From NCBI RefSeq assembly GCF_013030265.1, contig NZ_WPZQ01000008.1, positions 186,001 through 250,000 of the forward strand: a stretch of 64,000 nt of DNA. The letters run 5' to 3'. A program made the position numbers and the translations under genes. Shown here piece by piece: positions 1 to 64,000 of the stretch (position 1 is the stretch's first letter; each line of letters starts with the position of its first letter). A model generated the notes under the pieces. The model made no database searches. It was not told the origin of the DNA and saw only the letters and a list, made by a program, of their open reading frames with translations. The DNA is from Ruegeria arenilitoris (lineage in GTDB: Bacteria; Pseudomonadota; Alphaproteobacteria; Rhodobacterales; Rhodobacteraceae).

Positions 1-50
1 ACTTGGATTTGTTGCTTTCTTTGGCCGAGACACCTCAGCGTAGCTAGCAG

Positions 51-914
51 TTACTCCAGATCCTGCTCGGCCAGAGCACGGTTGATTTCGCGCCTTACCA
101 TTTTGCGAACGTTACGCGTGATACGTTCACCCAATGCGCCCTGCAATTCCTGCCGGACGACTTGCGCGACTAAATCCTGCAGAGCTGCCTCGTCTATAAG
201 CCGAGCATCAATCTCTGAAACTTCATCCACTTCTTCTGCAACCGGCTGAACATTCCAGCTTGGATCTCGGATAAATGTGACCGGTACATCAACTTCTTCC
301 GTCACAAATTCTGGGTCTTCAGCTGCGTCCAGCTCTTCGGCGGCATCATCTTCGTCTTCAAATGTCTCAGAAGATTCGACCTCTTCGCTCCAATTCATGG
401 ATGTCGTACGTGTTCCGGAATAGGCGTCATCGCTTTCACCATCCGGCTCCCACTGATCTTCGGTGCGGGCAATCGCAGCTTCCAACGCTTCGATCTTAGC
501 ACTCAGGCTGTCTGCAAGATCAGCAGTTTCTCCATTAGCTTCGGTCGATTGATCCGGAGCAGGCTGAGCATTCTCAAGGCTCTCGGAAACTTCGGCGCCC
601 TCGCCCGGCTGAACGATGTCACAGGGCCGTAGTCTCATCGGTTGTGAAAGATCATTTGCAGGCTGAAGCTTAGCCTCATCCGTTTGCATTATCGCATCGG
701 CCGAATATTCAGCCTCGAGCTTCAGCGGAGCCTCTGCGCTTGCAACCTTTGGATGATCGCCAACTCGCAGGGCGTCGGTCAAAACCAAACGCCCGGGTTT
801 GCGTGGAGCCGAGGCCTTAACCAGATCGGGAACCTTACGGCCCTCTTCGCTGACCAGACGTTTGACCGAGGACAGGACGTCCTCGACCCCTGCTTTTATC
901 GTGTTATCTGACAT
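51..914 (-). CDS. PopZ-like (DUF2497-type) polar organising protein candidate
   Basis: The protein has 287 residues in three parts. A short N-terminal amphipathic helix (about residues 10-24, VEDVLSSVKRLVSEE) resembles the PopZ N-terminal helix. A long, very acidic, low-complexity linker rich in Glu, Asp, Ala and Pro covers about residues 30-235. A helical C-terminus (about 238-284, including LVAQVVRQEL and RKMVRREINRAL) resembles the PopZ oligomerisation region. PopZ forms a polar hub that binds ParB and cell-cycle regulators in Caulobacter. The gene order pcm-tolC-this gene also matches my recollection of the Caulobacter popZ locus, where valS follows; valS would lie left of the window. The function is inferred from architecture and synteny, and overall identity is clearly low. 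There are no membrane segments or catalytic motifs. Confidence 0.6.
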   Translation of the reverse strand: MSDNTIKAGVEDVLSSVKRLVSEEGRKVPDLVKASAPRKPGRLVLTDALRVGDHPKVASAEAPLKLEAEYSADAIMQTDEAKLQPANDLSQPMRLRPCDIVQPGEGAEVSESLENAQPAPDQSTEANGETADLADSLSAKIEALEAAIARTEDQWEPDGESDDAYSGTRTTSMNWSEEVESSETFEDEDDAAEELDAAEDPEFVTEEVDVPVTFIRDPSWNVQPVAEEVDEVSEIDARLIDEAALQDLVAQVVRQELQGALGERITRNVRKMVRREINRALAEQDLE

Positions 915-988
915 TGTTCTCTACCGCTCTAGCCCTTGGACCAAGTGTAGCTAAACAATTCTGACCTCACAACAGGTAGTAACGCCGC

Positions 989-2407
989 TTATTCGCGACG
1001 CAACGCTTTGAGGACACGATCCAGATCACGGCTTTGCTTGCTGACCTGAGCTGGAGCTTTCTTGACCAGATTATAGTAGAGGGTCGGATCATAGATTTGA
1101 ACTGCCAGCCCCAGACGCTCTGCAGTCAGAAGCCCCTGCGCCTGCAACAGCTGATAAGCAGCCAGCGAACGCTCGGTACGGGACGCAACCTGTGCGAGCT
1201 GAGCGTCCAGCAAATCCTGCTGCGCAGTCAGTACGTCCAGCGTGGTCCGTGCACCCAAGGTTGCTTCTTCCCGAATTCCGTCAAAAGCGACCTGCGAGGC
1301 GCGCACTCGTTCGTTCGAAGCAGTCAGGCTTGCAGTCGCCGTTTCAAAGCGCACATAGGCATCCGTCACGCCCTGTGTGATGTTTTTCTGAACATTCAAC
1401 AGATTGGCCCGTGATGCATCACGCGTAGCCATGGCACGCCGAACAGCGGCAGCCAAACGACCACCAGCGTAGATAGGCTGGTTGAAGGTCAGGGAGACAG
1501 TTGCGTCATTGATGTAATCGTCACTGTCATAGGTTTCGGTAATACCCGCATCAGCGTTCAGGCTGACATTCGGCCCCAACCCTGCGCGCTGTTGCTGAAC
1601 GATCAAATCCAGCGCACGGACCTGATGTTGGGCGGACAGAATGGAAGGATGGTTGCGCTGCGCCAGATTCTGAGCCTCGGCCGCTGAGCGCGGCAGGTTT
1701 GGCAGGCTGGGCTGACCAGCCGTGCGACCAGGAAGTTTGCCAACCGCGTTCACATACTCTGCCTGTGCGGTACTGAGCGCACCCTTGGCATCAGCCAGAT
1801 CGGCACGCGAACTGGCCAGCTGCGATTCTGACAGTGCAACGTCAGTACGCGTAACCTCACCAACCTCAAAACGATCCTGAGTGGCGCGCAATTCTTCGCT
1901 GGACAGATCGACGTTGTTTTGACGGATCTGGACAGTTTCTTCTTCAAGCAAAACCCGCAAGTAAGCGGTCGCAGCGCGGAAAAGAACCTGCTGCTCAATA
2001 TCGATCAGAGACTGGCGGGTCGACAGAACCGTTTCCTGTGCCGACTGTTTGCCCAAAACGGATGCGCCGCCATCATAGATCAGCTGGCTAAGCGTCAATC
2101 CGGAAAAGAAGTTTGATGGCTCAGTTGTGGTTACCACGGTACCAACACGACGTTTCGTGTAATCCCGGCTGACACGAACCGTCCAGTTGATGATCGGACG
2201 CAATGCCGACAATGCGATTGCGACATCTTCATCCGCTGCACGCAGCAAAGCACGGTTTTGCTCCAGCAGGCCACTAGTGTTGTAAGCCCCAATGAACGCA
2301 TCTGTCAGATTGTCGGCCCAAACCGATCGCACCGGCATTGCGCTCAGAGCAAGACCAGCTGTCAATGCGAGAGCCTTGACCAGCTTACCTCTAGCCATTC
2401 CACGCAT
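989..2407 (-). CDS. tolC: TolC family outer membrane channel protein
   Basis: This is the outer-membrane trimeric channel used by type I secretion and RND/ABC efflux systems. An in-frame TTG lies two codons upstream, but GAGAGGAA stands at correct spacing before the ATG chosen here. A Sec signal peptide covers about the first 31 residues, ending near VWA. Two OEP repeats follow, with long coiled-coil helices and typical strand motifs such as NQPIYAGGRLAAAV and LTLSQLIYDGG. The length (472 residues) is normal for the family. It lies downstream of the pcm-like gene on the same strand with a gap of about 95 bp, so co-transcription is possible. No inner-membrane partner is adjacent, so the exported substrate cannot be named. 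Confidence 0.93.
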   Translation of the reverse strand: MRGMARGKLVKALALTAGLALSAMPVRSVWADNLTDAFIGAYNTSGLLEQNRALLRAADEDVAIALSALRPIINWTVRVSRDYTKRRVGTVVTTTEPSNFFSGLTLSQLIYDGGASVLGKQSAQETVLSTRQSLIDIEQQVLFRAATAYLRVLLEEETVQIRQNNVDLSSEELRATQDRFEVGEVTRTDVALSESQLASSRADLADAKGALSTAQAEYVNAVGKLPGRTAGQPSLPNLPRSAAEAQNLAQRNHPSILSAQHQVRALDLIVQQQRAGLGPNVSLNADAGITETYDSDDYINDATVSLTFNQPIYAGGRLAAAVRRAMATRDASRANLLNVQKNITQGVTDAYVRFETATASLTASNERVRASQVAFDGIREEATLGARTTLDVLTAQQDLLDAQLAQVASRTERSLAAYQLLQAQGLLTAERLGLAVQIYDPTLYYNLVKKAPAQVSKQSRDLDRVLKALRRE

Positions 2408-2502
2408 ACCCAATTCCTCTCAAATCAAAATAACCCTGCCTCGCAGGTAGTTTGCGCCTTTGTTTTCAACTAATCAAGGCAGCAGAAAAATCTGCTGAAT
2501 GA

Positions 2503-3168
2503 CTATAGCGAAAATGCACTCTCGGCGGAAAATGCCGGTAATACCGGCGCACTTGCATTGAAGGCGTCTCGCCAGGTTACCCGGTCAGCTGTCTTCCGAC
2601 CAATCCTCACGGTACCTAACTGGCCTTCCATGAACACGCATGCGATGCGGCCATTATCCTTCAGCTGATCAAGCAGCGCATCCGGCAAGCGCTCGACACC
2701 GCCCTGAATGATAATGACATCATATGGCCCGTGTTCTGCAGCTCCCTGCTCGAGCGGACCGGTATGAATAATCGCATTGTCAGCTTCAGCTTCCATCAGG
2801 TTGCTTTGCGCTTCCGTGGCGCGGGTCTCATCCTCTTCGACACCGACAACCAGTTGAGCCATCCGGGCCGCGACGGCAGTTGAATATCCAAGCGCAGGGG
2901 CGATATCCAACACCACCTCATCGTTGGAAATGTTCAGCGCGTCCAGCATTTTGGCCAGGGTACGCGGTTCCAGCAGACAACTCCCATCGCCCAGTTCAAT
3001 CAAATCGCCGACATAAGCTGCTTCCCGATGTGAGCCCGGAACGAACTTCTCACGCTCAACGGCCAGCATCGCATCGATAATGGGAAACTTTGTAACATCC
3101 GAAGGTCGAATCTGTGTATCAACCATTGTAAGACGTCGGGCTGCGAAATCTGTCATGTGATCGCTCAT
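2503..3168 (-). CDS. Divergent protein-L-isoaspartate O-methyltransferase-like protein
   Basis: The protein is a PCMT-family SAM methyltransferase homologue of 221 residues. The start is the ATG preceded by CAGGGAAAAAGA; an upstream in-frame ATG has no ribosome site. The N-terminus (RRLTMVDTQIRPSDV and DAMLAVEREKFVP) is typical of the family, which repairs isoaspartyl residues in aged proteins. However, motif I reads DIAPALGYSTA instead of the usual E-I-G-x-G-S-G-Y form, and the loop that normally reads ISxPH is LLEPRT here. The fold is therefore clear, but repair activity is uncertain. The conserved position next to tolC and the popZ-like gene suggests an envelope or cell-pole related role, which is inference only. 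Confidence 0.8.
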   Translation of the reverse strand: MSDHMTDFAARRLTMVDTQIRPSDVTKFPIIDAMLAVEREKFVPGSHREAAYVGDLIELGDGSCLLEPRTLAKMLDALNISNDEVVLDIAPALGYSTAVAARMAQLVVGVEEDETRATEAQSNLMEAEADNAIIHTGPLEQGAAEHGPYDVIIIQGGVERLPDALLDQLKDNGRIACVFMEGQLGTVRIGRKTADRVTWRDAFNASAPVLPAFSAESAFSL

Positions 3169-3384
3169 TCTTTTTCCCTGATTGATCGGCTTGTGCCACA
3201 TTCGTCACCCTCCGGCAACGTCTCAAGTACTGAAATTTCAAAAGCAACTTTCAACGGCCGACGCTGCTCCCGGCCCCGAATTTGCCAAACGTCCGTCTAT
3301 TTTGCGCCGACCCACTGGACGTCTGTATCGAAAGCTGTTAGAACGCCTGTCACACCACGGCAAGTATTTGATTTTACTTGAAAA

Positions 3385-3458
3385 GGCGAGTTGGCGGAGT
3401 GGTGACGCAGCGGATTGCAAATCCGTGTACACCGGTTCGATTCCGGTACTCGCCTCCA
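3385..3458 (+). tRNA. tRNA-Cys (anticodon GCA)
   Basis: The sequence folds as a full cloverleaf. The 7-bp acceptor stem GGCGAGT/ACTCGCC closes exactly. The anticodon loop is TTGCAAA on a 5-bp stem, giving anticodon GCA. The T-arm reads CCGG-TTCGATT-CCGG. Discriminator base T is followed by an encoded CCA. It stands alone between the pcm-like gene and the end of dnaE2. Confidence 0.97.
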
Positions 3459-3688
3459 CTTAACCTCAAGAAACTCAACGCATTAGCATGGGTGTTTCGG
3501 CTACTTGATTTGAGCTTCCCTTTTTGGTTGCGAGCTGCAGGTGGTTCCAGATTGATTCAGGCCGCATCGCTTTCATTTTGTCTTCGGCAAGCACTCTATG
3601 TTCGAACTTGAATGCGTTAGAGGAAATCGTGCGCTTTAGATATGGTAAGCCAGAATTCTTGGCGCCTGCAGTAATTTAAGCGCTCGCC

Positions 3689-6600
3689 CTAATGGAAATC
3701 CCGACTTGGGAAGAGACGCTTGGCCTGTTCACGGGGGTGACGTGCCCGTGGTGGCGCACGATTGGCACGCGGTGCATCATCGGCATGAGGTTGAGTTATA
3801 CCAATCGCATCGTCCATCGGATGCCCCAGTTCTGACAGCTTGTGCGACATGTCCCTGATATCCTGCGCGATCAGGTGTACAACAATGCCTTCACGCTGCA
3901 GATATCCGGTCACCTGCAAAAGCCGTCCCCCCATAACGATGCGGCGAAACTGCTCATACACCTTGGGCCAGACCACCACATTGCTGACGCCGGTTTCATC
4001 CTCAAGTGTCAGAAAGATCACGCCCGAGGCCGTACCGGGTCGCTGGCGGGTGATGACCAGTCCGCACACGCTATAACGCCCGAGCGGTATCTTGTGCAGA
4101 GAGTTGTGGGCGATAAGCCCCGGCATGGATGGACGCAGAAGTTCCATTGGATGCGCACGCAGGGTCAGGCGAGTCGAGACGTAATCTTCGACGACCTCTT
4201 CCCCCAAATGCATCATCGGTAAATTCACATCAGCTTCTGAGATACTTTCTCCGTCAATCGGGTCGTTAAACAGCGGCAGTGGTTGCTGGCTCCGGATGGA
4301 TTTGACATGCCAGAGCGCCTCGCGCCGGGTCAGCCCCATATCAGCGAACGTATCGGCTTCGGCCAAGCGCGCCAGAGTCGCAGGGATCAGCCCTGCCCGC
4401 AGCCAGAGGCTTTGCGGGTCGTGGTATCCGTTGCCCCGGGCTGCCACGATCCAGCCGGCCTCCTCTTCTTTGAACCCTTTGATCTGGCGGAACCCCAAGC
4501 GCAACGCCAACCCTCCATCCGCACGGCGCTCCAAAATGTTGTCCCACTGACTGCTGTTGACGCAGATCGGACGCACTTCGACCCCATGTTCGCGCGCATC
4601 GCGCACAATCTGGGCCGGCGCATAAAACCCCATCGGTTGGGAGTTCAGCAGAGCACAGGCAAATACCGCCGGATGGTGACATTTCAGCCAGGCCGAAACA
4701 TAGGCCAGCATTGCAAAGGCAGCGGCATGGCTTTCCGGAAAACCATAATCGGCAAAGCCTTCAATCTGTGAAAAACAGCGCCCGGCAAAATCCATATCGT
4801 AGCCGTTAGCAAGCATTCCTGCGATGAACTTATCCCGAAACGTACCTATGGTTCCCATTCTGCGAAAAGAGGCGAGAGACCGGCGCAGACGGTCTGCTTC
4901 CTCTGGCGTAAATCCTGCGGCGACCACTGCGATCTGCATCGCCTGTTCCTGAAACAACGGCACGCCAAGAGTTTTGGCCATAACTTCCCGCAGTTCTTCC
5001 GAGGGATAGCTGACCTCTTCCAATCCCTGGCGACGCTTGATGTAGGGCTGCACCATCCCCCCCTGAATCGGGCCGGGTCGAACGATAGCGACTTCAATCA
5101 CCAGATCGTAAAAGATACGTGGGCGCATTCGGGGCAGAAAATTCATCTGCGCCCGACTTTCCACCTGAAACACACCGATGGCATCAGCCCGACAAAGCAT
5201 GTCATAGGTGGCTTCATCCCCTTGTGGAACCGAAGCGATGGTAAATGATTGCCCCTCGTGCTGCTGCAGCAGACCGAATGCCTTCCTCACGCAACTGAGC
5301 ATTCCCAAGCCGAGCACATCGACCTTGAGGATGCCAAGCGCGTCGATGTCATCCTTGTCCCATTCGATGACCGTACGGTCCTCCATCGCCGCGTTCTCGA
5401 TGGGGCACATCTCGTCCAACCGTCCCTTGGTGATAACAAAACCGCCGACATGCTGTGACAGGTGACGGGGGAACCCGATGACTTCACCGATCAGGCGAAT
5501 GGTTTGCATCAGGCGCCGGTCACCGGGATCAAGGCCCAGTTCGCGTATCCGTTCGGGATCGACCCCTCCATTGGTCATGCCCCAGATCTGACCAGACAAA
5601 CCAGCCGTCACGTCCTGAGACAACCCCATCACTTTACCCACTTCGCGAATGGCCGCCCGGGAACGGAAATGGATGACCGTGGCACACAAACCCGCCCGGT
5701 GGCGGCCATATTTTTCATATATCCACTGGATCACCTCTTCGCGCCGTTCATGTTCAAAATCCACGTCGATATCCGGCGGCTCTCCCCGGTATTTTGACAC
5801 AAAGCGTTCAAACACCATGGTGATCTGATCGGGGCTGACATCAGTGATACCCAGGAGGTAACAGAGGATCGAGTTGGCGGCGGAACCTCTCCCCTGACAC
5901 AGGATGCCCTCTGATCGGGCGAACTGTACAATGTCATGCACGGTCAGGAAGTAAGCCGGAAAGCCCAGATCGCGGACCAGTTCCAACTCCTTTTTCATGA
6001 GGTTCAGGGCCTTATCCGGCGCGCCACCGGGATAGCGCCGTTTCAACCCATCATGAGCCAGCCGTTCCAGCCGCTCCTGCGGTTCCTCACCCAGACCGAT
6101 CTCGTCGGGATATTCATAGGACAATTCACCCAGATCAAAACTGCACTTGTCGGCGATCTCCAGCGTGCGACGCAGGGTACCGGGATGGTCGCGAAAAAGG
6201 CGCGCCATATCAGCTGCCCCTTTCAGCCGCCGTTCGGCGTTAGGCAGGGCACGTGTGCCTATATCGTCAATGGTGATGCCTTCGCGCATACAGGTCAGAA
6301 CATCTGCCAGTTGCTTGCGGCTGGCATTGTGCATAAGCACGTCGCCCACCGCGACCATGGGGGCCGAGGTCCGCTGAGCCAGCCGCGCACAGGCAGCAAT
6401 ATAGGCCTGATCACTGCCGTCATAACGTGGTGCGGCCCCCAGAAAGACGTGGTTGGGAAACCGTCGTCGTACTTTTTGGATGTCCCGGGTGGCATCCATT
6501 AACTCACCTTGCGGCAAAGCAATCAGGATCATGCCTTTGCAGGCCTCAAGCATATCCCTGAGATCCAGATGACACTCCCCTTTTTGGGCGCGCCGTTTAC

Positions 6601-7072
6601 CCAATGTCAGCAGACGGGTCAGTCGCTGATACGCTGCCCGATCACGCGGCAGCGCAATCCAATCGACCGAACTGTCCTGCAGAACCAGACGGCAACCGAT
6701 GATCAGTCGCGGGACATGAACCGTCCCGGGATTGGCAATGGGCTGCGGATTGCCGACCTCCTGTCTTGAACAGGAATCGACCCGGTGTTGGGACCGGATT
6801 TTGATCGCTTCTTCCGCCTCACGCTTCAGTTCTTTCAGAGCAGTCCAGGCCCGCACTACGCCAGCCAGAGAATTCCGGTCGGTGATAGCGAGTGCAGCCA
6901 AACCCAGCGTCGCAGCGCGCGTAACCAGTTCTTCGGGGTGCGAAGCACCGGTCAAAAAGGTGAAGTTGGTCGTCACGCAAAGTTCGGCATATCCCAAACG
7001 ATCCGTGTGAGGACTGAGCATGTCCTGATGAAACGCCTCAACCGGGCGATGTGTGCGGTTCACCTCGGTCAT
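3689..7072 (-). CDS. dnaE2: Error-prone DNA polymerase III alpha subunit DnaE2 (ImuC)
   Basis: This is the C-family polymerase that performs damage-induced mutagenic translesion synthesis together with ImuB. The start overlaps the imuB stop (ATGA), giving 1127 residues and translational coupling; the reading frame remains open upstream inside imuB. An N-terminal PHP domain begins at YAELCVTTNFTFLTGASHP. The polymerase catalytic carboxylates are visible in PDIDVDFEHERR and LKVDVLGLGML. A helix-hairpin-helix region (KGFKEEEA) and a C-terminal OB fold (GLVITRQRPGTASGVIF) complete the usual DnaE2 architecture. Expression is expected to be SOS-controlled through the LexA site upstream of imuB. Confidence 0.96.
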   Translation of the reverse strand: MTEVNRTHRPVEAFHQDMLSPHTDRLGYAELCVTTNFTFLTGASHPEELVTRAATLGLAALAITDRNSLAGVVRAWTALKELKREAEEAIKIRSQHRVDSCSRQEVGNPQPIANPGTVHVPRLIIGCRLVLQDSSVDWIALPRDRAAYQRLTRLLTLGKRRAQKGECHLDLRDMLEACKGMILIALPQGELMDATRDIQKVRRRFPNHVFLGAAPRYDGSDQAYIAACARLAQRTSAPMVAVGDVLMHNASRKQLADVLTCMREGITIDDIGTRALPNAERRLKGAADMARLFRDHPGTLRRTLEIADKCSFDLGELSYEYPDEIGLGEEPQERLERLAHDGLKRRYPGGAPDKALNLMKKELELVRDLGFPAYFLTVHDIVQFARSEGILCQGRGSAANSILCYLLGITDVSPDQITMVFERFVSKYRGEPPDIDVDFEHERREEVIQWIYEKYGRHRAGLCATVIHFRSRAAIREVGKVMGLSQDVTAGLSGQIWGMTNGGVDPERIRELGLDPGDRRLMQTIRLIGEVIGFPRHLSQHVGGFVITKGRLDEMCPIENAAMEDRTVIEWDKDDIDALGILKVDVLGLGMLSCVRKAFGLLQQHEGQSFTIASVPQGDEATYDMLCRADAIGVFQVESRAQMNFLPRMRPRIFYDLVIEVAIVRPGPIQGGMVQPYIKRRQGLEEVSYPSEELREVMAKTLGVPLFQEQAMQIAVVAAGFTPEEADRLRRSLASFRRMGTIGTFRDKFIAGMLANGYDMDFAGRCFSQIEGFADYGFPESHAAAFAMLAYVSAWLKCHHPAVFACALLNSQPMGFYAPAQIVRDAREHGVEVRPICVNSSQWDNILERRADGGLALRLGFRQIKGFKEEEAGWIVAARGNGYHDPQSLWLRAGLIPATLARLAEADTFADMGLTRREALWHVKSIRSQQPLPLFNDPIDGESISEADVNLPMMHLGEEVVEDYVSTRLTLRAHPMELLRPSMPGLIAHNSLHKIPLGRYSVCGLVITRQRPGTASGVIFLTLEDETGVSNVVVWPKVYEQFRRIVMGGRLLQVTGYLQREGIVVHLIAQDIRDMSHKLSELGHPMDDAIGITQPHADDAPRANRAPPRARHPREQAKRLFPSRDFH

Positions 7073-8547
7073 GCGAACTCTCCCTGCACAAACCAGCCCG
7101 GATTTTGCGGGGTATAAAACAGCCAGAGCCGCCATCCCTGCCGTGTCTGAACCCGCCAGTAATCACGAACTCCCGAACGCCAGTTCTCATCCTCCAGCCA
7201 CCATTCAGGGGCGATGCGTTCCGGTCCCGTGGCACGCTCGATTGAAAGCGCCATACGCCGCCAGCGAAACCTCTGCGGCGGACGTGATCCCGCTCCGGAA
7301 ATCGGCTCGGGCGGGAAAAGACGCAAAGGCCGTGGGCGCAAAGCCACCCATGCGCCGCCCGGCTCGGAATAGGCTGCCGGGGCCAGAATGGAGCTGCGTT
7401 CGGGTATATGACTGTCCGCAGGCAGGTACCGGTGAACATTCTCCAGCCCGATGCGGTTTCCGATCCGGGTAATCAGATCATACACCTGATCCACACGCCC
7501 CGCTGAGACGTGGCTGATCTGCTGTACCGGCTGCGCCTCGACCTGCGTGGCCTCAATCCGCATCCGGTCGATACCAAAACCGGCATCGACCTCTCCAATC
7601 CCGCGTTCAAAAAGTGGGAGTATCCGGTTCGGATCACGCAACGGTCGGGCCAGACGCAATTCGACTGTCTGGCTGTCGTGATCCACACGATCAAGTGTCA
7701 GGCAAAGCCGACGCGCGCCGACCTCCTGTGCCTTAAGTTTCGCACAGAGCTGTTCCAACAACCGCTCGACACCCGCCCTGACATCCGACACCAGTCCAAT
7801 CGGTTCCGGCAAGGTCAGACGCACGCCATACCGTGGTGGATCGGCCAATGGCGAAATCTCTTCAGGCTGCGCCCCAAGCGCCTGATCCAGACGCATCAGC
7901 AGTTCCGGCCCCAAACGCCGGGCCAGCGGCGCACGTGAGGTTGCTGCAAGATCCGAAATCCTGCGCAGTCCCAGCCGTTGCAAAGCAACCGACGTATCCT
8001 CCTGCAGCCGCAATGCCGCCACGGGCAACGTCCCTATCGCATTCAGGGTATCACCCCGGGCTGCCACGCCCTCTTGGTAATGTGCCAATGCCCAAGCCGC
8101 GCCACGCGTATCGGCCAGTCCGATCCGCACCGACAGCCCGACCCGTGCCAGTCGCCTGCGCATATCCGCCAGCATCATGGGTTCCCCGCCAAACAGATGC
8201 GCGGAACCGGTCACATCCAGAACCAGCCCATCCCGACCCTCCAGCCCCACCCAAGGGCAATAGCGCGTCGCCCAGCGCCGCAGGATATGCAGGAACTGCA
8301 GATCGCCCTGCAGATCGGCAGGCTGGCTTTGCAGGTCAGGACAAAACGCACGGGCATCCGCATAAGGCATGCCGCTGTGCAGGCCCTGACGCTCGGCTTC
8401 GCCATTCAGACAATATATGCGGTTGGCATTGTTCTGCTTGAGGGTCAGGGCGAACGGCCCCTGAACCGGATTCGCCCTGAGAACCCGGTCGCTGGACAAC
8501 CGGAAGAACCATAGCGAAGCAACGCGTTTTTGCACCCCTCTGAGCAT
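7069..8547 (-). CDS. imuB: Y-family DNA polymerase-like protein ImuB
   Basis: ImuB is a catalytically inactive Y-family polymerase relative that links DnaE2 to the sliding clamp. The chosen start (MLRGVQKRVASLWFFRL, 492 residues) lies downstream of the LexA box; a longer frame reaching 8610 would place the operator inside the gene and has no ribosome site. The N-terminus matches the ImuB signature SLWFxRLxSDR, and LVLDVTGSAHLFGGE is also typical. The C-terminal half carries the little-finger and ImuB-specific tail (LRLFPPEPISGAG). It is coupled to dnaE2 by a 4-bp overlap. The usual third gene, imuA, is not next to it; the gene upstream is a divergent acetyltransferase. Confidence 0.93.
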   Translation of the reverse strand: MLRGVQKRVASLWFFRLSSDRVLRANPVQGPFALTLKQNNANRIYCLNGEAERQGLHSGMPYADARAFCPDLQSQPADLQGDLQFLHILRRWATRYCPWVGLEGRDGLVLDVTGSAHLFGGEPMMLADMRRRLARVGLSVRIGLADTRGAAWALAHYQEGVAARGDTLNAIGTLPVAALRLQEDTSVALQRLGLRRISDLAATSRAPLARRLGPELLMRLDQALGAQPEEISPLADPPRYGVRLTLPEPIGLVSDVRAGVERLLEQLCAKLKAQEVGARRLCLTLDRVDHDSQTVELRLARPLRDPNRILPLFERGIGEVDAGFGIDRMRIEATQVEAQPVQQISHVSAGRVDQVYDLITRIGNRIGLENVHRYLPADSHIPERSSILAPAAYSEPGGAWVALRPRPLRLFPPEPISGAGSRPPQRFRWRRMALSIERATGPERIAPEWWLEDENWRSGVRDYWRVQTRQGWRLWLFYTPQNPGWFVQGEFA

Positions 8548-8561
8548 ACCTGACACCAAAT

Positions 8562-8576
8562 GTTCTATATTTGTTC
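8562..8576 (-). promoter_or_regulatory. LexA (SOS) box for imuB-dnaE2
   Basis: The minus strand reads GAAC-AAATATA-GAAC, a perfect direct repeat of the alphaproteobacterial LexA motif GTTC-N7-GTTC. It ends 14 bp before the imuB ATG at 8547, consistent with LexA repression of this mutagenesis operon. Confidence 0.9.
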
Positions 8577-8681
8577 TAAATAATCTTTCACCTTTACCAT
8601 GTCGAGTCATATGGGTGAAATACCCAGCTAAATGACCAAGGGTTCCGGCTGAACCACTGACCGTCAGAATTGAGGTGCGAC

Positions 8682-9221
8682 ATGGACTACTCCCGCCATA
8701 CCAGTGGCAGACACGACGAAATTATCGAGTTTTTCGGAGCTGTTTTCGCAGCCTTCGAAGGTGATGAGGAAGGTCAACTGATCGCAGGGCTGGTGAAAGA
8801 CATTCTGGCAAAGACCAACCCTGGTGACATGTATGTCTTCACTGCCACAAATGGTGGCACTCTTACCGGGTGCATAATATTTACCCGCCTCAAGTATGAG
8901 CAGGATGACCGCACCGTATTCATGTTGTCCCCTGTGGCCGTTGCAACAGACCAGCAAGGGAAAGGCGTTGGACAAAAGCTCCTGACGTTCGGGCTGAGCG
9001 ATCTGCGCGGGCGCGGCGTTGATGTGGTGATCACCTATGGCGATCCGAACTACTATTCCAAAGTTGGTTTTGAACAGATTACCGAGCAGCAAGCCCAGCC
9101 ACCCATGAAGCTTCAATATCCCCACGGGTGGCTGGCACAGTCTCTTTCGGATCAGGACCTTGCGCCTTTGAAAGGGCCATCACAATGCGCCGAAGCGTTC
9201 AAAAACCCGGCTTATTGGTAG
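8682..9221 (+). CDS. GNAT family N-acetyltransferase (YhbS-like)
   Basis: The protein is a single-domain acetyltransferase of 179 residues that transfers an acetyl group from acetyl-CoA to an unknown amine. The start is the ATG after GAGGTGCGAC; a TTG four codons upstream overlaps that ribosome site. Motif A is QQGKGVGQKLL (Q-x-x-G-x-G), preceded by the strand MLSPVAV. The segment VVITYGDPNYYSKVGFEQ is the hallmark of the YhbS branch. It is transcribed away from imuB from a shared spacer of about 135 bp, so the LexA site could affect it too, though the box sits much nearer imuB. Confidence 0.88.
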   Translation: MDYSRHTSGRHDEIIEFFGAVFAAFEGDEEGQLIAGLVKDILAKTNPGDMYVFTATNGGTLTGCIIFTRLKYEQDDRTVFMLSPVAVATDQQGKGVGQKLLTFGLSDLRGRGVDVVITYGDPNYYSKVGFEQITEQQAQPPMKLQYPHGWLAQSLSDQDLAPLKGPSQCAEAFKNPAYW

Positions 9222-9293
9222 AACCCTCTCGACTATCATCCGATCACTAAATCGTAAGGCCGAAGCGCTCAGACCTATGTTGATCTATGCGCT

Positions 9294-10241
9294 CTAGCGC
9301 CCCTGAGGGATCACCTCGTACCCCGGTTCTTCCGGCTCATCATCCAGCATTTCGGTCGGGAAACCCGATGCGCGAATATCCAGTCCGGTGGCATCTTCCA
9401 GTCGTCTGATGATATTGGGCGACAGCTCGCGGTCACCATACCGGGCAATTCCGTCCTCGAAAATCTTGATCATCACCGGGTTCATCTCCAACGGCACCCC
9501 GGCACGATCTGCGACTTCCTGAAACAGCCCGATATCCTTTTTCACAAGATCCATTGTAAACGAGATATCACGTGATCCATTCAGGATGACCTGACTTTCG
9601 GTTTCATGCACAAATGAGGTTCCTGATGAGATCTTGATCGCCTCATAGGTCGTATTCAGATCCATCCCTGCAGCCTTGGCAGTGACCAGGGCTTCGGCAC
9701 AGGTGATCAGGTTGGCGGTGGCCAGATAGTTGGTCAGCACCTTCAGAACCGAAGCAGATCCCAGTTCACCGGTATGCAGAATGCGGCGCCCCATGGTTGT
9801 CAGAAAGGGCAAAATCCGTTCAAATGTTGCGCGTTCACATCCGGCAAAAATCGAAATATTGCCCGTAGCTGCGCGATGGCATCCCCCGGAAACAGGGCAA
9901 TCTACTGCGGCGCCACCGCGTTCGATCACCATGGCACCCAACCGTTTCACTTCGGCCTCATCAGTGGTGGACATCTCCATCCAGATCTTGCCCGGACCAA
10001 CCTTTGGCAGCATTTCCTGCATCACGGCATCCGATGCCGCAGGGGATGGCAAGCAGGTGATAACCGCATCACAATCCCGCATCAGTTGCGCCGGACCTTC
10101 AGCAGCCTTGGCACCCTGCGCAACAAATTCAGCAACCAGATCCGGGTTCAGATCATGAACTGTCAAATCAACCCCGTTGCGCAGCAACGAACCCGAGAGC
10201 TTACCCCCCACATTCCCAAGACCGATAAATCCAACCTTCAT
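9294..10241 (-). CDS. NAD(P)-dependent 3-hydroxyisobutyrate dehydrogenase family oxidoreductase
   Basis: This is a beta-hydroxyacid dehydrogenase of 315 residues. The N-terminal Rossmann motif is GFIGLGNVGG (residues 4-13). The substrate-binding signature is DCPVSGGCHRAATGNISIFAGC, and the catalytic lysine is expected in SVLKVLTNYLATANL. The family reduces or oxidises small beta-hydroxy acids such as 3-hydroxyisobutyrate, tartronate semialdehyde and glyoxylate; the substrate cannot be chosen from sequence. The C-terminus has about 20 extra acidic residues relative to short members. The ribosome site GGGAGG lies 8 nt before the ATG. It is divergent from a LysR regulator across 116 bp, the usual layout for a regulator and its target. 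Confidence 0.9.
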   Translation of the reverse strand: MKVGFIGLGNVGGKLSGSLLRNGVDLTVHDLNPDLVAEFVAQGAKAAEGPAQLMRDCDAVITCLPSPAASDAVMQEMLPKVGPGKIWMEMSTTDEAEVKRLGAMVIERGGAAVDCPVSGGCHRAATGNISIFAGCERATFERILPFLTTMGRRILHTGELGSASVLKVLTNYLATANLITCAEALVTAKAAGMDLNTTYEAIKISSGTSFVHETESQVILNGSRDISFTMDLVKKDIGLFQEVADRAGVPLEMNPVMIKIFEDGIARYGDRELSPNIIRRLEDATGLDIRASGFPTEMLDDEPEEPGYEVIPQGR

Positions 10242-10357
10242 TGCGAATCCTCCCTATGGGCTATGCCCGAACCGTTTTCACGCGGAGTATTCACCTTGAT
10301 AACCCGCAAATGAAACGAATAATAATCGAGCTTATGGGCAAAAATTTTTGGTGATAA

Positions 10358-11242
10358 ATGGATCGTCTACCAAACCCTTCCTGGCTGCGTAGTTTCGAAG
10401 CTGCCGCTCGGCATCTGAATTTCACTGCAACCGCGCAAGAGCTGGGTCTGACACAAACCGCGGTATCCCTGCATATCCGTTCATTGGAAGCCGAGTTGGG
10501 CCAACCTCTCTTCACTCGACAGGCAAGACGACTGGAATTGACCGAGCTTGGCCAATCCTATGCTTTGACTGTTCGGCGCGCTCTGTCTGACATAACCCTT
10601 TCGACCAACAGTTTGTTTGGCCCAGCGTCTCAGCAGACGCTGACCGTTCGTGCGGCAATTTCAACCATGACTTATTGGTTGGCTGCCGAACTACCTGAAT
10701 TCACCAGCCAACATCCCGACATCCCTGTGCGATTGGTGACTCACATCTGGAATGACACCATGGGTTCCAGCGATGTGGATATCGATATTCGTCTGGGCTA
10801 TGGCGACTGGCCGGGGCTCAGGGCAGAGAAACTTTCGGATGAATTCCTTGTTCCGGTTTGCAGATCCGGCACCACAGCGCCTAGCAAGGCAGAATTCCGT
10901 GAAAGTCCTCTGATCCATATCCTTGGATATGAAGACAACTGGGCACGATACTTTGAAGCGCATGGCATTCACCAGCCTGAACTTCAGTCTCAATATTCGG
11001 CGGATACAACGGTCACCGCGTTGCAACTTGTGATGGCGGGGGCTGGCTACGCCACAATCCTTGAACGCTTTGCCCGGAATGCGATTGCGCAGGGTGCGCC
11101 CCTGCAGATCGCCGGACCACCGATTCCCTTTGCTCAGTCCCATTACCTGATCCGCTCAGACGGCGCGACCCGCCCGACGGCCTCTGCCCGCCTCTTTGAG
11201 ACCTGGTTGCAAGAACGGATCAAAGCGGATGCCGCTGACTGA
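10358..11242 (+). CDS. LysR family transcriptional regulator (GcvA-like)
   Basis: The protein has 294 residues. A winged helix-turn-helix occupies about residues 8-66 (SWLRSFEAAARHLNFTATA, then TQTAVSLHIRSLEAELG), and a type-2 periplasmic-binding fold for the co-inducer follows. The opening PNPSWLRSFEAAARH is typical of the GcvA subgroup. It probably controls the divergently transcribed dehydrogenase at 9294-10241, judged only from position. The next 90 bp lead into a cobalamin riboswitch, so it is not part of the cobalamin operon. Confidence 0.92.
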   Translation: MDRLPNPSWLRSFEAAARHLNFTATAQELGLTQTAVSLHIRSLEAELGQPLFTRQARRLELTELGQSYALTVRRALSDITLSTNSLFGPASQQTLTVRAAISTMTYWLAAELPEFTSQHPDIPVRLVTHIWNDTMGSSDVDIDIRLGYGDWPGLRAEKLSDEFLVPVCRSGTTAPSKAEFRESPLIHILGYEDNWARYFEAHGIHQPELQSQYSADTTVTALQLVMAGAGYATILERFARNAIAQGAPLQIAGPPIPFAQSHYLIRSDGATRPTASARLFETWLQERIKADAAD

Positions 11243-11330
11243 CCACTGCAAGTCGCTTTTCCATCTCGGCGATCTGAGAGCGCCTCCATTCGCTTGACAA
11301 CGCCCCTTTGCTTGCCGCATGTCCCTTTCG

Positions 11331-11525
11331 TTGGTGTCTGTGCAAGCAGATGAAAAGGGAATGCATCAGCGGTATGGAATGCCGTCAAATGCAGCCGCCC
11401 CCGCGACCGTGACCGGAGAAGGTGCCCAAAGCCACTGGCCTGCAGGCCGGGAAGGCAGGACACCTGCCAGAGGATACCTCTGACATCCGCAAGCCGGGAG
11501 ACCTGCCAACGCCCGAAGACCAGAC
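11331..11525 (+). ncRNA. Cobalamin riboswitch upstream of the cob operon
   Basis: The conserved cobalamin aptamer elements appear in order: GATGAAAAGGGAATG (11350-11364), GCCGCCCCCGCGACCG (11394-11409), the B12 box GCCACTGG...CCGGGAAGGC (11431-11456) and CCGGGAGACCTGCC near 11494-11507. Downstream, GGACGGGGT (11527-11535) can pair with ACCCCGTCC (11565-11573). A C-run at 11572-11576 could instead pair with the G-run of the ribosome site at 11589-11594. These alternatives suggest translational control of the first gene; that mechanism is inferred by eye. Confidence 0.93.
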
Positions 11526-11603
11526 CGGACGGGGTGTTCCGGTGTCGGGCCAAGGCCCGCGCATACCCCGTCCCCCGAAAACCGTGAAGGGGGGATGAGA
11601 GAC

Positions 11604-11984
11604 GTGACCGAAACGACACCAGTTGAACTGCTGGTCTGCACAACCTGCCGGCGTGGCCTTCCTATCGAGGAAGATGACCAGCGCCCCGGCACATTATTGC
11701 ATAAAGCGCTGACCGAGGCCGAGCTGCCAGATGGCATTGACCTTAAGGCCGTTGAGTGCCTTTCGAACTGCGATCAGGGGTGTTCGATCGTACTGCGTGG
11801 CGGACCGTCCCGCTGGACCTTTGTGTATGAGAACCTCAACGAAACCGACCACGTCGAGACCATCGTCGAAGGCGTCACCAAGTATCTCGCAACCGAAGAC
11901 GGCCTTGTGACATGGCGCGAGCGACCTGAACATTTCCGCAAAAACTGTGCGGCCCGCATTCCCCCGATTGGAGCCCTGAAATGA
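11604..11984 (+). CDS. DUF1636 family putative metal/Fe-S binding protein
   Basis: The protein is a small thioredoxin-like protein of 126 residues. Cysteines at C12, C15, C52, C56 and C60 (CTTC and CLSNCDQGC) suit a metal ion or [2Fe-2S] cluster. The GTG start is preferred because AAGGGGGG ends 9 nt before it; the in-frame ATG nine bases upstream abuts the G-run. The family recurs in cobalamin gene clusters but has no established reaction. Here it is the first gene after the riboswitch and overlaps cobW by ATGA, so a role with CobW in cobalt handling is plausible. A second family member lies at 27134-27478. Confidence 0.85.
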   Translation: MTETTPVELLVCTTCRRGLPIEEDDQRPGTLLHKALTEAELPDGIDLKAVECLSNCDQGCSIVLRGGPSRWTFVYENLNETDHVETIVEGVTKYLATEDGLVTWRERPEHFRKNCAARIPPIGALK

Positions 11985-13036
11985 GCAACCTCGAAAAACT
12001 TCCCGTTACTGTAATCACCGGCTTTCTGGGCTCGGGCAAAACCACACTGGTCAAGCACCTGATGCAGAACCCGCAGGGCAAACGTCTGGCCGTTGTCGTC
12101 AACGAGTTCGGTGACGTTGGCGTCGATGGTGACATCCTGAAATCCTGCGCCATTCCCGATTGCCCGGCGGAAAACATCATGGAACTGGCCAATGGCTGCA
12201 TCTGCTGCACCGTGGCCGACGATTTCATTCCGACCATCGAAGCGCTGATGGCGCTGGAACCGCGCCCCGATCACATACTGATTGAAACCTCCGGACTCGC
12301 GCTGCCCAAGCCGCTGCTGAAGGCATTCGACTGGCCGGATATCCGTTCCAAGATCACCGTTGACGGCGTAATCGCTCTGGCCGATGCCGAGGCCGTGGCC
12401 GCAGGGCGCTTTGCTCCGAATGTCGAAGCCGTGGATGCACAGCGCTTGGCTGACGACTCGATCGACCACGAAACGCCTCTGTCCGAGGTGTTCGAGGACC
12501 AGATCTCCTGCGCCGACATTATCCTGCTGACCAAGCCCGATCTGGCCGGTCCCGAGGGTGTTGCCAAAGCCAAAGAGATCATCGCCGCCGAAGCTCCGCG
12601 CCCGCTGCCTGTGGTAGAAGTCGCCGAAGGCGCCGTAGACGTGCGCGTTGTTCTGGGACTCGAAGCCGCTGCCGAGGATGACATGGACGCCCGCCCAAGC
12701 CATCACGACGGACACCACGATCACGAGCATGACGATTTCGAAAGCATCATTGTTGAGCTGCCGGAACAGACCGACCCAGCCGATCTGGTTGCCAAAATCG
12801 AACGTCTGGCGACTGAGCTGAACATCCTGCGCGTCAAAGGCTATGCCGCCGTTCAGGGCAAACCGATGCGCCTTCTGGTGCAGGCAGTAGGCGCCCGCGT
12901 CCGTCACCAGTACGACCGCCCGTGGGAACCCGGCGAAGACCGCCGCTCGCGTCTGGTCGTGATTGCCGAGCATGACGACATCAAAGAGGCTGCGATCCGC
13001 GATATCCTAGTAGGTGTAGCCGAGGCTGCCGAGTAA
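11981..13036 (+). CDS. cobW: Cobalamin biosynthesis protein CobW (G3E GTPase, cobalt metallochaperone)
   Basis: CobW is a G3E GTPase thought to deliver Co(II) to the CobNST chelatase. The P-loop GFLGSGKT is at residues 14-21 and the Mg-binding NEFGDVGVDG at 41-50. The metal-binding CxCC motif (C73-I-C75-C76) lies in NGCICCTVADD. A His-rich loop, HHDGHHDHEHDD, sits near residues 229-240 before the C-terminal CobW_C domain. The length of 351 residues is normal. It is followed after 3 bp by cobN, its presumed client. Confidence 0.97.
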   Translation: MSNLEKLPVTVITGFLGSGKTTLVKHLMQNPQGKRLAVVVNEFGDVGVDGDILKSCAIPDCPAENIMELANGCICCTVADDFIPTIEALMALEPRPDHILIETSGLALPKPLLKAFDWPDIRSKITVDGVIALADAEAVAAGRFAPNVEAVDAQRLADDSIDHETPLSEVFEDQISCADIILLTKPDLAGPEGVAKAKEIIAAEAPRPLPVVEVAEGAVDVRVVLGLEAAAEDDMDARPSHHDGHHDHEHDDFESIIVELPEQTDPADLVAKIERLATELNILRVKGYAAVQGKPMRLLVQAVGARVRHQYDRPWEPGEDRRSRLVVIAEHDDIKEAAIRDILVGVAEAAE

Positions 13037-13039
13037 GCC

Positions 13040-16000
13040 ATGCACGTCGTCTTCCGCGAAAGCCACGGGTTAGAAGAAACTGAAACCCCAACCGATCTGG
13101 GCCAGAGCCCGGCGGATCTGGTGGTGCTGTCTTTCTCGGACAGCGACCTGGGTGCTTTTGCGGCAGGATGGCATCGCGGTGGCGGTGCCGAAGGGCGAAT
13201 GCCAACGATGCGGCTGGCCAATCTGACGGCGTTGAAACACCCGCTGTCCGTCGACACCTATGTCGAGCAGACGCTTGAGGGGGCCAAAGGCATTCTGATC
13301 CGTCTGATCGGCGGTGTGCCCTACTGGTCCTATGGCCTGCAGCAAGTTCTTTCGCTGGCGCAGGACAAAGGCATTGCACTGGCCGTTCTGCCCGCGGACG
13401 GGCGCGAGGACACGCGGCTGGATGACTATTCGACCCTGCCTGTTTCGACCCTGCGGCGGCTGGCTCATCTGTGCGACACTGGTGGAGAAGTTGCCGCGCA
13501 AGCTGCCTTGGCTCAGATGGCTCTGGCCGCGGGGCTTTATGCCGGGCCGGTGATGGGTGCAAAAACCCTGCCAGAATGCGGAGCTTGGTGCCCCGATCGC
13601 GGCGTTATCCCGGCAGACAACGCCTTCTCAGGCGGCGCGAAGCGCATCCTTGTGAGCTTCTATCGGGCCTATCTGACCTCGGCGGACACTGCGCCGATCG
13701 CAGCCTTGATCCGCAGCTTACGAGACCGTGGTCTGGACGCGGTTGGGCTGTTCGCGCCATCTTTGAAAGCGCCCGCAGCCGCCGATTGGCTACGTGAACA
13801 AGTTGTTGCCCTGAACCCATCCGCAATCATCAATGCCACCTCATTCTCGGGCAAAGGCACGTCGGGGACATCCCCCTTGGACGCTGCTAATATGCCAGTG
13901 TTTCAGGTTGCTCTGGCGACCTCGCGCCGCAAAGCATGGGCTGAGGCGGAACGCGGCCTTTCGCCCGCCGACCTCGCCATGCATGTGGTTTTGCCCGAAG
14001 TGGATGGGCGCATCTCGGCAGGTATCGCTTCTTTCAAAGAGCCCGGCAAACGCGACCCGCACCTTGAGTATTCCCGCTTTGCCCACCGGGCGGAACCTGA
14101 ACGGATCGAAGCAATCATCGACCGTGTGACCGGTTGGCTGAACCTGCACGACCGTCCCAAAGCAGATCAGGTGCCCGCTCTGGTGCTGTCCACATATCCC
14201 GGTAAGGACTGGCAGATGGCCCATGCGGTGGGCCTTGATGCACTGGCCTCGGCTGAGGCGATGTTGTCCGATTTGCAGGGTGAAGGCTATGACACTGCAC
14301 CCGCAGAGCCGATTGCCGAAACTCTGCTGGACGCCCGCATATCGTGGCCGCTGCAGGATTACCGCACCGCACTTGCCCAGTTGCCAGAGCAATTACGTTC
14401 AGATCTGAAAACCGTCTGGGGCAACCCTGAAGATGACCCGGTATTCACCGATGGCGCGTTTCACTTCACTGCCGTGCGCCGGGGCAAAGCGCTGGTCGCG
14501 CTTCAGCCTGAACGCGGCACGCCTGAATTGCGCGATGACGATTACCATGACCTGTCGCGCACCCCGCGCCACAGCTACGTCGCATTCTATCTGTGGCTGC
14601 GCAAAAGCCTTGGTGCCGATGCGCTGATCCATATCGGCGCACATGGCACACTGGAATGGCTTCCGGGCAAGTCGGTCGCCCTTTCCGACGAGTGCTGGCC
14701 AGAAGTTCTGATCCGCGATCTTCCGGTGATCTATCCCTTCATCGTCAATGACCCTGGCGAGGCCGCGCAGGCCAAGCGCCGGATCGGGGCGGTCACGCTG
14801 GGCCATATCCCACCACCGATGAAGGAAAGTGGCACGCCGGATCGGATGGTTCGGCTTGAATCGCTGCTGGATGAGTTCTCGAACGCAGACGGGCTTGACC
14901 CTAAACGCCGAGACCGCTTGCAGGAAGATATCCGCGACGAGGCTCAGGCCATTGGGTTGGAAAGCGACCTTGGTCTGGATCAAGCTACCTGCACTGCCGA
15001 GGCAATCACCCGCATCGACCGATTTGTCTGCGACATCAAGGAAAGCCAGTTTGGCGACGGTTTGCACATCTTTGGCCGGGTGCCTGAGGTGACGGGCAAT
15101 TTTGACCCTGCCCCCTCGGCCCATGCCGAACGCAGTGCCCTGATCGATGCACTGGCCGGGAAACGGATCGAAGCCGGACCGTCGGGCTCACCCTATCGCG
15201 GACGCTCGGATGTGCTGCCCACTGGGCGAAACCTCTACACAACTGACCCGCGTTCGGTTCCGACCCGTGCCGCATACACCCAAGGCGTGAAACTGGCCGA
15301 GGAACTGGTGCGCCGGCATCTGCAGGAAGAAGGCGATTATCCCAAAGGGTTGATCGTCGACCTGTGGGGTTCTGCCACGATGCGCACAGCTGGCGAGGAA
15401 TTCGCCATGGCCCTGCACCTGCTGGGCGTGAAACCGGTCTGGGACAAGGGATCCGAGCGGGTTTCCGGCATCGAGGTGCTGCCGATTACCGATCTCAGCC
15501 GCCCGCGTTTGGATGTCACTCTGCGTGTTTCGGGCCTGTTCCGTGACGTGTTTCCAACCCTCTCGGCGCTTTATGGTCAGGCCGTTCGCGCTTTGTGCGA
15601 ACGTGACGAAGCGCCCGACTGGAACCCCTATGCGGGGCAGGTTCCGGCAGCCCGAGTCTATGGCCCAGCGCCGGGCAGCTATGGCCTGAACATGACTCAT
15701 CTATCCGAAACCTACACCGATGAGGCGCGCGAACAGGCCGGGCAGGCTTGGCTGGACGCCAGTTCGTTCGCGCTGGAAGGCGAGCATATCGCACAGGACA
15801 AAGACGGAATTACCCAGCGGGTCGCCAACGCTGACAGTTTCGTCCACCTGCAGGACCTGACTGAAACCGACCTTCTGTTGGCCAATGACTATGCCACCCA
15901 TGAGGCCGGGTTTGCGGCTGCCAAGAAGATCACCGGCGGCACCGCGCAGCTGTATCATCTGGACAATACCAACCCCGAAAAGCCATGTGCGCGCACTCTG

Positions 16001-16333
16001 CCCGAGGAAATCAGCCGTGTGGTCCATGCCCGTGCTGCCAACCCGGGCTGGATTGCGGGGATGCAAAGGCACGGGTTTCGTGGTGCAGCCGAGATTGCGG
16101 CGACTCTGGATCACATGGCCTCGTTCGCGCATCTGTCTGGCACGGTCGCGCCCCATCTGTTCGACCTGTACCACGACGCCACTCTTGGCGACGCCGAGGT
16201 CGATGCCTTCCTGCAAGAGGCCAACCCTCAGGCGCATCAGGCGATGCAGGACCGTTTCCGTGCGCTGCTGGAGGCCGGGCTTTGGAATACACGCCGGAAC
16301 TCAATCCGCGCTGATCTGGAGGGGCTGGGATGA
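13040..16333 (+). CDS. cobN: Cobaltochelatase subunit CobN
   Basis: CobN is the large subunit of the ATP-dependent aerobic cobaltochelatase (CobN-CobS-CobT), which inserts Co(II) into hydrogenobyrinic acid a,c-diamide. The protein has 1097 residues, within the shorter range for alphaproteobacteria. Family motifs include IGAHGTLEWLPGKSVALS, YPFIVNDPGEAAQAKRR and DLWGSATMRTAGEE, the shared CobN/BchH core. The ATG follows the cobW stop by 3 bp, and the ribosome site lies inside the cobW end. It overlaps cobG by ATGA. The AAA+ partners CobS and CobT are not in the window. Confidence 0.97.
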   Translation: MHVVFRESHGLEETETPTDLGQSPADLVVLSFSDSDLGAFAAGWHRGGGAEGRMPTMRLANLTALKHPLSVDTYVEQTLEGAKGILIRLIGGVPYWSYGLQQVLSLAQDKGIALAVLPADGREDTRLDDYSTLPVSTLRRLAHLCDTGGEVAAQAALAQMALAAGLYAGPVMGAKTLPECGAWCPDRGVIPADNAFSGGAKRILVSFYRAYLTSADTAPIAALIRSLRDRGLDAVGLFAPSLKAPAAADWLREQVVALNPSAIINATSFSGKGTSGTSPLDAANMPVFQVALATSRRKAWAEAERGLSPADLAMHVVLPEVDGRISAGIASFKEPGKRDPHLEYSRFAHRAEPERIEAIIDRVTGWLNLHDRPKADQVPALVLSTYPGKDWQMAHAVGLDALASAEAMLSDLQGEGYDTAPAEPIAETLLDARISWPLQDYRTALAQLPEQLRSDLKTVWGNPEDDPVFTDGAFHFTAVRRGKALVALQPERGTPELRDDDYHDLSRTPRHSYVAFYLWLRKSLGADALIHIGAHGTLEWLPGKSVALSDECWPEVLIRDLPVIYPFIVNDPGEAAQAKRRIGAVTLGHIPPPMKESGTPDRMVRLESLLDEFSNADGLDPKRRDRLQEDIRDEAQAIGLESDLGLDQATCTAEAITRIDRFVCDIKESQFGDGLHIFGRVPEVTGNFDPAPSAHAERSALIDALAGKRIEAGPSGSPYRGRSDVLPTGRNLYTTDPRSVPTRAAYTQGVKLAEELVRRHLQEEGDYPKGLIVDLWGSATMRTAGEEFAMALHLLGVKPVWDKGSERVSGIEVLPITDLSRPRLDVTLRVSGLFRDVFPTLSALYGQAVRALCERDEAPDWNPYAGQVPAARVYGPAPGSYGLNMTHLSETYTDEAREQAGQAWLDASSFALEGEHIAQDKDGITQRVANADSFVHLQDLTETDLLLANDYATHEAGFAAAKKITGGTAQLYHLDNTNPEKPCARTLPEEISRVVHARAANPGWIAGMQRHGFRGAAEIAATLDHMASFAHLSGTVAPHLFDLYHDATLGDAEVDAFLQEANPQAHQAMQDRFRALLEAGLWNTRRNSIRADLEGLG

Positions 16334-17469
16334 GTGCCCGCTCCTCAAAACCTGTAGTCCAGGGTTGGTGCCCTGGCGCACACCGACCGATGATGTCAGG
16401 TGACGGGCTGGTGGTGCGGGTGCGTCCCCGGCTGGCGCGGCTTAGCGCAGCCCAGACCTTGGGACTTTGTGAATTGGCAGAGCGGTTCGGCAACGGCACC
16501 ATCGACCTGACTAATCGCGCCAACCTGCAACTTCGGGGCGTCACCGAGGCGGATCATCGATCACTGTTGGCCGAACTAGCAGCGCTGGATCTGTTGGATG
16601 CCGAGCCGGGAATTGAGGTTCGTCGCAACATTCTGGTCTCGCCGCTCTATCAAGCCGACGATCTGACCACTCGATTGGCACACGAATTGATCGAAAGACT
16701 GGGAGAACTCCCCGCCCTGCCCGCAAAGTTTGGCTTTGCCATCGATACAGGGCCCAAGCGACAGCTGGCCGGAGATTCGGCTGATATTCGACTGGAGCTT
16801 GGAGAGGCCGGATTGATCCTGCGCGCTGACGGTTGCGAATCGGGCCGTTCCGTGACCGAGGGTGAGGCAATAGACCGATTGATCGAACTCGCTGTGTGGT
16901 TCTCGACGCATTTCACTCCCGAGACCCGCCGCATGGCACGCCTGATCTCATCCCGGCAGCTGCCGACTGAGTGGCTTGGTGATCATCCTTGCGCAATTGG
17001 TGAGCCGTTAGAGCCAGGCACATATCTACTTGGCCCCGTCTATGGCGCGCCGTTCGGTCAATTGCCGGCGAAACAGCTGTCTGATCTGATCGGCAAATCT
17101 GGTGCGCTTGCCATGCGCGTTACACCTTGGCGGATGTTCCTGCTGGAAGGTGGAGCAACGATATCTGCACCCGACTTCGTTACAGACGGCACTGACCCGC
17201 TGATGACTACCGACGCCTGCCCCGGCGCACCACTCTGCCCGCAGGCGGAAGTTGAGACCAGGGGTATCGCACGCGAGCTGGCGCAGCGTGTCAGCGGCAA
17301 CCTGCATGTCTCGGGCTGCACGAAAGGATGTGCCCGTATGGGACCTGCGGATATCACACTGGTTGGTAGCGCAGGACGATTTGATCTTGTCAAACAGGGC
17401 CGCGCGGGGGATGAGCCCATCCAGCGCGGGCTAACCCCCGAAACACTTATGACCATGGACCTGACCTGA
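16330..17469 (+). CDS. cobG: Precorrin-3B synthase CobG
   Basis: CobG is the oxygen-dependent monooxygenase that converts precorrin-3A to precorrin-3B, a hallmark of the aerobic cobalamin route. It belongs to the sulfite/nitrite reductase superfamily. The protein has 379 residues, and the [4Fe-4S] ligands are C297 and C303 (ACPGAPLC) and C330 and C334 (CTKGC). The N-terminal ferredoxin-like half contains TIDLTNRANLQLRG. This organism therefore uses CobG rather than the CobZ alternative known in Rhodobacter capsulatus. The last base of the TGA stop is the first base of the cobH ATG. Confidence 0.96.
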   Translation: MSARSSKPVVQGWCPGAHRPMMSGDGLVVRVRPRLARLSAAQTLGLCELAERFGNGTIDLTNRANLQLRGVTEADHRSLLAELAALDLLDAEPGIEVRRNILVSPLYQADDLTTRLAHELIERLGELPALPAKFGFAIDTGPKRQLAGDSADIRLELGEAGLILRADGCESGRSVTEGEAIDRLIELAVWFSTHFTPETRRMARLISSRQLPTEWLGDHPCAIGEPLEPGTYLLGPVYGAPFGQLPAKQLSDLIGKSGALAMRVTPWRMFLLEGGATISAPDFVTDGTDPLMTTDACPGAPLCPQAEVETRGIARELAQRVSGNLHVSGCTKGCARMGPADITLVGSAGRFDLVKQGRAGDEPIQRGLTPETLMTMDLT

Positions 17470-18098
17470 TGCCCTATGAATACGAAACCGATGGCGCGGC
17501 GATCTACAAAGAGAGCTTTGCAACCATCCGGTCTGAAGCCGATCTGGCCCGGTTTGACGCCGACGAGGAGCAGGTTGCCGTTCGCATGATCCACGCGGCC
17601 GGCATGGTCGGGTTGGAAGAGTTCGTGCATTTTTCGCCTGACTTCGTCTCGACTGCCCGCACCGCGCTGGAAAACGGCGCGCCGATCCTGTGCGACGCCC
17701 GTATGGTCAGCGAAGGCGTGACACGGTTCCGACTGCCCGCTGACAACGAAGTTGTCTGCACTCTGCATGATGAACGTGTTCGTCCGCTGGCTGCTGAGAT
17801 GAGCAACACCCGCTCGGCTGCGGCGCTGGAGCTTTGGCGTCCAAAACTGGAAGGTGCGCTGGTCGCGATCGGTAACGCGCCAACCGCGTTGTTCCATCTT
17901 CTGAACATGCTTGAAGACCCTGACTGCCCTCGCCCGGCGGCCATCATCGGTTGCCCGGTGGGATTTGTCGGCGCAGTAGAATCCAAAGACGCCCTGTGGG
18001 AAGCACAACCTGTTCCCTCGTGCATCGTCAAAGGCCGGTTGGGAGGCAGCGCCATCACTGTTGCAGCAGTCAACGCCATCGCGAGCCGCGCCGAATGA
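17469..18098 (+). CDS. cobH: Precorrin-8X methylmutase CobH
   Basis: CobH moves the C-11 methyl group to C-12, converting precorrin-8X to hydrogenobyrinic acid. The protein has 209 residues. The catalytic histidine is H42 in RMIHAAGMVG. Other family segments are ILCDARMVSEGVTR, GNAPTALFHLL and GCPVGFVGAVESK. The start codon shares a base with the cobG stop, and the gene end overlaps cobI by ATGA. Confidence 0.97.
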   Translation: MPYEYETDGAAIYKESFATIRSEADLARFDADEEQVAVRMIHAAGMVGLEEFVHFSPDFVSTARTALENGAPILCDARMVSEGVTRFRLPADNEVVCTLHDERVRPLAAEMSNTRSAAALELWRPKLEGALVAIGNAPTALFHLLNMLEDPDCPRPAAIIGCPVGFVGAVESKDALWEAQPVPSCIVKGRLGGSAITVAAVNAIASRAE

Positions 18099-18823
18099 AC
18101 GTGGGCAAGATATACGGCGTGGGTCTCGGCCCCGGCGATCCGGATCTGATGAGTGTCCGAGCCGATCGACTGTTGCGAAATGCCAAACATGTGGCGTTCT
18201 TCCGCAAACCGGGCCGCAGCGGTCAGGCACGCAATATCGTAAACGGGATGATCCCCGGCGATGCGATTGAATTTCCTATGGAATATCCGGTCACGACCGA
18301 GATCCCTCTGTCTGATCCTCGCTATAATGAACTGCTTGCCGAGTTTTACGAAGCGTGCACTGCGCATCTGAAAGCTCTGTCTGATCAGGGTGAAGATGTC
18401 GTTGTTCTGTGCGAAGGCGACCCATTCTTCTACGGCTCGTTCATGCATCTTTATTCCCGTCTGCGCGAACAAGCTCCGGTCGAGGTTGTTCCTGCAATCA
18501 CCGGCATGTCTGGTGCATGGACTGCAACCGGAGATCCAATCACCTGGGGAGATGATGTGCTGACCGTTCTGGTTGGCACGCTGCCCGAGGAAGAGCTGAC
18601 CAGTCGTATGGCGCAGACAGACGCGCTGGTGGTGATGAAGATCGGCCGCAACATCGACAAGGTCAAACGCTCATTGCAGGCCTCTGGATTGTACGACCGC
18701 GCCTGGATCGTTGAATATGCGCAGATGCCAAACCAAAGGGTCTGTAAACTTTCAGAGAATTGTGAAGGACTCACGCCCTATTTCTCGATCATCATTGTGC
18801 ATGGGCAGGGACGACGGCCATGA
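18095..18823 (+). CDS. cobI: Precorrin-2 C20-methyltransferase CobI
   Basis: CobI uses SAM to methylate precorrin-2 at C-20, giving precorrin-3A. The start MNVGKIYGVGLGPGDP overlaps the cobH stop; the frame stays open upstream inside cobH. The tetrapyrrole methylase motif GLGPGDPDLMSVRA is at the N-terminus. Further signatures are CEGDPFFYGSFMHLY and PAITGMSGAWTATG. The length of 242 residues is normal. It overlaps cobJ by 4 bp. Confidence 0.96.
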   Translation: MNVGKIYGVGLGPGDPDLMSVRADRLLRNAKHVAFFRKPGRSGQARNIVNGMIPGDAIEFPMEYPVTTEIPLSDPRYNELLAEFYEACTAHLKALSDQGEDVVVLCEGDPFFYGSFMHLYSRLREQAPVEVVPAITGMSGAWTATGDPITWGDDVLTVLVGTLPEEELTSRMAQTDALVVMKIGRNIDKVKRSLQASGLYDRAWIVEYAQMPNQRVCKLSENCEGLTPYFSIIIVHGQGRRP

Positions 18824-19572
18824 GCGGATGGGTCAAGATCGCAGGCCTTGGTCCGGGTGACGAGGCACTTGTGACGCCAGAGGTTTCTGCGGCGCTCGCC
18901 GACGCTACGGATGTGGTTGGTTATATTCCTTACGTTGCGCGTGTGGCAGAACGCGAAGGACTGACCCTGCACGCAAGTGACAACCGGGTCGAGATTGACC
19001 GGTCTCAGCACGCTTTGCAAATGGCTGCGGAAGGTAAGCGCGTCGTTGTGGTCTCCTCGGGGGATCCGGGTGTTTTTGCGATGGCAGCGGCGGTATTCGA
19101 AGCGCTGGAGAATGGTCCGGACGAATGGCGTAAAATCCAAATTGATGTCCTTCCCGGCATCACCGCGATGCTCGCGGCCTCAGCCCGGGCCGGTGCTCCG
19201 ATGGGCCATGATTTCTGCGCGATCAATCTGAGTGATAACCTCAAGCCGTGGTCACTGATCGAAAAGCGTCTGCGCCTTGCAGCGCAGGCCGATTTCTCGA
19301 TGGCGTTCTACAACCCGCGCTCGAAGTCCCGCCCAGAGGGTTTTGTAAAGACGCTGGAAATCCTGCGCGAAGAATGCGAGCCGGAGCGGCTGATCCTGTT
19401 TGCGCGCGCCGTCTCTCGTGCTGATGAGGCAATCCGTATCTCGACATTGGCCGACGCAACACCTGACATGGCTGACATGCAGACCGTTGTGATTGTAGGT
19501 TCCTCCCGCACCCGCGTCATCGAAAGGGATGGCACCCCGATCGTCTACACCCCGAGGTTCACCCCGGAATGA
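18820..19572 (+). CDS. cobJ: Precorrin-3B C17-methyltransferase CobJ
   Basis: CobJ methylates C-17 of precorrin-3B and drives ring contraction to precorrin-4. The protein has 250 residues with GLGPGDEALVTPEV at the N-terminus, the strand VVVVSSGDPGVFAMAAAVFE and the C-terminal signature AFYNPRSKSR. Its last 28 bp overlap the 3' end of cobK on the opposite strand. Confidence 0.96.
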   Translation: MSGWVKIAGLGPGDEALVTPEVSAALADATDVVGYIPYVARVAEREGLTLHASDNRVEIDRSQHALQMAAEGKRVVVVSSGDPGVFAMAAAVFEALENGPDEWRKIQIDVLPGITAMLAASARAGAPMGHDFCAINLSDNLKPWSLIEKRLRLAAQADFSMAFYNPRSKSRPEGFVKTLEILREECEPERLILFARAVSRADEAIRISTLADATPDMADMQTVVIVGSSRTRVIERDGTPIVYTPRFTPE

Positions 19573-20294
19573 GACAGCCAGTCCAGAACCTGTGCGACAC
19601 TCGACAATTCCGTCCGCTGCGGCAGGGCGGGACGGTCGATCATAAGCACCGGCACGCCCAGCGCTCGCGCGGCATCCAGCTTGGCGCGCGCACCGGTGCC
19701 GCCTGCGTTCTTGGACACAACCAGCTCAGTTCCGTGCCGCTTCATCAGCGCAAGGTCATCGTCCAGCGAAAACGGTCCACGCGACACCACAACCTCGCAA
19801 TTCGGCAGCGGCAATTCATTCGGCTCATCAACCAACCGCAGCAGGTAATGATGCTGAGGTTGGGTGGCAAAGTCCTCAAGGTGCATGCGACCAACAGCCA
19901 AAAACACGCGCTTGGCAGCTCCGTTCAGTGCAGCGACTGCAGCATCAATACTGGCAACGCGCTGCCATTGGTCCCCCTCCTGCTCAGCCCAGGCTGCACG
20001 CGTCAGGGCGGCCAGGCTCACACCAGCTTCACTGCAGGCCCTAAAGGCGTTGTGGCTCATCTGGGCTGCGAAGGGATGCGTCGCGTCAACGACATGGCTG
20101 ATCCCATGATCACGTATATAGCGCACCAACCCCTCGGCACCGCCAAATCCACCAACGCGAACCGGCAGGGGTTGCGGACGCGGATTGTCTACCCTGCCCG
20201 CATAAGAATAGGTTGCTGTGATACCTTTTTCAGCCACCGCCGTGGACAACGCATTGGCCTCGGTGGTGCCACCAAGGATCAGGAGGTGGGACAT
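19545..20294 (-). CDS. cobK: Precorrin-6A reductase CobK, antisense within the cob operon
   Basis: CobK is the NADPH-dependent reductase converting precorrin-6A to precorrin-6B. The protein has 249 residues with the family start LLILGGTTEA, the segment DATHPFAAQMSHNA and the late motif VVSKNAGGTGARAKLDAA. It is the only gene of the cluster on the minus strand. Its 3' end overlaps cobJ by 28 bp, and its ATG shares two bases with the divergent cobL ATG inside a CATG palindrome. It must therefore be read from a promoter inside cobL, and its transcript will be antisense to any readthrough from cobJ into cobL. Confidence 0.96.
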   Translation of the reverse strand: MSHLLILGGTTEANALSTAVAEKGITATYSYAGRVDNPRPQPLPVRVGGFGGAEGLVRYIRDHGISHVVDATHPFAAQMSHNAFRACSEAGVSLAALTRAAWAEQEGDQWQRVASIDAAVAALNGAAKRVFLAVGRMHLEDFATQPQHHYLLRLVDEPNELPLPNCEVVVSRGPFSLDDDLALMKRHGTELVVSKNAGGTGARAKLDAARALGVPVLMIDRPALPQRTELSSVAQVLDWLSHSGVNLGV

Positions 20295-21492
20295 GACTGA
20301 TACTCCGTGGCTGACCGTTCTGGGGTTGGGTGAAGATGGACTGGATGGCCTGTCGCCCGCAAGCCGTCAAGTGCTGGAACGCGCCGAAGTCATCATGGGT
20401 CCACCCCGGCATCTATCATTGATCCCTGAATCAAATGCTGAGCGCATCGAATGGCCGGTTCCGTTTTCTGACGGCCTGCCGTTACTGAGCAAACAGACAG
20501 GGCGCAGGACGATTGTTTTGGCATCAGGCGATCCGTTCTGGTTCGGTGCAGGCTCAGTCATTGCGCGCCACTTCGAGCCGGGAGAATGGACGGCACTTCC
20601 TGGTCAATCGACCTTTTCACTGGCAGCCGCACGGCTTGGCTGGCCTTTGGAAGGCACGCTGACATTTGGATTGCATGCCGCCCCTCTGACCCGTTTACGA
20701 CCCCATCTGGCCCCCAGTCTGCGTGCGATTATTTTGCTTCGCAACGGGGCTGCTGTTGCCGAGCTTGCAACATATCTGAACGAAACCGGATTTGCCGATA
20801 CTTCGCTTCACGTAATGGAAGCGCTTGGCGGGCCGCGCGAACGCTCTCAGAGCATTTCGTTGACCGAAGCTCTGCTCGGATCGTTTGAGCATCCCGTCTG
20901 CGTTGGCCTTGAAGTTGCAGGCACCGGCCGTGCATTCCCCAAGGCTTCGGGAAAGCCGGATGATATCTTCGAAACCGACGGTCAGATCACCAAACGTCCA
21001 ATACGCGCCCTGACCCTTTCGGCTTTGGCTCCACAACGGGGCGAGCATCTTTGGGATATCGGGGGAGGAACCGGATCAATCAGCATCGAATGGCTGATGT
21101 GCGACGCTACCCTGACCGCAACTTCGATTGAACCGCGCGAAGACCGCGCCGAACGCATTCGCAGAAATGCCGATACGTTGGGTCAGGATCGTCTCAACGT
21201 CGTGCATGGTACTGCACCGGACGGACTGTCAGGGCTGCCACTGCCCGATGTCGTTTTCATCGGCGGCGGTCTCAGCGAAGAGCTGCTGGTCTGGTTGCAG
21301 TCCAACCTCTCTATAGGCACGCGGCTGGTCGCCAATGCGGTTACACTGGAAAGCGAGGCGTTGCTGGCCAAGTGGCAAGACAAGCTTGGCGGTGAATTGC
21401 TGCGCATCGAACTGGCGCAGGCGTCAGCGCTTGGCCCCCGGCGTGGTTGGAAATCAGCCTACCCGGTTGTGCAGTGGAGCGTGACGTTATGA
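20293..21492 (+). CDS. cobL: Precorrin-6Y C5,15-methyltransferase (decarboxylating) CobL
   Basis: CobL is bifunctional: the N-terminal CbiE-like domain methylates C-5, and the C-terminal CbiT-like domain methylates C-15 and decarboxylates precorrin-6B to precorrin-8X. The start [16 protein letters not shown] is 6 nt after AGGAGG, which itself lies within the first codons of cobK on the other strand. The CbiT SAM motif [16 protein letters not shown] is near residue 250. The protein has 399 residues. The end overlaps cobE by ATGA. Confidence 0.96.
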
Positions 21493-21857
21493 TCGTCGCA
21501 GGACTTGGGTTTTCCTCAAACGCCACCGCAGAGAGCCTGCAGACGGCATTCAATCTCGCTACTGCCGATCATGCTGTGGAAGCTCTCGCAACAGTCGCGG
21601 ACAAAGAGGGGCACGAAGCACTGACTGCCTTTGCAGAATCGTCCGCCCTGCCCCTGCATTTCATAGCTGCTGCCGAACTGGCGGGTCAGCGTACTCTCAC
21701 CTGCTCGAACCGCAGTCGTGCCACCTATGGCACTGGCAGCGTGGCCGAAGCATCCGCTCTCGCCGCAGCCGGACCCGGTGCGCGGCTACTCTCACCCAGA
21801 CAGATTTCGGACGATCGCCTTGCGACATGCGCGATCGCTATCGGAGGACAGATATGA
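21489..21857 (+). CDS. cobE: CobE/CbiG C-terminal-like cobalamin biosynthesis protein
   Basis: The protein has 122 residues and is homologous to the CbiG C-terminal domain. It starts [16 protein letters not shown], with the typical GxGxxxxA turn, and contains [26 protein letters not shown], of which [10 protein letters not shown] is the core signature. CobE is needed for efficient cobalamin synthesis in the aerobic pathway, but its exact reaction is not settled. It overlaps cobL upstream and cobM downstream by ATGA. Confidence 0.88.
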
Positions 21858-22648
21858 CCGTTCATTTCATCGGCGCCGGACCAGGTGCCGCCGACCTGCT
21901 GACCCTGCGCGGACGCGATATCATCGCATCCTGCCCGGTATGCCTTTATGCGGGCTCATTGGTGCCAGAGGAAATTCTGGGCCATTGCCCAGAAGGTGCA
22001 AAGATCGTGAACACCGCGCCAATGGATCTGGATCAGATCGTAGCCGAAATCAAAGCAGCTCACGAAGACGGACAGGACGTGGCGAGGTTGCATTCAGGCG
22101 ACTTGTCGGTCTGGTCGGCCATGGGTGAACAGATCCGTCGGCTCAAGGCCGAAGGCATTCCGGTTAGCGTAACGCCAGGCGTGCCATCTTTTGCCGCCGC
22201 TGCCGCAGCACTTGGAACCGAGCTAACCCTTCCCGGGCTTGCTCAATCTGTCGTCCTGACCCGCACTCCCGGGCGTGCTTCGTCGATGCCCGAGGGCGAA
22301 ACGCTGGAAAACTTTGCCCGCACTGGCGCAACATTGGCCATTCACCTGTCGATCGGCAATCTGGACAAGGTGATTTCAGATTTGGTGCCTGCCTATGGCT
22401 CTGACTGTCCGGTGGCTGTTGTCTATCGCGCCAGTTGGCCGGATGAGCAGATTATCCGCGCCACCCTGGCAACCCTGAAAGATGCGCTGGACGAGAGCAT
22501 CTCTCGCACAGCATTGATCATGGTGGGGCCGGCGCTGGCTGGCGAGGGCTTTGACGAAAGCTGCCTGTACTCCAAAACCTATGACCGCCGCTATCGTCCG
22601 CAGAGCGCGGAAAGCCCGTGGTCAAGCTGGAGCCATGGTGATGACTAA
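21854..22648 (+). CDS. cobM: Precorrin-4 C11-methyltransferase CobM
   Basis: CobM methylates precorrin-4 at C-11 to give precorrin-5. The protein has 264 residues. The N-terminus [18 protein letters not shown] is the CobM/CbiF signature. [24 protein letters not shown] and [15 protein letters not shown] are further family segments. The start overlaps the cobE stop, and the last eight bases overlap the cobB start region. Confidence 0.96.
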
Positions 22649-23957
22649 TCCTCCCGGAATTCTGATTTCGGCACCATCCTCAGGCACCGGAAAAACCACA
22701 GTGATGCTGGGTCTTTTGCGTGCTCTGGCCGAAGATGGACTGACGGTACAACCGTTCAAAAGCGGCCCGGATTACATCGATCCCGCTTTTCACAGGGCGG
22801 CGGCTGGCCGGGACTCGTTCAACCTGGATAGCTGGGCGATGGGTGAGCCATTGCTTAACGCGATCTCGGCGCAGTCAGAGGGCGCAGATATTGTCGTGGC
22901 CGAAGGTTCCATGGGACTATTTGATGGGGTCGCCAAGCCCGGAGAACTGGGCCACGGATCCAGCGCCGAAACAGCCCTGCGGATGGGATGGCCCGTGGTT
23001 TTGGTGCTGGACGTAGGCGGACAGGCACAATCGGCTGCCGCCACGGCGCTAGGATTTCGGATGTACAATCCGGATCTGCCCTTCGCCGGGGTGATCCTAA
23101 ACCGTTGCGCGAGCCCGCGGCATGAACGCCTGACACGTCTAGGTATGGAGCGTGCGGGTCTGCCGGTGTTGGGTGTATTGCCGCGTCGGGGTGATCTAAC
23201 TTTGCCAGAGCGGCACCTTGGATTGATACAAGCGGTCGAGCACCCTGATCTGGAAAGCGCGATTGCCGGATACGCGGCCTTTCTGCGTGAACATGTGGAT
23301 CTGGATGCGATCAAGGAGGCTGCCTCCTCAGGCCCCAATGGGTCATCTCCGACCGCGCTGCCGCGCCCCCCGGCCCAAAGGATTGCGCTGGCCAGAGACG
23401 AAGCATTTTCCTTTACCTATCCGCACCTTCTCAAAGGTTGGCGTGCTGCGGGTGCTGAAATCCTGCCATTCTCGCCGTTGGCCAATGAAGCGCCTGCCGA
23501 CGATGCAGATATTGTCTGGCTTCCAGGAGGTTATCCTGAATTGCATGCCGGCACTCTGGCAGCGGCTGACACTTTCCTTGCCGGTCTACGCAAGCACGCG
23601 GAAAACCGTCCAGTGCATGGTGAATGCGGTGGATACATGGCTTTGGGGGACGTGCTGATCGACAAGGAAGGTACGCCACACAAAATGGCGGGACTACTCG
23701 GTCTTGTGACCTCTTATGAGAAGCGCAAGTTCAACCTCGGGTATCGCAAAGCCGAGTTGTTGGCAAAGATGCCCGGTTTCGCGGTTGGTACAGCGCTTCG
23801 CGGGCACGAGTTCCATTATTCGTCTATTGTCGAACAGCCCGATGCCCCTCTTGCGCGAGTCTTTGACGCAGAAGGTGCGGAAGGACCGCAGACAGGATCA
23901 GTTCGGGGCAACGTCACCGGCACATTCTTTCATCTGATTGCAGAGGCCTCAGCATGA
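22641..23957 (+). CDS. cobB: Hydrogenobyrinic acid a,c-diamide synthase CobB
   Basis: CobB uses glutamine and ATP to amidate the a and c carboxylates of hydrogenobyrinic acid. The start [15 protein letters not shown] is 8 nt after GGAG; an ATG two codons earlier is possible but too close to that site. The P-loop-like [11 protein letters not shown] is at the N-terminus, followed by [12 protein letters not shown]. The C-terminal class I glutamine amidotransferase domain has nucleophile C329 in [12 protein letters not shown], and [11 protein letters not shown] precedes it. The length of 438 residues is normal. It overlaps cobA by ATGA. Confidence 0.96.
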
Positions 23958-24682
23958 GCGGTTTCGTCTCGTTCATCGGCTCAGGCCCCGGAGATCCGGA
24001 ACTGCTGACGCTCAAGGCCGTTGACCGGATGCAAAAGGCCGATGCGGTTTTGTTCGACGATCTCAGTAGCGGACCTATCCTTACCCACGCCCGTGAGGAC
24101 GCAGATTTGGTGGGTGTAGGAAAGCGTGCTGGTCGCCCCTCACCCAAGCAGGATCATGTGAGCCGTCTGCTGGTCGACTATGCACAAACCGGTGCCCATG
24201 TCGTTCGCCTGAAATCAGGTGACGGAGGTATGTTCGGGCGGCTTGAAGAAGAACTGGTCGCGCTGAAGGCGGCGGGGATCGAGTATGAAATCATCCCCGG
24301 AATTCCATCTGCCGTCGCCGCCGCGGCAGCCGCAGGCATTCCGCTGACCCGCCGCCTGACAGCACGCCGTGTACAATTTGTCACCGGCCACGATGTCAGC
24401 GGCAAGCTGCCCGAAGATCTGAACCTGTCGGCGTTGGCGGATTCGGGGGCGACCACAGTTGTTTTCATGGGCAAACGCACTTTCCCGCTGCTTGTCGAGG
24501 CGCTGCATGCACACGGTTTGCCTTTGCACACGCCCGCGCTGATGGCAGAATCTGTCTCGACACCCGATCAGTCGCTGCACCGCTCGACCATCGGAGCGTT
24601 GTCGGAACGGCTGCAGTCTGAAATCGGAACAGCCCCGGCACTGATACTCTATGGACCGCTGGCGGAGTTCGATGATGTATGA
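23954..24682 (+). CDS. cobA: Uroporphyrinogen-III C-methyltransferase CobA
   Basis: CobA methylates uroporphyrinogen III at C-2 and C-7 to precorrin-2, the entry step to the corrin pathway. The protein has 242 residues. The N-terminus is FIGSGPGDPELLTLKAVDRM. GIPLTRRLTARRVQFVTGH and VFMGKRTFPLL are typical. The usual GDPFVFGRG loop reads SGDGGMFGRLEEE here, a modest variation. No siroheme-type CysG domain is fused, so it is dedicated to the cobalamin branch by context. It overlaps cobF at the stop codon. Confidence 0.95.
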   Translation: MSGFVSFIGSGPGDPELLTLKAVDRMQKADAVLFDDLSSGPILTHAREDADLVGVGKRAGRPSPKQDHVSRLLVDYAQTGAHVVRLKSGDGGMFGRLEEELVALKAAGIEYEIIPGIPSAVAAAAAAGIPLTRRLTARRVQFVTGHDVSGKLPEDLNLSALADSGATTVVFMGKRTFPLLVEALHAHGLPLHTPALMAESVSTPDQSLHRSTIGALSERLQSEIGTAPALILYGPLAEFDDV

Positions 24683-25418
24683 ACTGAGCCTGATAGGGAT
24701 CGGTACAGGCAATCCGGATCACCTGACATTTCAGGGTGCGGAGGCAATTCGTGCAGCTGATCTGATCCTGATCCCGCGCAAGGGTGAGAACAAGGCAGAT
24801 CTTGCCGGCTTACGTGAGAAGATCATTTCTCAAGTCACTGAAGCGGCTCCGCAAATCGCCTATTTCGACATCCCCAAGCGTAGGGCCGATGATGGCTATC
24901 TGCGTGGGGTGGATGAATGGCATGATGCAATCGCACTGCGCTGGCAGGAAGCGATCGCATCCCATCCTGACGCACAAAACGTGGCCCTACTGATCTGGGG
25001 CGACCCCTCACTTTATGACAGTTCGCTGCGAATCGCTGCGCGCCTCTCACCGCAACCGATCAAACGGGTGATTCCCGGTATCACCGCCCTGCAGGCTCTG
25101 ACCGCAGCACATGGGATTCCGATCAACGATATCGGCGCACCCTATGTCGTTACAACCGGTCGCCGTATCCGGGACGAGGGTTGGCCTGAGGCTGCTTCAA
25201 CCGTCGCAGTGATGCTGGACGGCGAATGTTCGTTCCAGAGCCTTGATATGGCAAATTATGACATCTGGTGGGGCGCTTACGTCGGTATGGAAGAAGAAAT
25301 CCTGATCAACGGAACTTTGTCCGAAGTTTGTGATGAGATTCTCTCAACTCGTGCACAGGCACGAACCGATCATGGCTGGATCATGGACATCTACGTTCTG
25401 AAAAAGCGCGTGATTTGA
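24675..25418 (+). CDS. cobF: Precorrin-6A synthase (deacetylating) CobF
   Basis: CobF methylates precorrin-5 at C-1 with loss of acetate to give precorrin-6A. The protein has 247 residues starting MYELSLIGIGTGNPDHLTF; an adjacent ATG one codon earlier is equally possible. Key segments are LILIPRKGENKADL, LLIWGDPSLYDSSLRI and VIPGITALQALTAAHGIP. It is the last gene of the main cob operon. A second cobalamin riboswitch begins about 50 bp downstream. Confidence 0.96.
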   Translation: MYELSLIGIGTGNPDHLTFQGAEAIRAADLILIPRKGENKADLAGLREKIISQVTEAAPQIAYFDIPKRRADDGYLRGVDEWHDAIALRWQEAIASHPDAQNVALLIWGDPSLYDSSLRIAARLSPQPIKRVIPGITALQALTAAHGIPINDIGAPYVVTTGRRIRDEGWPEAASTVAVMLDGECSFQSLDMANYDIWWGAYVGMEEEILINGTLSEVCDEILSTRAQARTDHGWIMDIYVLKKRVI

Positions 25419-25470
25419 CCGAAAACGTCGCAAATGGCGATTGCGCAAACCTGCGCATCGCGGCTAAATG

Positions 25471-25660
25471 ATCGGGTCTGGTCCTGCCGGAGAAATCCGG
25501 ATGCTAAGAGGGAATGTGGTGCGACTTCGTCTGAGGTCAAAGCCAAAGCCGCCCCCGCGACTGTAAGCGGTGAGCCCCTGTTCAACCAGCCACTCCCGAT
25601 TTCGGGGGGAAGGCGAACAGAGGCACCGACCCGCGAGCCAGGAGACCTGCCAGGCGAACG
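25471..25660 (+). ncRNA. Cobalamin riboswitch upstream of cbtBA
   Basis: A second aptamer shows CCGGATGCTAAGAGGGAATG (25497-25516), GCCGCCCCCGCGACTG (25548-25563), GCCACTC...GGGGGAAGGC (25589-25614) and GCCAGGAGACCTGCC (25637-25651). A hairpin GCCGTC/GACGGC (25672-25689), extended by CCA/TGG, touches the GGAGG ribosome site of cbtB at 25693-25697, which fits translational control. It separates the cob operon from the cobalt transporter genes. Confidence 0.93.
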
Positions 25661-25704
25661 TAGAAACACCAGCCGTCGGGTGCGACGGCACTGGAGGACA
25701 AGAA

Positions 25705-25875
25705 ATGACGACACAAACTCAAACAGCATCTGCTGCAAAGACAGGCTTTCTGCCGGTAATGTTCGCAGTGGTTCTGGGCCTGGGTATCATCACCCTGACC
25801 GGCCATGTTCAGGCATCTGGCTTGCATGACGCGGCACATGACGTGCGCCACGCAACCGGTTTCCCCTGCCACTAA
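25705..25875 (+). CDS. cbtB: Cobalt transporter subunit CbtB
   Basis: CbtB is a tiny membrane protein of the predicted CbtAB cobalt transporter, a family recognised mainly from B12-riboswitch control. The protein has 56 residues: a short N-terminus, one membrane helix (about residues 14-35) and a His-rich tail HDAAHDVRHATGFPCH that should bind metal. GGAGG stands 8 nt before the ATG. The cbtA start follows 4 bp after the stop. Confidence 0.9.
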   Translation: MTTQTQTASAAKTGFLPVMFAVVLGLGIITLTGHVQASGLHDAAHDVRHATGFPCH

Positions 25876-25879
25876 GCAG

Positions 25880-26578
25880 ATGTTCAGTCGCATTTTGACC
25901 AGCGCGTTGTTCGCTGGTGCTGCAGCGGGGCTGATTGCCGCCTTGCTGCAGCTTGTATTTGTGCAACCCGTTCTGTTACACGCCGAGCTCTATGAGTCCG
26001 GTGAACTGGTGCATTTCGGCGGAGAAGCTGTCACGGCCCATCCCGAGCTACCGGGCATGTTCTCTGAGCTGACACGCGACGCGCTGAGCGTCATCTTCAC
26101 CATGCTCACCTATACTGGTTACGCACTGGTTCTGGTTGCCCTTATGTCTGTGGCCGAAGGTCAGGGTCACAAGATCGATGGTCGCACAGGTGTTCTGTGG
26201 GGTCTGGCGGGCTTTATCGCGGTTCACTTTGCTCCCGGCTTTAGCCTGGCACCCGAAGTTCCTGGCGTTGCTGCTGCAGATGTTTACGCACGGCAAATCT
26301 GGTGGTTCGCCACTGTCGCGGCTGCGGCGGTTGCCATGTGGCTGATTGCGTTTGGTGGCAACATCATCAGCTACGTGATTGCGGCAGCGTTGCTCGTTGC
26401 TCCACATCTGATCGGCGCACCTGAACCGGATGTCTTCACCGGACCGGTCCCAACCGAAATCGGTGCTCTGTTTGCCGCACGTGCCTTTGGCATCGGCCTT
26501 GTCGCATGGGTTCTGGTTGGCGCATTTGCCGGCTACTTCTGGCAAAGCGAAGGCAAACGCGCCGAAGCGGCAGCCTGA
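25880..26578 (+). CDS. cbtA: Cobalt transporter subunit CbtA
   Basis: CbtA is the membrane component of the predicted cobalt uptake system. The start MFSRILTSALFAGAAAGLIAA is chosen because it opens the first of about five membrane helices; a longer frame begins inside cbtB. The protein has 232 residues. Typical segments are AGFIAVHFAPGFSLAPEVPG and a helix ending LVAPHLIGAPEP. Conserved His and Glu in periplasmic loops are likely metal ligands. Expression should fall when B12 is abundant because of the riboswitch upstream of cbtB. Confidence 0.92.
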   Translation: MFSRILTSALFAGAAAGLIAALLQLVFVQPVLLHAELYESGELVHFGGEAVTAHPELPGMFSELTRDALSVIFTMLTYTGYALVLVALMSVAEGQGHKIDGRTGVLWGLAGFIAVHFAPGFSLAPEVPGVAAADVYARQIWWFATVAAAAVAMWLIAFGGNIISYVIAAALLVAPHLIGAPEPDVFTGPVPTEIGALFAARAFGIGLVAWVLVGAFAGYFWQSEGKRAEAAA

Positions 26579-26594
26579 TACCCCAATATGTCAT

Positions 26595-26626
26595 CCCGCC
26601 GGGCCCCGCCCGGCGGGTTCTTTTTT
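26595..26626 (+). terminator. Rho-independent terminator after cbtA
   Basis: A 9-bp GC stem CCCGCCGGG/CCCGGCGGG with a 5-nt loop is followed by TTCTTTTTT. It ends only 17 bp before the next gene start, so the ribosome site of that gene (AAGGAACAG) lies just beyond it. Some readthrough may still reach the downstream gene. Confidence 0.9.
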
Positions 26627-26642
26627 GGCTCAAGGAACAGAA

Positions 26643-27137
26643 ATGGCTCGCTCACTTGCCCTCTTTGCAATTGGTCTGGTCTTTGGCGGAGGCGCTGGTT
26701 TCGTTCTCGCCGCGGCCAATGGCGTCACATTTGACGGCCACGACCATGCGGACCCCAATCAACATGGCGGTTCTCATGCCGAAGCCATGGCGCATGATCA
26801 TTCGACCGCCATCAACCTGCCTGCCGGTCAGGATGCGCCCGGTCTGGAAATTGCGGTAACGCAGGACCCAATGGCCGGATGGAACCTGCATGTCATGCCT
26901 CGGAACTTTCGGTTTGCGCCCGAAAACGCCTCTGCTGCGGACAATCCCGGTGAAGGTCATGCGCATGTCTATGTGAATGGTACGAAACTCGCGCGTCTTT
27001 ACGGCAATTGGATGCACATCTCCGATCTGCCCAAGGGTGAGGTTGAGATTAAGGTATCGCTGAATGCCAACAGCCACAGCCCGCTGATGGTTGAAGACAT
27101 ACCAGTCAGCGCTTCGGTAACTGTACAAGTGGATTAG
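26643..27137 (+). CDS. His-rich exported protein, putative metal-binding
   Basis: I do not recognise a named family. The protein has 164 residues: a signal peptide or membrane anchor (about 1-24, FAIGLVFGGGAGFVLAAA), then a His-rich stretch (about 31-54) with DGHDHAD and AMAHDHS, then a compact beta-rich domain from about residue 64. That domain includes WNLHVMPRNFRFAPENAS and GHAHVYVNGTKLARLYGNW, which look cupredoxin-like. The ATG is preceded by AAGGAACAGAA. Position just after cbtBA suggests periplasmic cobalt (or copper) capture. It converges with a DUF1636 gene, overlapping it by 4 bp. Confidence 0.7.
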   Translation: MARSLALFAIGLVFGGGAGFVLAAANGVTFDGHDHADPNQHGGSHAEAMAHDHSTAINLPAGQDAPGLEIAVTQDPMAGWNLHVMPRNFRFAPENASAADNPGEGHAHVYVNGTKLARLYGNWMHISDLPKGEVEIKVSLNANSHSPLMVEDIPVSASVTVQVD

Positions 27138-27478
27138 AGCGCCGGAATACGCGCCCGCAAACACAAGCGAAGCCGCCCACACGGTCGGGCGTCTTCGATC
27201 CAGCCTGCAGGGCTGTCCAGATACGCCCGACAAGTTGCAGCAATATCATCCGCATCTGCAACGATATCGATACCCGAAAAAACATATGACGCCATGCCTT
27301 CGCCCTGCAGGGCGATCGACGTTGGTTCGCTGCATCCACTGAAACAGGCGTGTTCTGCGATTTCGATCTCCGCCGCAAGGTCAATGCCGGTCAATGCCGC
27401 TTGTACGGCTTTCCGTTCGGCATCACGATCGCGCGTGCCGGAACAACTGGTGCAAATTAATAGCCGGGTCTGCGCCAA
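27134..27478 (-). CDS. DUF1636 family putative metal/Fe-S binding protein (second copy)
   Basis: The protein has 114 residues and is related in layout to the protein at 11604-11984. Paired cysteines lie in LLICTSCSG and HACFSGCSEP. The start is a TTG with AAGGTGA about 8 nt upstream. It lies on the opposite strand from cbtBA, and its stop overlaps the stop of the His-rich protein gene. A thioredoxin-like fold with a metal or [2Fe-2S] site is expected for the family; no reaction is known. Its place beside cobalt genes supports a role in cobalt or corrin metabolism. Confidence 0.8.
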   Translation of the reverse strand: MAQTRLLICTSCSGTRDRDAERKAVQAALTGIDLAAEIEIAEHACFSGCSEPTSIALQGEGMASYVFSGIDIVADADDIAATCRAYLDSPAGWIEDARPCGRLRLCLRARIPAL

Positions 27479-27630
27479 ATACGTTTCACCTTAATCTTGA
27501 GTTCCGCTGTTTCTGAAGCTTTCAGCGCTGTGACACAAGTCCGTGGTCGCAATGAGCGCACGAGAATGTGAGTGCACCGGAAAGTTATATCTGGCATCAA
27601 TCTCACACTCAAACCCTTGGAGGTTGCTTG

Positions 27631-28095
27631 ATGAAATCGCTTTGGTCTGCGCTTTGTCTGTTCGCTCTGCCCGCATGGGCCGAGAATACGGAACCACTTT
27701 CTGGCTGGGCTGTCTATCCGACCGACAAGAGTTATCAGCAGCTCGTGCACGATACAAAAAGCGCCGTGAAAGAAAACGGTCTCATCGTGGTAACGCAGGC
27801 TGGACCGACCAAAGCGGCCGCTGCCCGGGGGATTACGATCCCCGGAAATCGCGTGATTGGTGTTTTCAACAATGACTATGCAGTTCGCGTTCTCGAGACT
27901 TCGACAGCGGCTATGATCGAAGCCCCGATCCGGTTCTATGTAACCGAGAATGACGACGGCACAGCCACCCTGTCCTACAAAACGCCCAGCTTTGTTTTTG
28001 CCCCATATGTCTATGAGGGTGGTGAGCCCTTGGCCGACATTGCCGAAGAATTGGACGATAAGTTTCAGGCCATTGCTGAAAGCGCAGTCAAATAG
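27631..28095 (+). CDS. DUF302 domain exported protein
   Basis: The protein has 154 residues. The start MKSLWSALCLFALPAWA encodes a Sec signal peptide cleaved near residue 17 and follows GGAGG by 7 nt. The mature part is a DUF302 domain: YQQLVHDTKSAVKENGLIVV, then GNRVIGVFNNDYAVRVLE and PIRFYVTEND. DUF302 has no settled biochemical function. It stands alone, about 150 bp from the divergent DUF1636 gene and 80 bp before the TPP enzyme. Confidence 0.85.
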   Translation: MKSLWSALCLFALPAWAENTEPLSGWAVYPTDKSYQQLVHDTKSAVKENGLIVVTQAGPTKAAAARGITIPGNRVIGVFNNDYAVRVLETSTAAMIEAPIRFYVTENDDGTATLSYKTPSFVFAPYVYEGGEPLADIAEELDDKFQAIAESAVK

Positions 28096-28174
28096 TCACA
28101 CTGACGTGATGCGCCTTGCGTCCCGAGGCGTCCTCCGCAATCTGCTGCGTAACACGAATTTCGGAGCATGACTG

Positions 28175-29794
28175 ATGCAGGACCTGTCCCCCCGCGCTGC
28201 TGATCTTTTGGCCCAAAGGCTGTATGAGGCCGGTTGCCGCCACGCATTTGGTATGCCCGGCGGTGAGGTACTGACACTGGTCGATGCTCTCGAACAGGCT
28301 GGAATCACCTTCCATCTGACCAAGCACGAAAACGCTGCGGGATTCATGGCCGAGGCCGTGCATCACCGCGATGGCGCACCCGCCATTCTGGTAGCAACAC
28401 TTGGTCCCGGGGCGATGAACGGCATCAATGTGGTTGCGAATGCGCTGCAGGACCGGGTGCCGATGATTGTACTGACCGGCTGTGTCGATGCAGATGAAGC
28501 GCTGACCTACACGCATCAGGTCATGGATCACAGTCAGGTCTACCGGTCCATAACCAAGGGGACCTTTCTGCTGACCGCAGAAGGTGCTGACATCATCGCA
28601 GACAAAGCCGTATCACTGGCCAATCAACCCCGGCCCGGCCCGGTGCATATTGATGTGCCGATCTCGGTCGCTGACACCCGCATCAGCAACAGCAAACGCC
28701 GCCGCCTGGCAAAGCCCGCTGCCGTTGCGCCGGAGGGTGATTGTCTGGAAAAAGCCCGCCGTTGGGTGGCCAATGCCGAACGACCCCTCGCCATCATCGG
28801 TCTGGATGTTCTGTATGATGACTCTCGCAGTGTCGTATGCGCGTTTCTGGAACATTTCGGGATTCCGTTTGTGACCACTTACAAGGCCAAGGGGATCGTG
28901 CCTGAGGATAACCCGCTATGCCTAGGGGGCGCAGGGTTATCTCCGTTGGCCGACAAGCATCTGGTGCCTCTGGTTGAACAAGCCGACCTGATCCTCTGCT
29001 TGGGATACGATCCAATCGAGATGCGCCCCGGCTGGCGCGAGATTTGGGATCCCGTAGACAAACGCGTGATTGATATCTCTGCGGTGGTGAATGATCACTA
29101 CATGCATCAGGCGGGTCTGAACCTGGTTGCTGACACCGCTGCCACACTCGAAGCCATCGCAAAAGGCAACCCGGCACGGGCGACATGGCCTGATGGAGAG
29201 CCGGAGCAGGTTAAAGAAGCGCTTAGCAAGGCTTTTCCAAGCGACGACGAATGGGGCCCTGCCGCGGTAATAGCCGAGACAAGGGATGTACTGCCCAAGG
29301 AAACGCTTGCCACCGCCGATAGCGGTGCGCACCGTATCCTGCTCAGCCAGATGTGGCAGTGCCACGAGGCGCGCGGGCTGATCCAATCGTCGGCCTTGTG
29401 CACGATGGGTTGTGCCGTTCCGATGGCAATTGGCCTCAAACTGGCCGAGCCGGATCGCCCGGTCATCAGCTTTTCAGGGGATGCGGGATTCCTGATGGTG
29501 GCCGGTGAGCTATCCACAGCCGCTGAGATGGGTGGAAACCCCATCTTCCTGGTTTTCGTCGACGCCAGCCTCGCGCTGATCGAATTGAAGCAACGACAGC
29601 GTCAAATGGGCAACCGTGGAGTAGATTTTGACCGTCACGATTTTGCCGCCATGGGACGCGCGTTCGGCGGGTACGGTCATACGGTCCGAAACCGGGAGGA
29701 ACTGCGAATGGCATTGGATGCGGCTGTGAAAGCCGATCGCTTCACCGTCATCGCGGCGGAGATTGACCGTGGAGGGTATGATGGCCGGATCTGA
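28175..29794 (+). CDS. Thiamine-diphosphate-dependent enzyme, acetolactate synthase large-subunit-like
   Basis: The protein has 539 residues with three TPP-enzyme domains. The N-terminal pyrimidine-binding domain has the activating glutamate E52 in TKHENAAGFMAEA, and a central FAD/ADP-like domain follows. The C-terminal diphosphate-binding motif is altered: G-D436-A instead of GDG, with D463 (FVDASLAL) in place of the usual NN asparagine. Asp can still bind magnesium. No small regulatory subunit is nearby, so true acetolactate synthase is unlikely. The stop overlaps the start of a class III CoA-transferase, recalling the oxalyl-CoA decarboxylase/formyl-CoA transferase pairing, but a substrate cannot be assigned. 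Confidence 0.85.
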   Translation: MQDLSPRAADLLAQRLYEAGCRHAFGMPGGEVLTLVDALEQAGITFHLTKHENAAGFMAEAVHHRDGAPAILVATLGPGAMNGINVVANALQDRVPMIVLTGCVDADEALTYTHQVMDHSQVYRSITKGTFLLTAEGADIIADKAVSLANQPRPGPVHIDVPISVADTRISNSKRRRLAKPAAVAPEGDCLEKARRWVANAERPLAIIGLDVLYDDSRSVVCAFLEHFGIPFVTTYKAKGIVPEDNPLCLGGAGLSPLADKHLVPLVEQADLILCLGYDPIEMRPGWREIWDPVDKRVIDISAVVNDHYMHQAGLNLVADTAATLEAIAKGNPARATWPDGEPEQVKEALSKAFPSDDEWGPAAVIAETRDVLPKETLATADSGAHRILLSQMWQCHEARGLIQSSALCTMGCAVPMAIGLKLAEPDRPVISFSGDAGFLMVAGELSTAAEMGGNPIFLVFVDASLALIELKQRQRQMGNRGVDFDRHDFAAMGRAFGGYGHTVRNREELRMALDAAVKADRFTVIAAEIDRGGYDGRI

Positions 29795-30965
29795 GGGGCC
29801 ACTGAAGGGCGTCAAGGTTCTGGACCTGTCCCGCATTCTGGCCGGTCCTACCTGCACACAATTGCTGGGTGATCTGGGTGCCAGCGTGATCAAAATTGAA
29901 AACCCGGCCACGGGCGGCGATGACACTCGCCAATGGGGTCCGCCTTATGTCGAGGATACCGACGGTAATCGTTCGGACCTTAGTGCCTATTTCATGGCCG
30001 CCAACCGCAACAAGAAATCCGTCGCGATTGACATCACGACCTCTGAGGGACAATCGGAAATTCGTCGATTGGCCTCGCACGCCGATATCCTGATCGAGAA
30101 TTTCAAACCCGGCGGGTTGGCAAAATACGGTCTGGACTACGAGACCTTGTCAAAAGATCTACCGGGGCTCGTCTACTGTTCGATCTCAGGCTACGGACAA
30201 ACCGGCCCCAACTCGGCCAAGCCGGGGTATGATCTCATGGCGCAGGGCTACGGCGGCATCATGTCACTGACCGGCGAGCCCGAAGGCGCACCTATGAAAG
30301 TAGGAGTTGGCATCGCGGATGTGATGTGCGGGATGTATGCCAGTGTTGGGATTCTGGCAGCCTTGCGCCACCGCGACCTGACCGGTGAAGGGCAACAGAT
30401 CGATCTGGCCCTTGTCGATGCTCAGATTGCATGGCTCATCAACGAAGGCGTCAACTACCTGACATCTGGAAGCGTACCGCAGCGACGCGGGAACGGTCAT
30501 CCGAACATAGTCCCTTACGACGTTTACGAAACTGCAGATGGGCACGTGATTTTGGCAGTCGGAAATGACAGCCAGTTCGGGCGTTTTTGTGGGTACATCG
30601 GGCTTCCGGAACTGGCCGACGACCCTCGCTTCGCCACCAATCCAGCACGACTGGAGAACCGGGACGCACTTAACGCCGTGCTGCGTCCGGCGATGCAAAA
30701 GGTTGATACGAGCTCGGCAATCAATGCGCTGGAGGAATTGAAAGTTCCCGTTGGACCGGTGCAGTCGCTGGATCAGGTTTTTGGCACCGAACAGGTTGCT
30801 GCAAGACAGATGCAGATCGCCATGCAGGCCGATCCGGGTAAGGTTCAACTGATCGGAAATCCACTCAAACTCTCACGCACGCCTGTAACATATCGCACTG
30901 CACCACCTGTGTTTGGTGCCGATACTCGGGCCGTTCTGGATGCCGAAAACCCATTTGAGGATTGA
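29781..30965 (+). CDS. CaiB/BaiF (class III) CoA-transferase family protein
   Basis: The protein has 394 residues. The second of two adjacent ATG codons is chosen, 5 nt after GGAGG. The family start GVKVLDLSRILAGPTCTQLLGDLGA is clear. The catalytic aspartate, which forms acyl-anhydride intermediates, is D151 in GYDLMAQGYGGIMSLTG. RGNGHPNIVPYDVY is the late conserved block. Such enzymes move CoA between carboxylic acids. It overlaps the TPP enzyme gene by 14 bp, so the two are translationally coupled and probably act in one pathway on a short organic acid. Confidence 0.92.
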   Translation: MAGSEGPLKGVKVLDLSRILAGPTCTQLLGDLGASVIKIENPATGGDDTRQWGPPYVEDTDGNRSDLSAYFMAANRNKKSVAIDITTSEGQSEIRRLASHADILIENFKPGGLAKYGLDYETLSKDLPGLVYCSISGYGQTGPNSAKPGYDLMAQGYGGIMSLTGEPEGAPMKVGVGIADVMCGMYASVGILAALRHRDLTGEGQQIDLALVDAQIAWLINEGVNYLTSGSVPQRRGNGHPNIVPYDVYETADGHVILAVGNDSQFGRFCGYIGLPELADDPRFATNPARLENRDALNAVLRPAMQKVDTSSAINALEELKVPVGPVQSLDQVFGTEQVAARQMQIAMQADPGKVQLIGNPLKLSRTPVTYRTAPPVFGADTRAVLDAENPFED

Positions 30966-30985
30966 AACACTCTGATCATTTAGGC

Positions 30986-31026
30986 GGCATGTTGCTGAAA
31001 CATGCCCTTGAATCGGCGGTTTTTTT
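30986..31026 (+). terminator. Possible terminator hairpin after the CoA-transferase
   Basis: An 8-bp stem GGCATGTT/AACATGCC with a 5-nt loop lies 20 bp after the stop codon. A run of seven T begins 13 nt beyond the stem, so the layout is not canonical and termination is uncertain. Confidence 0.35.
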
Positions 31027-31145
31027 CGCTTTTTACGCACACAGCTTTTCACCAATTCGAGAGCAGGGTCGATACTGTTACGACCCGCCCGCAGACTCTG
31101 ATAAATCGAACAGTGTCAAATATCGCAAGCAGATTGGACCCAAGT

Positions 31146-32516
31146 ATGAAACAAGACGTTTTTGGACAAATGAACACTCTGACCAAGCCCGAGAGCGTCG
31201 AAGCCTGGGATGGTGTTCTGCTTGGGTTCATGGCGCATGCGGCAATCACACCCCAACATTTGGGCAAAGTTTTGGAGCTGGAACCTGATTTCGCATTAGG
31301 TCACGCGATCAAGGGGCTGTTCATGGTCTTGCTGGGTCGGCGCGAAATGCTGCCGGTCGCGGCAGACGCACTTACAGCCGCCAATACCGCAATGGAGCGT
31401 CAGCCCGTTTCTGCCCGCGAAAAACTGTATGTTGAGGCTTTGGCACTTTATCTTGCCGACCTTCCCTCGCAGGCCGTGCAAAAATTCGAAGAGATACTAA
31501 GGTCACATCCGCAAGATACGCTTGCGATGAAACTAAGCCATGCGACCCGTTTCGTTCTGGGGGATTCGCAAGGTATGCGTCGCTCGATCGAGCGGGTGCT
31601 GCCCACCTACGAACCCGACCACGCGGGCCGTGGTTATCTGCTGGGCTGCCACTCATTCGCACTGGAAGAGACAGGCGCCTACGAAAAGGCCGAAATCGCC
31701 GGGCGTCAGGCTCTTTGGATGGTTTCAGATGATGCGTGGGGCCTTCACGCGGTCGCGCATGTGCACGAGATGACGGGAAATGCGCAACTCGGCCTCGACT
31801 GGCTGGCAGGACGTGAAGCCGCCTGGGCGCACTGCAACAACTTCCGCTATCACGTCTGGTGGCACAAGGCGCTGATGCATCTGGATCTTGGTCAGGTTGA
31901 TCGGGTGATCGAACTTTACGATCAAAGCATCCGCAAAGACAAAACCGACGATTATCGCGATATTTCAAATGCCACATCGCTGCTGTCCCGACTTGAGTTG
32001 GAGGGCGTAAATGTCGGTGATCGTTGGGAAGAACTGGCCGACCTCAGCGCCGCTCGGACCGAAGATGGTTGCCTGATCTTTGCCGATTTGCATTACCTGC
32101 TGGCGCTGACCGGGGACAATCGCTCGGATGCGACCGGAAAAATGCTGCAGCGTATTCAGAAAGACGCTGGTCGCAACCATGGGGATACCCCCGTTCGCAT
32201 GTCCGATCCGGGTGTCGCAGCCGCCAAGGGTCTTGAAGCATTTGGCGACGGGCAATACGGAGCCGCGTTCGACTTTTTGTCAAGCGCGCGCGGCTCGATG
32301 CAACTGGCGGGTGGAAGCCATGCCCAACGCGATGTATTTGAACGTATTACTATCGACTCCGGTCTTCGAGCAGGCCAATTGGATGCGGTTGAACGCATTC
32401 TGGATGACCGGCGTGCCAAGCGTGCCGGAGGCGAGGACAACTATGCACTGGCACGCCGCGCCCTGATTGATGCGGCGCGTGACAGCGGCGACGCACAAAG
32501 CGTCCCAGCCGAATAA
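31146..32516 (+). CDS. TTC38-like tetratricopeptide repeat protein
   Basis: The protein has 456 residues built of TPR-like helical pairs. It resembles the widespread TTC38 family by its opening (SVEAWDGVLLGFMAHAAITP), LEPDFALGHAIKGLFMVLLG and the His-rich segments HAVAHVHEMTGN and YHVWWHKALMHLDLG. The function of the family is unknown. The start is uncertain: MKQDVFG has a weak ribosome site, an ATG nine codons later is possible, and the frame is open further upstream. It ends 36 bp before opgC, so it may belong to the glucan operon or be read with it by chance. There is no signal peptide. Confidence 0.82.
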   Translation: MKQDVFGQMNTLTKPESVEAWDGVLLGFMAHAAITPQHLGKVLELEPDFALGHAIKGLFMVLLGRREMLPVAADALTAANTAMERQPVSAREKLYVEALALYLADLPSQAVQKFEEILRSHPQDTLAMKLSHATRFVLGDSQGMRRSIERVLPTYEPDHAGRGYLLGCHSFALEETGAYEKAEIAGRQALWMVSDDAWGLHAVAHVHEMTGNAQLGLDWLAGREAAWAHCNNFRYHVWWHKALMHLDLGQVDRVIELYDQSIRKDKTDDYRDISNATSLLSRLELEGVNVGDRWEELADLSAARTEDGCLIFADLHYLLALTGDNRSDATGKMLQRIQKDAGRNHGDTPVRMSDPGVAAAKGLEAFGDGQYGAAFDFLSSARGSMQLAGGSHAQRDVFERITIDSGLRAGQLDAVERILDDRRAKRAGGEDNYALARRALIDAARDSGDAQSVPAE

Positions 32517-32552
32517 TAACAACAAGACGACCAAGAAGGACTGAAGACCCGT

Positions 32553-33770
32553 ATGGCGACAGCATCGCCCGCTTCTGATTTTGCACCGGTTGCGGCCCAG
32601 GCCGCAGCCCCTGCCCGCACGCGCGATCCGCGTCTGGATTTCTATCGCGGTATCGCGATGTTCATCATCCTGATCGCCCATATCCCCAACGATCCCTGGG
32701 CCAGGTGGATTCCAGCCCGTTTTGGTTTCTCTGACGCAACAGAAATCTTCGTTTTTTGCTCGGGCATGGCATCTGCCATCGCCTTTGGTGGCGCCTTCCT
32801 GCGCAAGGGCTGGTGGCTGGGAACTGCGCGCGTAACCTTCCGTATCTGGCAAGTCTACTGGGCCCATATTGGCCTGTTCTTCTTTGTTGCCATGTCAATG
32901 GCTGCACTGGACCTCTCGGGGGTGTTCGAAAAAAGCTATGTTTCATCTTTGAATCTGCAGCATTTTTTCAACGACCCGATGCCGCAACTGGTGGGCATTT
33001 TCACACTCACTTACGTCCCGAACTACTTTGACATTCTGCCGATGTATCTGGTGGTGCTGGCGATGATGCCGTTGTTCATGGGGCTGTCGAGAATTGGTTT
33101 CTGGGCTGTCGCTGTCACATCAGTCGCAATCTGGCTGGTTGCGCAGACAGGTGTGTTGGCATTGCCTGCCGAACCTTGGTCCCAGCGCCAATGGTTCTTT
33201 AACCCATTCGGTTGGCAACTGCTGTTTTTCACAGGCTTTGCGTTTATGCGCGGCTGGATCCCGGCCCCACCGGTTTCTAAAACACTGATCTGGGCAGCGG
33301 CCCTGTTTCTGGTCCTGTCAGCCCCGTTCGGGTCATGGAAAGTGTTCCTTTGGGTACAGGCGGCCGCACCTGATCTTGCTACCGAGATCCGCAAAATCTG
33401 GCCCCTGACAGCAGAGCTTCGCGATAAGACGGATTTTGGTCTGTTCCGGTACATGCACTTCCTGTCACTAGCCTATCTGGGCTGGGTCGCAGCAGGCGAG
33501 CATGGACATCGCCTGATCGCGACGGGTCACAGCGCTGGCGCACGTGTCTGGCAATTGGTTCTGAAACTGATCACTAAAGTCGGGCAGCAATCTCTTGCCG
33601 TCTTCGTATTTTCCATGGCAGCCGCACGACTTATCGGCGTTGCCCTGGATCAGACTGGGCGGGATTTTGCCAGTGTTTTCGCAGCCAACATGATTGGCTT
33701 TGCCATGATCATCGGCGTGGCCTATGTGGCCGCTTGGTTTAAGTCACATCCTTGGAAGACTAAAAAATGA
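32553..33770 (+). CDS. opgC: OpgC-type membrane acyltransferase for periplasmic glucans
   Basis: The protein has 405 residues with about ten membrane helices. OpgC-family proteins transfer succinyl groups to osmoregulated periplasmic glucans at the inner membrane. The family start DPRLDFYRGIAMFIILIAHIP carries the conserved Asp-Arg. FGFSDATEIFVFCSGMASA is the second diagnostic block. The short N-terminus is Ala/Pro-rich. It overlaps opgG by ATGA, which fixes its job in glucan decoration. Confidence 0.93.
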   Translation: MATASPASDFAPVAAQAAAPARTRDPRLDFYRGIAMFIILIAHIPNDPWARWIPARFGFSDATEIFVFCSGMASAIAFGGAFLRKGWWLGTARVTFRIWQVYWAHIGLFFFVAMSMAALDLSGVFEKSYVSSLNLQHFFNDPMPQLVGIFTLTYVPNYFDILPMYLVVLAMMPLFMGLSRIGFWAVAVTSVAIWLVAQTGVLALPAEPWSQRQWFFNPFGWQLLFFTGFAFMRGWIPAPPVSKTLIWAAALFLVLSAPFGSWKVFLWVQAAAPDLATEIRKIWPLTAELRDKTDFGLFRYMHFLSLAYLGWVAAGEHGHRLIATGHSAGARVWQLVLKLITKVGQQSLAVFVFSMAAARLIGVALDQTGRDFASVFAANMIGFAMIIGVAYVAAWFKSHPWKTKK

Positions 33771-35266
33771 ATTTAACACGTCGCGCATTTCTCGCGTCGA
33801 GTTCGGCGCTTTTTCTTGCCCCGGCCACCTTTGCAACTGGTGGTGAGGTGCCCTTTGACCGCAATGATGTCATCGCACTGGCCCGTGATCTTGCCAGCCG
33901 GCCGTTCGAAGAACGCGCTATGGTACCGACAGAATGGCAGGAGCTGACTTATCAGCAATACCGCTCGATCCGGTTCAGACTGGACAGGGCACTGTGGTAT
34001 GAAACCGAAACGCCATTCAACATCGATTTCTTCACGCCGGGTCTGTACTTCCCGCGTACAGTTCAGGTTTCGACCGTTGAAAACGGCATGACTAAGCCGG
34101 TCGAATTCGATCTGGCCATGTTCGACAAATCCGAAGATGTACCACAACTACCGGTGGACGAGACTCTGGGCTTTTCCGGTCTGCGCCTGCGCACCGAGAT
34201 GCACCGCCCTGGCAAAACCGACGAATTCTGCGTCTGGCAAGGTGCCAGTTACTTCCGCGCTATCGGCCTGCACGAAGTCTATGGGCTGTCGGCCCGCGGT
34301 CTGGCCCTGAAAACCGGCGACCCGGACGGTGAAGAATTCCCCGAATTCATTCGCTTTTGGCTGGAACGCCCGGAACCGGGGCAGCGTAACATGATTGTAC
34401 ATGCGCTGATGGACAGCCCAAGCGTAACCGGTGCCTATCGGTTCGACGTCACCGCCGGTGCTGATTGCGTTATGGATATCGAAGCCACTTTGTTTCCGCG
34501 TGAGGAACTGCCTCATGTGGGAATTGCCCCCGGCACGTCAATGTTTCTGTACGATCAGACCAACCACAGCCGATTTGATGATTTTCGCCCTGCTGTTCAC
34601 GACAGCGACGGATTGCTGATCAGCAATGGCGCAGGTGAGGTGATCTGGCGTCCGCTGGCAAACCCGACACGATTGCAGATTTCGTCCTTTGTCGATACCA
34701 ATCCGCAAGGGTTTGGCCTGATGCAGCGCAAGCGCGAATTCTCGGACTATGCCGACCTTGAGGCGCTTTATCACAAACGCCCAAGCCTGTGGGTAGAGCC
34801 CAAGGGTGATTGGGGTAAGGGCAGTGTCACACTGGTTGAAATTCCGGCAGACCAAGAGATCTATGACAATATCGTTGCCTATTGGCGTCCGGCAGAACCC
34901 TATGCAGCTGGCTCGCAGGTCGATATGTCTTATCGCCTGATCTGGGGCGAAGAACCCCAGCGCACTGCGATGCCTAGGGTCATCAATACGGCGATGGGCG
35001 AGAACACCTTTGGCGAAGGTCGTCTTGCCGTCATCGACTTTGAGGCCAGCGAATTGTTCGAAGACCCCAAAGCGATGACAATCTTCGTCGATTCACCACA
35101 CGCCGAGACGTCTGATGGCGTATTGCAACGCAATCCAGACACCGGAGGTCTGCGGCTGGCATTCTCATTCGAGCCCGGCGATCGGGATCATGTGGAACTA
35201 CGCGCACAACTGAGACTTGGGAAACAGCCGGCTTCAGAGGTCTGGCTGTACAGATGGACCTCATGA
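33767..35266 (+). CDS. opgG: Glucan biosynthesis protein OpgG
   Basis: OpgG is the periplasmic protein that acts on the nascent beta-glucan backbone. The protein has 499 residues. It starts with NLTRRAFLASSSALFLAPATFA, a Tat-type signal (RR at residues 5-6). The MdoG domain follows: FDRNDVIALARDLASRPF, then YRSIRF and the segment GASYFRAIGLHEVYGLSARGL, of which SYFRA is diagnostic. The start overlaps the opgC stop and the end overlaps opgH. Confidence 0.95.
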   Translation: MNLTRRAFLASSSALFLAPATFATGGEVPFDRNDVIALARDLASRPFEERAMVPTEWQELTYQQYRSIRFRLDRALWYETETPFNIDFFTPGLYFPRTVQVSTVENGMTKPVEFDLAMFDKSEDVPQLPVDETLGFSGLRLRTEMHRPGKTDEFCVWQGASYFRAIGLHEVYGLSARGLALKTGDPDGEEFPEFIRFWLERPEPGQRNMIVHALMDSPSVTGAYRFDVTAGADCVMDIEATLFPREELPHVGIAPGTSMFLYDQTNHSRFDDFRPAVHDSDGLLISNGAGEVIWRPLANPTRLQISSFVDTNPQGFGLMQRKREFSDYADLEALYHKRPSLWVEPKGDWGKGSVTLVEIPADQEIYDNIVAYWRPAEPYAAGSQVDMSYRLIWGEEPQRTAMPRVINTAMGENTFGEGRLAVIDFEASELFEDPKAMTIFVDSPHAETSDGVLQRNPDTGGLRLAFSFEPGDRDHVELRAQLRLGKQPASEVWLYRWTS

Positions 35267-37134
35267 GCCAAGACCTGCATATCATGCCACCTGAGGCACC
35301 CTTGCAGATGCCTGCACAGAATTTCAGTGCAGGTTTTAGGGATGCACAGGCACCATCCAATCATGGAAAGGCGTCTGCTGGGTTCTGGCGTGCACTGGCT
35401 TTTTCACCAGCCATGGTGGCAACGCTGGCCCTATTGTGGGTCATGAGCGACTGGTTCGGAGCCCAGGGAATAAATGTAATCGAGGCGATCCTGCTCGCGT
35501 TGATCTCATTCAATTTCTTCTGGATTTCCTTCACGGTCTGCACAGTTTTGCTGGGAATGGTGTCCCTGTCCCGACAGGAACAACCCGTCCGGCAGGGACG
35601 CTCGCAACCCTTGAAAGTTGCGTTGCTGATGCCGGTCTACAACGAAGTCCCCTGGTTTGTGCTGGGCAATGCTCGAACGATGCTTGAGGAACTGCGCGCC
35701 CGCGGTGGCCAGCACCAATACGCGATGTTCATCCTGTCCGATACACGCGACCCTGAAATTGCCGCACAGGAACAGGCCAGTATCGAAGCACTGCGTACGT
35801 CTCTGGCACCGGATCTGGAACTCTATTATCGCCGTCGCGAACAGAATACCGATCGCAAGGTTGGCAACATCGCCGATTGGGTCAGCCGTTGGGGTGCGGA
35901 CTGGGACGCGATGCTGGTTCTGGACGCCGACAGCCTGATGACCGGGCGCGCCATTGCGCGCCTGACTGATGCACTTGCGCGCGACCCCGGTGCCGGGCTG
36001 ATCCAAAGTTATCCTCAGCTGATCGGTGCCCAGTCAGTCTTTGCGCGGATGCAGCAATTCGCCAATGGTGTTTACGGCATCGCATTTGCAGAAGGTCTAG
36101 CCCGCTGGTGCGGTCAGGAAGGCAACTATTGGGGCCACAACGCCATTATTCGGACCAAGGCATTCGCCAACTGTGCGGGGCTGCCCAAGCTGCGCTCGTT
36201 CAGCGGGCAGGAAAAGCTGATCATGAGCCATGACTTTGTCGAGGCAGGATTGATGCGTCGCGCCGGTTGGGGTGTGCGGTTCCTGCCGCGCATTCGCGGC
36301 TCGTACGAAGAAACGCCACCAACGCTTATCGACCATGCGATGCGAGATCGTCGCTGGTGTCAGGGCAATCTGCAGCATTTGAAATTGCTGGGCTCTGCCG
36401 GTTTCCGTGCAGTGTCCCGCTTTCACATGTTCCACGGAGCGGTCGGCTATCTCATGTCCCCGCTGTGGTTTGCGCTTTTGGTGATGTGGGCGCTGATTGG
36501 TCAGGGCAAAGAAGCTTCGGTTCTGCATTATTTTAGCCCCGACAATCCGTTGTTCCCGCAATGGCCGGAGATGACCGAGACGCGTCATGTCCTGATCATT
36601 CTGGTCATGTACGCCATGCTGCTGGCTCCAAAGGTACTGGGCGTCGTCGCCCTGCCCCTCAGCGGCGTGAGGTATGCTGATTTCGGCGGCGGGCGACGCT
36701 TCTTTACCTCGTTCCTTGCCGAAGTGGTCCTGTCGATCCTCTACGCGCCAATTCTGATGGTACAGCAGATGATCGCTGTATTCCGTACTGCCTTAGGCAT
36801 TCAAAAGGGCTGGTCCCCACAGGCACGCGATGGCGGGACTTATGGTCTGCGAACACTTATCCTTTGCCACACGCTTGAAACCGTCAGTGGTGTTGCGTTG
36901 AGCGCTGGAATCATGGCCGGGTTGGTTTCTGTCTGGCTTGCACCGATCGCCATCAGTCTGGCGCTGGCAATCCCTCTGTCCGCACTAAGTGGCGTGTCAG
37001 CAGGCACCGCGCGTCGCATGGTTGGCATGCGTGAAGACTTCCACGAGCCTGCGATTACACGACTGGCGCGCCGTCATCGTGATGAGCTTAAAAAGGTGAT
37101 CGAGGGCAAGGGTGTGATGACCCCGGCAGAGTAA
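35263..37134 (+). CDS. opgH: Glucans biosynthesis glucosyltransferase OpgH (MdoH)
   Basis: OpgH polymerises UDP-glucose into the linear beta-1,2-glucan backbone and moves it across the inner membrane. The protein has 623 residues from the ATGA overlap with opgG; a start three codons earlier is possible. Two N-terminal helices are followed by the family 2 glycosyltransferase domain with LDADSLMTG and the RRWCQGNLQH (Q/RxxRW-type) motif, then several C-terminal membrane helices. PVYNEVP starts the catalytic domain. It is shorter than enterobacterial MdoH, chiefly at both ends, as usual in alphaproteobacteria. Confidence 0.95.
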   Translation: MSQDLHIMPPEAPLQMPAQNFSAGFRDAQAPSNHGKASAGFWRALAFSPAMVATLALLWVMSDWFGAQGINVIEAILLALISFNFFWISFTVCTVLLGMVSLSRQEQPVRQGRSQPLKVALLMPVYNEVPWFVLGNARTMLEELRARGGQHQYAMFILSDTRDPEIAAQEQASIEALRTSLAPDLELYYRRREQNTDRKVGNIADWVSRWGADWDAMLVLDADSLMTGRAIARLTDALARDPGAGLIQSYPQLIGAQSVFARMQQFANGVYGIAFAEGLARWCGQEGNYWGHNAIIRTKAFANCAGLPKLRSFSGQEKLIMSHDFVEAGLMRRAGWGVRFLPRIRGSYEETPPTLIDHAMRDRRWCQGNLQHLKLLGSAGFRAVSRFHMFHGAVGYLMSPLWFALLVMWALIGQGKEASVLHYFSPDNPLFPQWPEMTETRHVLIILVMYAMLLAPKVLGVVALPLSGVRYADFGGGRRFFTSFLAEVVLSILYAPILMVQQMIAVFRTALGIQKGWSPQARDGGTYGLRTLILCHTLETVSGVALSAGIMAGLVSVWLAPIAISLALAIPLSALSGVSAGTARRMVGMREDFHEPAITRLARRHRDELKKVIEGKGVMTPAE

Positions 37135-37146
37135 TTAACTGCCGGG
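37122..37146. terminator. Shared stem-loop containing both convergent stop codons
   Basis: A perfect 8-bp stem CCCGGCAG/CTGCCGGG encloses the loop AGTAATTAA. The loop holds the TAA stop of opgH (37132-37134) and, on the other strand, the TAA stop of the esterase (37137-37135). There is no T-tract, so it may act as a bidirectional 3'-end stabiliser or Rho-assisted terminator rather than a classical terminator. Confidence 0.6.
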
Positions 37147-37950
37147 TAAGCCTTCGTACCAATCCAGCATCATGTCAGCCCAGCCTTTTGGAACCGTGTG
37201 TCCACCGGGGAAAAGGGCAAACTCCAGCGCGCTGCCCTCGGCGCACCGGGTCCATTTCCGTCGCATGAATTGATCGGTTGTGCCAAATGCGTCCGGGCGA
37301 TTGTCGACGCATTCATTAGCTGCACGCCAGATTTCGAGCCCCGCAAAAATATCGCCCTGCTGGAAACGCCCGCCACCCAGAAAGCGTCCCTCCAACGGGA
37401 CAACATTATCCGTCCATCCATGCGTGTGAAAAAGACGCACCGGACCGTCGCAAGCCTCCGGGTGGGGTCGCCAGAAACCACCGGAAACAGGGGCATAGGC
37501 AGAAAACGTATCCGGAGCGGCGCAGGCCAGATAGTTCACCATGAACCCGCCAGCCGAGAACCCGCCCAAAACAATCCGATCGCTATCAACACCAAACCGT
37601 TCGGCTGCGTCCTGCACGACTTCGGTCAGGAACGCGGTCTCGTCGCGCCCTTCCCAGCCGGGGAAGAAATTCCAGCTTTTGCGGCCGTTGCGCAGCGCGC
37701 CTTCGGGTGCCATCACCGCATATCCGCGTGCCAGCAAAGGTTCGACCATACCGCGATTGTTCATCGTCCCGGTCCCGCTTCCGCCATATCCGTGCAGGAA
37801 TACAACCATCGGAGGGTTCTCTGTGTCCGGCAGTTCGATGAAGTAACCCCCGGATGCGGTCTCGCACATGTCTTCAGGGGCTCCGCAATCGGCCATTGCT
37901 GTCTGTCCGAAAAACACAAAAGGCAATGCCAGCCAGTGCTTTCTGCTCAT
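37135..37950 (-). CDS. Secreted PHB-depolymerase-type esterase (LpqC-like)
   Basis: The protein has 271 residues. The start MSRKHWLALPFVFFGQTAMA is a Sec signal peptide (cleavage near residue 20) and follows GAGG by 7 nt. It has an alpha/beta-hydrolase fold with oxyanion segment FLHGYGGSG, nucleophile S132 in GGFSAGG, likely acid D181 in GWTDNVVP and H251 in PGGHTVPKGW. The family includes poly(3-hydroxybutyrate) depolymerases and feruloyl esterases; the real substrate is unknown. Its start overlaps the stop of the rhodanese gene by one base. Confidence 0.88.
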   Translation of the reverse strand: MSRKHWLALPFVFFGQTAMADCGAPEDMCETASGGYFIELPDTENPPMVVFLHGYGGSGTGTMNNRGMVEPLLARGYAVMAPEGALRNGRKSWNFFPGWEGRDETAFLTEVVQDAAERFGVDSDRIVLGGFSAGGFMVNYLACAAPDTFSAYAPVSGGFWRPHPEACDGPVRLFHTHGWTDNVVPLEGRFLGGGRFQQGDIFAGLEIWRAANECVDNRPDAFGTTDQFMRRKWTRCAEGSALEFALFPGGHTVPKGWADMMLDWYEGLPGS

Positions 37951-38420
37951 CACGTATCCTCTTTGTATGCCCCGACCGGCAATCCGGTCCGCACCCAACC
38001 CGGGCCTGCAACGGACCCCAGCATTCCTTCGGGCACGTCAATGATGTTGGTAAAACCGGCCTCGGTCAGCCGATTGCTCATTCTAGCAGACCGGACACCG
38101 CGTGCGCATATCAAGGCAATTTTGGTGTTTCGGTCACCATCACTCAACTGATCCAGGACCTGTTCAAAGTCTTCACGACGCATATCGACCGGATAGGCCC
38201 CTTCACCGATACCTGTCGCAGCCCATTCGCGTGGCGTTCGGATATCGATCAACAGGATCTCACCCTTGGTGGCTTGATTGTGCGCTTCGGCAACGGTGAT
38301 CTGTCCGCCTGTATAATCAGGCGGGATCAACCGGTATTCGCGTATGGCGAACCCTGCAGCGATGACCACTCCGCCGCCTATCAAAACCCAACGCCTTGTT
38401 CGATTTACGTTTGCAGTCAC
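37950..38420 (-). CDS. Membrane-anchored rhodanese-like protein
   Basis: The protein has 156 residues. The GTG start is chosen because AGGAG ends 8 nt before it; a GTG three codons earlier abuts that site. One N-terminal helix (about 10-25, RWVLIGGGVVIAAGFAI) anchors or exports the protein. A single rhodanese domain follows with IDIRTPREWAATG and active-site C105 in ICARGVRSARM. It probably carries persulfide or acts on a thiol donor in the envelope. The GTGATG junction couples it to the esterase, but no joint function is evident. Confidence 0.88.
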   Translation of the reverse strand: MTANVNRTRRWVLIGGGVVIAAGFAIREYRLIPPDYTGGQITVAEAHNQATKGEILLIDIRTPREWAATGIGEGAYPVDMRREDFEQVLDQLSDGDRNTKIALICARGVRSARMSNRLTEAGFTNIIDVPEGMLGSVAGPGWVRTGLPVGAYKEDT

Positions 38421-38642
38421 GCTGCACACTCCTACAAATCACGTAGGTTCTAACATAGACCTGTTCTTTGCGCTGCCACTGGATGGCAGTTTCGGATCAA
38501 GTTCTTGTCATGTGAACCAAAGATCAAGAGGGGCATGTAAATCCCTTAGAACCCCATCGAAAACTTACAATAGCTGGACAGCCGAAGAATTATCCTTACA
38601 AAATCAATACCACTTTGACCGCCCAGCCCCGGAGTATCGCAC

Positions 38643-41516
38643 TTGTCCCTATTCCTTATCGCGGCCCTTCCCTTTCTCGGAGCTGTCTTTCCCGCCCTGC
38701 TTATCCGCGCAGGACGAAATGCCGCCTCATCAGCGGCAGGATTGACGACTTTCCTGGCTTTGGCAGGCCTGCTGATCCACATCCCGACAGTGATGGGTGG
38801 TGGTGTGGTAACTGCCCGGTTCGACTGGATTCCCGGCCTTGGCCTGAATGCCAATTTCATGCTGGATGGGCTGGGCTTTCTGTTCGCATTGCTGATCCTT
38901 GGCATAGGTCTTTTGATCATTCTTTACGCGCGTTTCTACCTGTCGCGCGAAGATCCGATGGGGCAATTCTATACCTATTTGCTGCTGTTTCAGGGCGCGA
39001 TGGTTGGCATCGTTCTAAGCGATAACATATTGTTGTTGCTTGTTTTTTGGGAACTTACATCCCTCAGCTCGTTCCTGTTGATCGGATACTGGAAACATCT
39101 GCCCGTTGGACGGCAGGGTGCACGCATGGCGCTGGCCGTGACGGGCTCTGGCGGGCTGGCAATGATTGCGGGTATGCTGATCCTTGGCAATATCGTGGGT
39201 TCCTTTGACCTGAGCGTCATTTTGCAGAACCGCGACCTTATCCAATCTTCGCCGTATTACCTGCCTGCGCTGATCCTTATCCTACTTGGATGTTTTACCA
39301 AGTCAGCGCAGTTCCCATTCCACTTCTGGCTGCCGCATGCGATGGCCGCTCCGACGCCGGTCTCGGCCTACCTGCACTCGGCGACGATGGTTAAGGCCGG
39401 CCTGTTCCTGATGGCGCGCATGTGGCCCGTTTTGGCCGGAACTGACGCCTGGTTCTATATTGTTTCCACAACTGGACTGATCACCATGCTGATCGGCGCG
39501 GTGATCGCGCTGTTCAAAGATGATCTCAAAGCGCTACTGGCATTTTCTACCGTGTCCCATCTGGGACTTGTGACCATGTTGCTTGGCTTTGGCACCAAGA
39601 TTGCCGTGGTCGCTGCTATTTTCCACATCATCAACCACGCAACATTCAAGGCTGCGTTGTTCATGACAGCAGGCATCGTGGATCACGAAACCGGGACACG
39701 AGACATCAAGCGACTGGGGGGACTGCGTCACCTGATGCCGATTACATTTACCATCGGCATCATCGCGGCACTGTCTATGGCCGGTCTGCCTCCGCTCAAC
39801 GGGTTCCTGTCAAAGGAGATGATGCTCGAGGAAACGGTTCACACGACCTGGCTGAACTCTCACTATCTGGTGCCTGGGCTGGCGCTGCTGGCCGCCCTGT
39901 TTTCGGCTGCCTATTCGTTCCGTTTCGTTGGCCATGTCTTTCTCGGGCCAGAGCGCGATGATTATCCGCATCATCCGCATGATCCTCCGGTCGGGTTGTG
40001 GCTGGCACCTGCATTCCTTGTCGTGTTGGTCGTACTGATCGGGCTTTACTCGAACGCGATTGTTGGCCCTCTTGTAGCCGTAGTTTCCAGTGCCGTTATC
40101 GGCGGTGAGAAGCTTCCCTACTACTCACTGAAGCTCTGGCATGGCTTTACGCCTGCACTGTACATGTCGGTCGTTGCAACTTTGGGAGGTTTGTTCCTTC
40201 TGTCATTGCATCGCCGTGGTGAACAGCTATGGAATGCTCTGCCGCGTCCCGAGGCGAAAACTATCTTCGACGCAGTGATCGGAGCTCTGACGGGGCTTAG
40301 CCGCTGGGTCACGGATGAGCTGCACAACGGTGTCATCAGCCGCTATGCCATCATCATGATCGCGTTCACTGTTGGGCTGGGCTACTATGCCTATTCCACA
40401 GGTACGATCGGGATCGAAACACGCGTACCGTTGCCGGCGCCCATCATTCCGATCATCGGCTGGGTTTGTCTTGTCGGTGCAACGCTTGCGATCATGTGGT
40501 TCCACCGCAATCGCCTTCTGTCACTGGTCCTCATCGGTGTTGTTGGCCTCATCGTTTCGATGGCTTTCAACTATCTCTCGGCCCCCGATCTGGCGCTGAC
40601 CCAGATTTCGGTTGAGGTGGTGACAATGATCCTGCTTTTGCTGTCCCTGAACTTTCTGCCAACAGAAACACCGTGGGACAGCACTGCACCGCGTCGTTGG
40701 CGTGACGCTGTTATCTCAGTGATTGCAGGTGTCGGTACCGGCGGACTGATCTATGCACTCATGCTTCGCGATTTTGCCTTTCCGACTATCTCGGAATTCC
40801 ATCTTGCAAACTCGTACAAGGGTGGTGGCGGAACCAACGTGGTCAATGTGATTTTGGTTGATTTCCGTGGCTTTGATACCTTCGGAGAGATCATTGTTCT
40901 GGGTATCGCCGCATTGATCATCTTTGCCCTTACCGAGGCAGTTCTGGGCACGAATGTTCGCAGCTACCTGCTGAACCGCAAACCTCACTGGCCGCAATCG
41001 GGCGACTCGCACCCGCTTATGATGGTGGTTGTGACTCGTGTGATGATGCCGATCGCGCTGATGGTCGGGGCCTATATTTTCTTCCGCGGTCACAACCAGC
41101 CGGGCGGCGGGTTCATCGCCGGTCTGGTCGTCGCGATCGCGTTCCTGATGCAATATATGGCCAGCGGCTATACTTGGGCTATCGAACGGCAAAGGTTCTA
41201 CTACCATGGCACCATCGGTTGGGGCGTGCTGATCGCCGCCGCTACTGGCCTTGGAGCATGGTTCAACGAGCGTCCCTTCCTGACCAGCGACTTCGGCTAC
41301 ATCAACTGGCCACCACTGGAAGAGTTCGAGTGGGCAACCGCAATGCTGTTCGACACCGGGGTTTTTCTAGCGGTTCTGGGTGCTGTCATGTTGGCGCTCG
41401 ACAGTCTGTCCCGCTTTGCTTGGCAGCCGGGCATGGCGCAGGAATATCCGATGGATATCAACCCGCTGCGGGATGATCTGCTTGAAGAAGAACAAGAAAA
41501 GAAGGAGCAGGCCTGA
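38643..41516 (+). CDS. mnhA: Monovalent cation/proton antiporter subunit MrpA fused to MrpB
   Basis: This is the largest subunit of the Mrp (Mnh/Pha) Na+(K+)/H+ antiporter, related to complex I NuoL. The TTG start is 8 nt after GGAG. The protein has 957 residues and about 20 membrane helices. The proton-channel core contains LVFWELTSLSSFLLIGYW and FPFHFWLPHAMAAPTPVSAYLHSATMVKAG, of which HSATMVKAG is diagnostic. The C-terminal part from about residue 790 (MMVVVTRVMMPIALMVGAY, FRGHNQPGGGFIAGL) is the MrpB domain, so no separate mrpB exists. This is the group 2 arrangement. The stop overlaps mnhC by one base. Confidence 0.96.
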   Translation: MSLFLIAALPFLGAVFPALLIRAGRNAASSAAGLTTFLALAGLLIHIPTVMGGGVVTARFDWIPGLGLNANFMLDGLGFLFALLILGIGLLIILYARFYLSREDPMGQFYTYLLLFQGAMVGIVLSDNILLLLVFWELTSLSSFLLIGYWKHLPVGRQGARMALAVTGSGGLAMIAGMLILGNIVGSFDLSVILQNRDLIQSSPYYLPALILILLGCFTKSAQFPFHFWLPHAMAAPTPVSAYLHSATMVKAGLFLMARMWPVLAGTDAWFYIVSTTGLITMLIGAVIALFKDDLKALLAFSTVSHLGLVTMLLGFGTKIAVVAAIFHIINHATFKAALFMTAGIVDHETGTRDIKRLGGLRHLMPITFTIGIIAALSMAGLPPLNGFLSKEMMLEETVHTTWLNSHYLVPGLALLAALFSAAYSFRFVGHVFLGPERDDYPHHPHDPPVGLWLAPAFLVVLVVLIGLYSNAIVGPLVAVVSSAVIGGEKLPYYSLKLWHGFTPALYMSVVATLGGLFLLSLHRRGEQLWNALPRPEAKTIFDAVIGALTGLSRWVTDELHNGVISRYAIIMIAFTVGLGYYAYSTGTIGIETRVPLPAPIIPIIGWVCLVGATLAIMWFHRNRLLSLVLIGVVGLIVSMAFNYLSAPDLALTQISVEVVTMILLLLSLNFLPTETPWDSTAPRRWRDAVISVIAGVGTGGLIYALMLRDFAFPTISEFHLANSYKGGGGTNVVNVILVDFRGFDTFGEIIVLGIAALIIFALTEAVLGTNVRSYLLNRKPHWPQSGDSHPLMMVVVTRVMMPIALMVGAYIFFRGHNQPGGGFIAGLVVAIAFLMQYMASGYTWAIERQRFYYHGTIGWGVLIAAATGLGAWFNERPFLTSDFGYINWPPLEEFEWATAMLFDTGVFLAVLGAVMLALDSLSRFAWQPGMAQEYPMDINPLRDDLLEEEQEKKEQA

Positions 41517-41875
41517 TGGAAGCGCTGGTAGCCTCTGCCGTTGGTGTTCTGACCGCCGCCGGGATTTTTCTGATCCTGCGGCGCAGAACCTTTCCCGTGA
41601 TCCTGGGTCTCTCGCTGCTGACCTATGCCGTCAATGTTTTCCTGTTTGCGACCGGTCGGCTGGCTCTGAATGCTCCCGCTGTTCTGAACAAATACGAAGA
41701 TGTGCCCTACACTGACCCACTGCCTCAAGCGCTGGTACTGACAGCCATCGTTATCTCGTTTGGCATGACAGCCGTGATCGTGATGATCGCGCTCAGCGCA
41801 TATCTGTCGTCCAAGGATGACCATATCGACATGACCGCGCAGGACAGCGTGGATGGCGCAGGAGAAGACGCATGA
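41516..41875 (+). CDS. mnhC: Mrp antiporter subunit C
   Basis: The protein has 119 residues with three membrane helices and is homologous to NuoK. GIFLILRRRTFPVILGLSLLTYAVN and DPLPQALVLTAIVISFGMTA (of which DPLPQALVLTAIVI is diagnostic) define it. The C-terminus is acidic. It sits between A and D with one- and four-base overlaps, as in all Mrp operons. Confidence 0.95.
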   Translation: MEALVASAVGVLTAAGIFLILRRRTFPVILGLSLLTYAVNVFLFATGRLALNAPAVLNKYEDVPYTDPLPQALVLTAIVISFGMTAVIVMIALSAYLSSKDDHIDMTAQDSVDGAGEDA

Positions 41876-43416
41876 ACCATTGGATCGTTGCGCCGATCGT
41901 TCTGCCCGCAATTCTGGCGCCCTTTATCATCATGGTCCTGCGGTTCCATCTGGATCTGCAACGCATCTTCTCGGTTGCCGGTGTCGTTGGCCTCTTGGGG
42001 ATCGCACTGACGATCACCGCACAGGCGTCAGGTGGCGACATTCAGGTCTATGAACTCGGTGACTGGCCTGCCCCGTTTGGCATCGTTCTCGTGCTGGACC
42101 GGATGTCGGCGATGATGGTCTTGCTGACCGCGCTGCTGGCTTTGCCTATTGTTCTTTATGCCATCGCGTCCGGCTGGGATGACAGGGGCAAGCATTTCCA
42201 TGCCTTGTTTCATTTCCAGCTCATGGGCGTCTGTGGGGCCTTCCTTACTGGTGATGCTTTCAACCTTTTCGTTTTCTTCGAAGTTCTGCTGATCGCATCC
42301 TATGGCCTGATGACCCATGGCGGCGGTTCGGTAAGGTTGAAAGCTGGGGTGCAGTACGTTGCCTATAACCTTCTTGGCTCAACACTGTTCCTGTTTGCAC
42401 TGGGGACCATCTATGCCGTGACCGGGACGCTCAATATGGCGGATCTGGCTGTTCGCGTGGCCGAGATCCCACCCGAGGACACCGCTTTGCTGCGCGTTGG
42501 TGCGGTTCTATTGCTTCTGGTCTTCTGTATCAAAGCCGCTGTTCTGCCTTTGCATTTCTGGCTGCCGGCCAGCTACGCAAACGCGCCTCCGCCAGTGGCG
42601 GCATTATTCGCGATCATGACCAAGGTCGGGGCCTATTCGATCCTCAGGGTCTATACGCTGGCCTTTGGTCCGGACGTCGCTGTCACTGACGGGTTGATAG
42701 GAGAGTGGTTGCAACCTGCCGCGATGCTGACTCTGGCAATCGGAACAATCGGTATTCTAGGTTCACGCCATATCGCACGAATGGTGGCCTTTTGCGCAAT
42801 CGCGTCGATGGGAACCCTACTGATCGCCATATCGCTGTTCACGCCCGATGCCACGGCCGCAGCGTTGTACTACATCTTCCATTCGACACTCGCGACCGCA
42901 CTGCTGTTTCTTGTGGCTGATATGGTCATGGAACGACAGGGGGGTGCTATCGCACCAAAACCTCCCATGCCGCAAAGCGGTCTGATCTCTGCATTGTTCT
43001 TTGTCGGAGCAATTGCTCTGGCCGGTATGCCGCCATTATCCGGATTCATCGGCAAGCTGTTGGTACTGGACGCATCCCGCGACGCTCCGGACGCCAGTAT
43101 CATCTGGGCGGTGGTCCTGATCGGCTCATTCGTGACCATCGTGGGTCTTGCACGAGCGGGTTCGCTGATTTTCTGGAAGAGCCACGATGCTCAGCACAAT
43201 ACCGAACATGATCCGGAAAATGACGAAGAGATTCCCTATCTACCCGCCCCTGAACCACAACCGGGGCTGGCATTCACATCGGTGTTCGGAGCTGTTCTTG
43301 GTCTTGTCCTGCTGACATTGTTCGCCGGACCCGCTTTGGAATACACAAGTAAGACGGCTGAGCAGTTGTTCACCCCTGAACAGTACATCTCGGCCGTTTT
43401 GGGAAGGGAAGAATAA
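41872..43416 (+). CDS. mnhD: Mrp antiporter subunit D
   Basis: This is a NuoN/NuoM-like proton-translocating subunit with 514 residues and about 14 helices. Diagnostic segments are FNLFVFFEVLLIASYGLM, KAAVLPLHFWLPASYANAPP and MPPLSGFIGKLLVL. The start overlaps mnhC by ATGA, and the last base of the stop begins mnhE. Confidence 0.95.
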   Translation: MNHWIVAPIVLPAILAPFIIMVLRFHLDLQRIFSVAGVVGLLGIALTITAQASGGDIQVYELGDWPAPFGIVLVLDRMSAMMVLLTALLALPIVLYAIASGWDDRGKHFHALFHFQLMGVCGAFLTGDAFNLFVFFEVLLIASYGLMTHGGGSVRLKAGVQYVAYNLLGSTLFLFALGTIYAVTGTLNMADLAVRVAEIPPEDTALLRVGAVLLLLVFCIKAAVLPLHFWLPASYANAPPPVAALFAIMTKVGAYSILRVYTLAFGPDVAVTDGLIGEWLQPAAMLTLAIGTIGILGSRHIARMVAFCAIASMGTLLIAISLFTPDATAAALYYIFHSTLATALLFLVADMVMERQGGAIAPKPPMPQSGLISALFFVGAIALAGMPPLSGFIGKLLVLDASRDAPDASIIWAVVLIGSFVTIVGLARAGSLIFWKSHDAQHNTEHDPENDEEIPYLPAPEPQPGLAFTSVFGAVLGLVLLTLFAGPALEYTSKTAEQLFTPEQYISAVLGREE

Positions 43417-43913
43417 TGAAGCTGCTGCATCGAATATTCCCCCACCCGCATCTGACCATTCTGCTGACCTTGGTGTGGATGCTGTTGGCGAATTCGCCGT
43501 CTCTGAATTCTCTGGTTTTCGGCCTGATACTCGGGATCATCATTCCGTTCATCACGCAACCTTACTGGCCAGATCGCCCCAAATTGCGCAACTGGCCGAT
43601 GGTGGTTGAATATATCCTGGTGGTACTTTGGGATATCGTCATGGCCAACATCACGGTTGCCCGGATTATCCTTTTCAAACGCGACGCCGATCGTCAGCCA
43701 AACTGGATTTGCATCCCGCTGGAACTGCGCACGCCCGAGGCGATCACTGTTCTGGCAGGCACCATCACCATGACGCCCGGCACTGTCAGTTGTGATCTGT
43801 CGGCCCAGGGGCATAATCTACTGGTGCACTGCCTTGACGCCCCCGACCCCGAGGCAGTGCGCGACCAGATCAAACAACGTTATGAACGCCGCCTGAAGGA
43901 GATTTTCGAATGA
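43416..43913 (+). CDS. mnhE: Mrp antiporter subunit E
   Basis: The protein has 165 residues with two or three N-terminal membrane helices and a cytoplasmic domain. Typical segments are LLANSPSLNSLVFGLILG, DIVMANITVARIIL and TMTPGTVSCDLSAQGHNLLVHCLD (of which LTPGT-like MTPGTVS is diagnostic). It overlaps mnhF by ATGA. Confidence 0.94.
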   Translation: MKLLHRIFPHPHLTILLTLVWMLLANSPSLNSLVFGLILGIIIPFITQPYWPDRPKLRNWPMVVEYILVVLWDIVMANITVARIILFKRDADRQPNWICIPLELRTPEAITVLAGTITMTPGTVSCDLSAQGHNLLVHCLDAPDPEAVRDQIKQRYERRLKEIFE

Positions 43914-44179
43914 TCGAATACGCCATCTACTTCGCCTTCGCCTGTTTCGGAGCTGCGATCATGATGTGTCTGTGGCGGATCATTACCGCAGACGGTGTCG
44001 GCACCCGTGTTCTGGCACTGGACACAATGGTCATCAACACCATTGCGCTTATGATCCTCTACGGCATCCAGCTTGGTAGTGAGATATTCTTCGAAGCGGC
44101 CATGATCATCGCGATGTTGGGTTTTGTTTCAACCGTTGCCTACGCGCGCTTCATGCTGCGTGGCAACATCATCGAGTGA
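43910..44179 (+). CDS. mnhF: Mrp antiporter subunit F
   Basis: The protein has 89 residues with three membrane helices. RIITADGVGTRVLALDTMVIN matches the conserved R-x-x-x-G-P-x-x-x-R-x-x-A-x-D pattern, with the usual proline replaced by Val. The end IIE follows a helix containing IAMLGFVSTVAYARF. It is 7 bp before mnhG. Confidence 0.93.
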   Translation: MIEYAIYFAFACFGAAIMMCLWRIITADGVGTRVLALDTMVINTIALMILYGIQLGSEIFFEAAMIIAMLGFVSTVAYARFMLRGNIIE

Positions 44180-44186
44180 GGGCGAT

Positions 44187-44573
44187 ATGGAATACATCTT
44201 CGAATTTCTGATCGCCTTTTTCCTGATCGTTTCAGGCATTTTTGGCTTTGTCGGGTCCTTCGGCATGATCAAGTTGAAAGACCCGATGTCACGTCTGCAT
44301 GCCCCCACCAAAGCAACCACACTTGGCGTTGGCGGCGTGTTGATCGCATCAATCCTGCATTCGTTTCTGATCGAACAACATCTGTCGCTGCACGAGCTGC
44401 TGATCACGCTGTTTCTGTTCCTGACCGCCCCGATCACAGCCCTGTTCATTGCCAAGTGGCACATTCATCGCCATGAAAAGCCACAGGATTTGCCGGGCGC
44501 GGGCGAGGATGAGCTCTGGGCCACCCACGCGGTCGAGCAGGTCGAAGACGTCCCTGATCACAGTACGAACTAA
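44187..44573 (+). CDS. mnhG: Mrp antiporter subunit G
   Basis: The protein has 128 residues with three helices. GSFGMIKLKDPMSRLHAPTKATTLG is the G-subunit signature (core DPMSRLHAPTKA). GAGGGCGAT precedes the ATG. The last residues are acidic and soluble. It closes the mnhA(B)CDEFG operon, which should export Na+ or K+ and support pH and salt tolerance in a marine organism. Confidence 0.94.
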   Translation: MEYIFEFLIAFFLIVSGIFGFVGSFGMIKLKDPMSRLHAPTKATTLGVGGVLIASILHSFLIEQHLSLHELLITLFLFLTAPITALFIAKWHIHRHEKPQDLPGAGEDELWATHAVEQVEDVPDHSTN

Positions 44574-44578
44574 TACCT

Positions 44579-46738
44579 ATGCATACACCTCCGCTGCCCC
44601 TGACCCGCGATCTGGTTTTGATTGGCGGAGGACACACTCACGCGCTGGTGCTGCGCAAATGGGGCATGAACCCCTTGCCGGGCGCACGGGTTACAGTGAT
44701 CAATCCTGGTCCGACGGCGCCATATTCCGGAATGCTGCCGGGATATGTCGCAGGCCACTACGAGCGGTGGGAACTGGATATCGATCTGGTCAAGCTTGCA
44801 CGGTTTGCTGGTGCACGCGTAATTCTGGGTGCAGTCGAAGGCATTGATACAGACACGCGTATGGTTCACGTGGCGGGTCGTCCACCCGTTGCGTTTGATG
44901 TTGCTTCGGTCAACGTGGGTATCACCTCTGATATGCCTGCGATGCCCGGTTTTGCCGAGTTTGCCGTTCCAGCCAAACCGCTTGGCCCTTTTGCAGCCAG
45001 ATGGGCAGAATACCTGAATGGCACAGGTGCCGCATCTGTCGCCGTCATAGGTGGCGGGGTGGCCGGTGTGGAGCTTGTCATGGCAATGGCGCACGCTCTG
45101 CGTGAACGCGGTCGTAAGGCACAGGTCACATTGATCGACATTGCAACTGCACTGGCGGCAACCGGGGCCAAGGCCGCAGCCACGATAAGGCAATCACTGG
45201 ACGCGCTTGGTGTCGAACTCATCGAACAGGCAGGTATTAGCCGCGTTGCTGAGGATCACATCGCGCTTGAAGACGGCAGGCAGATACCAGCGACATTTGT
45301 AACCGGCGCAGCGGGTGCCCGTCCCTATGACTGGATTAAACAAACCGGGCTTGAACTGGAAAGTGGCTTTATCAGGGTGAACCCCTATCTGCAGTCGAGC
45401 GATCCCACGATTTTCGCGGCCGGAGATTGTGCGCATCTGTCAGAAAACCCGCGTCCCAAGGCAGGTGTCTATGCCGTGCGTGAAGCCCCAATCCTGCTCA
45501 ACAATCTGCGCGCGGCGCTGGGGTCAGGCCGTATGCGTGGCTATGTGCCGCAAAAAGACTATCTGAAACTGATCTCCCTGGGTGGCAAATCCGCGCTGGC
45601 CGAGCGTCTGGGCACATCCTTTAGTGGCCCGGTTATGTGGAAATGGAAAAACCACATTGATCAGAAATTCATGAACAAGTTTCGTGATTTACCTGAGATG
45701 CCCGCTCCGCCCCTGCCTCGGAATCACGCAGCCGGAGTGCGTGAAGCGTTGGGGGGCAAACCAATGTGTGGTGGTTGTGGCGCAAAGGTAGGTCGCGATG
45801 CGCTGCGCTCAGCCCTGAATACGCTGCCCGCACCAGAACGGTCCGACATCACCCCATTACCGGGTGATGACGCAGCGCTGGTTCAAACCGGAGGGATGCG
45901 TCAGGTCATCAGCTCTGACCACTTGCGCAGTTTTACAAATGATCCGGTCCTGATGACCAAGATAGCTGCGGTTCATGCCTTGGGCGATATCTGGGCAATG
46001 GGAGCGAAACCGCAAGTGGCAACGGCGACCGTCATTCTGCCTCGCATGTTGCCTGAGCTGCAGCAACGTACAATGGCAGAAATCATGACCACTGCCGATG
46101 AGATCATGCGGCATGCGGGTGCCGGGATCGTGGGCGGTCATAGCTCAATGGGTGATGAAACGACCATCGGTTTCACGGTGACGGGCCTGACTGACGCCGA
46201 TCCGATCACCCTCTCCGGAGGACGTCCGGGAGATGTTCTTGTCCTGACCAAACCATTGGGTAGCGGTGTCCTGATGGCAGCAGAGATGGCGGGTCAGGCC
46301 AATGGTGCATGGGTTGCGAAGGCCCTCAGCCTGATGGCTCAGCCGCAAGGCGAAGCCTCTCAAATATTGTCCGACGCTCACGCGATGACCGACGTCACTG
46401 GTTTCGGTCTGGTGGGGCACCTCCAGGGGATGTGTGAGGCCTCAGCATGCGGGGCTGTGATTGATCTCGATGCGGTGCCAGTGATGGATGGGGCACTGGA
46501 GCTAGCGGAAAGCGGAATCCGGTCAACGATTTTCAACGACAATCGCGCAATCGCGCCTGAGTTGCCGACCGGTAACAAAGCGGACCTTCTGTTCGATCCA
46601 CAAACTGCTGGCGGATTGCTCGCCGCAGTATCTGCCGATCAGGCGGATATTATTTGCCAAGAGTTGCGAGAAGCGGGTTACCCTGCGGTGACTATTGGCA
46701 AACTCACCGAAACACCGGGCCTTTCGCTTCAAATTTGA
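44579..46738 (+). CDS. selD: NADH-dehydrogenase-like flavoprotein fused to selenide, water dikinase (SelD)
   Basis: The protein has 719 residues. Residues 1 to about 375 form a type-II NADH dehydrogenase-like FAD enzyme: DLVLIGGGHTHALVL and VAVIGGGVAGVELVMAMA are the dinucleotide sites, and TIFAAGDCAHL is the FAD-binding block. Residues 385-719 are SelD, which makes selenophosphate from selenide and ATP: GGCGAKVG with active-site Cys at C400 (not Sec), PGDDAALV and GGHSSMGDETTIGFTVTG. The flavin domain may reduce selenium or supply selenide, which is inference. The stop overlaps mnmH on the other strand by 10 bp. The N-terminal ribosome site is weak. Confidence 0.94.
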   Translation: MHTPPLPLTRDLVLIGGGHTHALVLRKWGMNPLPGARVTVINPGPTAPYSGMLPGYVAGHYERWELDIDLVKLARFAGARVILGAVEGIDTDTRMVHVAGRPPVAFDVASVNVGITSDMPAMPGFAEFAVPAKPLGPFAARWAEYLNGTGAASVAVIGGGVAGVELVMAMAHALRERGRKAQVTLIDIATALAATGAKAAATIRQSLDALGVELIEQAGISRVAEDHIALEDGRQIPATFVTGAAGARPYDWIKQTGLELESGFIRVNPYLQSSDPTIFAAGDCAHLSENPRPKAGVYAVREAPILLNNLRAALGSGRMRGYVPQKDYLKLISLGGKSALAERLGTSFSGPVMWKWKNHIDQKFMNKFRDLPEMPAPPLPRNHAAGVREALGGKPMCGGCGAKVGRDALRSALNTLPAPERSDITPLPGDDAALVQTGGMRQVISSDHLRSFTNDPVLMTKIAAVHALGDIWAMGAKPQVATATVILPRMLPELQQRTMAEIMTTADEIMRHAGAGIVGGHSSMGDETTIGFTVTGLTDADPITLSGGRPGDVLVLTKPLGSGVLMAAEMAGQANGAWVAKALSLMAQPQGEASQILSDAHAMTDVTGFGLVGHLQGMCEASACGAVIDLDAVPVMDGALELAESGIRSTIFNDNRAIAPELPTGNKADLLFDPQTAGGLLAAVSADQADIICQELREAGYPAVTIGKLTETPGLSLQI

Positions 46739-47781
46739 TCAAGGACGGCCTCAATCTGATAGGCTGCCCGCTTTAATCCGGCATCATCCAGTGACCCCAC
46801 CTCGATCTGGGCGAGTATATCGGCCTTCTGAGCCCTTCGGGACTTTGTGTAGGCCGGGTCGTAGTGCTGCTCCATCAAAGACTGTGTGAGTGCGCGTTTG
46901 TCACCGGCTTCAATCAATTCGAGCCAACCATCCACGATCTCGTGACCTCTGTGAAAGCGCAGCGGGCTCAGACGATCACGCAGTCGATCCGCATCAGATA
47001 GGATGTCGTCATATGCCTCGGTCAAATAGGCCGTCCGGGCCTGAATCGGAACATTCACCTGAATTCGCGGTGCTGCTCGTAAGGCGTTCCACAGACTGGG
47101 GGGAAGGATCAGATTGCCGATCTTCGAGGATTCCGCTTCGACCAGAACGGGTCGATTTGGATCCAGTGCGCAAAAGGCTCCTGCCAGTGCAGATTCAAAT
47201 GCCTTTTGACTGGGTTGTCCTCCGGGCATCTCGCCCAACAAGGATCCGCGGTGATTGGCAAGACCTTCCAAATCTACAACCTGAACGCCCTGGCCCTGTA
47301 GATGCGCCAGAAGTTCGGTTTTGGCCGTACCGGTATAGCCATCGAGTGCAACCAACCGAAACGGTAGCGGATCGTCATAAAGGTAACTGTTAACAAGACG
47401 ACGATAGGTGCGATATCCGCCATCGATTACCTCTGCCCGCCACCCAATCTGTTGCAGCATCCAAGTAAACGATCCGGATCTCTGCCCACCGCGCCAGCAA
47501 TAGACCAGAGGCCGCCACCCTCCTTCGTGATGGCTTAGGCTGTTCTCGATATGGTTCGCCGCATTGCGAAATACCAAAGCCGCTCCAAGCTTACGCGCTA
47601 AAAACGGGCTTTCCTGTACATAGATCGTTCCCACCCGCGCGCGTTCGTCATTGTCCAGTACGGGCAGGTTTATAGCTCCGGGCAGGTGATCTTCGGCAAA
47701 CTCAGCCGGGCTGCGCACATCGATCACAGTATCGAATGCGTGGGCATAAAGTTCCGGCAGATTTGAGATTTTCAGAGCCAT
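46729..47781 (-). CDS. mnmH: tRNA 2-selenouridine synthase MnmH (SelU/YbbB)
   Basis: MnmH geranylates and then selenates the wobble 2-thiouridine of tRNA-Lys, -Glu and -Gln using selenophosphate. The protein has 350 residues. The N-terminal rhodanese domain has active-site C95 in VYCWRGGQRSGS. A P-loop follows at about 148-155 (GYTGTAKT). It is convergent with, and overlaps, the SelD fusion that makes its selenium donor. No selA or selB is in the window, so this pair may represent a selenouridine-only selenium use. Confidence 0.95.
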   Translation of the reverse strand: MALKISNLPELYAHAFDTVIDVRSPAEFAEDHLPGAINLPVLDNDERARVGTIYVQESPFLARKLGAALVFRNAANHIENSLSHHEGGWRPLVYCWRGGQRSGSFTWMLQQIGWRAEVIDGGYRTYRRLVNSYLYDDPLPFRLVALDGYTGTAKTELLAHLQGQGVQVVDLEGLANHRGSLLGEMPGGQPSQKAFESALAGAFCALDPNRPVLVEAESSKIGNLILPPSLWNALRAAPRIQVNVPIQARTAYLTEAYDDILSDADRLRDRLSPLRFHRGHEIVDGWLELIEAGDKRALTQSLMEQHYDPAYTKSRRAQKADILAQIEVGSLDDAGLKRAAYQIEAVLDQI

Positions 47782-47852
47782 GTCAGGGGTCTACCCCGAG
47801 CATGTTCGAATGAAAAGGTGGTGGTAGGCACTGCCAATGTTTGACCAGTGCT

Positions 47853-47888
47853 CAACAAGAAACGGCCGCGCTAAGGTAAAGCGCGGCC
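47853..47888 (-). terminator. Rho-independent terminator after the 5'-nucleotidase gene
   Basis: On the minus strand a 9-bp stem GGCCGCGCT/AGCGCGGCC with a 7-nt loop is followed by GTTTCTTGTT. It lies 20 bp after the nucleotidase stop and insulates mnmH. Confidence 0.8.
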
Positions 47889-47907
47889 TTCATTCTCAGA
47901 AAGAGCC

Positions 47908-49491
47908 TTACTTCTGCTTGATGCGCCCATCCACATAAGGCTGGTATGGCGCATTCTCGGCCAGATACTCGGCTGTTACATCGGCAAGATCAGGACCATA
48001 GTCATAGGCGTTCTTGTCGTCACCCGAGAACATCTTGTAGCCATCGCCACCGTTCCGAACATAGTTGTTGGTGACCACCAGATAAGTCGCGGCCGGATCA
48101 ATCGGCACAAACCCATCCCCGCTTGCGACCATCACTTCACCAATGCGGCCTTCATTGGGCGCAACCGAAGGATCCCATGTGAACGTCATGCCAGCTACCT
48201 GCGGGAAACGACCTTTGATCTCTTCGACCTGACTGACGCCGTTTTCAAGCGCATCAATTACGCCCTGCCCGCTGATTTCGAAGGTCGAGAGAGTGTTCTG
48301 GAAAGGCAGAACCGTCAGAACTTCACCCATGGTCACATCACCGGAATCGATCGATGCGCGCAGACCACCGGAATTTGCGATCGCGATCTGAGCACCCTGA
48401 TCAGCAACCCTGGCCAGCATCGCGTCGGCAACCAGATTTCCCATCTCGCATTCCTGCACACGGCAAACGGAACGGTCGCCTTCAATCGGAGCCGCAGCAT
48501 TGGCCACGACGCGCTGCTTCATCTCTTCGATCGGAGCACCCATCTCTGCAACTCGGGCAGCGATATCCGCATCCGGTTCAACCGAAGCATCCAACAGAAT
48601 TGGCTCACCTTCGGCTGAGATTAGATTACCGTCATCATCAAAGGTCAGAGTGATCTCACCCAGGTACTTTGAGTACGCATAGGCTTGTACAACGGGTACA
48701 TCGCCAACCATCATTGGATAAGGTCCGGCCGCGTCTTCATCCGTGTTGGACAGCAACGTGTGGGAGTGCCCCCCGATCACGAGATCAAGCCCGGGTACTT
48801 TTTCCGCGATCTCAAGATCCTTGGCCAAACCCACGTGATTGAGCGCGATGATGATGTTTACGCCCTCTTCCTGCAGGGCGGCTACATCTGCGGACAGGCT
48901 GTCGATTTCATCCTGAAACACAATATCTTTCCCGGGGCTCGAGGTGTCGACCGTATCCGTTGCCAATGCCGAAATGATACCGATCTTCTGACCGCCGACA
49001 TCAAGGACAACGTGATTTTGCACCTTGTCCTTCAATTCGGCTGACGATGACAGATCAAGGTTGCCCGAAATCACCGGGAAGCTTACGGCATCTATAAATG
49101 CCTCCAAACCTGCCGGACCATCATCGAATTCGTGGTTACCCACGGCCATGACGTCATAGCCGATGGCTTCCATGAACTCTGCCTCTGCGGCACCTTTATA
49201 GGTTGTGTAAAAAAGTGAGCCCTGAAATGGGTCACCAGCATCCAGCAGCAGGACATTTTCGTCCGCCATGGCATCACGTTTTGAATCCACCATGGTCTTG
49301 AGCCGGGCTACACCGCCAAAGCACTTTCCTTCGGCTTCGCCCTCGGCGTCACAGGTGGAATCGTATTTGTTGATAGATTCGATCCGGCTGTGAATATCGT
49401 TGGTATGCAAGATGGTCAGTTTAAATTCCGCAGCCGCCATGCCTGCGGTCAGGCCCAGCACGGCTGCAGATGCCAATAAGCGGGTGAACAT
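47908..49491 (-). CDS. Periplasmic 5'-nucleotidase/UDP-sugar hydrolase family metallophosphatase
   Basis: The protein has 527 residues. A Sec signal peptide covers about 1-21 (LLASAAVLGLTAGMAAA). The dinuclear metallophosphatase domain has LHTNDIHSR, LDAGDPFQGS, GNHEFDDG and GGHSHTLLS. The C-terminal 5'-nucleotidase domain has ANSGGLRASIDSGDVTMGEV and NYVRNGGDGYKMF. It likely hydrolyses extracellular nucleotides to nucleosides and phosphate for uptake. GGGAG stands 7 nt before the ATG. It is divergent from the DUF952 gene. Confidence 0.95.
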   Translation of the reverse strand: MFTRLLASAAVLGLTAGMAAAEFKLTILHTNDIHSRIESINKYDSTCDAEGEAEGKCFGGVARLKTMVDSKRDAMADENVLLLDAGDPFQGSLFYTTYKGAAEAEFMEAIGYDVMAVGNHEFDDGPAGLEAFIDAVSFPVISGNLDLSSSAELKDKVQNHVVLDVGGQKIGIISALATDTVDTSSPGKDIVFQDEIDSLSADVAALQEEGVNIIIALNHVGLAKDLEIAEKVPGLDLVIGGHSHTLLSNTDEDAAGPYPMMVGDVPVVQAYAYSKYLGEITLTFDDDGNLISAEGEPILLDASVEPDADIAARVAEMGAPIEEMKQRVVANAAAPIEGDRSVCRVQECEMGNLVADAMLARVADQGAQIAIANSGGLRASIDSGDVTMGEVLTVLPFQNTLSTFEISGQGVIDALENGVSQVEEIKGRFPQVAGMTFTWDPSVAPNEGRIGEVMVASGDGFVPIDPAATYLVVTNNYVRNGGDGYKMFSGDDKNAYDYGPDLADVTAEYLAENAPYQPYVDGRIKQK

Positions 49492-49599
49492 ATTGAAACT
49501 CCCTGTAGTTGATTGAGGGGATCGTGCGATGTGGGCGGCAAAGAGTCAAAGGGGGAAATCCGGCTTGATTCCGCCCGCAGTGCGGGGCATCAGGTCCAT

Positions 49600-49938
49600 A
49601 TGCTGATTTACAAGATATTCCGGGCCGACGAATGGGCCAAGCTGCAGACAGATGGTGCGTCTGATGGTGCTCCGATCGACATCGCTGATGGTTATGTACA
49701 CTTCTCGACATCTGAACAGGCCGAGGAAACTGCAGCCAAACACTTTGCCGGTGTAGGCGATCTGACACTGCTGGCATGCGATGCCGACGCCATGGGCGAT
49801 GACCTGAAATGGGAGGTATCGCGCGGTGACGCGTTATTCCCGCATCTCTATCGCCAAATCCGCATGAGTGACGTTGTGTGGTCACGCCCGCTCCTGTTTG
49901 ATGGTGAAAAGCATCAATTCCCGGAGGAAATGGGATGA
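49600..49938 (+). CDS. DUF952 domain protein
   Basis: The protein has 112 residues and consists of one DUF952 domain: IYKIFRADEW, IDIADGYVHFSTSEQAEETA and LKWEVSRGDALFPHLYR (core FPHLY). The fold resembles ADP-ribosyltransferase-like small proteins, but no activity is established. The ATG is the first after an open frame beginning upstream, with a modest AGG site. It overlaps the next gene by ATGA. Confidence 0.88.
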   Translation: MLIYKIFRADEWAKLQTDGASDGAPIDIADGYVHFSTSEQAEETAAKHFAGVGDLTLLACDADAMGDDLKWEVSRGDALFPHLYRQIRMSDVVWSRPLLFDGEKHQFPEEMG

Positions 49939-50366
49939 CAGAGTTTGTCGATCCGGAACGGGAGCAATTCGAAGCGTTCAAAGGTCTGGATCGCGATCAG
50001 CCGATCGAAATGCTGAACCTCGTGAAATTTCGCGATATTGCAGAATACCCATCGGATCACGAGCTTGCCAATGCCCGGCTTACCGGCGCACAGGCTTATC
50101 GCAACTACGGCGCGGAAACTGCACCGATCATCAAACGTATAGGAGCTTCGATTGTTTGGAGGGGCGCGTTCCAGACGACGCTGATCGGTCCCGCAGATGA
50201 AAGCTGGGACGAGGTGTTCATTGCCCGATACCCCAGTGCGCATGCGTTTCTGGAGATGGTGACCGATCCAATCTATCGCGCCGCCGTGGTTCATCGGCAG
50301 GCAGCCGTGAAAACATCCCGGCTTATCCGCTGTGCACCGAACGAAAGTGGAAATTCATTCGGATGA
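49935..50366 (+). CDS. DUF1330 domain protein
   Basis: The protein has 143 residues with a ferredoxin-like alpha/beta barrel fold of the DUF1330 (dimeric alpha-beta barrel) type. [18 protein letters not shown] and [19 protein letters not shown] are the family blocks. No catalytic assignment is possible. It overlaps both DUF952 and pyrD by ATGA, making a tight operon with pyrD and arsC. Confidence 0.85.
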
Positions 50367-51421
50367 AACTGACCGAGAAAATCGGGCTCGCCGCCCTGCA
50401 TCGATTTGATCCTGAAACGGCCCATGGCCTTTCAATCAAGGCCCTGAAATCAGGACTGGCCCCTGCCCCCGGTCCGATCACGTCGCCTCGACTACAAACC
50501 GAACTTGCCGGGCTAAAGCTGCCGAACCCAGTCGGTCTGGCCGCTGGGTTTGATAAGAACGGAGAGGTTCTTACACCGCTTTCCCGTGCCGGGTTCGGCT
50601 TTATCGAGGTGGGTGCGGTCACCCCGCGCCCACAACCTGGAAACCCAAAACCACGCCTGTTCCGTCTGACCGAAGACAAAGCGGCGATCAATCGCTTTGG
50701 CTTTAACAACGAGGGAATGGAGGTCATGGCCCGGCGCCTGGCCGACCGCCCGAAGAATGCGGTTATCGGCCTGAACCTTGGCGCCAACAAAGACAGTGAC
50801 GACCGCCCCGGGGATTTCGCCAAGGTGCTGGCCCATTGCGCCGAGTATCTGGACTTTGCCACGGTTAACGTCTCTTCCCCGAACACTGAAAAGCTGCGCG
50901 ATCTGCAAGGCAAAGCCGCGCTAAGTGCGTTGCTGGGGGGCGTGATCGAGACCAGAGACGCGCTGGCGCGCCCCTTGCCAGTCTTCCTCAAGATCGCCCC
51001 GGATCTGACCGAAGCCGAACTTGAAGATATCGCGGCTGTCGCTCGGGAAACCGGGGTTGACGCCGTCATAGCAACCAATACGACCTTGTCCCGTGATGGG
51101 CTGCTCAGCACCCACAAGGATGAGATGGGGGGGCTATCCGGTGCTCCGTTGTTCGAAAGATCGACACGTGTTCTGGCACAGCTCAGCCAACTAACCAATG
51201 GCACTATCCCACTGATCGGTGTGGGGGGTATCAGCTCAGCCGAACAAGCCTATGCAAAGATTTGTGCAGGCGCTTCGGCAGTGCAGTTCTACACAGCGAT
51301 GGTATATGGCGGTATCTCACTGGCTGCAGATATCGCGCATGGGTTGGATGACTTGTTGGCCCGGGACGGTTTTGACAATGTATCTCAGGCTGTTGGAAGC
51401 AAGCGAAAGGACTGGTTGTGA
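50363..51421 (+). CDS. pyrD: Dihydroorotate dehydrogenase (quinone), class 2
   Basis: PyrD oxidises dihydroorotate to orotate with membrane quinone as acceptor, the fourth step of pyrimidine synthesis. The protein has 352 residues. The N-terminal amphipathic helices of class 2 enzymes are present. [14 protein letters not shown] binds [19 protein letters not shown] carries the catalytic serine loop, and [14 protein letters not shown] is also diagnostic. It overlaps DUF1330 upstream and arsC downstream by 4 bp. Confidence 0.96.
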
Positions 51422-51759
51422 TCGAGTATTGGCATAATCCGCGTTGCTCAAAGTCCCGCACCGGATTGGCGTTGCTGGAAGAAAACGGCGCAGAGATCAA
51501 AGTGCGAAAATACCTTGAGGATGCGCCTTCGGTCGACGAACTGCGTTCCGCTCAGTCCCGGCTTGGCCTCGCTGCCATCGAAATGATGCGCACAGGTGAA
51601 AAGCAGTTCAAGGAACTGGGTCTGACCAAGACAAGTTCAGAGGATGACTTGATTCAGGCCATGGCTGAAAACCCGATTCTGATCGAACGGCCGCTGGGAA
51701 TATCCGGCGACAAAGCTGCAATTGGTCGTCCTCCTGAGAACCTGCTTACCCTGCTCTAA
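51418..51759 (+). CDS. arsC: ArsC family (glutaredoxin-dependent arsenate reductase-like) protein
   Basis: The protein has 113 residues with a thioredoxin-like fold. The active-site cysteine is C10 in [10 protein letters not shown], and the C-terminal [24 protein letters not shown] (core PILIERP) completes the ArsC signature. The start is a GTG overlapping the pyrD stop. There is no arsR, arsB or acr3 nearby, so it may not be a dedicated arsenic-resistance gene; some members of this branch have unknown substrates. Its stop overlaps the end of the MATE gene. Confidence 0.9.
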
Positions 51760-53072
51760 GCCACCTGCGCCTCAAGCTTTGGATACCGCCAGCCTAGCGT
51801 GATGCCGCGCGCGATGTTGAGAACCATCAGCGCGGCCCATAGCCCATGATTTCCTAAGGTTGGGACCAAAATGAACAAGGCTACGATGTAAATCGCAACA
51901 GATTGGATCATCGCGTTTCGCATCGCGCGCGTCCATGTTGCGCCGATATAAATACCGTCAAACATCCAACTGGCGACACCAATGATTGGAGCGATTGCCG
52001 CCCAGAACAAGAACTCTCGCCCGGCGATGCGCACATCAGGTGAGGTCGACATGAGATCAATCAAGGCAGGACCTGCAACGAAGAACACCAAGCCCAGTCC
52101 AACAGCCCCTCCAACGCCCCACTGAGATGCCATGATCGATGCGCGCCGAACTTGATGACGGTCTTTTGCACCAACTGCTCCACCCACCAGGGCTTCGGCA
52201 GAGAAGGCAAAGCCGTCCAGCGCAAAGGCAGTAATCTCAAGAAATTGCAGAAGCACTTGATTGGCGGCCAGATTGACATCCCCCAAATCGGAGCCGACGA
52301 AGAGGAATGTTGTAAATGCACCGGTCAGCAGAACCGAACGCACCATGATATCCCCGTTCACCTGCATCATTCTGCGCAATCGAGCCGCATCAAAGATACG
52401 CGGCCAGTCTCGCCACTGATTGCCACCGAATGCGTCCGCGCACAGCCACAGACCCAGCGCCAAACCAGTCCATTCAGCAATCAGAGTGGCCGTTGCGACA
52501 CCTTCAACACCCCATCCCAAGCCCAGCACGAACCATAGGTCGAGAATGATGTTCAAACCATTCATCCAGATCTGCAGGACAAACACGCCTTTCGTGCGCT
52601 CTACCGCAATCAGCCAGCCAGTGACTGCATAAAGCGCAATGGTGGCAGGCGCGCCCCAAATGCGAATCTGCAAATAGTCTCGCGTCAGCGATTCGACCTC
52701 GGGACTGGCCGGTGACAAAGCAAAGGCGCCCGCAAATACAAACACTTGCGTGATGATAAAGAACAAGCCGGCTGCTGTACCCAACAGCAGACCCCGCATC
52801 AATAGCGCCCCGGTCTCTGCTGTATCTCCTGCCCCGCGCGCTTGCGCAGCAAGACCGGTGGTTCCCATCCGCAGAAACCCAAAGACCCAATAGATCGTGG
52901 ACAGAATAACTGCCCCGATACCGACCGCGCCAATCGGTGCGGCCTGACCCATTTGCCCGACAACACCTGTATCCACAGCCCCGAGTATCGGAACTGTGGC
53001 ATTCGACAGGACAATGGGTGCAGCTATCTTCAGCACCCGCCTGTGCGTGATGGGCGCAGAAGCCTCGTTCAT
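51756..53072 (-). CDS. MATE family (DinF-like) efflux transporter
   Basis: The protein has 438 residues with twelve membrane helices in two MatE repeats. The first repeat begins KIAAPIVLSNATVPILGAVDTGVVG and the second near ILDLWFVLGLGWGVEGVA. It exports organic cations or drugs with Na+ or H+; the substrate is unknown. The subgroup resembles DinF. The start has AAAGG and follows the thioesterase stop by 3 bp, so it is the last gene of a three-gene minus-strand unit. Confidence 0.93.
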   Translation of the reverse strand: MNEASAPITHRRVLKIAAPIVLSNATVPILGAVDTGVVGQMGQAAPIGAVGIGAVILSTIYWVFGFLRMGTTGLAAQARGAGDTAETGALLMRGLLLGTAAGLFFIITQVFVFAGAFALSPASPEVESLTRDYLQIRIWGAPATIALYAVTGWLIAVERTKGVFVLQIWMNGLNIILDLWFVLGLGWGVEGVATATLIAEWTGLALGLWLCADAFGGNQWRDWPRIFDAARLRRMMQVNGDIMVRSVLLTGAFTTFLFVGSDLGDVNLAANQVLLQFLEITAFALDGFAFSAEALVGGAVGAKDRHQVRRASIMASQWGVGGAVGLGLVFFVAGPALIDLMSTSPDVRIAGREFLFWAAIAPIIGVASWMFDGIYIGATWTRAMRNAMIQSVAIYIVALFILVPTLGNHGLWAALMVLNIARGITLGWRYPKLEAQVA

Positions 53073-53075
53073 GTC

Positions 53076-53594
53076 TTAACCTTTGTCGGACGGAGGCTGC
53101 GGCATCAGAAAATGTCCGGTCCCCTGCGCAAAGAGCTTGGCATGATTGTCCTGCCAGGCTTCGACCCGAACCGAGGCATAGCGGCGACCGGATCGGCTGA
53201 CGAATGCACGTGCATAGGCATCGCGCGGCAATCCCGATCGCAGGTAATCGACGGTAAAGTCGATGGTCTTTGGAAAGCGGATGTTCTCATTCGTTATGAT
53301 ATCGTCAGCATCGATTTCACCGCTTTCGATCCGTGGAAACATATGTTCCCAACTGAGCGTTATGACGGCAGTTACCTCCAGAAAGGCAGCAGTCACACCA
53401 CCATGGATGGCTGGCAGAAAAGGATTGCCGATTAGTTTTTCGTCAAAATTCAAAACACCGGTCAGTTCATCACCCCGGCGATCGAACCCGATATTGAGGA
53501 ACCGCATGTATGGCACACCCTCGACGAGGGCACGAAGCGCTGCGTCACGTCTTTGCTTGACCACCTGCATGGGTTCGGGACGGGAGCGGGCCAT
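53076..53594 (-). CDS. PaaI family hotdog thioesterase (first of two)
   Basis: The protein has 172 residues. The start MARSRPEPMQVVKQRRDAA follows the stop of the upstream thioesterase by one base; the frame extends further into that gene without a ribosome site. The hotdog core is LIGNPFLPAIHGGVTAAFLEVTAV, with HGG and the catalytic acid region. It hydrolyses an acyl- or aryl-CoA thioester, with unknown specificity. Longer loops (about residues 95-115) distinguish it from its neighbour. Confidence 0.88.
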   Translation of the reverse strand: MARSRPEPMQVVKQRRDAALRALVEGVPYMRFLNIGFDRRGDELTGVLNFDEKLIGNPFLPAIHGGVTAAFLEVTAVITLSWEHMFPRIESGEIDADDIITNENIRFPKTIDFTVDYLRSGLPRDAYARAFVSRSGRRYASVRVEAWQDNHAKLFAQGTGHFLMPQPPSDKG

Positions 53595-53595
53595 C

Positions 53596-54015
53596 TTACT
53601 TGCCCTCCACGGTGAATGATCCTGTTGCTGTTGCAACAGGACGTTCCTGATCGTCATCCATCGCAGTGGCTCGCACGAAGGCAACATTGCGTGTGATGTG
53701 GTAGCAGCTGGCCCGGGTGATAAGCATCTGCCCCGGCGTTGCAGCACGCATGTAATCAATGCGCAGGTCGATGGTTGCGGTTCCACCGGGCGCCGAGGGG
53801 TGGCTCATCACTGCCGCTCCGCAGCAGGTATCCAGCATGGCCGAAACCGCACCGCCGTGAATCACGCCTGTACGCGGATCTCCGATCAGATCCTCGTTAT
53901 AGGGCATGGTGATCTCAGCCTCGCCTGAGCCGATATGCGTCAATGTAAGGCCCAAAGCCCGCGCATGCGGGATTGCCTCGATGAACTGGCGGGCCAGAAC
54001 TGTCTTGTCGACCAT
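53596..54015 (-). CDS. PaaI family hotdog thioesterase (second of two)
   Basis: The protein has 139 residues. The start MVDKTVLARQFIEAIPHA has AAGGA 9 nt upstream. The core DLIGDPRTGVIHGGAVSAMLDTCCGAA carries the HGG motif and the D of the active-site pair. It heads the minus-strand unit thioesterase-thioesterase-MATE and is divergent from a MerR regulator, with about 115 bp between. The tandem copies may pair as a heteromer or act on different CoA esters. Confidence 0.9.
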   Translation of the reverse strand: MVDKTVLARQFIEAIPHARALGLTLTHIGSGEAEITMPYNEDLIGDPRTGVIHGGAVSAMLDTCCGAAVMSHPSAPGGTATIDLRIDYMRAATPGQMLITRASCYHITRNVAFVRATAMDDDQERPVATATGSFTVEGK

Positions 54016-54129
54016 AGGTTTGCGTCCTTCTGAGTTAATCCCTTTATGAGCCTCAGTTGACGCAAAGGGCAAGCCTGCCTGTTGCGCTTGCTTTCATGAC
54101 ACCATAGGTTGCTGGCAAGGAGAACAGGG

Positions 54130-54498
54130 ATGTCCGACAACCGTTTGTCATTCAAAGAGATGTGCGCTGAGTTCGATGTGACTCCGCGTACCCTGCGCTA
54201 CTATGAGTATATCGAGCTGCTACAGCCGGATCGCGAGGGACGATCCCGTTTTTATGGTGCTCGGGAACGCGCACGCATGAAACTGATCATGCGCGGACGC
54301 AGATTCGGATTTCCGCTGGAAGAGATTCGCCAGTGGTTATTGATCTATGAAGATCAGGGAAACCAGGCCCAAATGGCGACCTTCGTTGAGATGGCTGATC
54401 GTCAGATGGAAGAACTGCGCCAACAACGGCAGCAACTGGACGAAGCCATGGACGAACTGACTCGCCTGCGGGATCAGACGGCGAAATCGCTGCGCTAG
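54130..54498 (+). CDS. MerR family transcriptional regulator (first of tandem pair)
   Basis: The protein has 122 residues. The MerR helix-turn-helix is at about 6-75 (FKEMCAEFDVTPRTLRYYEYIELL, core VTPRTLRYYE), followed by a dimerising coiled coil (about 85-120). There is no Cys-based metal site, which excludes metal-sensing members. AAGGAG is 8 nt before the ATG. It is closely similar to the second MerR at 54776-55177 and probably duplicated from it or vice versa. Likely targets are the fatty-acid/acid-CoA degradation genes. Confidence 0.92.
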   Translation: MSDNRLSFKEMCAEFDVTPRTLRYYEYIELLQPDREGRSRFYGARERARMKLIMRGRRFGFPLEEIRQWLLIYEDQGNQAQMATFVEMADRQMEELRQQRQQLDEAMDELTRLRDQTAKSLR

Positions 54499-54605
54499 AC
54501 GCCTCCGCCTAACGGCGCAGTACCTCAAATGAGCGGAAGCTGTTTTTAGGCTCGCGGGTCTTCCGTGAGCTAAGTTTCGTTGTACGTTTGAAGCCCGATG
54601 CGACC

Positions 54606-54620
54606 TTTACGTAACGGCAA
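54606..54620. promoter_or_regulatory. TTACGT box 1 (possible MerR operator)
   Basis: The sequence TTTACGTAACGGCAA contains the palindrome TTACGTAA. It is the first of three related sites in the spacer between the two MerR genes. Confidence 0.45.
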
Positions 54621-54657
54621 CAAAATTACCGAAATCCAACTTTACGCGACCGGATGT

Positions 54658-54680
54658 TACGTCAATTTATTTGTGACGTA
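54658..54680. promoter_or_regulatory. TTACGT box 2, inverted repeat
   Basis: Inverted arms TACGTCA and TGACGTA are separated by 9 bp of AT-rich sequence, upstream of the second MerR gene. The arms share the TTACGT/ACGTAA core with boxes 1 and 3. Confidence 0.5.
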
Positions 54681-54689
54681 GCGTCTGCA

Positions 54690-54703
54690 TTACGTAAACG
54701 TCA
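54690..54703. promoter_or_regulatory. TTACGT box 3, LiuR-like dyad
   Basis: TTACGTAAACGTCA is a near-perfect dyad (T-T/G-ACGT, two bases, ACGT-A/C-A) like operators described for LiuR-type MerR regulators of branched-chain and fatty-acid catabolism. It lies 72 bp before the second MerR start. Confidence 0.6.
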
Positions 54704-54775
54704 CTCTCATGTTGTAAAGCAGGCATCGACTGCGCAACTCATATCTCATGACGCCAGTGACCGAGAGTATGACCT

Positions 54776-55177
54776 ATGACTGAAGATCTGATGACCATCC
54801 GCGAGATGTGCGAGGCATATGATGTCACGCCGCGAACCTTGCGGTTCTACGAGGCCAAAGAGCTTCTGTTCCCGATCCGTGAGGGCCAGAAACGCCTGTT
54901 CACGAAACGGGATCGCGCCAGGCTCAAACTGATCCTGCGCGGCAAACGCTTTGGTTTCAGCCTCGAGGAAATCCGGCAGCTTCTGGATCTGTACCACGTG
55001 GACGACCAGCAACTGACCCAGATGACTCGCACGTATGAAATCGCCTGCGAACGTCTGGCTGATATGGAATCACGTCGCGAAGAGCTGACTCAGGCCATCG
55101 ACGATCTGAAGGAACAGTTGCGCTGGGGCGAGAAAGTCATCGCCTCGATGAAACAGGAAAAGAAGGCCGCCGAGTAA
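54776..55177 (+). CDS. MerR family transcriptional regulator (LiuR-like, second of tandem pair)
   Basis: The protein has 133 residues. The helix-turn-helix is TIREMCEAYDVTPRTLRFYE, followed by RLKLILRGKRFGFSLEEIRQLLDLY and a C-terminal coiled coil. No metal-binding cysteines are present. The gene is 48 bp before the acyl-CoA dehydrogenase gene on the same strand, and TTACGT boxes lie upstream, so it probably autoregulates and controls the beta-oxidation genes. An internal ATG at residue 6 is an alternative start. Confidence 0.93.
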   Translation: MTEDLMTIREMCEAYDVTPRTLRFYEAKELLFPIREGQKRLFTKRDRARLKLILRGKRFGFSLEEIRQLLDLYHVDDQQLTQMTRTYEIACERLADMESRREELTQAIDDLKEQLRWGEKVIASMKQEKKAAE

Positions 55178-55225
55178 TACCCTCGCCTGCCTGCCACCCG
55201 GACATCTGAATTAAGGGAGCTTCAC

Positions 55226-57007
55226 ATGCCCGTTTACAACGCGCCAACAAAAGATACGCAGTTCATTCTGCACGATGTTCTAAAAGTCTCGGAATCCGAT
55301 ATTCCGGGCTACAGCGAACTTGAGACCGAATTTACCGGCGCAGTTCTGGAAGAAGCAGGCAAAGTTGCCTCCAATGTTCTGCACCCGTTGAACGTTGTTG
55401 GAGACACCGAAGGGTGTCGACTGGAAAACGGTATCGTATACACCCCCACCGGATTCAAAGACGCCTTCGAGCAGATGAAGGAAGGTGGTTGGACTGGCCT
55501 CGACATGCCGGAAGAGTATGGCGGCCAGAACATGCCCTATGTGTTGGGTACCGCTGTTGGCGAGATGTTCTCGGGCGCAAATCAGGCATTCGTCATGTAT
55601 CAGGGCCTGACGCACGGCGCGGCGTCGGCAATTCTGGCGCACGGAACCGACGAGCAGAAGAACAAATACCTGCCCAATATGGTCAGCTGTGAATGGACTG
55701 GGACCATGAACCTGACCGAACCGCATTGCGGCACCGATCTGGGTCTGATGCGCACCAAGGCAGAACCTCAGGGCGACGGCAGCTATAAAATCTCGGGCCA
55801 GAAGATCTTTATCTCGGCCGGCGATCATGACATGGCCGACAACATCATTCATCTGGTACTGGCCAAAATCCCCGGTGGCCCCGAAGGTATCAAGGGCGTG
55901 TCGCTGTTCATCGTGCCCAAGTTCATCGTCAACGAAGACGGCACGCCGGGCGAGCGCAACGGCGTTTCGGTCGGCAAGATCGAAGAGAAGATGGGCATCC
56001 ACGGCAACTCGACCTGCGTCATGAATTATGACGAGGCGACCGGCTGGCTGCTGGGCGACGAGCACAAGGGTATGCGCGCGATGTTCACGATGATGAACGA
56101 AGCGCGTCTGGGTGTGGGTATGCAAGGCCTGTCTCAGGCCGAAGCTGCGTACCAGAACGCTGTCGAATATGCCAAAGACCGCCTGCAGGGCCGCGACGTA
56201 ACAGGTGTGAAGAACCCGGACGGCCCGGCCGATCCACTGATCGTTCACCCCGACATCCGCCGTAACCTGATGGATCAGAAAAGCTTCACCGAGGGTGCAC
56301 GTGCGTTCATCCTGTGGGGCGCAACGATGATCGACAAGGCGCACCGCTCGGGCGATAAGGACGCGGACGGCCTGATCTCGCTGCTGACCCCAGTCATCAA
56401 AGGCTTCTTGACGGATGAAGGCTACGATATGACCGTGCAGGCACAGCAGGTCTATGGCGGCCACGGCTACATCGAAGAATGGGGCATGTCGCAATACACC
56501 CGCGACGCCCGCATCGCGATGATCTACGAAGGTGCAAACGGCGTTCAGGCGCTGGACCTTGTCGGCCGTAAACTGGCGCAGGATGGCGGCAAGCATGTCA
56601 TGGCCTTCTTCGAAATGGTCAAATCCTTCTGCAAGGAAAACGGTGGCAAGGACGAAGCCTATGACAAAGCGTTCATCGAACCGCTGAAAGCAGCGTCCAA
56701 GGATCTGCAATCCGCTGGCATGTACTTCATGCAGGAAGGCATGAAGAACCCGAACAACGCTCTGTCCGGTTCTTATGACTTCATGCACATGTTCGGCCAT
56801 GTCTGCCTGGGCCTGATGTGGGCTCAGATGGCTAAAGCCGCTCAGGAAGCGCTGGACGGTGGTGCCTCGGACAAAGTGTTCTACGAGACCAAGATCAACA
56901 CCGGCCGTTTCTACATGGCGCGTCGCCTGCCCGCGACTGCAATGCATCTTTCGCGCATTCAGACCGGCGCGGACACGGTCATGGCTCTGGACGCAGCGAA
57001 CTTCTGA
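55226..57007 (+). CDS. Acyl-CoA dehydrogenase, 593-residue DmdC/FadE-like type
   Basis: This FAD enzyme oxidises an acyl-CoA to the 2-enoyl-CoA. GGGAG stands 7 nt before the ATG. The order is the N-terminal extension of large acyl-CoA dehydrogenases, the core with [21 protein letters not shown] and [10 protein letters not shown], the flavin/catalytic block [21 protein letters not shown] (core YEGANGVQA, with the base Glu), and the C-terminal acetyl-CoA-dehydrogenase-like domain. The length and extra segments match DmdC (3-methylmercaptopropionyl-CoA dehydrogenase of DMSP degradation) as well as medium/long-chain relatives. The surrounding thiolase and FadJ genes favour general beta-oxidation, and the substrate remains open. 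Confidence 0.92.
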
Positions 57008-57061
57008 TCACAGTCTGGGTCCGGGTAACATTACCCGGACCCAGCTTACCGGAGGAACCAC

Positions 57062-57274
57062 ATGCCAAAACGTTTTCGCCTGACCCGCCGCTTTCCCGTT
57101 GCGATGACTGAAGACGGATATCGCAAACTCAAAGCATTTTCGCGTGAGGCAGGTCTGGATGAAGGCGAGGCACTGTCGTTTCTCTTCGAGAATTTCAACA
57201 GCGTGATTGATGAGGAGAATCTGACCCACCGCCTGCGCATTTTCAATTCCGAGCTTGAAGCGCGGAAACGCTAA
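57062..57274 (+). CDS. Small conserved-looking protein, unknown function
   Basis: The protein has 70 residues and is basic at the N-terminus (PKRFRLTRRFPVAM), followed by two predicted helices (EDGYRKLKAFSREAGLDEGEALSFLFENF core and a short C-terminal helix). I recognise no family, but the layout resembles a ribbon-helix-helix or small DNA-binding fold. A strong GGAGG site stands 7 nt before the ATG, and codon use is like its neighbours. It follows the acyl-CoA dehydrogenase by about 50 bp and ends just before a terminator, so it is probably co-transcribed with that gene. Confidence 0.72.
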   Translation: MPKRFRLTRRFPVAMTEDGYRKLKAFSREAGLDEGEALSFLFENFNSVIDEENLTHRLRIFNSELEARKR

Positions 57275-57275
57275 C

Positions 57276-57309
57276 CACGCCAACCACCTGTTTCAGGTGG
57301 GCGTGTTTT
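57276..57309 (+). terminator. Rho-independent terminator after the small ORF
   Basis: The stem is CCACCTG/CAGGTGG with a TTT loop, extended by CACGC/GCGTG across a 3-nt bulge, followed by TTTT. It begins 1 bp after the stop codon and divides the cluster, so GST-thiolase-cupin-fadJ may have its own promoter. Confidence 0.85.
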
Positions 57310-57406
57310 CAGAAAGACAGACCAAAGGCATTCTGCCTGATGGTTGGTCTTTCTCGAAATACGCAAATGACGACTTCGCACCATGCGCCTTGGGAGGGGC
57401 GATCGC

Positions 57407-58045
57407 ATGACCATCAAACTTCATTGCTTCGGAGAAAGTGGAAACAGCTACAAGGCTGCATTGGCCTTGGAAATGTCCGGACTGGAGTGGGAGCCGGTCT
57501 TTGTTGATTTCTTCAAAGGTGTCACCCGTACGCCCGAGTTTCGCGCCGAAGTGAATGAGATGGGCGAAGCACCTGTCCTGATCGACGGTGATTTCCGCAC
57601 CAGCCAATCCGGTGCCATTCAGGCCTATGTGACCGAGAAGTCGGGCAAGTTTGGCGGTAAGGACCGGGAGGAGAATTACGACATTCTGCGCTGGGTGCTG
57701 TGGGATAATCACAAGCTCAGCTCGATGGCCGGCCTGACCCGTTTCCTGATCAATTTCCTCCCGGAACAGCACCGCAACCCCGATGTGATCGCTTTCAATC
57801 AGGGGCGACTGAAGGCGGCCTATCAGGTGCTGAACGATCATCTGGACGGTCGCGACTGGATTGTCGGCAATGGTGTCACCAACGCCGACATCAGCTGTTG
57901 CGGCTATCTCTATTACCCCGAACCATTCGGCTTTGACCGCGCCGACTGGCCCCATATCGACGCCTGGCTAACTCGCCTGTCCGAGCAGCCCGGTTGGAAA
58001 CACCCCTATGACCTGATGCCCGGCAACCCGTCGGATCGAGCTTAA
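57407..58045 (+). CDS. Glutathione S-transferase family protein
   Basis: The protein has 212 residues. The start MTIKLHCFGESGNSYKAAL follows GGGAGG; the frame reaches 8 codons further upstream across that site. The N-terminal thioredoxin-like domain includes GEAPVLIDGDFRTSQSGAI (glutathione gamma-glutamyl site, Q-S). The all-helical C-terminal domain has VGNGVTNADISCCGYLYY. It lies 11 bp before the thiolase gene, a recurrent partner position in roseobacters, which suggests a detoxifying or isomerising role linked to CoA-ester catabolism. Confidence 0.9.
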   Translation: MTIKLHCFGESGNSYKAALALEMSGLEWEPVFVDFFKGVTRTPEFRAEVNEMGEAPVLIDGDFRTSQSGAIQAYVTEKSGKFGGKDREENYDILRWVLWDNHKLSSMAGLTRFLINFLPEQHRNPDVIAFNQGRLKAAYQVLNDHLDGRDWIVGNGVTNADISCCGYLYYPEPFGFDRADWPHIDAWLTRLSEQPGWKHPYDLMPGNPSDRA

Positions 58046-58056
58046 GGAGAAGACCT

Positions 58057-59268
58057 ATGACCGAAGCTTATATCTATGATGCCCTGCGCACCCCGCGCGG
58101 CAAGGGCCGGAAAGATGGCAGCCTGCACGAGGTAACCTCGGTGCGCCTGTCCGCCCTGACCCTGAACGCGATGAAAGAGCGTAACAATCTCGAAGGCCAT
58201 GCCGTTGAGGACGTTATCTGGGGCAACGTCACCCAAGTGATGGAGCAAGGCGGCTGTCTGGCGCGCTCGGCTGTTCTGGCCTCGGACCTGGATGAATCGA
58301 TCCCTGGTCTGGCGATCAACCGTTTCTGCGCATCCGGCATGGAGGCCGTGAATCTGGCGGCAAACCAGGTCAAAGGCGGCGCGGGCGACGCTTACATCGC
58401 TGGCGGTGTCGAGATGATGGGCCGTGTGGCCATGGGCAGCGACGGTGCGGCGATTGCCGTTGACCCTTCGCTGGCGATGGAGACCTATTTCGTTCCGCAG
58501 GGTATCTCAGCCGACATTATTGCGACTGAGTACGGTTTCTCCCGTGATGACGCTGACGCGCTGGCGGTTGAATCGCAAAAGCGCGCCGCAGAGGCATGGG
58601 CCGACAACCGTTTCGAAAAGTCGGTCATCACCGTCAAGGACCAGAATGGCCTGACCATTCTGGATCGCGACGAGTACATGCGCCCCGGCACCGACATGCA
58701 GAGCCTCGGAGCCCTGAACCCGTCCTTCCAGATGATGGGTGAGCAGATGCCCGGCTTCGACAAGGTCGCGATGCTGAAATACCCGCATCTTGAGCGCGTG
58801 AACCACATCCACCACGCCGGCAACAGCTCGGGCATCGTGGATGGTGCGGCGGCTGTTCTGATCGGCAACAAGGAATTTGGTGAGAAGTACGGCCTCAAGC
58901 CGCGCGCGCGCATCAAGGCAACCGCCAAGATCGGTACCGACCCGACCATCATGCTGACCGGTCCGGTTCCTGTGACCGAGAAGATCCTGGCGGACAACGG
59001 CATGAAGATCGGCGATCTGGACCTGTTCGAAGTCAACGAAGCCTTCGCCTCGGTCGTGCTGCGCTTTCAGCAGGCGTTCGACGTCGACCCGGCGTTGGTC
59101 AACGTCAACGGCGGCTCGATCGCGATGGGCCACCCGCTGGGTGCGACCGGTGCGATGATCATCGGCACTCTGCTGGATGAGCTTGAGCGTCAGGACAAGG
59201 AAACCGGTCTGGCCACGCTTTGCATCGCGTCCGGCATGGGTGCAGCAACCATTATCGAGCGGGTCTGA
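58057..59268 (+). CDS. fadA: Acetyl-CoA C-acyltransferase (thiolase)
   Basis: The enzyme cleaves 3-ketoacyl-CoA with CoA to acetyl-CoA and a shortened acyl-CoA. The protein has 403 residues. The acylated nucleophile is C91 in [12 protein letters not shown]. The second active-site blocks are [16 protein letters not shown] and [21 protein letters not shown] lies 7 nt before the ATG. The stop overlaps the cupin gene by one base. With the downstream FadJ-like enzyme it forms the beta-oxidation core. Confidence 0.96.
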
Positions 59269-59756
59269 TGCCCAAGCTGGATCTCTCTCAGATCCCGTTC
59301 AAGGGCGGCTCGGCCTATCCCGGCAAACTGGCCGAGGCGACCGCGGGTCGTTTCGTGCAGCGTGTCGGCGATGCAGGCGGCCTGACCCAATACGGGGTCA
59401 ACATCGTGCGGCTGGAGCCGCAGGGCATGTCTTCGCTGCGCCATTACCATATGGAGCAGGACGAATTTGCCATCATGCTCAGCGGCACCTGCGTGCTGAT
59501 CGATGACGATGGTGAGCATGAGATGCAGCCCGGCGATTGCGCCGCTTGGCCCGCAGGTGAGGCCAACGGCCACCACCTTGTGAACAAAACCGATGCGCCC
59601 GCGACCTTTCTGGTGGTGGGCACACGGACCCCGACCGAGACCGGCTATTACAGCGACATAGACATGATGGTGAAGGATGATGAGAACGGATTCTCCTTCA
59701 CCCGCAAGGATGGCAGCCCGCTGACGGCTGACCAGATTGGAGATGACAATGACTGA
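59268..59756 (+). CDS. Cupin domain protein between thiolase and FadJ
   Basis: The protein has 162 residues with one cupin barrel: LRHYHMEQDEFAIMLSGTCVLID (His-x-His and Glu ligands, core HYHMEQDEF) and GDCAAWPAGEANGHHLVN (second motif with His). A metal-dependent function is likely, but the reaction is unknown. It starts at the TGATG junction with the thiolase gene and overlaps fadJ by 8 bp, so all three are translationally coupled. The C-terminal 35 residues are acidic and outside the barrel. Confidence 0.9.
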   Translation: MPKLDLSQIPFKGGSAYPGKLAEATAGRFVQRVGDAGGLTQYGVNIVRLEPQGMSSLRHYHMEQDEFAIMLSGTCVLIDDDGEHEMQPGDCAAWPAGEANGHHLVNKTDAPATFLVVGTRTPTETGYYSDIDMMVKDDENGFSFTRKDGSPLTADQIGDDND

Positions 59757-61950
59757 TTTCACTCTGACGAAGGACGCGGACGGCGTCGCCATTATTACCT
59801 GGGATGTGCCCGGGAAAACCATGAACGTGATGTCCTTTGACGGGCTTGCGCAGCTAAGCGATCAGATCGATCAGGCGCTGGCCGATGACGAGGTCAAAGG
59901 CATCATCATCACTTCTGGTAAAGAAGGCTCCTTCGCGGGCGGCATGGACCTGAATCTGTTGGCGGTGATGAAAGAACAGGCGGGCGACAACCCAGCTAAA
60001 GGTCTGTTCGAGGGCACGATGCAAATGCACGCCCTGCTGCGCAAGATTGAACTGGCGGGCATGGACCCCAAGACCAAGAAGGGCGGCAAGCCGATTGCCA
60101 CCGTTCTGCCCGGCACTGCCGCAGGCATTGGTATGGAACTGCCGCTGTCCACACACCGCATCTTTGCGGCCGAAAACCCCAAGGCGAAATACGGCCTGCC
60201 CGAAATTATGGTCGGCATCTTCCCCGGCGCGGGCGGCACCACGCGGATGGTTCGCAAGGTTGGCGCGATTGCGGCAGCTCCGCTGTTGCTGGAAGGCAAG
60301 ATGCTGGACGTCAAAAAGGCCAAAGGCGCAGGTTACATCGACGAAATTGCAGCCGACCCGATGGCCGCGGCCAAGGAATGGGTGCTGAACGCCAAGGAAG
60401 CCGATCTGGTCAAACCTTGGGATGCAAAGGGCTATAAGATGCCCGGCGGTGCCCCCTACCATCCTGCAGGGTTCATGAACTTCGTCGGCGCGTCGGCGAT
60501 GGTGAACGGCAAGACCCAAGGCGCGTTCCCTGCGGCCAAAGCTCTGCTGAGTGCGGTCTACGAAGGTGCGCTGGTCGATTTCGACACTGCCCTGAAGATC
60601 GAGGCGCGCTGGTTCACCTCCGTGCTGATGAACCCCTCCTCGGGTGCGATGATCCGCTCGCTGTTCCTGAACAAAGAAGCGTTGGAAAAAGGTGCTGTGC
60701 GCCCCGCAGGCGTTCCGGACCAGTCGGTCAAGAAGATTGGCGTACTGGGTGCAGGCATGATGGGTGCTGGTATCGCGCTGGTGTCGGCTCAGGCCGGTAT
60801 GGAAGTGGTTCTTGTGGACCGCGACCAGGAAGCTGCTGACAAGGGCAAGGCCTATACCGAGACCTATCTGGACAAGGGCATGAAGCGCGGCAAAGTCACG
60901 GCTGAGAAGAAAGAGGTCATGCTGGCCCGCATCACCGCGACCCCGGATCTGGACAACCTCAAAGGCTGTGACCTGATCATCGAAGCTGTCTTCGAGGACG
61001 TGGGCGTCAAGGCCGAGATGACCAAGAAGGTCGAGGCGATCATCCCCGAGGACTGCATCTTTGCCTCGAACACCTCGACCCTGCCGATCACCGATCTGGC
61101 CAAAGCATCCGTGCGTCCGGATCAGTTCATCGGCATCCACTTCTTCTCGCCGGTCGAGAAGATGTTCTTGGTCGAGATCATCAAAGGCAAGGAAACCGGT
61201 GATCGCGCAGTGGCCAAGGCGCTGGACTATGTGCGCCAAATTCGCAAGACACCGATCGTGGTCAACGATGCGCGTTTCTTCTACGCCAACCGCTGCATCA
61301 TTCCTTACATCAACGAAGGTGTGCGGATGATTGCCGAGGGTGTGAACCCCGTGCTGATCGACAACGCGGCGCGTCAACTGGGCTTCCCTGTGGGGCCGAT
61401 CCAACTGACCGACGAAACCTCTATTGATCTGGGTGCCAAGATCGCGCGTGCGACCAAGGCAGCAATGGGCGACGCCTACCCGGAAAGCCCGTCGGACGAT
61501 CTGATCTTCTGGATGGAAGAACAGGGCCGTCTGGGTCGCAAGGCAAACGCGGGCTTCTTCGACTATGACGAAAAAGGCAAGCGCGTCGAATACTGGAAGG
61601 GCCTGCAGGAGAAGTACCCGCATGCCGAAGACCAGCCTGATCTGATCGAGGTACAAGAACGTCTGATGTTCGCGCAGGTTCTGGAAGCGGTCCGCGCGCT
61701 GGAAGAAGGCGTTCTGGAAGACATCCGCGAAGGCGATGTGGGTGCGATCCTGGGCTGGGGTTTCGCGCCGTGGTCCGGTGGCCCACTGAGCTGGCTGGAC
61801 ATCATCGGCACGCCCTACGCGGCCGAGCGTTGCGACCAGTTGGCAGCACAGTATGGTGATCGTTTCGCCTGCCCGCCCCTGCTGCGTGAGATGGCGGAAA
61901 AAGGTCAGAGCTTCTACGGTCGCTTCAACCCCGAGGCAAAAGCCGCTTAA
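59749..61950 (+). CDS. fadJ: FadJ-like 3-hydroxyacyl-CoA dehydrogenase / enoyl-CoA hydratase
   Basis: This multifunctional enzyme hydrates 2-enoyl-CoA and oxidises the 3-hydroxyacyl-CoA. The protein has 733 residues; the start has GGAG 6 nt upstream, and an ATG two codons earlier is possible. The N-terminal crotonase domain has GSFAGGMDLNLL and GIGMELPLSTHRIFA with the catalytic glutamates nearby (YGLPEIMVGIFPGAGGTTRM core). The NAD domain begins KKIGVLGAGMMGAGIALVSA, and IGIHFFSPVEKM carries the catalytic His. It completes the cluster with the dehydrogenase and thiolase. Confidence 0.96.
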   Translation: MTDFTLTKDADGVAIITWDVPGKTMNVMSFDGLAQLSDQIDQALADDEVKGIIITSGKEGSFAGGMDLNLLAVMKEQAGDNPAKGLFEGTMQMHALLRKIELAGMDPKTKKGGKPIATVLPGTAAGIGMELPLSTHRIFAAENPKAKYGLPEIMVGIFPGAGGTTRMVRKVGAIAAAPLLLEGKMLDVKKAKGAGYIDEIAADPMAAAKEWVLNAKEADLVKPWDAKGYKMPGGAPYHPAGFMNFVGASAMVNGKTQGAFPAAKALLSAVYEGALVDFDTALKIEARWFTSVLMNPSSGAMIRSLFLNKEALEKGAVRPAGVPDQSVKKIGVLGAGMMGAGIALVSAQAGMEVVLVDRDQEAADKGKAYTETYLDKGMKRGKVTAEKKEVMLARITATPDLDNLKGCDLIIEAVFEDVGVKAEMTKKVEAIIPEDCIFASNTSTLPITDLAKASVRPDQFIGIHFFSPVEKMFLVEIIKGKETGDRAVAKALDYVRQIRKTPIVVNDARFFYANRCIIPYINEGVRMIAEGVNPVLIDNAARQLGFPVGPIQLTDETSIDLGAKIARATKAAMGDAYPESPSDDLIFWMEEQGRLGRKANAGFFDYDEKGKRVEYWKGLQEKYPHAEDQPDLIEVQERLMFAQVLEAVRALEEGVLEDIREGDVGAILGWGFAPWSGGPLSWLDIIGTPYAAERCDQLAAQYGDRFACPPLLREMAEKGQSFYGRFNPEAKAA

Positions 61951-61956
61951 CAAATT

Positions 61957-61990
61957 GATGCAGGCGCATGATACCATACGCCTGCATCAT
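61957..61990. terminator. Stem-loop between fadJ and the Hint-domain gene
   Basis: A 10-bp stem GATGCAGGCG/CGCCTGCATC with a 12-nt loop lies 6 bp after the fadJ stop and 16 bp before the end of the convergent Hint gene. It could end transcription from both sides; the following T-content (ATTCTC) is weak. Confidence 0.65.
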
Positions 61991-62005
61991 TCTCGTGGTG
62001 TTTGG

Positions 62006-62779
62006 TTAGGTCTGCCATTCAGGCCGCAGAAACAAGGCGGGCAAGTTAGGCCGGCCAGGACGTCCCGGTCGCCTTATCCCCGAAGGGGGGCGGATCGGAA
62101 AAATCGGTTCCTGCGGGATGGGTGCAGGCAGCGCACCCAACGGGTTTGCAAGGGCAGATAGGTCGCCCTTTTTCGCAATCAGTTCTGTTAAAGCCGCTGC
62201 TTCTTCTTCCTCGGCGACGGGATAGCTTATCCGGTTTGGCCTTGGCCGCATGCTAAAGCGCCCAGACGAGCAAAACGCCTGCAAGCCACCTTGAACAAAA
62301 ATTACCTCGTCTTCATCGAAGAACAGCGTGCGGACTTCGAATGTCGGCCCAGGCGATTGTGAACTCAGTCTACATTTGCCGCTGAGCAATCTCGCTGGAA
62401 CGACCGAAAAGCCACCAGCTTCGGAGTCGATCTTGCTTAGATCCAAGGCGACCCCCTGTTCCGGCATCAACCAGACTGGTCGTCCGTTATAGGCCGCCTG
62501 CGCAGGCACATAGATCGGCAGGTTTTCTGCGCGGGTTTCCCCTTCCGGTATGACAACCCGGTCGGCTGAGACACGTCTTACTTCCCTGAATCCATGATCC
62601 AACGTGCGAACAAGATCGCCAACGACAATCTGCTCTACCAGCTTCCAACCACTGGTGGTCGCGATCTTTGTACCATGCAGAAATCCACCGCGACGGGCGG
62701 TGACAGCCTTTTGCGAACATGTTTGATCAACACTGTCAGGCTGCTCTGAAAAACTACGAATACTCACTACTTCTAACAC
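62006..62779 (-). CDS. Hint-domain (hedgehog/intein-type) protein
   Basis: The protein has about 257 residues. Residues about 30-180 form a Hint_2-type domain: GGFLHGTKIATTSGWKLVEQI and VGDLVRTLDHGFREVRRV, with later blocks YVPAQAAYNGRP and LWL-type MPEQGVAL. Normally the first residue of an active Hint unit is Cys; here the equivalent segment is GGFLHGTKI with no Cys immediately before GT, so autoprocessing is doubtful. The C-terminal tail is Pro/Arg-rich (RRPGRPGRPN). The GTG start has AAGGGGG 8 nt upstream inside a small hairpin loop. Such stand-alone genes are common in roseobacters, often near calcium-binding exported proteins. Confidence 0.82.
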   Translation of the reverse strand: MLEVVSIRSFSEQPDSVDQTCSQKAVTARRGGFLHGTKIATTSGWKLVEQIVVGDLVRTLDHGFREVRRVSADRVVIPEGETRAENLPIYVPAQAAYNGRPVWLMPEQGVALDLSKIDSEAGGFSVVPARLLSGKCRLSSQSPGPTFEVRTLFFDEDEVIFVQGGLQAFCSSGRFSMRPRPNRISYPVAEEEEAAALTELIAKKGDLSALANPLGALPAPIPQEPIFPIRPPSGIRRPGRPGRPNLPALFLRPEWQT

Positions 62780-62801
62780 GTGCCTCACCCCCTTGTGGCA
62801 C

Positions 62802-63185
62802 TTACAAACGATTACAAAGTGCTAGCACGGGAATGAGTGGGGTGACTTATTTTTGACATATTTGTGCCCGATTTGGGCCTGTATCTGGGGTATTGAACAC
62901 TCATATGGACACATTCAATCTCGTATATCTTTGTTTATTTCCATATTGGAAACCCGATATGTGCAGGTAATTTAGGCCTATATCCGAATCTTCGGGCATC
63001 TACCGCACGGTCCATTTCCACGAATTTGTATCGTTGGCTGTAAAGTAACGGGGAATTCTCGCTCTCAATCCGAAGTGCAGACCTGCTGCAACGCAAGCCC
63101 GGGATATTCCGAACGGATGTAGGTATGACAGATTGGCTTTGTTTGGACAGGCACGGGATCTGCCAACGAAACGATAGCCCGCAGC
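62802..63185. other. Long AT-richer spacer upstream of the Hint gene
   Basis: About 385 bp separate the Hint gene start from the end of the transporter gene. The base composition is visibly more AT-rich than its surroundings (for example around 62840-62960). No open frame with a ribosome site, tRNA or clear terminator is visible. A short hairpin GCCC-GATTT-GGGC occurs near 62866-62878. It presumably holds the Hint promoter. Confidence 0.5.
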
Positions 63186-64000
63186 CTATCCCTCCTGAGG
63201 TTCAGCAGATGTGCGCCCTGCCCTCCAACCCAACAGAACACCAGCGGTGGCGATCAATCCAATTCCGGTAACCTGCATGACCCCAATCGTTTGCCCCATA
63301 GCGACCCATGCGAACATCGGACCAAAGATCATGACCGAGTATTCGAAAACCGCCACGTAAGAAGGTTCGCCAAGCTGATAGGCCTTGATCAGCATAAACA
63401 CTGCAATTGTCGAACCAACGGCCTGAATCATGACCCAGGGCAAGGCCAGATCCATCGGCCACACCCAGCCACGTGTCACAAATCCATCCGGCCCTTCAGG
63501 GGAAACTGCTGGAAAAAGGGTAAAGAACGCCAGCCCAATCGCACCGGCCAACCCAAGTGTCATGATCATGGCGGCCAACAAGGCCACCGTACTTTCGTTG
63601 GCGCAATGTGTGCGCGTCACGATCGCACTCAGCGCGTAGAAAAAGCCACCTGCCACGGGCAACAACGTCAAAACATCAAAATCCCCAGGATCAGGTTGCA
63701 GCACACACAGAATGCCCGCAAAACCAACCATCACCGCCAGAATGCGCCAGGGGCCGATCTGTTGTTTTAACATCAGTGCAGAAATCAAAAGAACGAATAT
63801 GGGTGAAGTAAACAACCCAGCCAGCGCTTGTGCAATTGGCATCAAGGCCAACGAACTAAAATAGAACAGCATCGCTATAGTAATCAAAACGCTTCGTATC
63901 ACGACGATGCCAAAGCGCTGAGGCCGCAGAGTGCCAAGACCCAATAGCGACAACCCGGCTATCAGGGGCAGCATCAACATGGCCCGGCTCATATGGAATT
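63186..64000 (-). CDS. DMT (EamA) family transporter, 5' end beyond the window
   Basis: At least 271 residues are visible, and the frame remains open to the right edge, so the true start and first membrane helix lie outside; the internal ATG at 63992 is not a likely start because RAML would sit mid-repeat. Two EamA repeats of membrane helices are present, the second beginning near LLPVAGGFFYALSAIVTR. VIRSVLITIAMLFYFSSLALMPIAQAL is typical of the family. It exports or imports small metabolites such as amino acids; the substrate is unknown. It is followed by the long spacer before the Hint gene. Confidence 0.9.
   Translation of the reverse strand, partial: FHMSRAMLMLPLIAGLSLLGLGTLRPQRFGIVVIRSVLITIAMLFYFSSLALMPIAQALAGLFTSPIFVLLISALMLKQQIGPWRILAVMVGFAGILCVLQPDPGDFDVLTLLPVAGGFFYALSAIVTRTHCANESTVALLAAMIMTLGLAGAIGLAFFTLFPAVSPEGPDGFVTRGWVWPMDLALPWVMIQAVGSTIAVFMLIKAYQLGEPSYVAVFEYSVMIFGPMFAWVAMGQTIGVMQVTGIGLIATAGVLLGWRAGRTSAEPQEG

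Follow-up and report, generated by a model that had tools for sequence, protein, structure and literature searches.

The cobalamin-controlled cbtBA locus of Ruegeria arenilitoris, examined within a 64,000-nucleotide stretch of DNA (the window), carries a third gene whose product, provisionally labelled HisX, belongs to no described family. On balance, the locus is best read as a cobalt uptake unit under B12-riboswitch control, in which HisX would be an anchored periplasmic cobalt-handling subunit for the inner-membrane permease. CbtAB and DUF1636 were already known; HisX adds a new family to a type of system that is itself familiar.

The unit begins with a cobalamin (B12) riboswitch at 25462..25668 on the plus strand (RF00174, 116.6 bits, E 1.5e-28), directly upstream of cbtB (25705..25875, plus strand; PF09489, 1.5e-18), which encodes a small membrane subunit with the His motif GLHDAAHDVRHATGFPCH at its C-terminus. 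It is followed by cbtA (25880..26578, plus strand; PF09490, 4.4e-47), whose product, a cobalt permease subunit, belongs to the LLHAELYE type found alongside HisX. Among NCBIfam models, CbtA exceeds the cut-off of TIGR02458 (255.9 bits), and CbtB lies slightly below that of TIGR02459 (55.5 bits against 64.4). With adjacent PF09490 and PF09489 genes and a B12 riboswitch directly 5' of them, cbtB and cbtA are ordinary members of the CbtAB family (TIGR02458/TIGR02459), with riboswitch control as reported for this family, and their naming in the original prediction, which had also placed a second riboswitch here, is borne out. The present unit differs from CbtAB as known in that a third gene, HisX (164 aa; 26643..27137, plus strand; unclassified; AlphaFold2 pLDDT 84), belongs to it, separated from cbtA by a gap of 64 bases. 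The cobalt role of CbtAB is described in one source as a prediction awaiting confirmation (PMC4771312); growth of M. capsulatus was later found to be improved by cbtB knockdown and by lowered cobalt alike, and these knockdown data point indirectly to CbtAB as a cobalt importer (PMC13108547). The other riboswitch of the window (11315..11524, plus strand; RF00174, 97.5 bits) lies 5' of the cob operon, which is opened, just as had been claimed, by a DUF1636 gene (11595..11984, plus strand; PF07845, 4.9e-32; PDB 9jn8, 7.4e-31), with cobW next (TIGR02475, 535.8 bits). The last gene of this operon, a tetrapyrrole methylase gene read as cobF (24672..25418, plus strand; PF00590, 5.6e-29), stands directly 5' of the riboswitch-cbtBA-HisX unit. 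Beyond HisX, and convergent with it, lies another DUF1636 gene (27134..27478, minus strand; PF07845, 6.8e-19, 68.8 bits against a cut-off of 31.6), the stop ends of the two genes overlapping by 4 bases.

In single-sequence and profile searches, the window HisX protein falls into none of the Pfam or NCBIfam families at E<=1 and has no meaningful PDB sequence match, and none of 24 orthologues gives a Pfam, NCBIfam or PDB sequence match above chance. Weak PDB sequence hits to a VHH and to a designed protein were dismissed as chance or compositional. When the HisX model was compared with solved structures in the PDB, the only folds returned were generic Ig-like sandwiches (FnIII, PKD, CARDB and SoxZ types), all of them weaker than E 0.001, and the literature searched contained no paper describing the protein. 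Three parts are predicted. Residues 3-25 (26649..26717, plus strand) form a single predicted transmembrane helix, also a helix in the AlphaFold2 model, with a glycine zipper (G11-G15-G19); when conservation is counted over 43 relatives, G15 and G19 are present in 43/43 and G11 in 42/43, the remaining one being unread. Residues 26-56 (26718..26810, plus strand) make up a His/Asp-rich linker (GHDH ... HDH) that appears disordered, with pLDDT below 50 at 32-34 and 39-52; it contains 5-8 histidines (18% of residues), and H33, D34, H35 and H53 occur in all 43 relatives. His-rich segments bind many metals. Residues 57-164 (26811..27134, plus strand) are modelled with high confidence, from strand pattern and pLDDT values of 96-98, as an Ig-like beta-sandwich in which H106, H108, H125 and H145 are invariant across the same relatives. 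Cysteine is practically absent from HisX.

The original prediction described an unrecognised exported protein with a His-rich segment and a beta-rich domain. The lack of a family, the histidine segment and the beta domain are all real, but 'exported' should probably give way to anchored, because conservation of the N-terminal helix equals that of the remaining sequence. Moreover, the helix looks like an anchor because a GxxxGxxxG pattern is not something that one would expect to persist in a signal peptide destined for cleavage. HisX is thus, judged from its sequence, probably an outward-facing protein that bears a membrane anchor rather than a free exported one.

Gene neighbourhood ties HisX to cobalt permeases. 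A degenerate search of GTDB contigs gave 421 pattern matches, including 407 HisX relatives, of which the best 80 were kept; in these best 80 of 407, all from named genomes, the order cbtB-cbtA-HisX on one strand was found in 80/80, and a DUF1636 gene, counted from the listing, lies nearby in 75/80. Their genera range from Ruegeria to Thalassospira, Roseibium, Stappia and Thalassobaculum, the closest relative among them being a Ruegeria protein with 87% identity. The gene-neighbour survey that had been proposed as a check thereby supports the cobalt link, with co-occurrence beyond chance. In a second sample of 199 Rhodobacteraceae genomes, one per genus, CbtA scored above its cut-off in 60, and 24 of the 26 genomes with a full-length HisX orthologue have HisX at cbtA. 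The linkage of cbtBA with HisX was seen again in six further genera, where at one locus (L273) cbtB is the gene seen next to HisX; a riboswitch precedes cbtB at 18 of the 20 related loci tested. HisX is inessential to CbtAB, since 37 of the 61 Rhodobacteraceae CbtA loci do without it. Viewed broadly, HisX relatives adjoin cobalt importers across dozens of genera.

On a tree of CbtA from the 61 loci, the presence of HisX requires 3 changes, compared with 19 when the labels are shuffled, which is consistent with about one gain and two losses of the pairing. Because the pairing traces to so few events, the many HisX-cbtBA loci are not independent, and, given this shared descent, binomial linkage probabilities were not counted towards the case. 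CbtA proteins accompanied by HisX form one clade, which has its own signature in the first loop: LLHAE stands at the loop start in 22/24 CbtA with HisX versus 1/37 without it, and the loop is short, with at most three histidines. About eight HisX-less CbtA, mostly from one clade, carry loop inserts with 4-8 histidines. It is suggested that such a His-rich CbtA loop, in cis, and HisX, in trans, do the same job, most HisX-less CbtA having neither.

HisX is also found with other cobalt/nickel permeases, unrelated to CbtA. In one genome without cbtA (G166), a riboswitch is followed by a HupE/UreJ gene (PF04955, 2.9e-30), HisX, cobW, an acetyltransferase-like gene and cobN; in another without cbtA (G186), the order is riboswitch, CbiM (PF01891, 1.8e-17), cobF and HisX, so that a cobF-type gene like that upstream of the window unit stands directly 5' of HisX. 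The exchange of partners is seen in these two single genomes, both from Rhodobacteraceae. CbiQ and CbiN were searched for in G186 (93% complete) and not found, and CbiN (PF02553) has no match in the window genome, G166 or G186. The permease family thus differs between loci, yet HisX is in each case next to a cobalt-type permease controlled by B12. Linkage and permease exchange together favour the part of the original prediction that assigned HisX to cobalt handling for CbtAB at the periplasmic face, but not the free exported form in which this capture factor had been pictured. A more far-reaching proposal, held here only tentatively, is that HisX could be a portable anchored cobalt-capture subunit for three unrelated permease families, CbtA, HupE/UreJ and CbiM without CbiN/CbiQ, conferring capture or selectivity on each, while some CbtA without HisX would carry their own His-rich loop instead.

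These features invite comparison with known accessory proteins. Like CbiN, HisX is a small membrane-bound accessory with an extracytoplasmic part beside a cobalt permease, and in G186 it accompanies a CbiM that lacks CbiN. It differs in having one helix and a large beta-sandwich, whereas CbiN has two helices and a short loop (PMC7689651), and it gives no PF02553 match. The NikK/NikL-type accessories of nickel/cobalt ECF transporters are also periplasmic or anchored permease helpers, some of them encoded in B12-riboswitch operons (PMC2667541); unlike these, HisX is not matched by any model in Pfam or NCBIfam. A different role has some appeal in light of the helix and the CbtA tree: HisX might be an assembly, stability or gating factor that acts on the cobalt permease through its helix and beta-sandwich, with the histidines secondary. 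Its invariant transmembrane glycine zipper is what a structural subunit might have, and the restriction of HisX-bearing CbtA to a single clade marked by a distinctive loop signature fits as well. We consider this improbable, however, as H33, H35, H53, H106, H108, H125 and H145 are invariant in the 43 relatives and HisX is retained next to unrelated permeases, where a factor devoted to CbtA assembly would serve no purpose.

The chief doubt about the cobalt-handling reading concerns the metal. Some domains paralogous to that of HisX, all devoid of the zipper helix, follow PCu(A)C-like domains in fusion proteins (PF04314, 1.6e-10 to 6.2e-17), with matches to copper chaperones in the PDB, and because of these fusions copper as the metal of HisX is a live concern. 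Other paralogous domains are located beside YHYH or DoxX-like proteins, and one belongs to a nickel system, a urease accessory cluster. PCu(A)C copper chaperones resemble HisX as periplasmic beta proteins with conserved histidines, in addition to being its fusion partners at the level of paralogous domains; full-length HisX differs in having no PF04314 match. The fusions, the pairing with YHYH proteins and the urease case would all suit a periplasmic metal buffer, or a copper or nickel chaperone recruited to the locus, whose ligand is copper, nickel or excess cobalt and which shields or loads some other protein and takes no part in import. Such a role appears unlikely: the full-length orthologues, which possess both the zipper helix and the His linker, remain at cobalt loci with a B12 riboswitch even where the permease has been exchanged, and neither the window HisX nor any of the orthologues (0/24) matches PF04314 or any copper family, PF04314 matches being confined to longer paralogues. 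Perhaps the fold serves generally as a module for periplasmic metals and has become specialised for cobalt in the HisX clade.

Expression of HisX relative to cbtBA seems to vary among lineages. In the window, the interval between cbtA and HisX contains a terminator-like hairpin with a T run (26595..26626, plus strand; hairpin 26595-26617), comprising 10 GC pairs followed by TTCTTTTTT, with a folding energy of -26.7 kcal/mol (z -2.8). A hairpin in the same place, differing in sequence, occurs in many roseobacter, Thalassospira and Roseibium-type loci, and over 20 loci 6 of 8 pairs show changes on both sides that preserve the pairing. In Sulfitobacter-type loci, cbtA and HisX overlap or nearly do so. 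Some genera therefore co-transcribe cbtA and HisX directly, whereas in others co-transcription is probably attenuated. The window belongs with the latter, its hairpin probably lowering HisX expression below that of cbtBA.

DUF1636 is the second protein family of the locus, and the original prediction named it as the next gene after HisX. The PF07845 gene is indeed present, but it lies on the minus strand and outside the riboswitch transcript; a single riboswitch transcript carrying both HisX and DUF1636 was rejected for this reason. Across 26 sequences, C9, C12, C45 and C49 of the protein encoded at 27134-27478 are invariant, and its model (pLDDT 92) finds its best fold matches in 9jn8, a thioredoxin-like ferredoxin of R. 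capsulatus (1.7e-8), and, at lower significance, in the Aquifex [2Fe-2S] ferredoxin (1f37/1m2a). The name 'ORF378' had suggested 9jn8 as a tyrosinase caddie protein, which the fold search ruled out in favour of the R. capsulatus thioredoxin-like ferredoxin. A thioredoxin-like ferredoxin fold had been predicted earlier for DUF1636 from sequence (PMC4520260). The model places DUF1636 in the thioredoxin-like [2Fe-2S] ferredoxin fold, with four conserved cysteines able to hold a putative cluster; compared with the Aquifex ferredoxin, their spacing is CxxC plus CxxxC, and one ligand position differs (PMC4520260).

The association of DUF1636 with cobalt proteins, likewise part of the original prediction, holds beyond the window. 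All three copies in the genome lie at B12-riboswitch loci (3/3), the third copy directly following another such riboswitch, the third of the set, and preceding an ABC importer of the FecCD/periplasmic-binding type. Among the Rhodobacteraceae loci, DUF1636 is found within 2.5 kb of cbtA in 35/61, in three gene arrangements, comprising 16 of the 24 loci with HisX and 19 of the 37 without. At least two copies occur in 37 of the 60 genomes with CbtA versus 17 of the 139 without it (199 Rhodobacteraceae). The role of DUF1636 is likely redox chemistry in the B12/cobalt system. Its presence near cbtBA in HisX-bearing and HisX-less lineages alike, along with the few events that explain the HisX pairing on the CbtA tree, could be taken to mean that DUF1636 is the cobalt-specific partner and HisX a passenger through operon inheritance in one CbtA clade. 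This seems highly unlikely, as operon inheritance with cbtA leaves the move of HisX to HupE and CbiM operons unexplained and the metal-type residues of HisX are invariant.

With HisX as a cobalt-handling subunit, a route for the ion can be outlined. The glycine-zipper helix of HisX would pack against the permease, and its His-rich linker would gather Co(II) at the periplasmic face. The beta-sandwich, with H106, H108, H125 and H145, would present or pass the ion to the permease entrance, which in CbtA bears an extra histidine (LLHAE) almost only in the HisX-bearing clade. HisX would, we infer, bind Co(II) outside the membrane and deliver it to the permease. At high B12 levels, the riboswitch would shut off cbtBA and, via readthrough, HisX, which the hairpin 3' of cbtA would probably keep below cbtBA. 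Cytoplasmic cobalt would then follow the route established for the pathway, in which it reaches CobW and CobNST. CobW hands Co(II) to the CobNST chelatase. The extracytoplasmic loop of CbiN lies over the CbiM metal pocket (PMC7689651). DUF1636 would be a separate cytoplasmic partner, probably concerned with redox handling of cobalt, of a corrinoid or of an Fe-S enzyme.

HisX is probably a missing piece of bacterial cobalt capture for vitamin B12, and it presents itself as a testable extra subunit, one whose residues are conserved and which occurs naturally with three kinds of permease. It offers a direct handle on how bacteria select scarce cobalt outside the inner membrane. The result for DUF1636 supplies a redox-protein hypothesis for a function-unassigned family that recurs at roseobacter B12-riboswitch loci. 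Roseobacters are important to the marine supply of B12.

In the interval between cbtA, which encodes the predicted cobalt transporter component, and the gene for HisX, the 164-aa His-rich protein that follows it, a terminator-like hairpin lies at 26595-26626. Comparison over 20 related loci showed that many genera carry this hairpin at the matching position, with paired sequence changes, and that it is not present in those related loci where cbtA and HisX overlap. Further downstream in Ruegeria, a gene at 27631-28095 encodes a DUF302 protein; because its counterpart in other genera is several kb away or was not seen, it probably does not belong to the cbtBA-HisX unit. Among surveyed loci whose CbtA lacks a HisX partner, a His-rich insert occupies the first loop of CbtA in L181, L185, L187, L192, L193, L195, and L198.

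The genome of the window also contains a third riboswitch, followed by a DUF1636 gene and a FecCD-type ABC importer comprising an ATPase, a binding protein, and a permease (L213:8006-11558, contig C21 of G000). The closest NCBIfam names for this importer are F420-0 and B12 transporters, with every score below the cut-off. In L007, a second B12 riboswitch (553-772) shares the strand of HisX and lies downstream of it.

HisX-type domains, which lack the HisX zipper helix, also occur in other settings. A PCu(A)C-like domain is fused to a HisX-type domain behind it in L160, L162, L164, L166, and L234; this fusion adjoins two hydantoinase-pair-like genes in L160, L162, and L164, and an ABC binding protein is encoded nearby in L162, L164, and L166. 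DoxX-like membrane proteins, bearing an HVRWF or similar segment at the N-terminus, are encoded beside HisX-type domains in L030, L033, L148, L153, L154, L269, L270, and L271, while L169 carries both as a single fusion. YHYH (PF14240) or YHYH-like proteins adjoin the domain in L032, L151, L152, and L278, the last with RND-type transporter genes after the pair. Finally, at L235:1690-6610 a HisX-type protein is encoded in one cluster with ureE, ureF, a gene resembling ureG, and an ABC transporter of the branched-chain/urea type.
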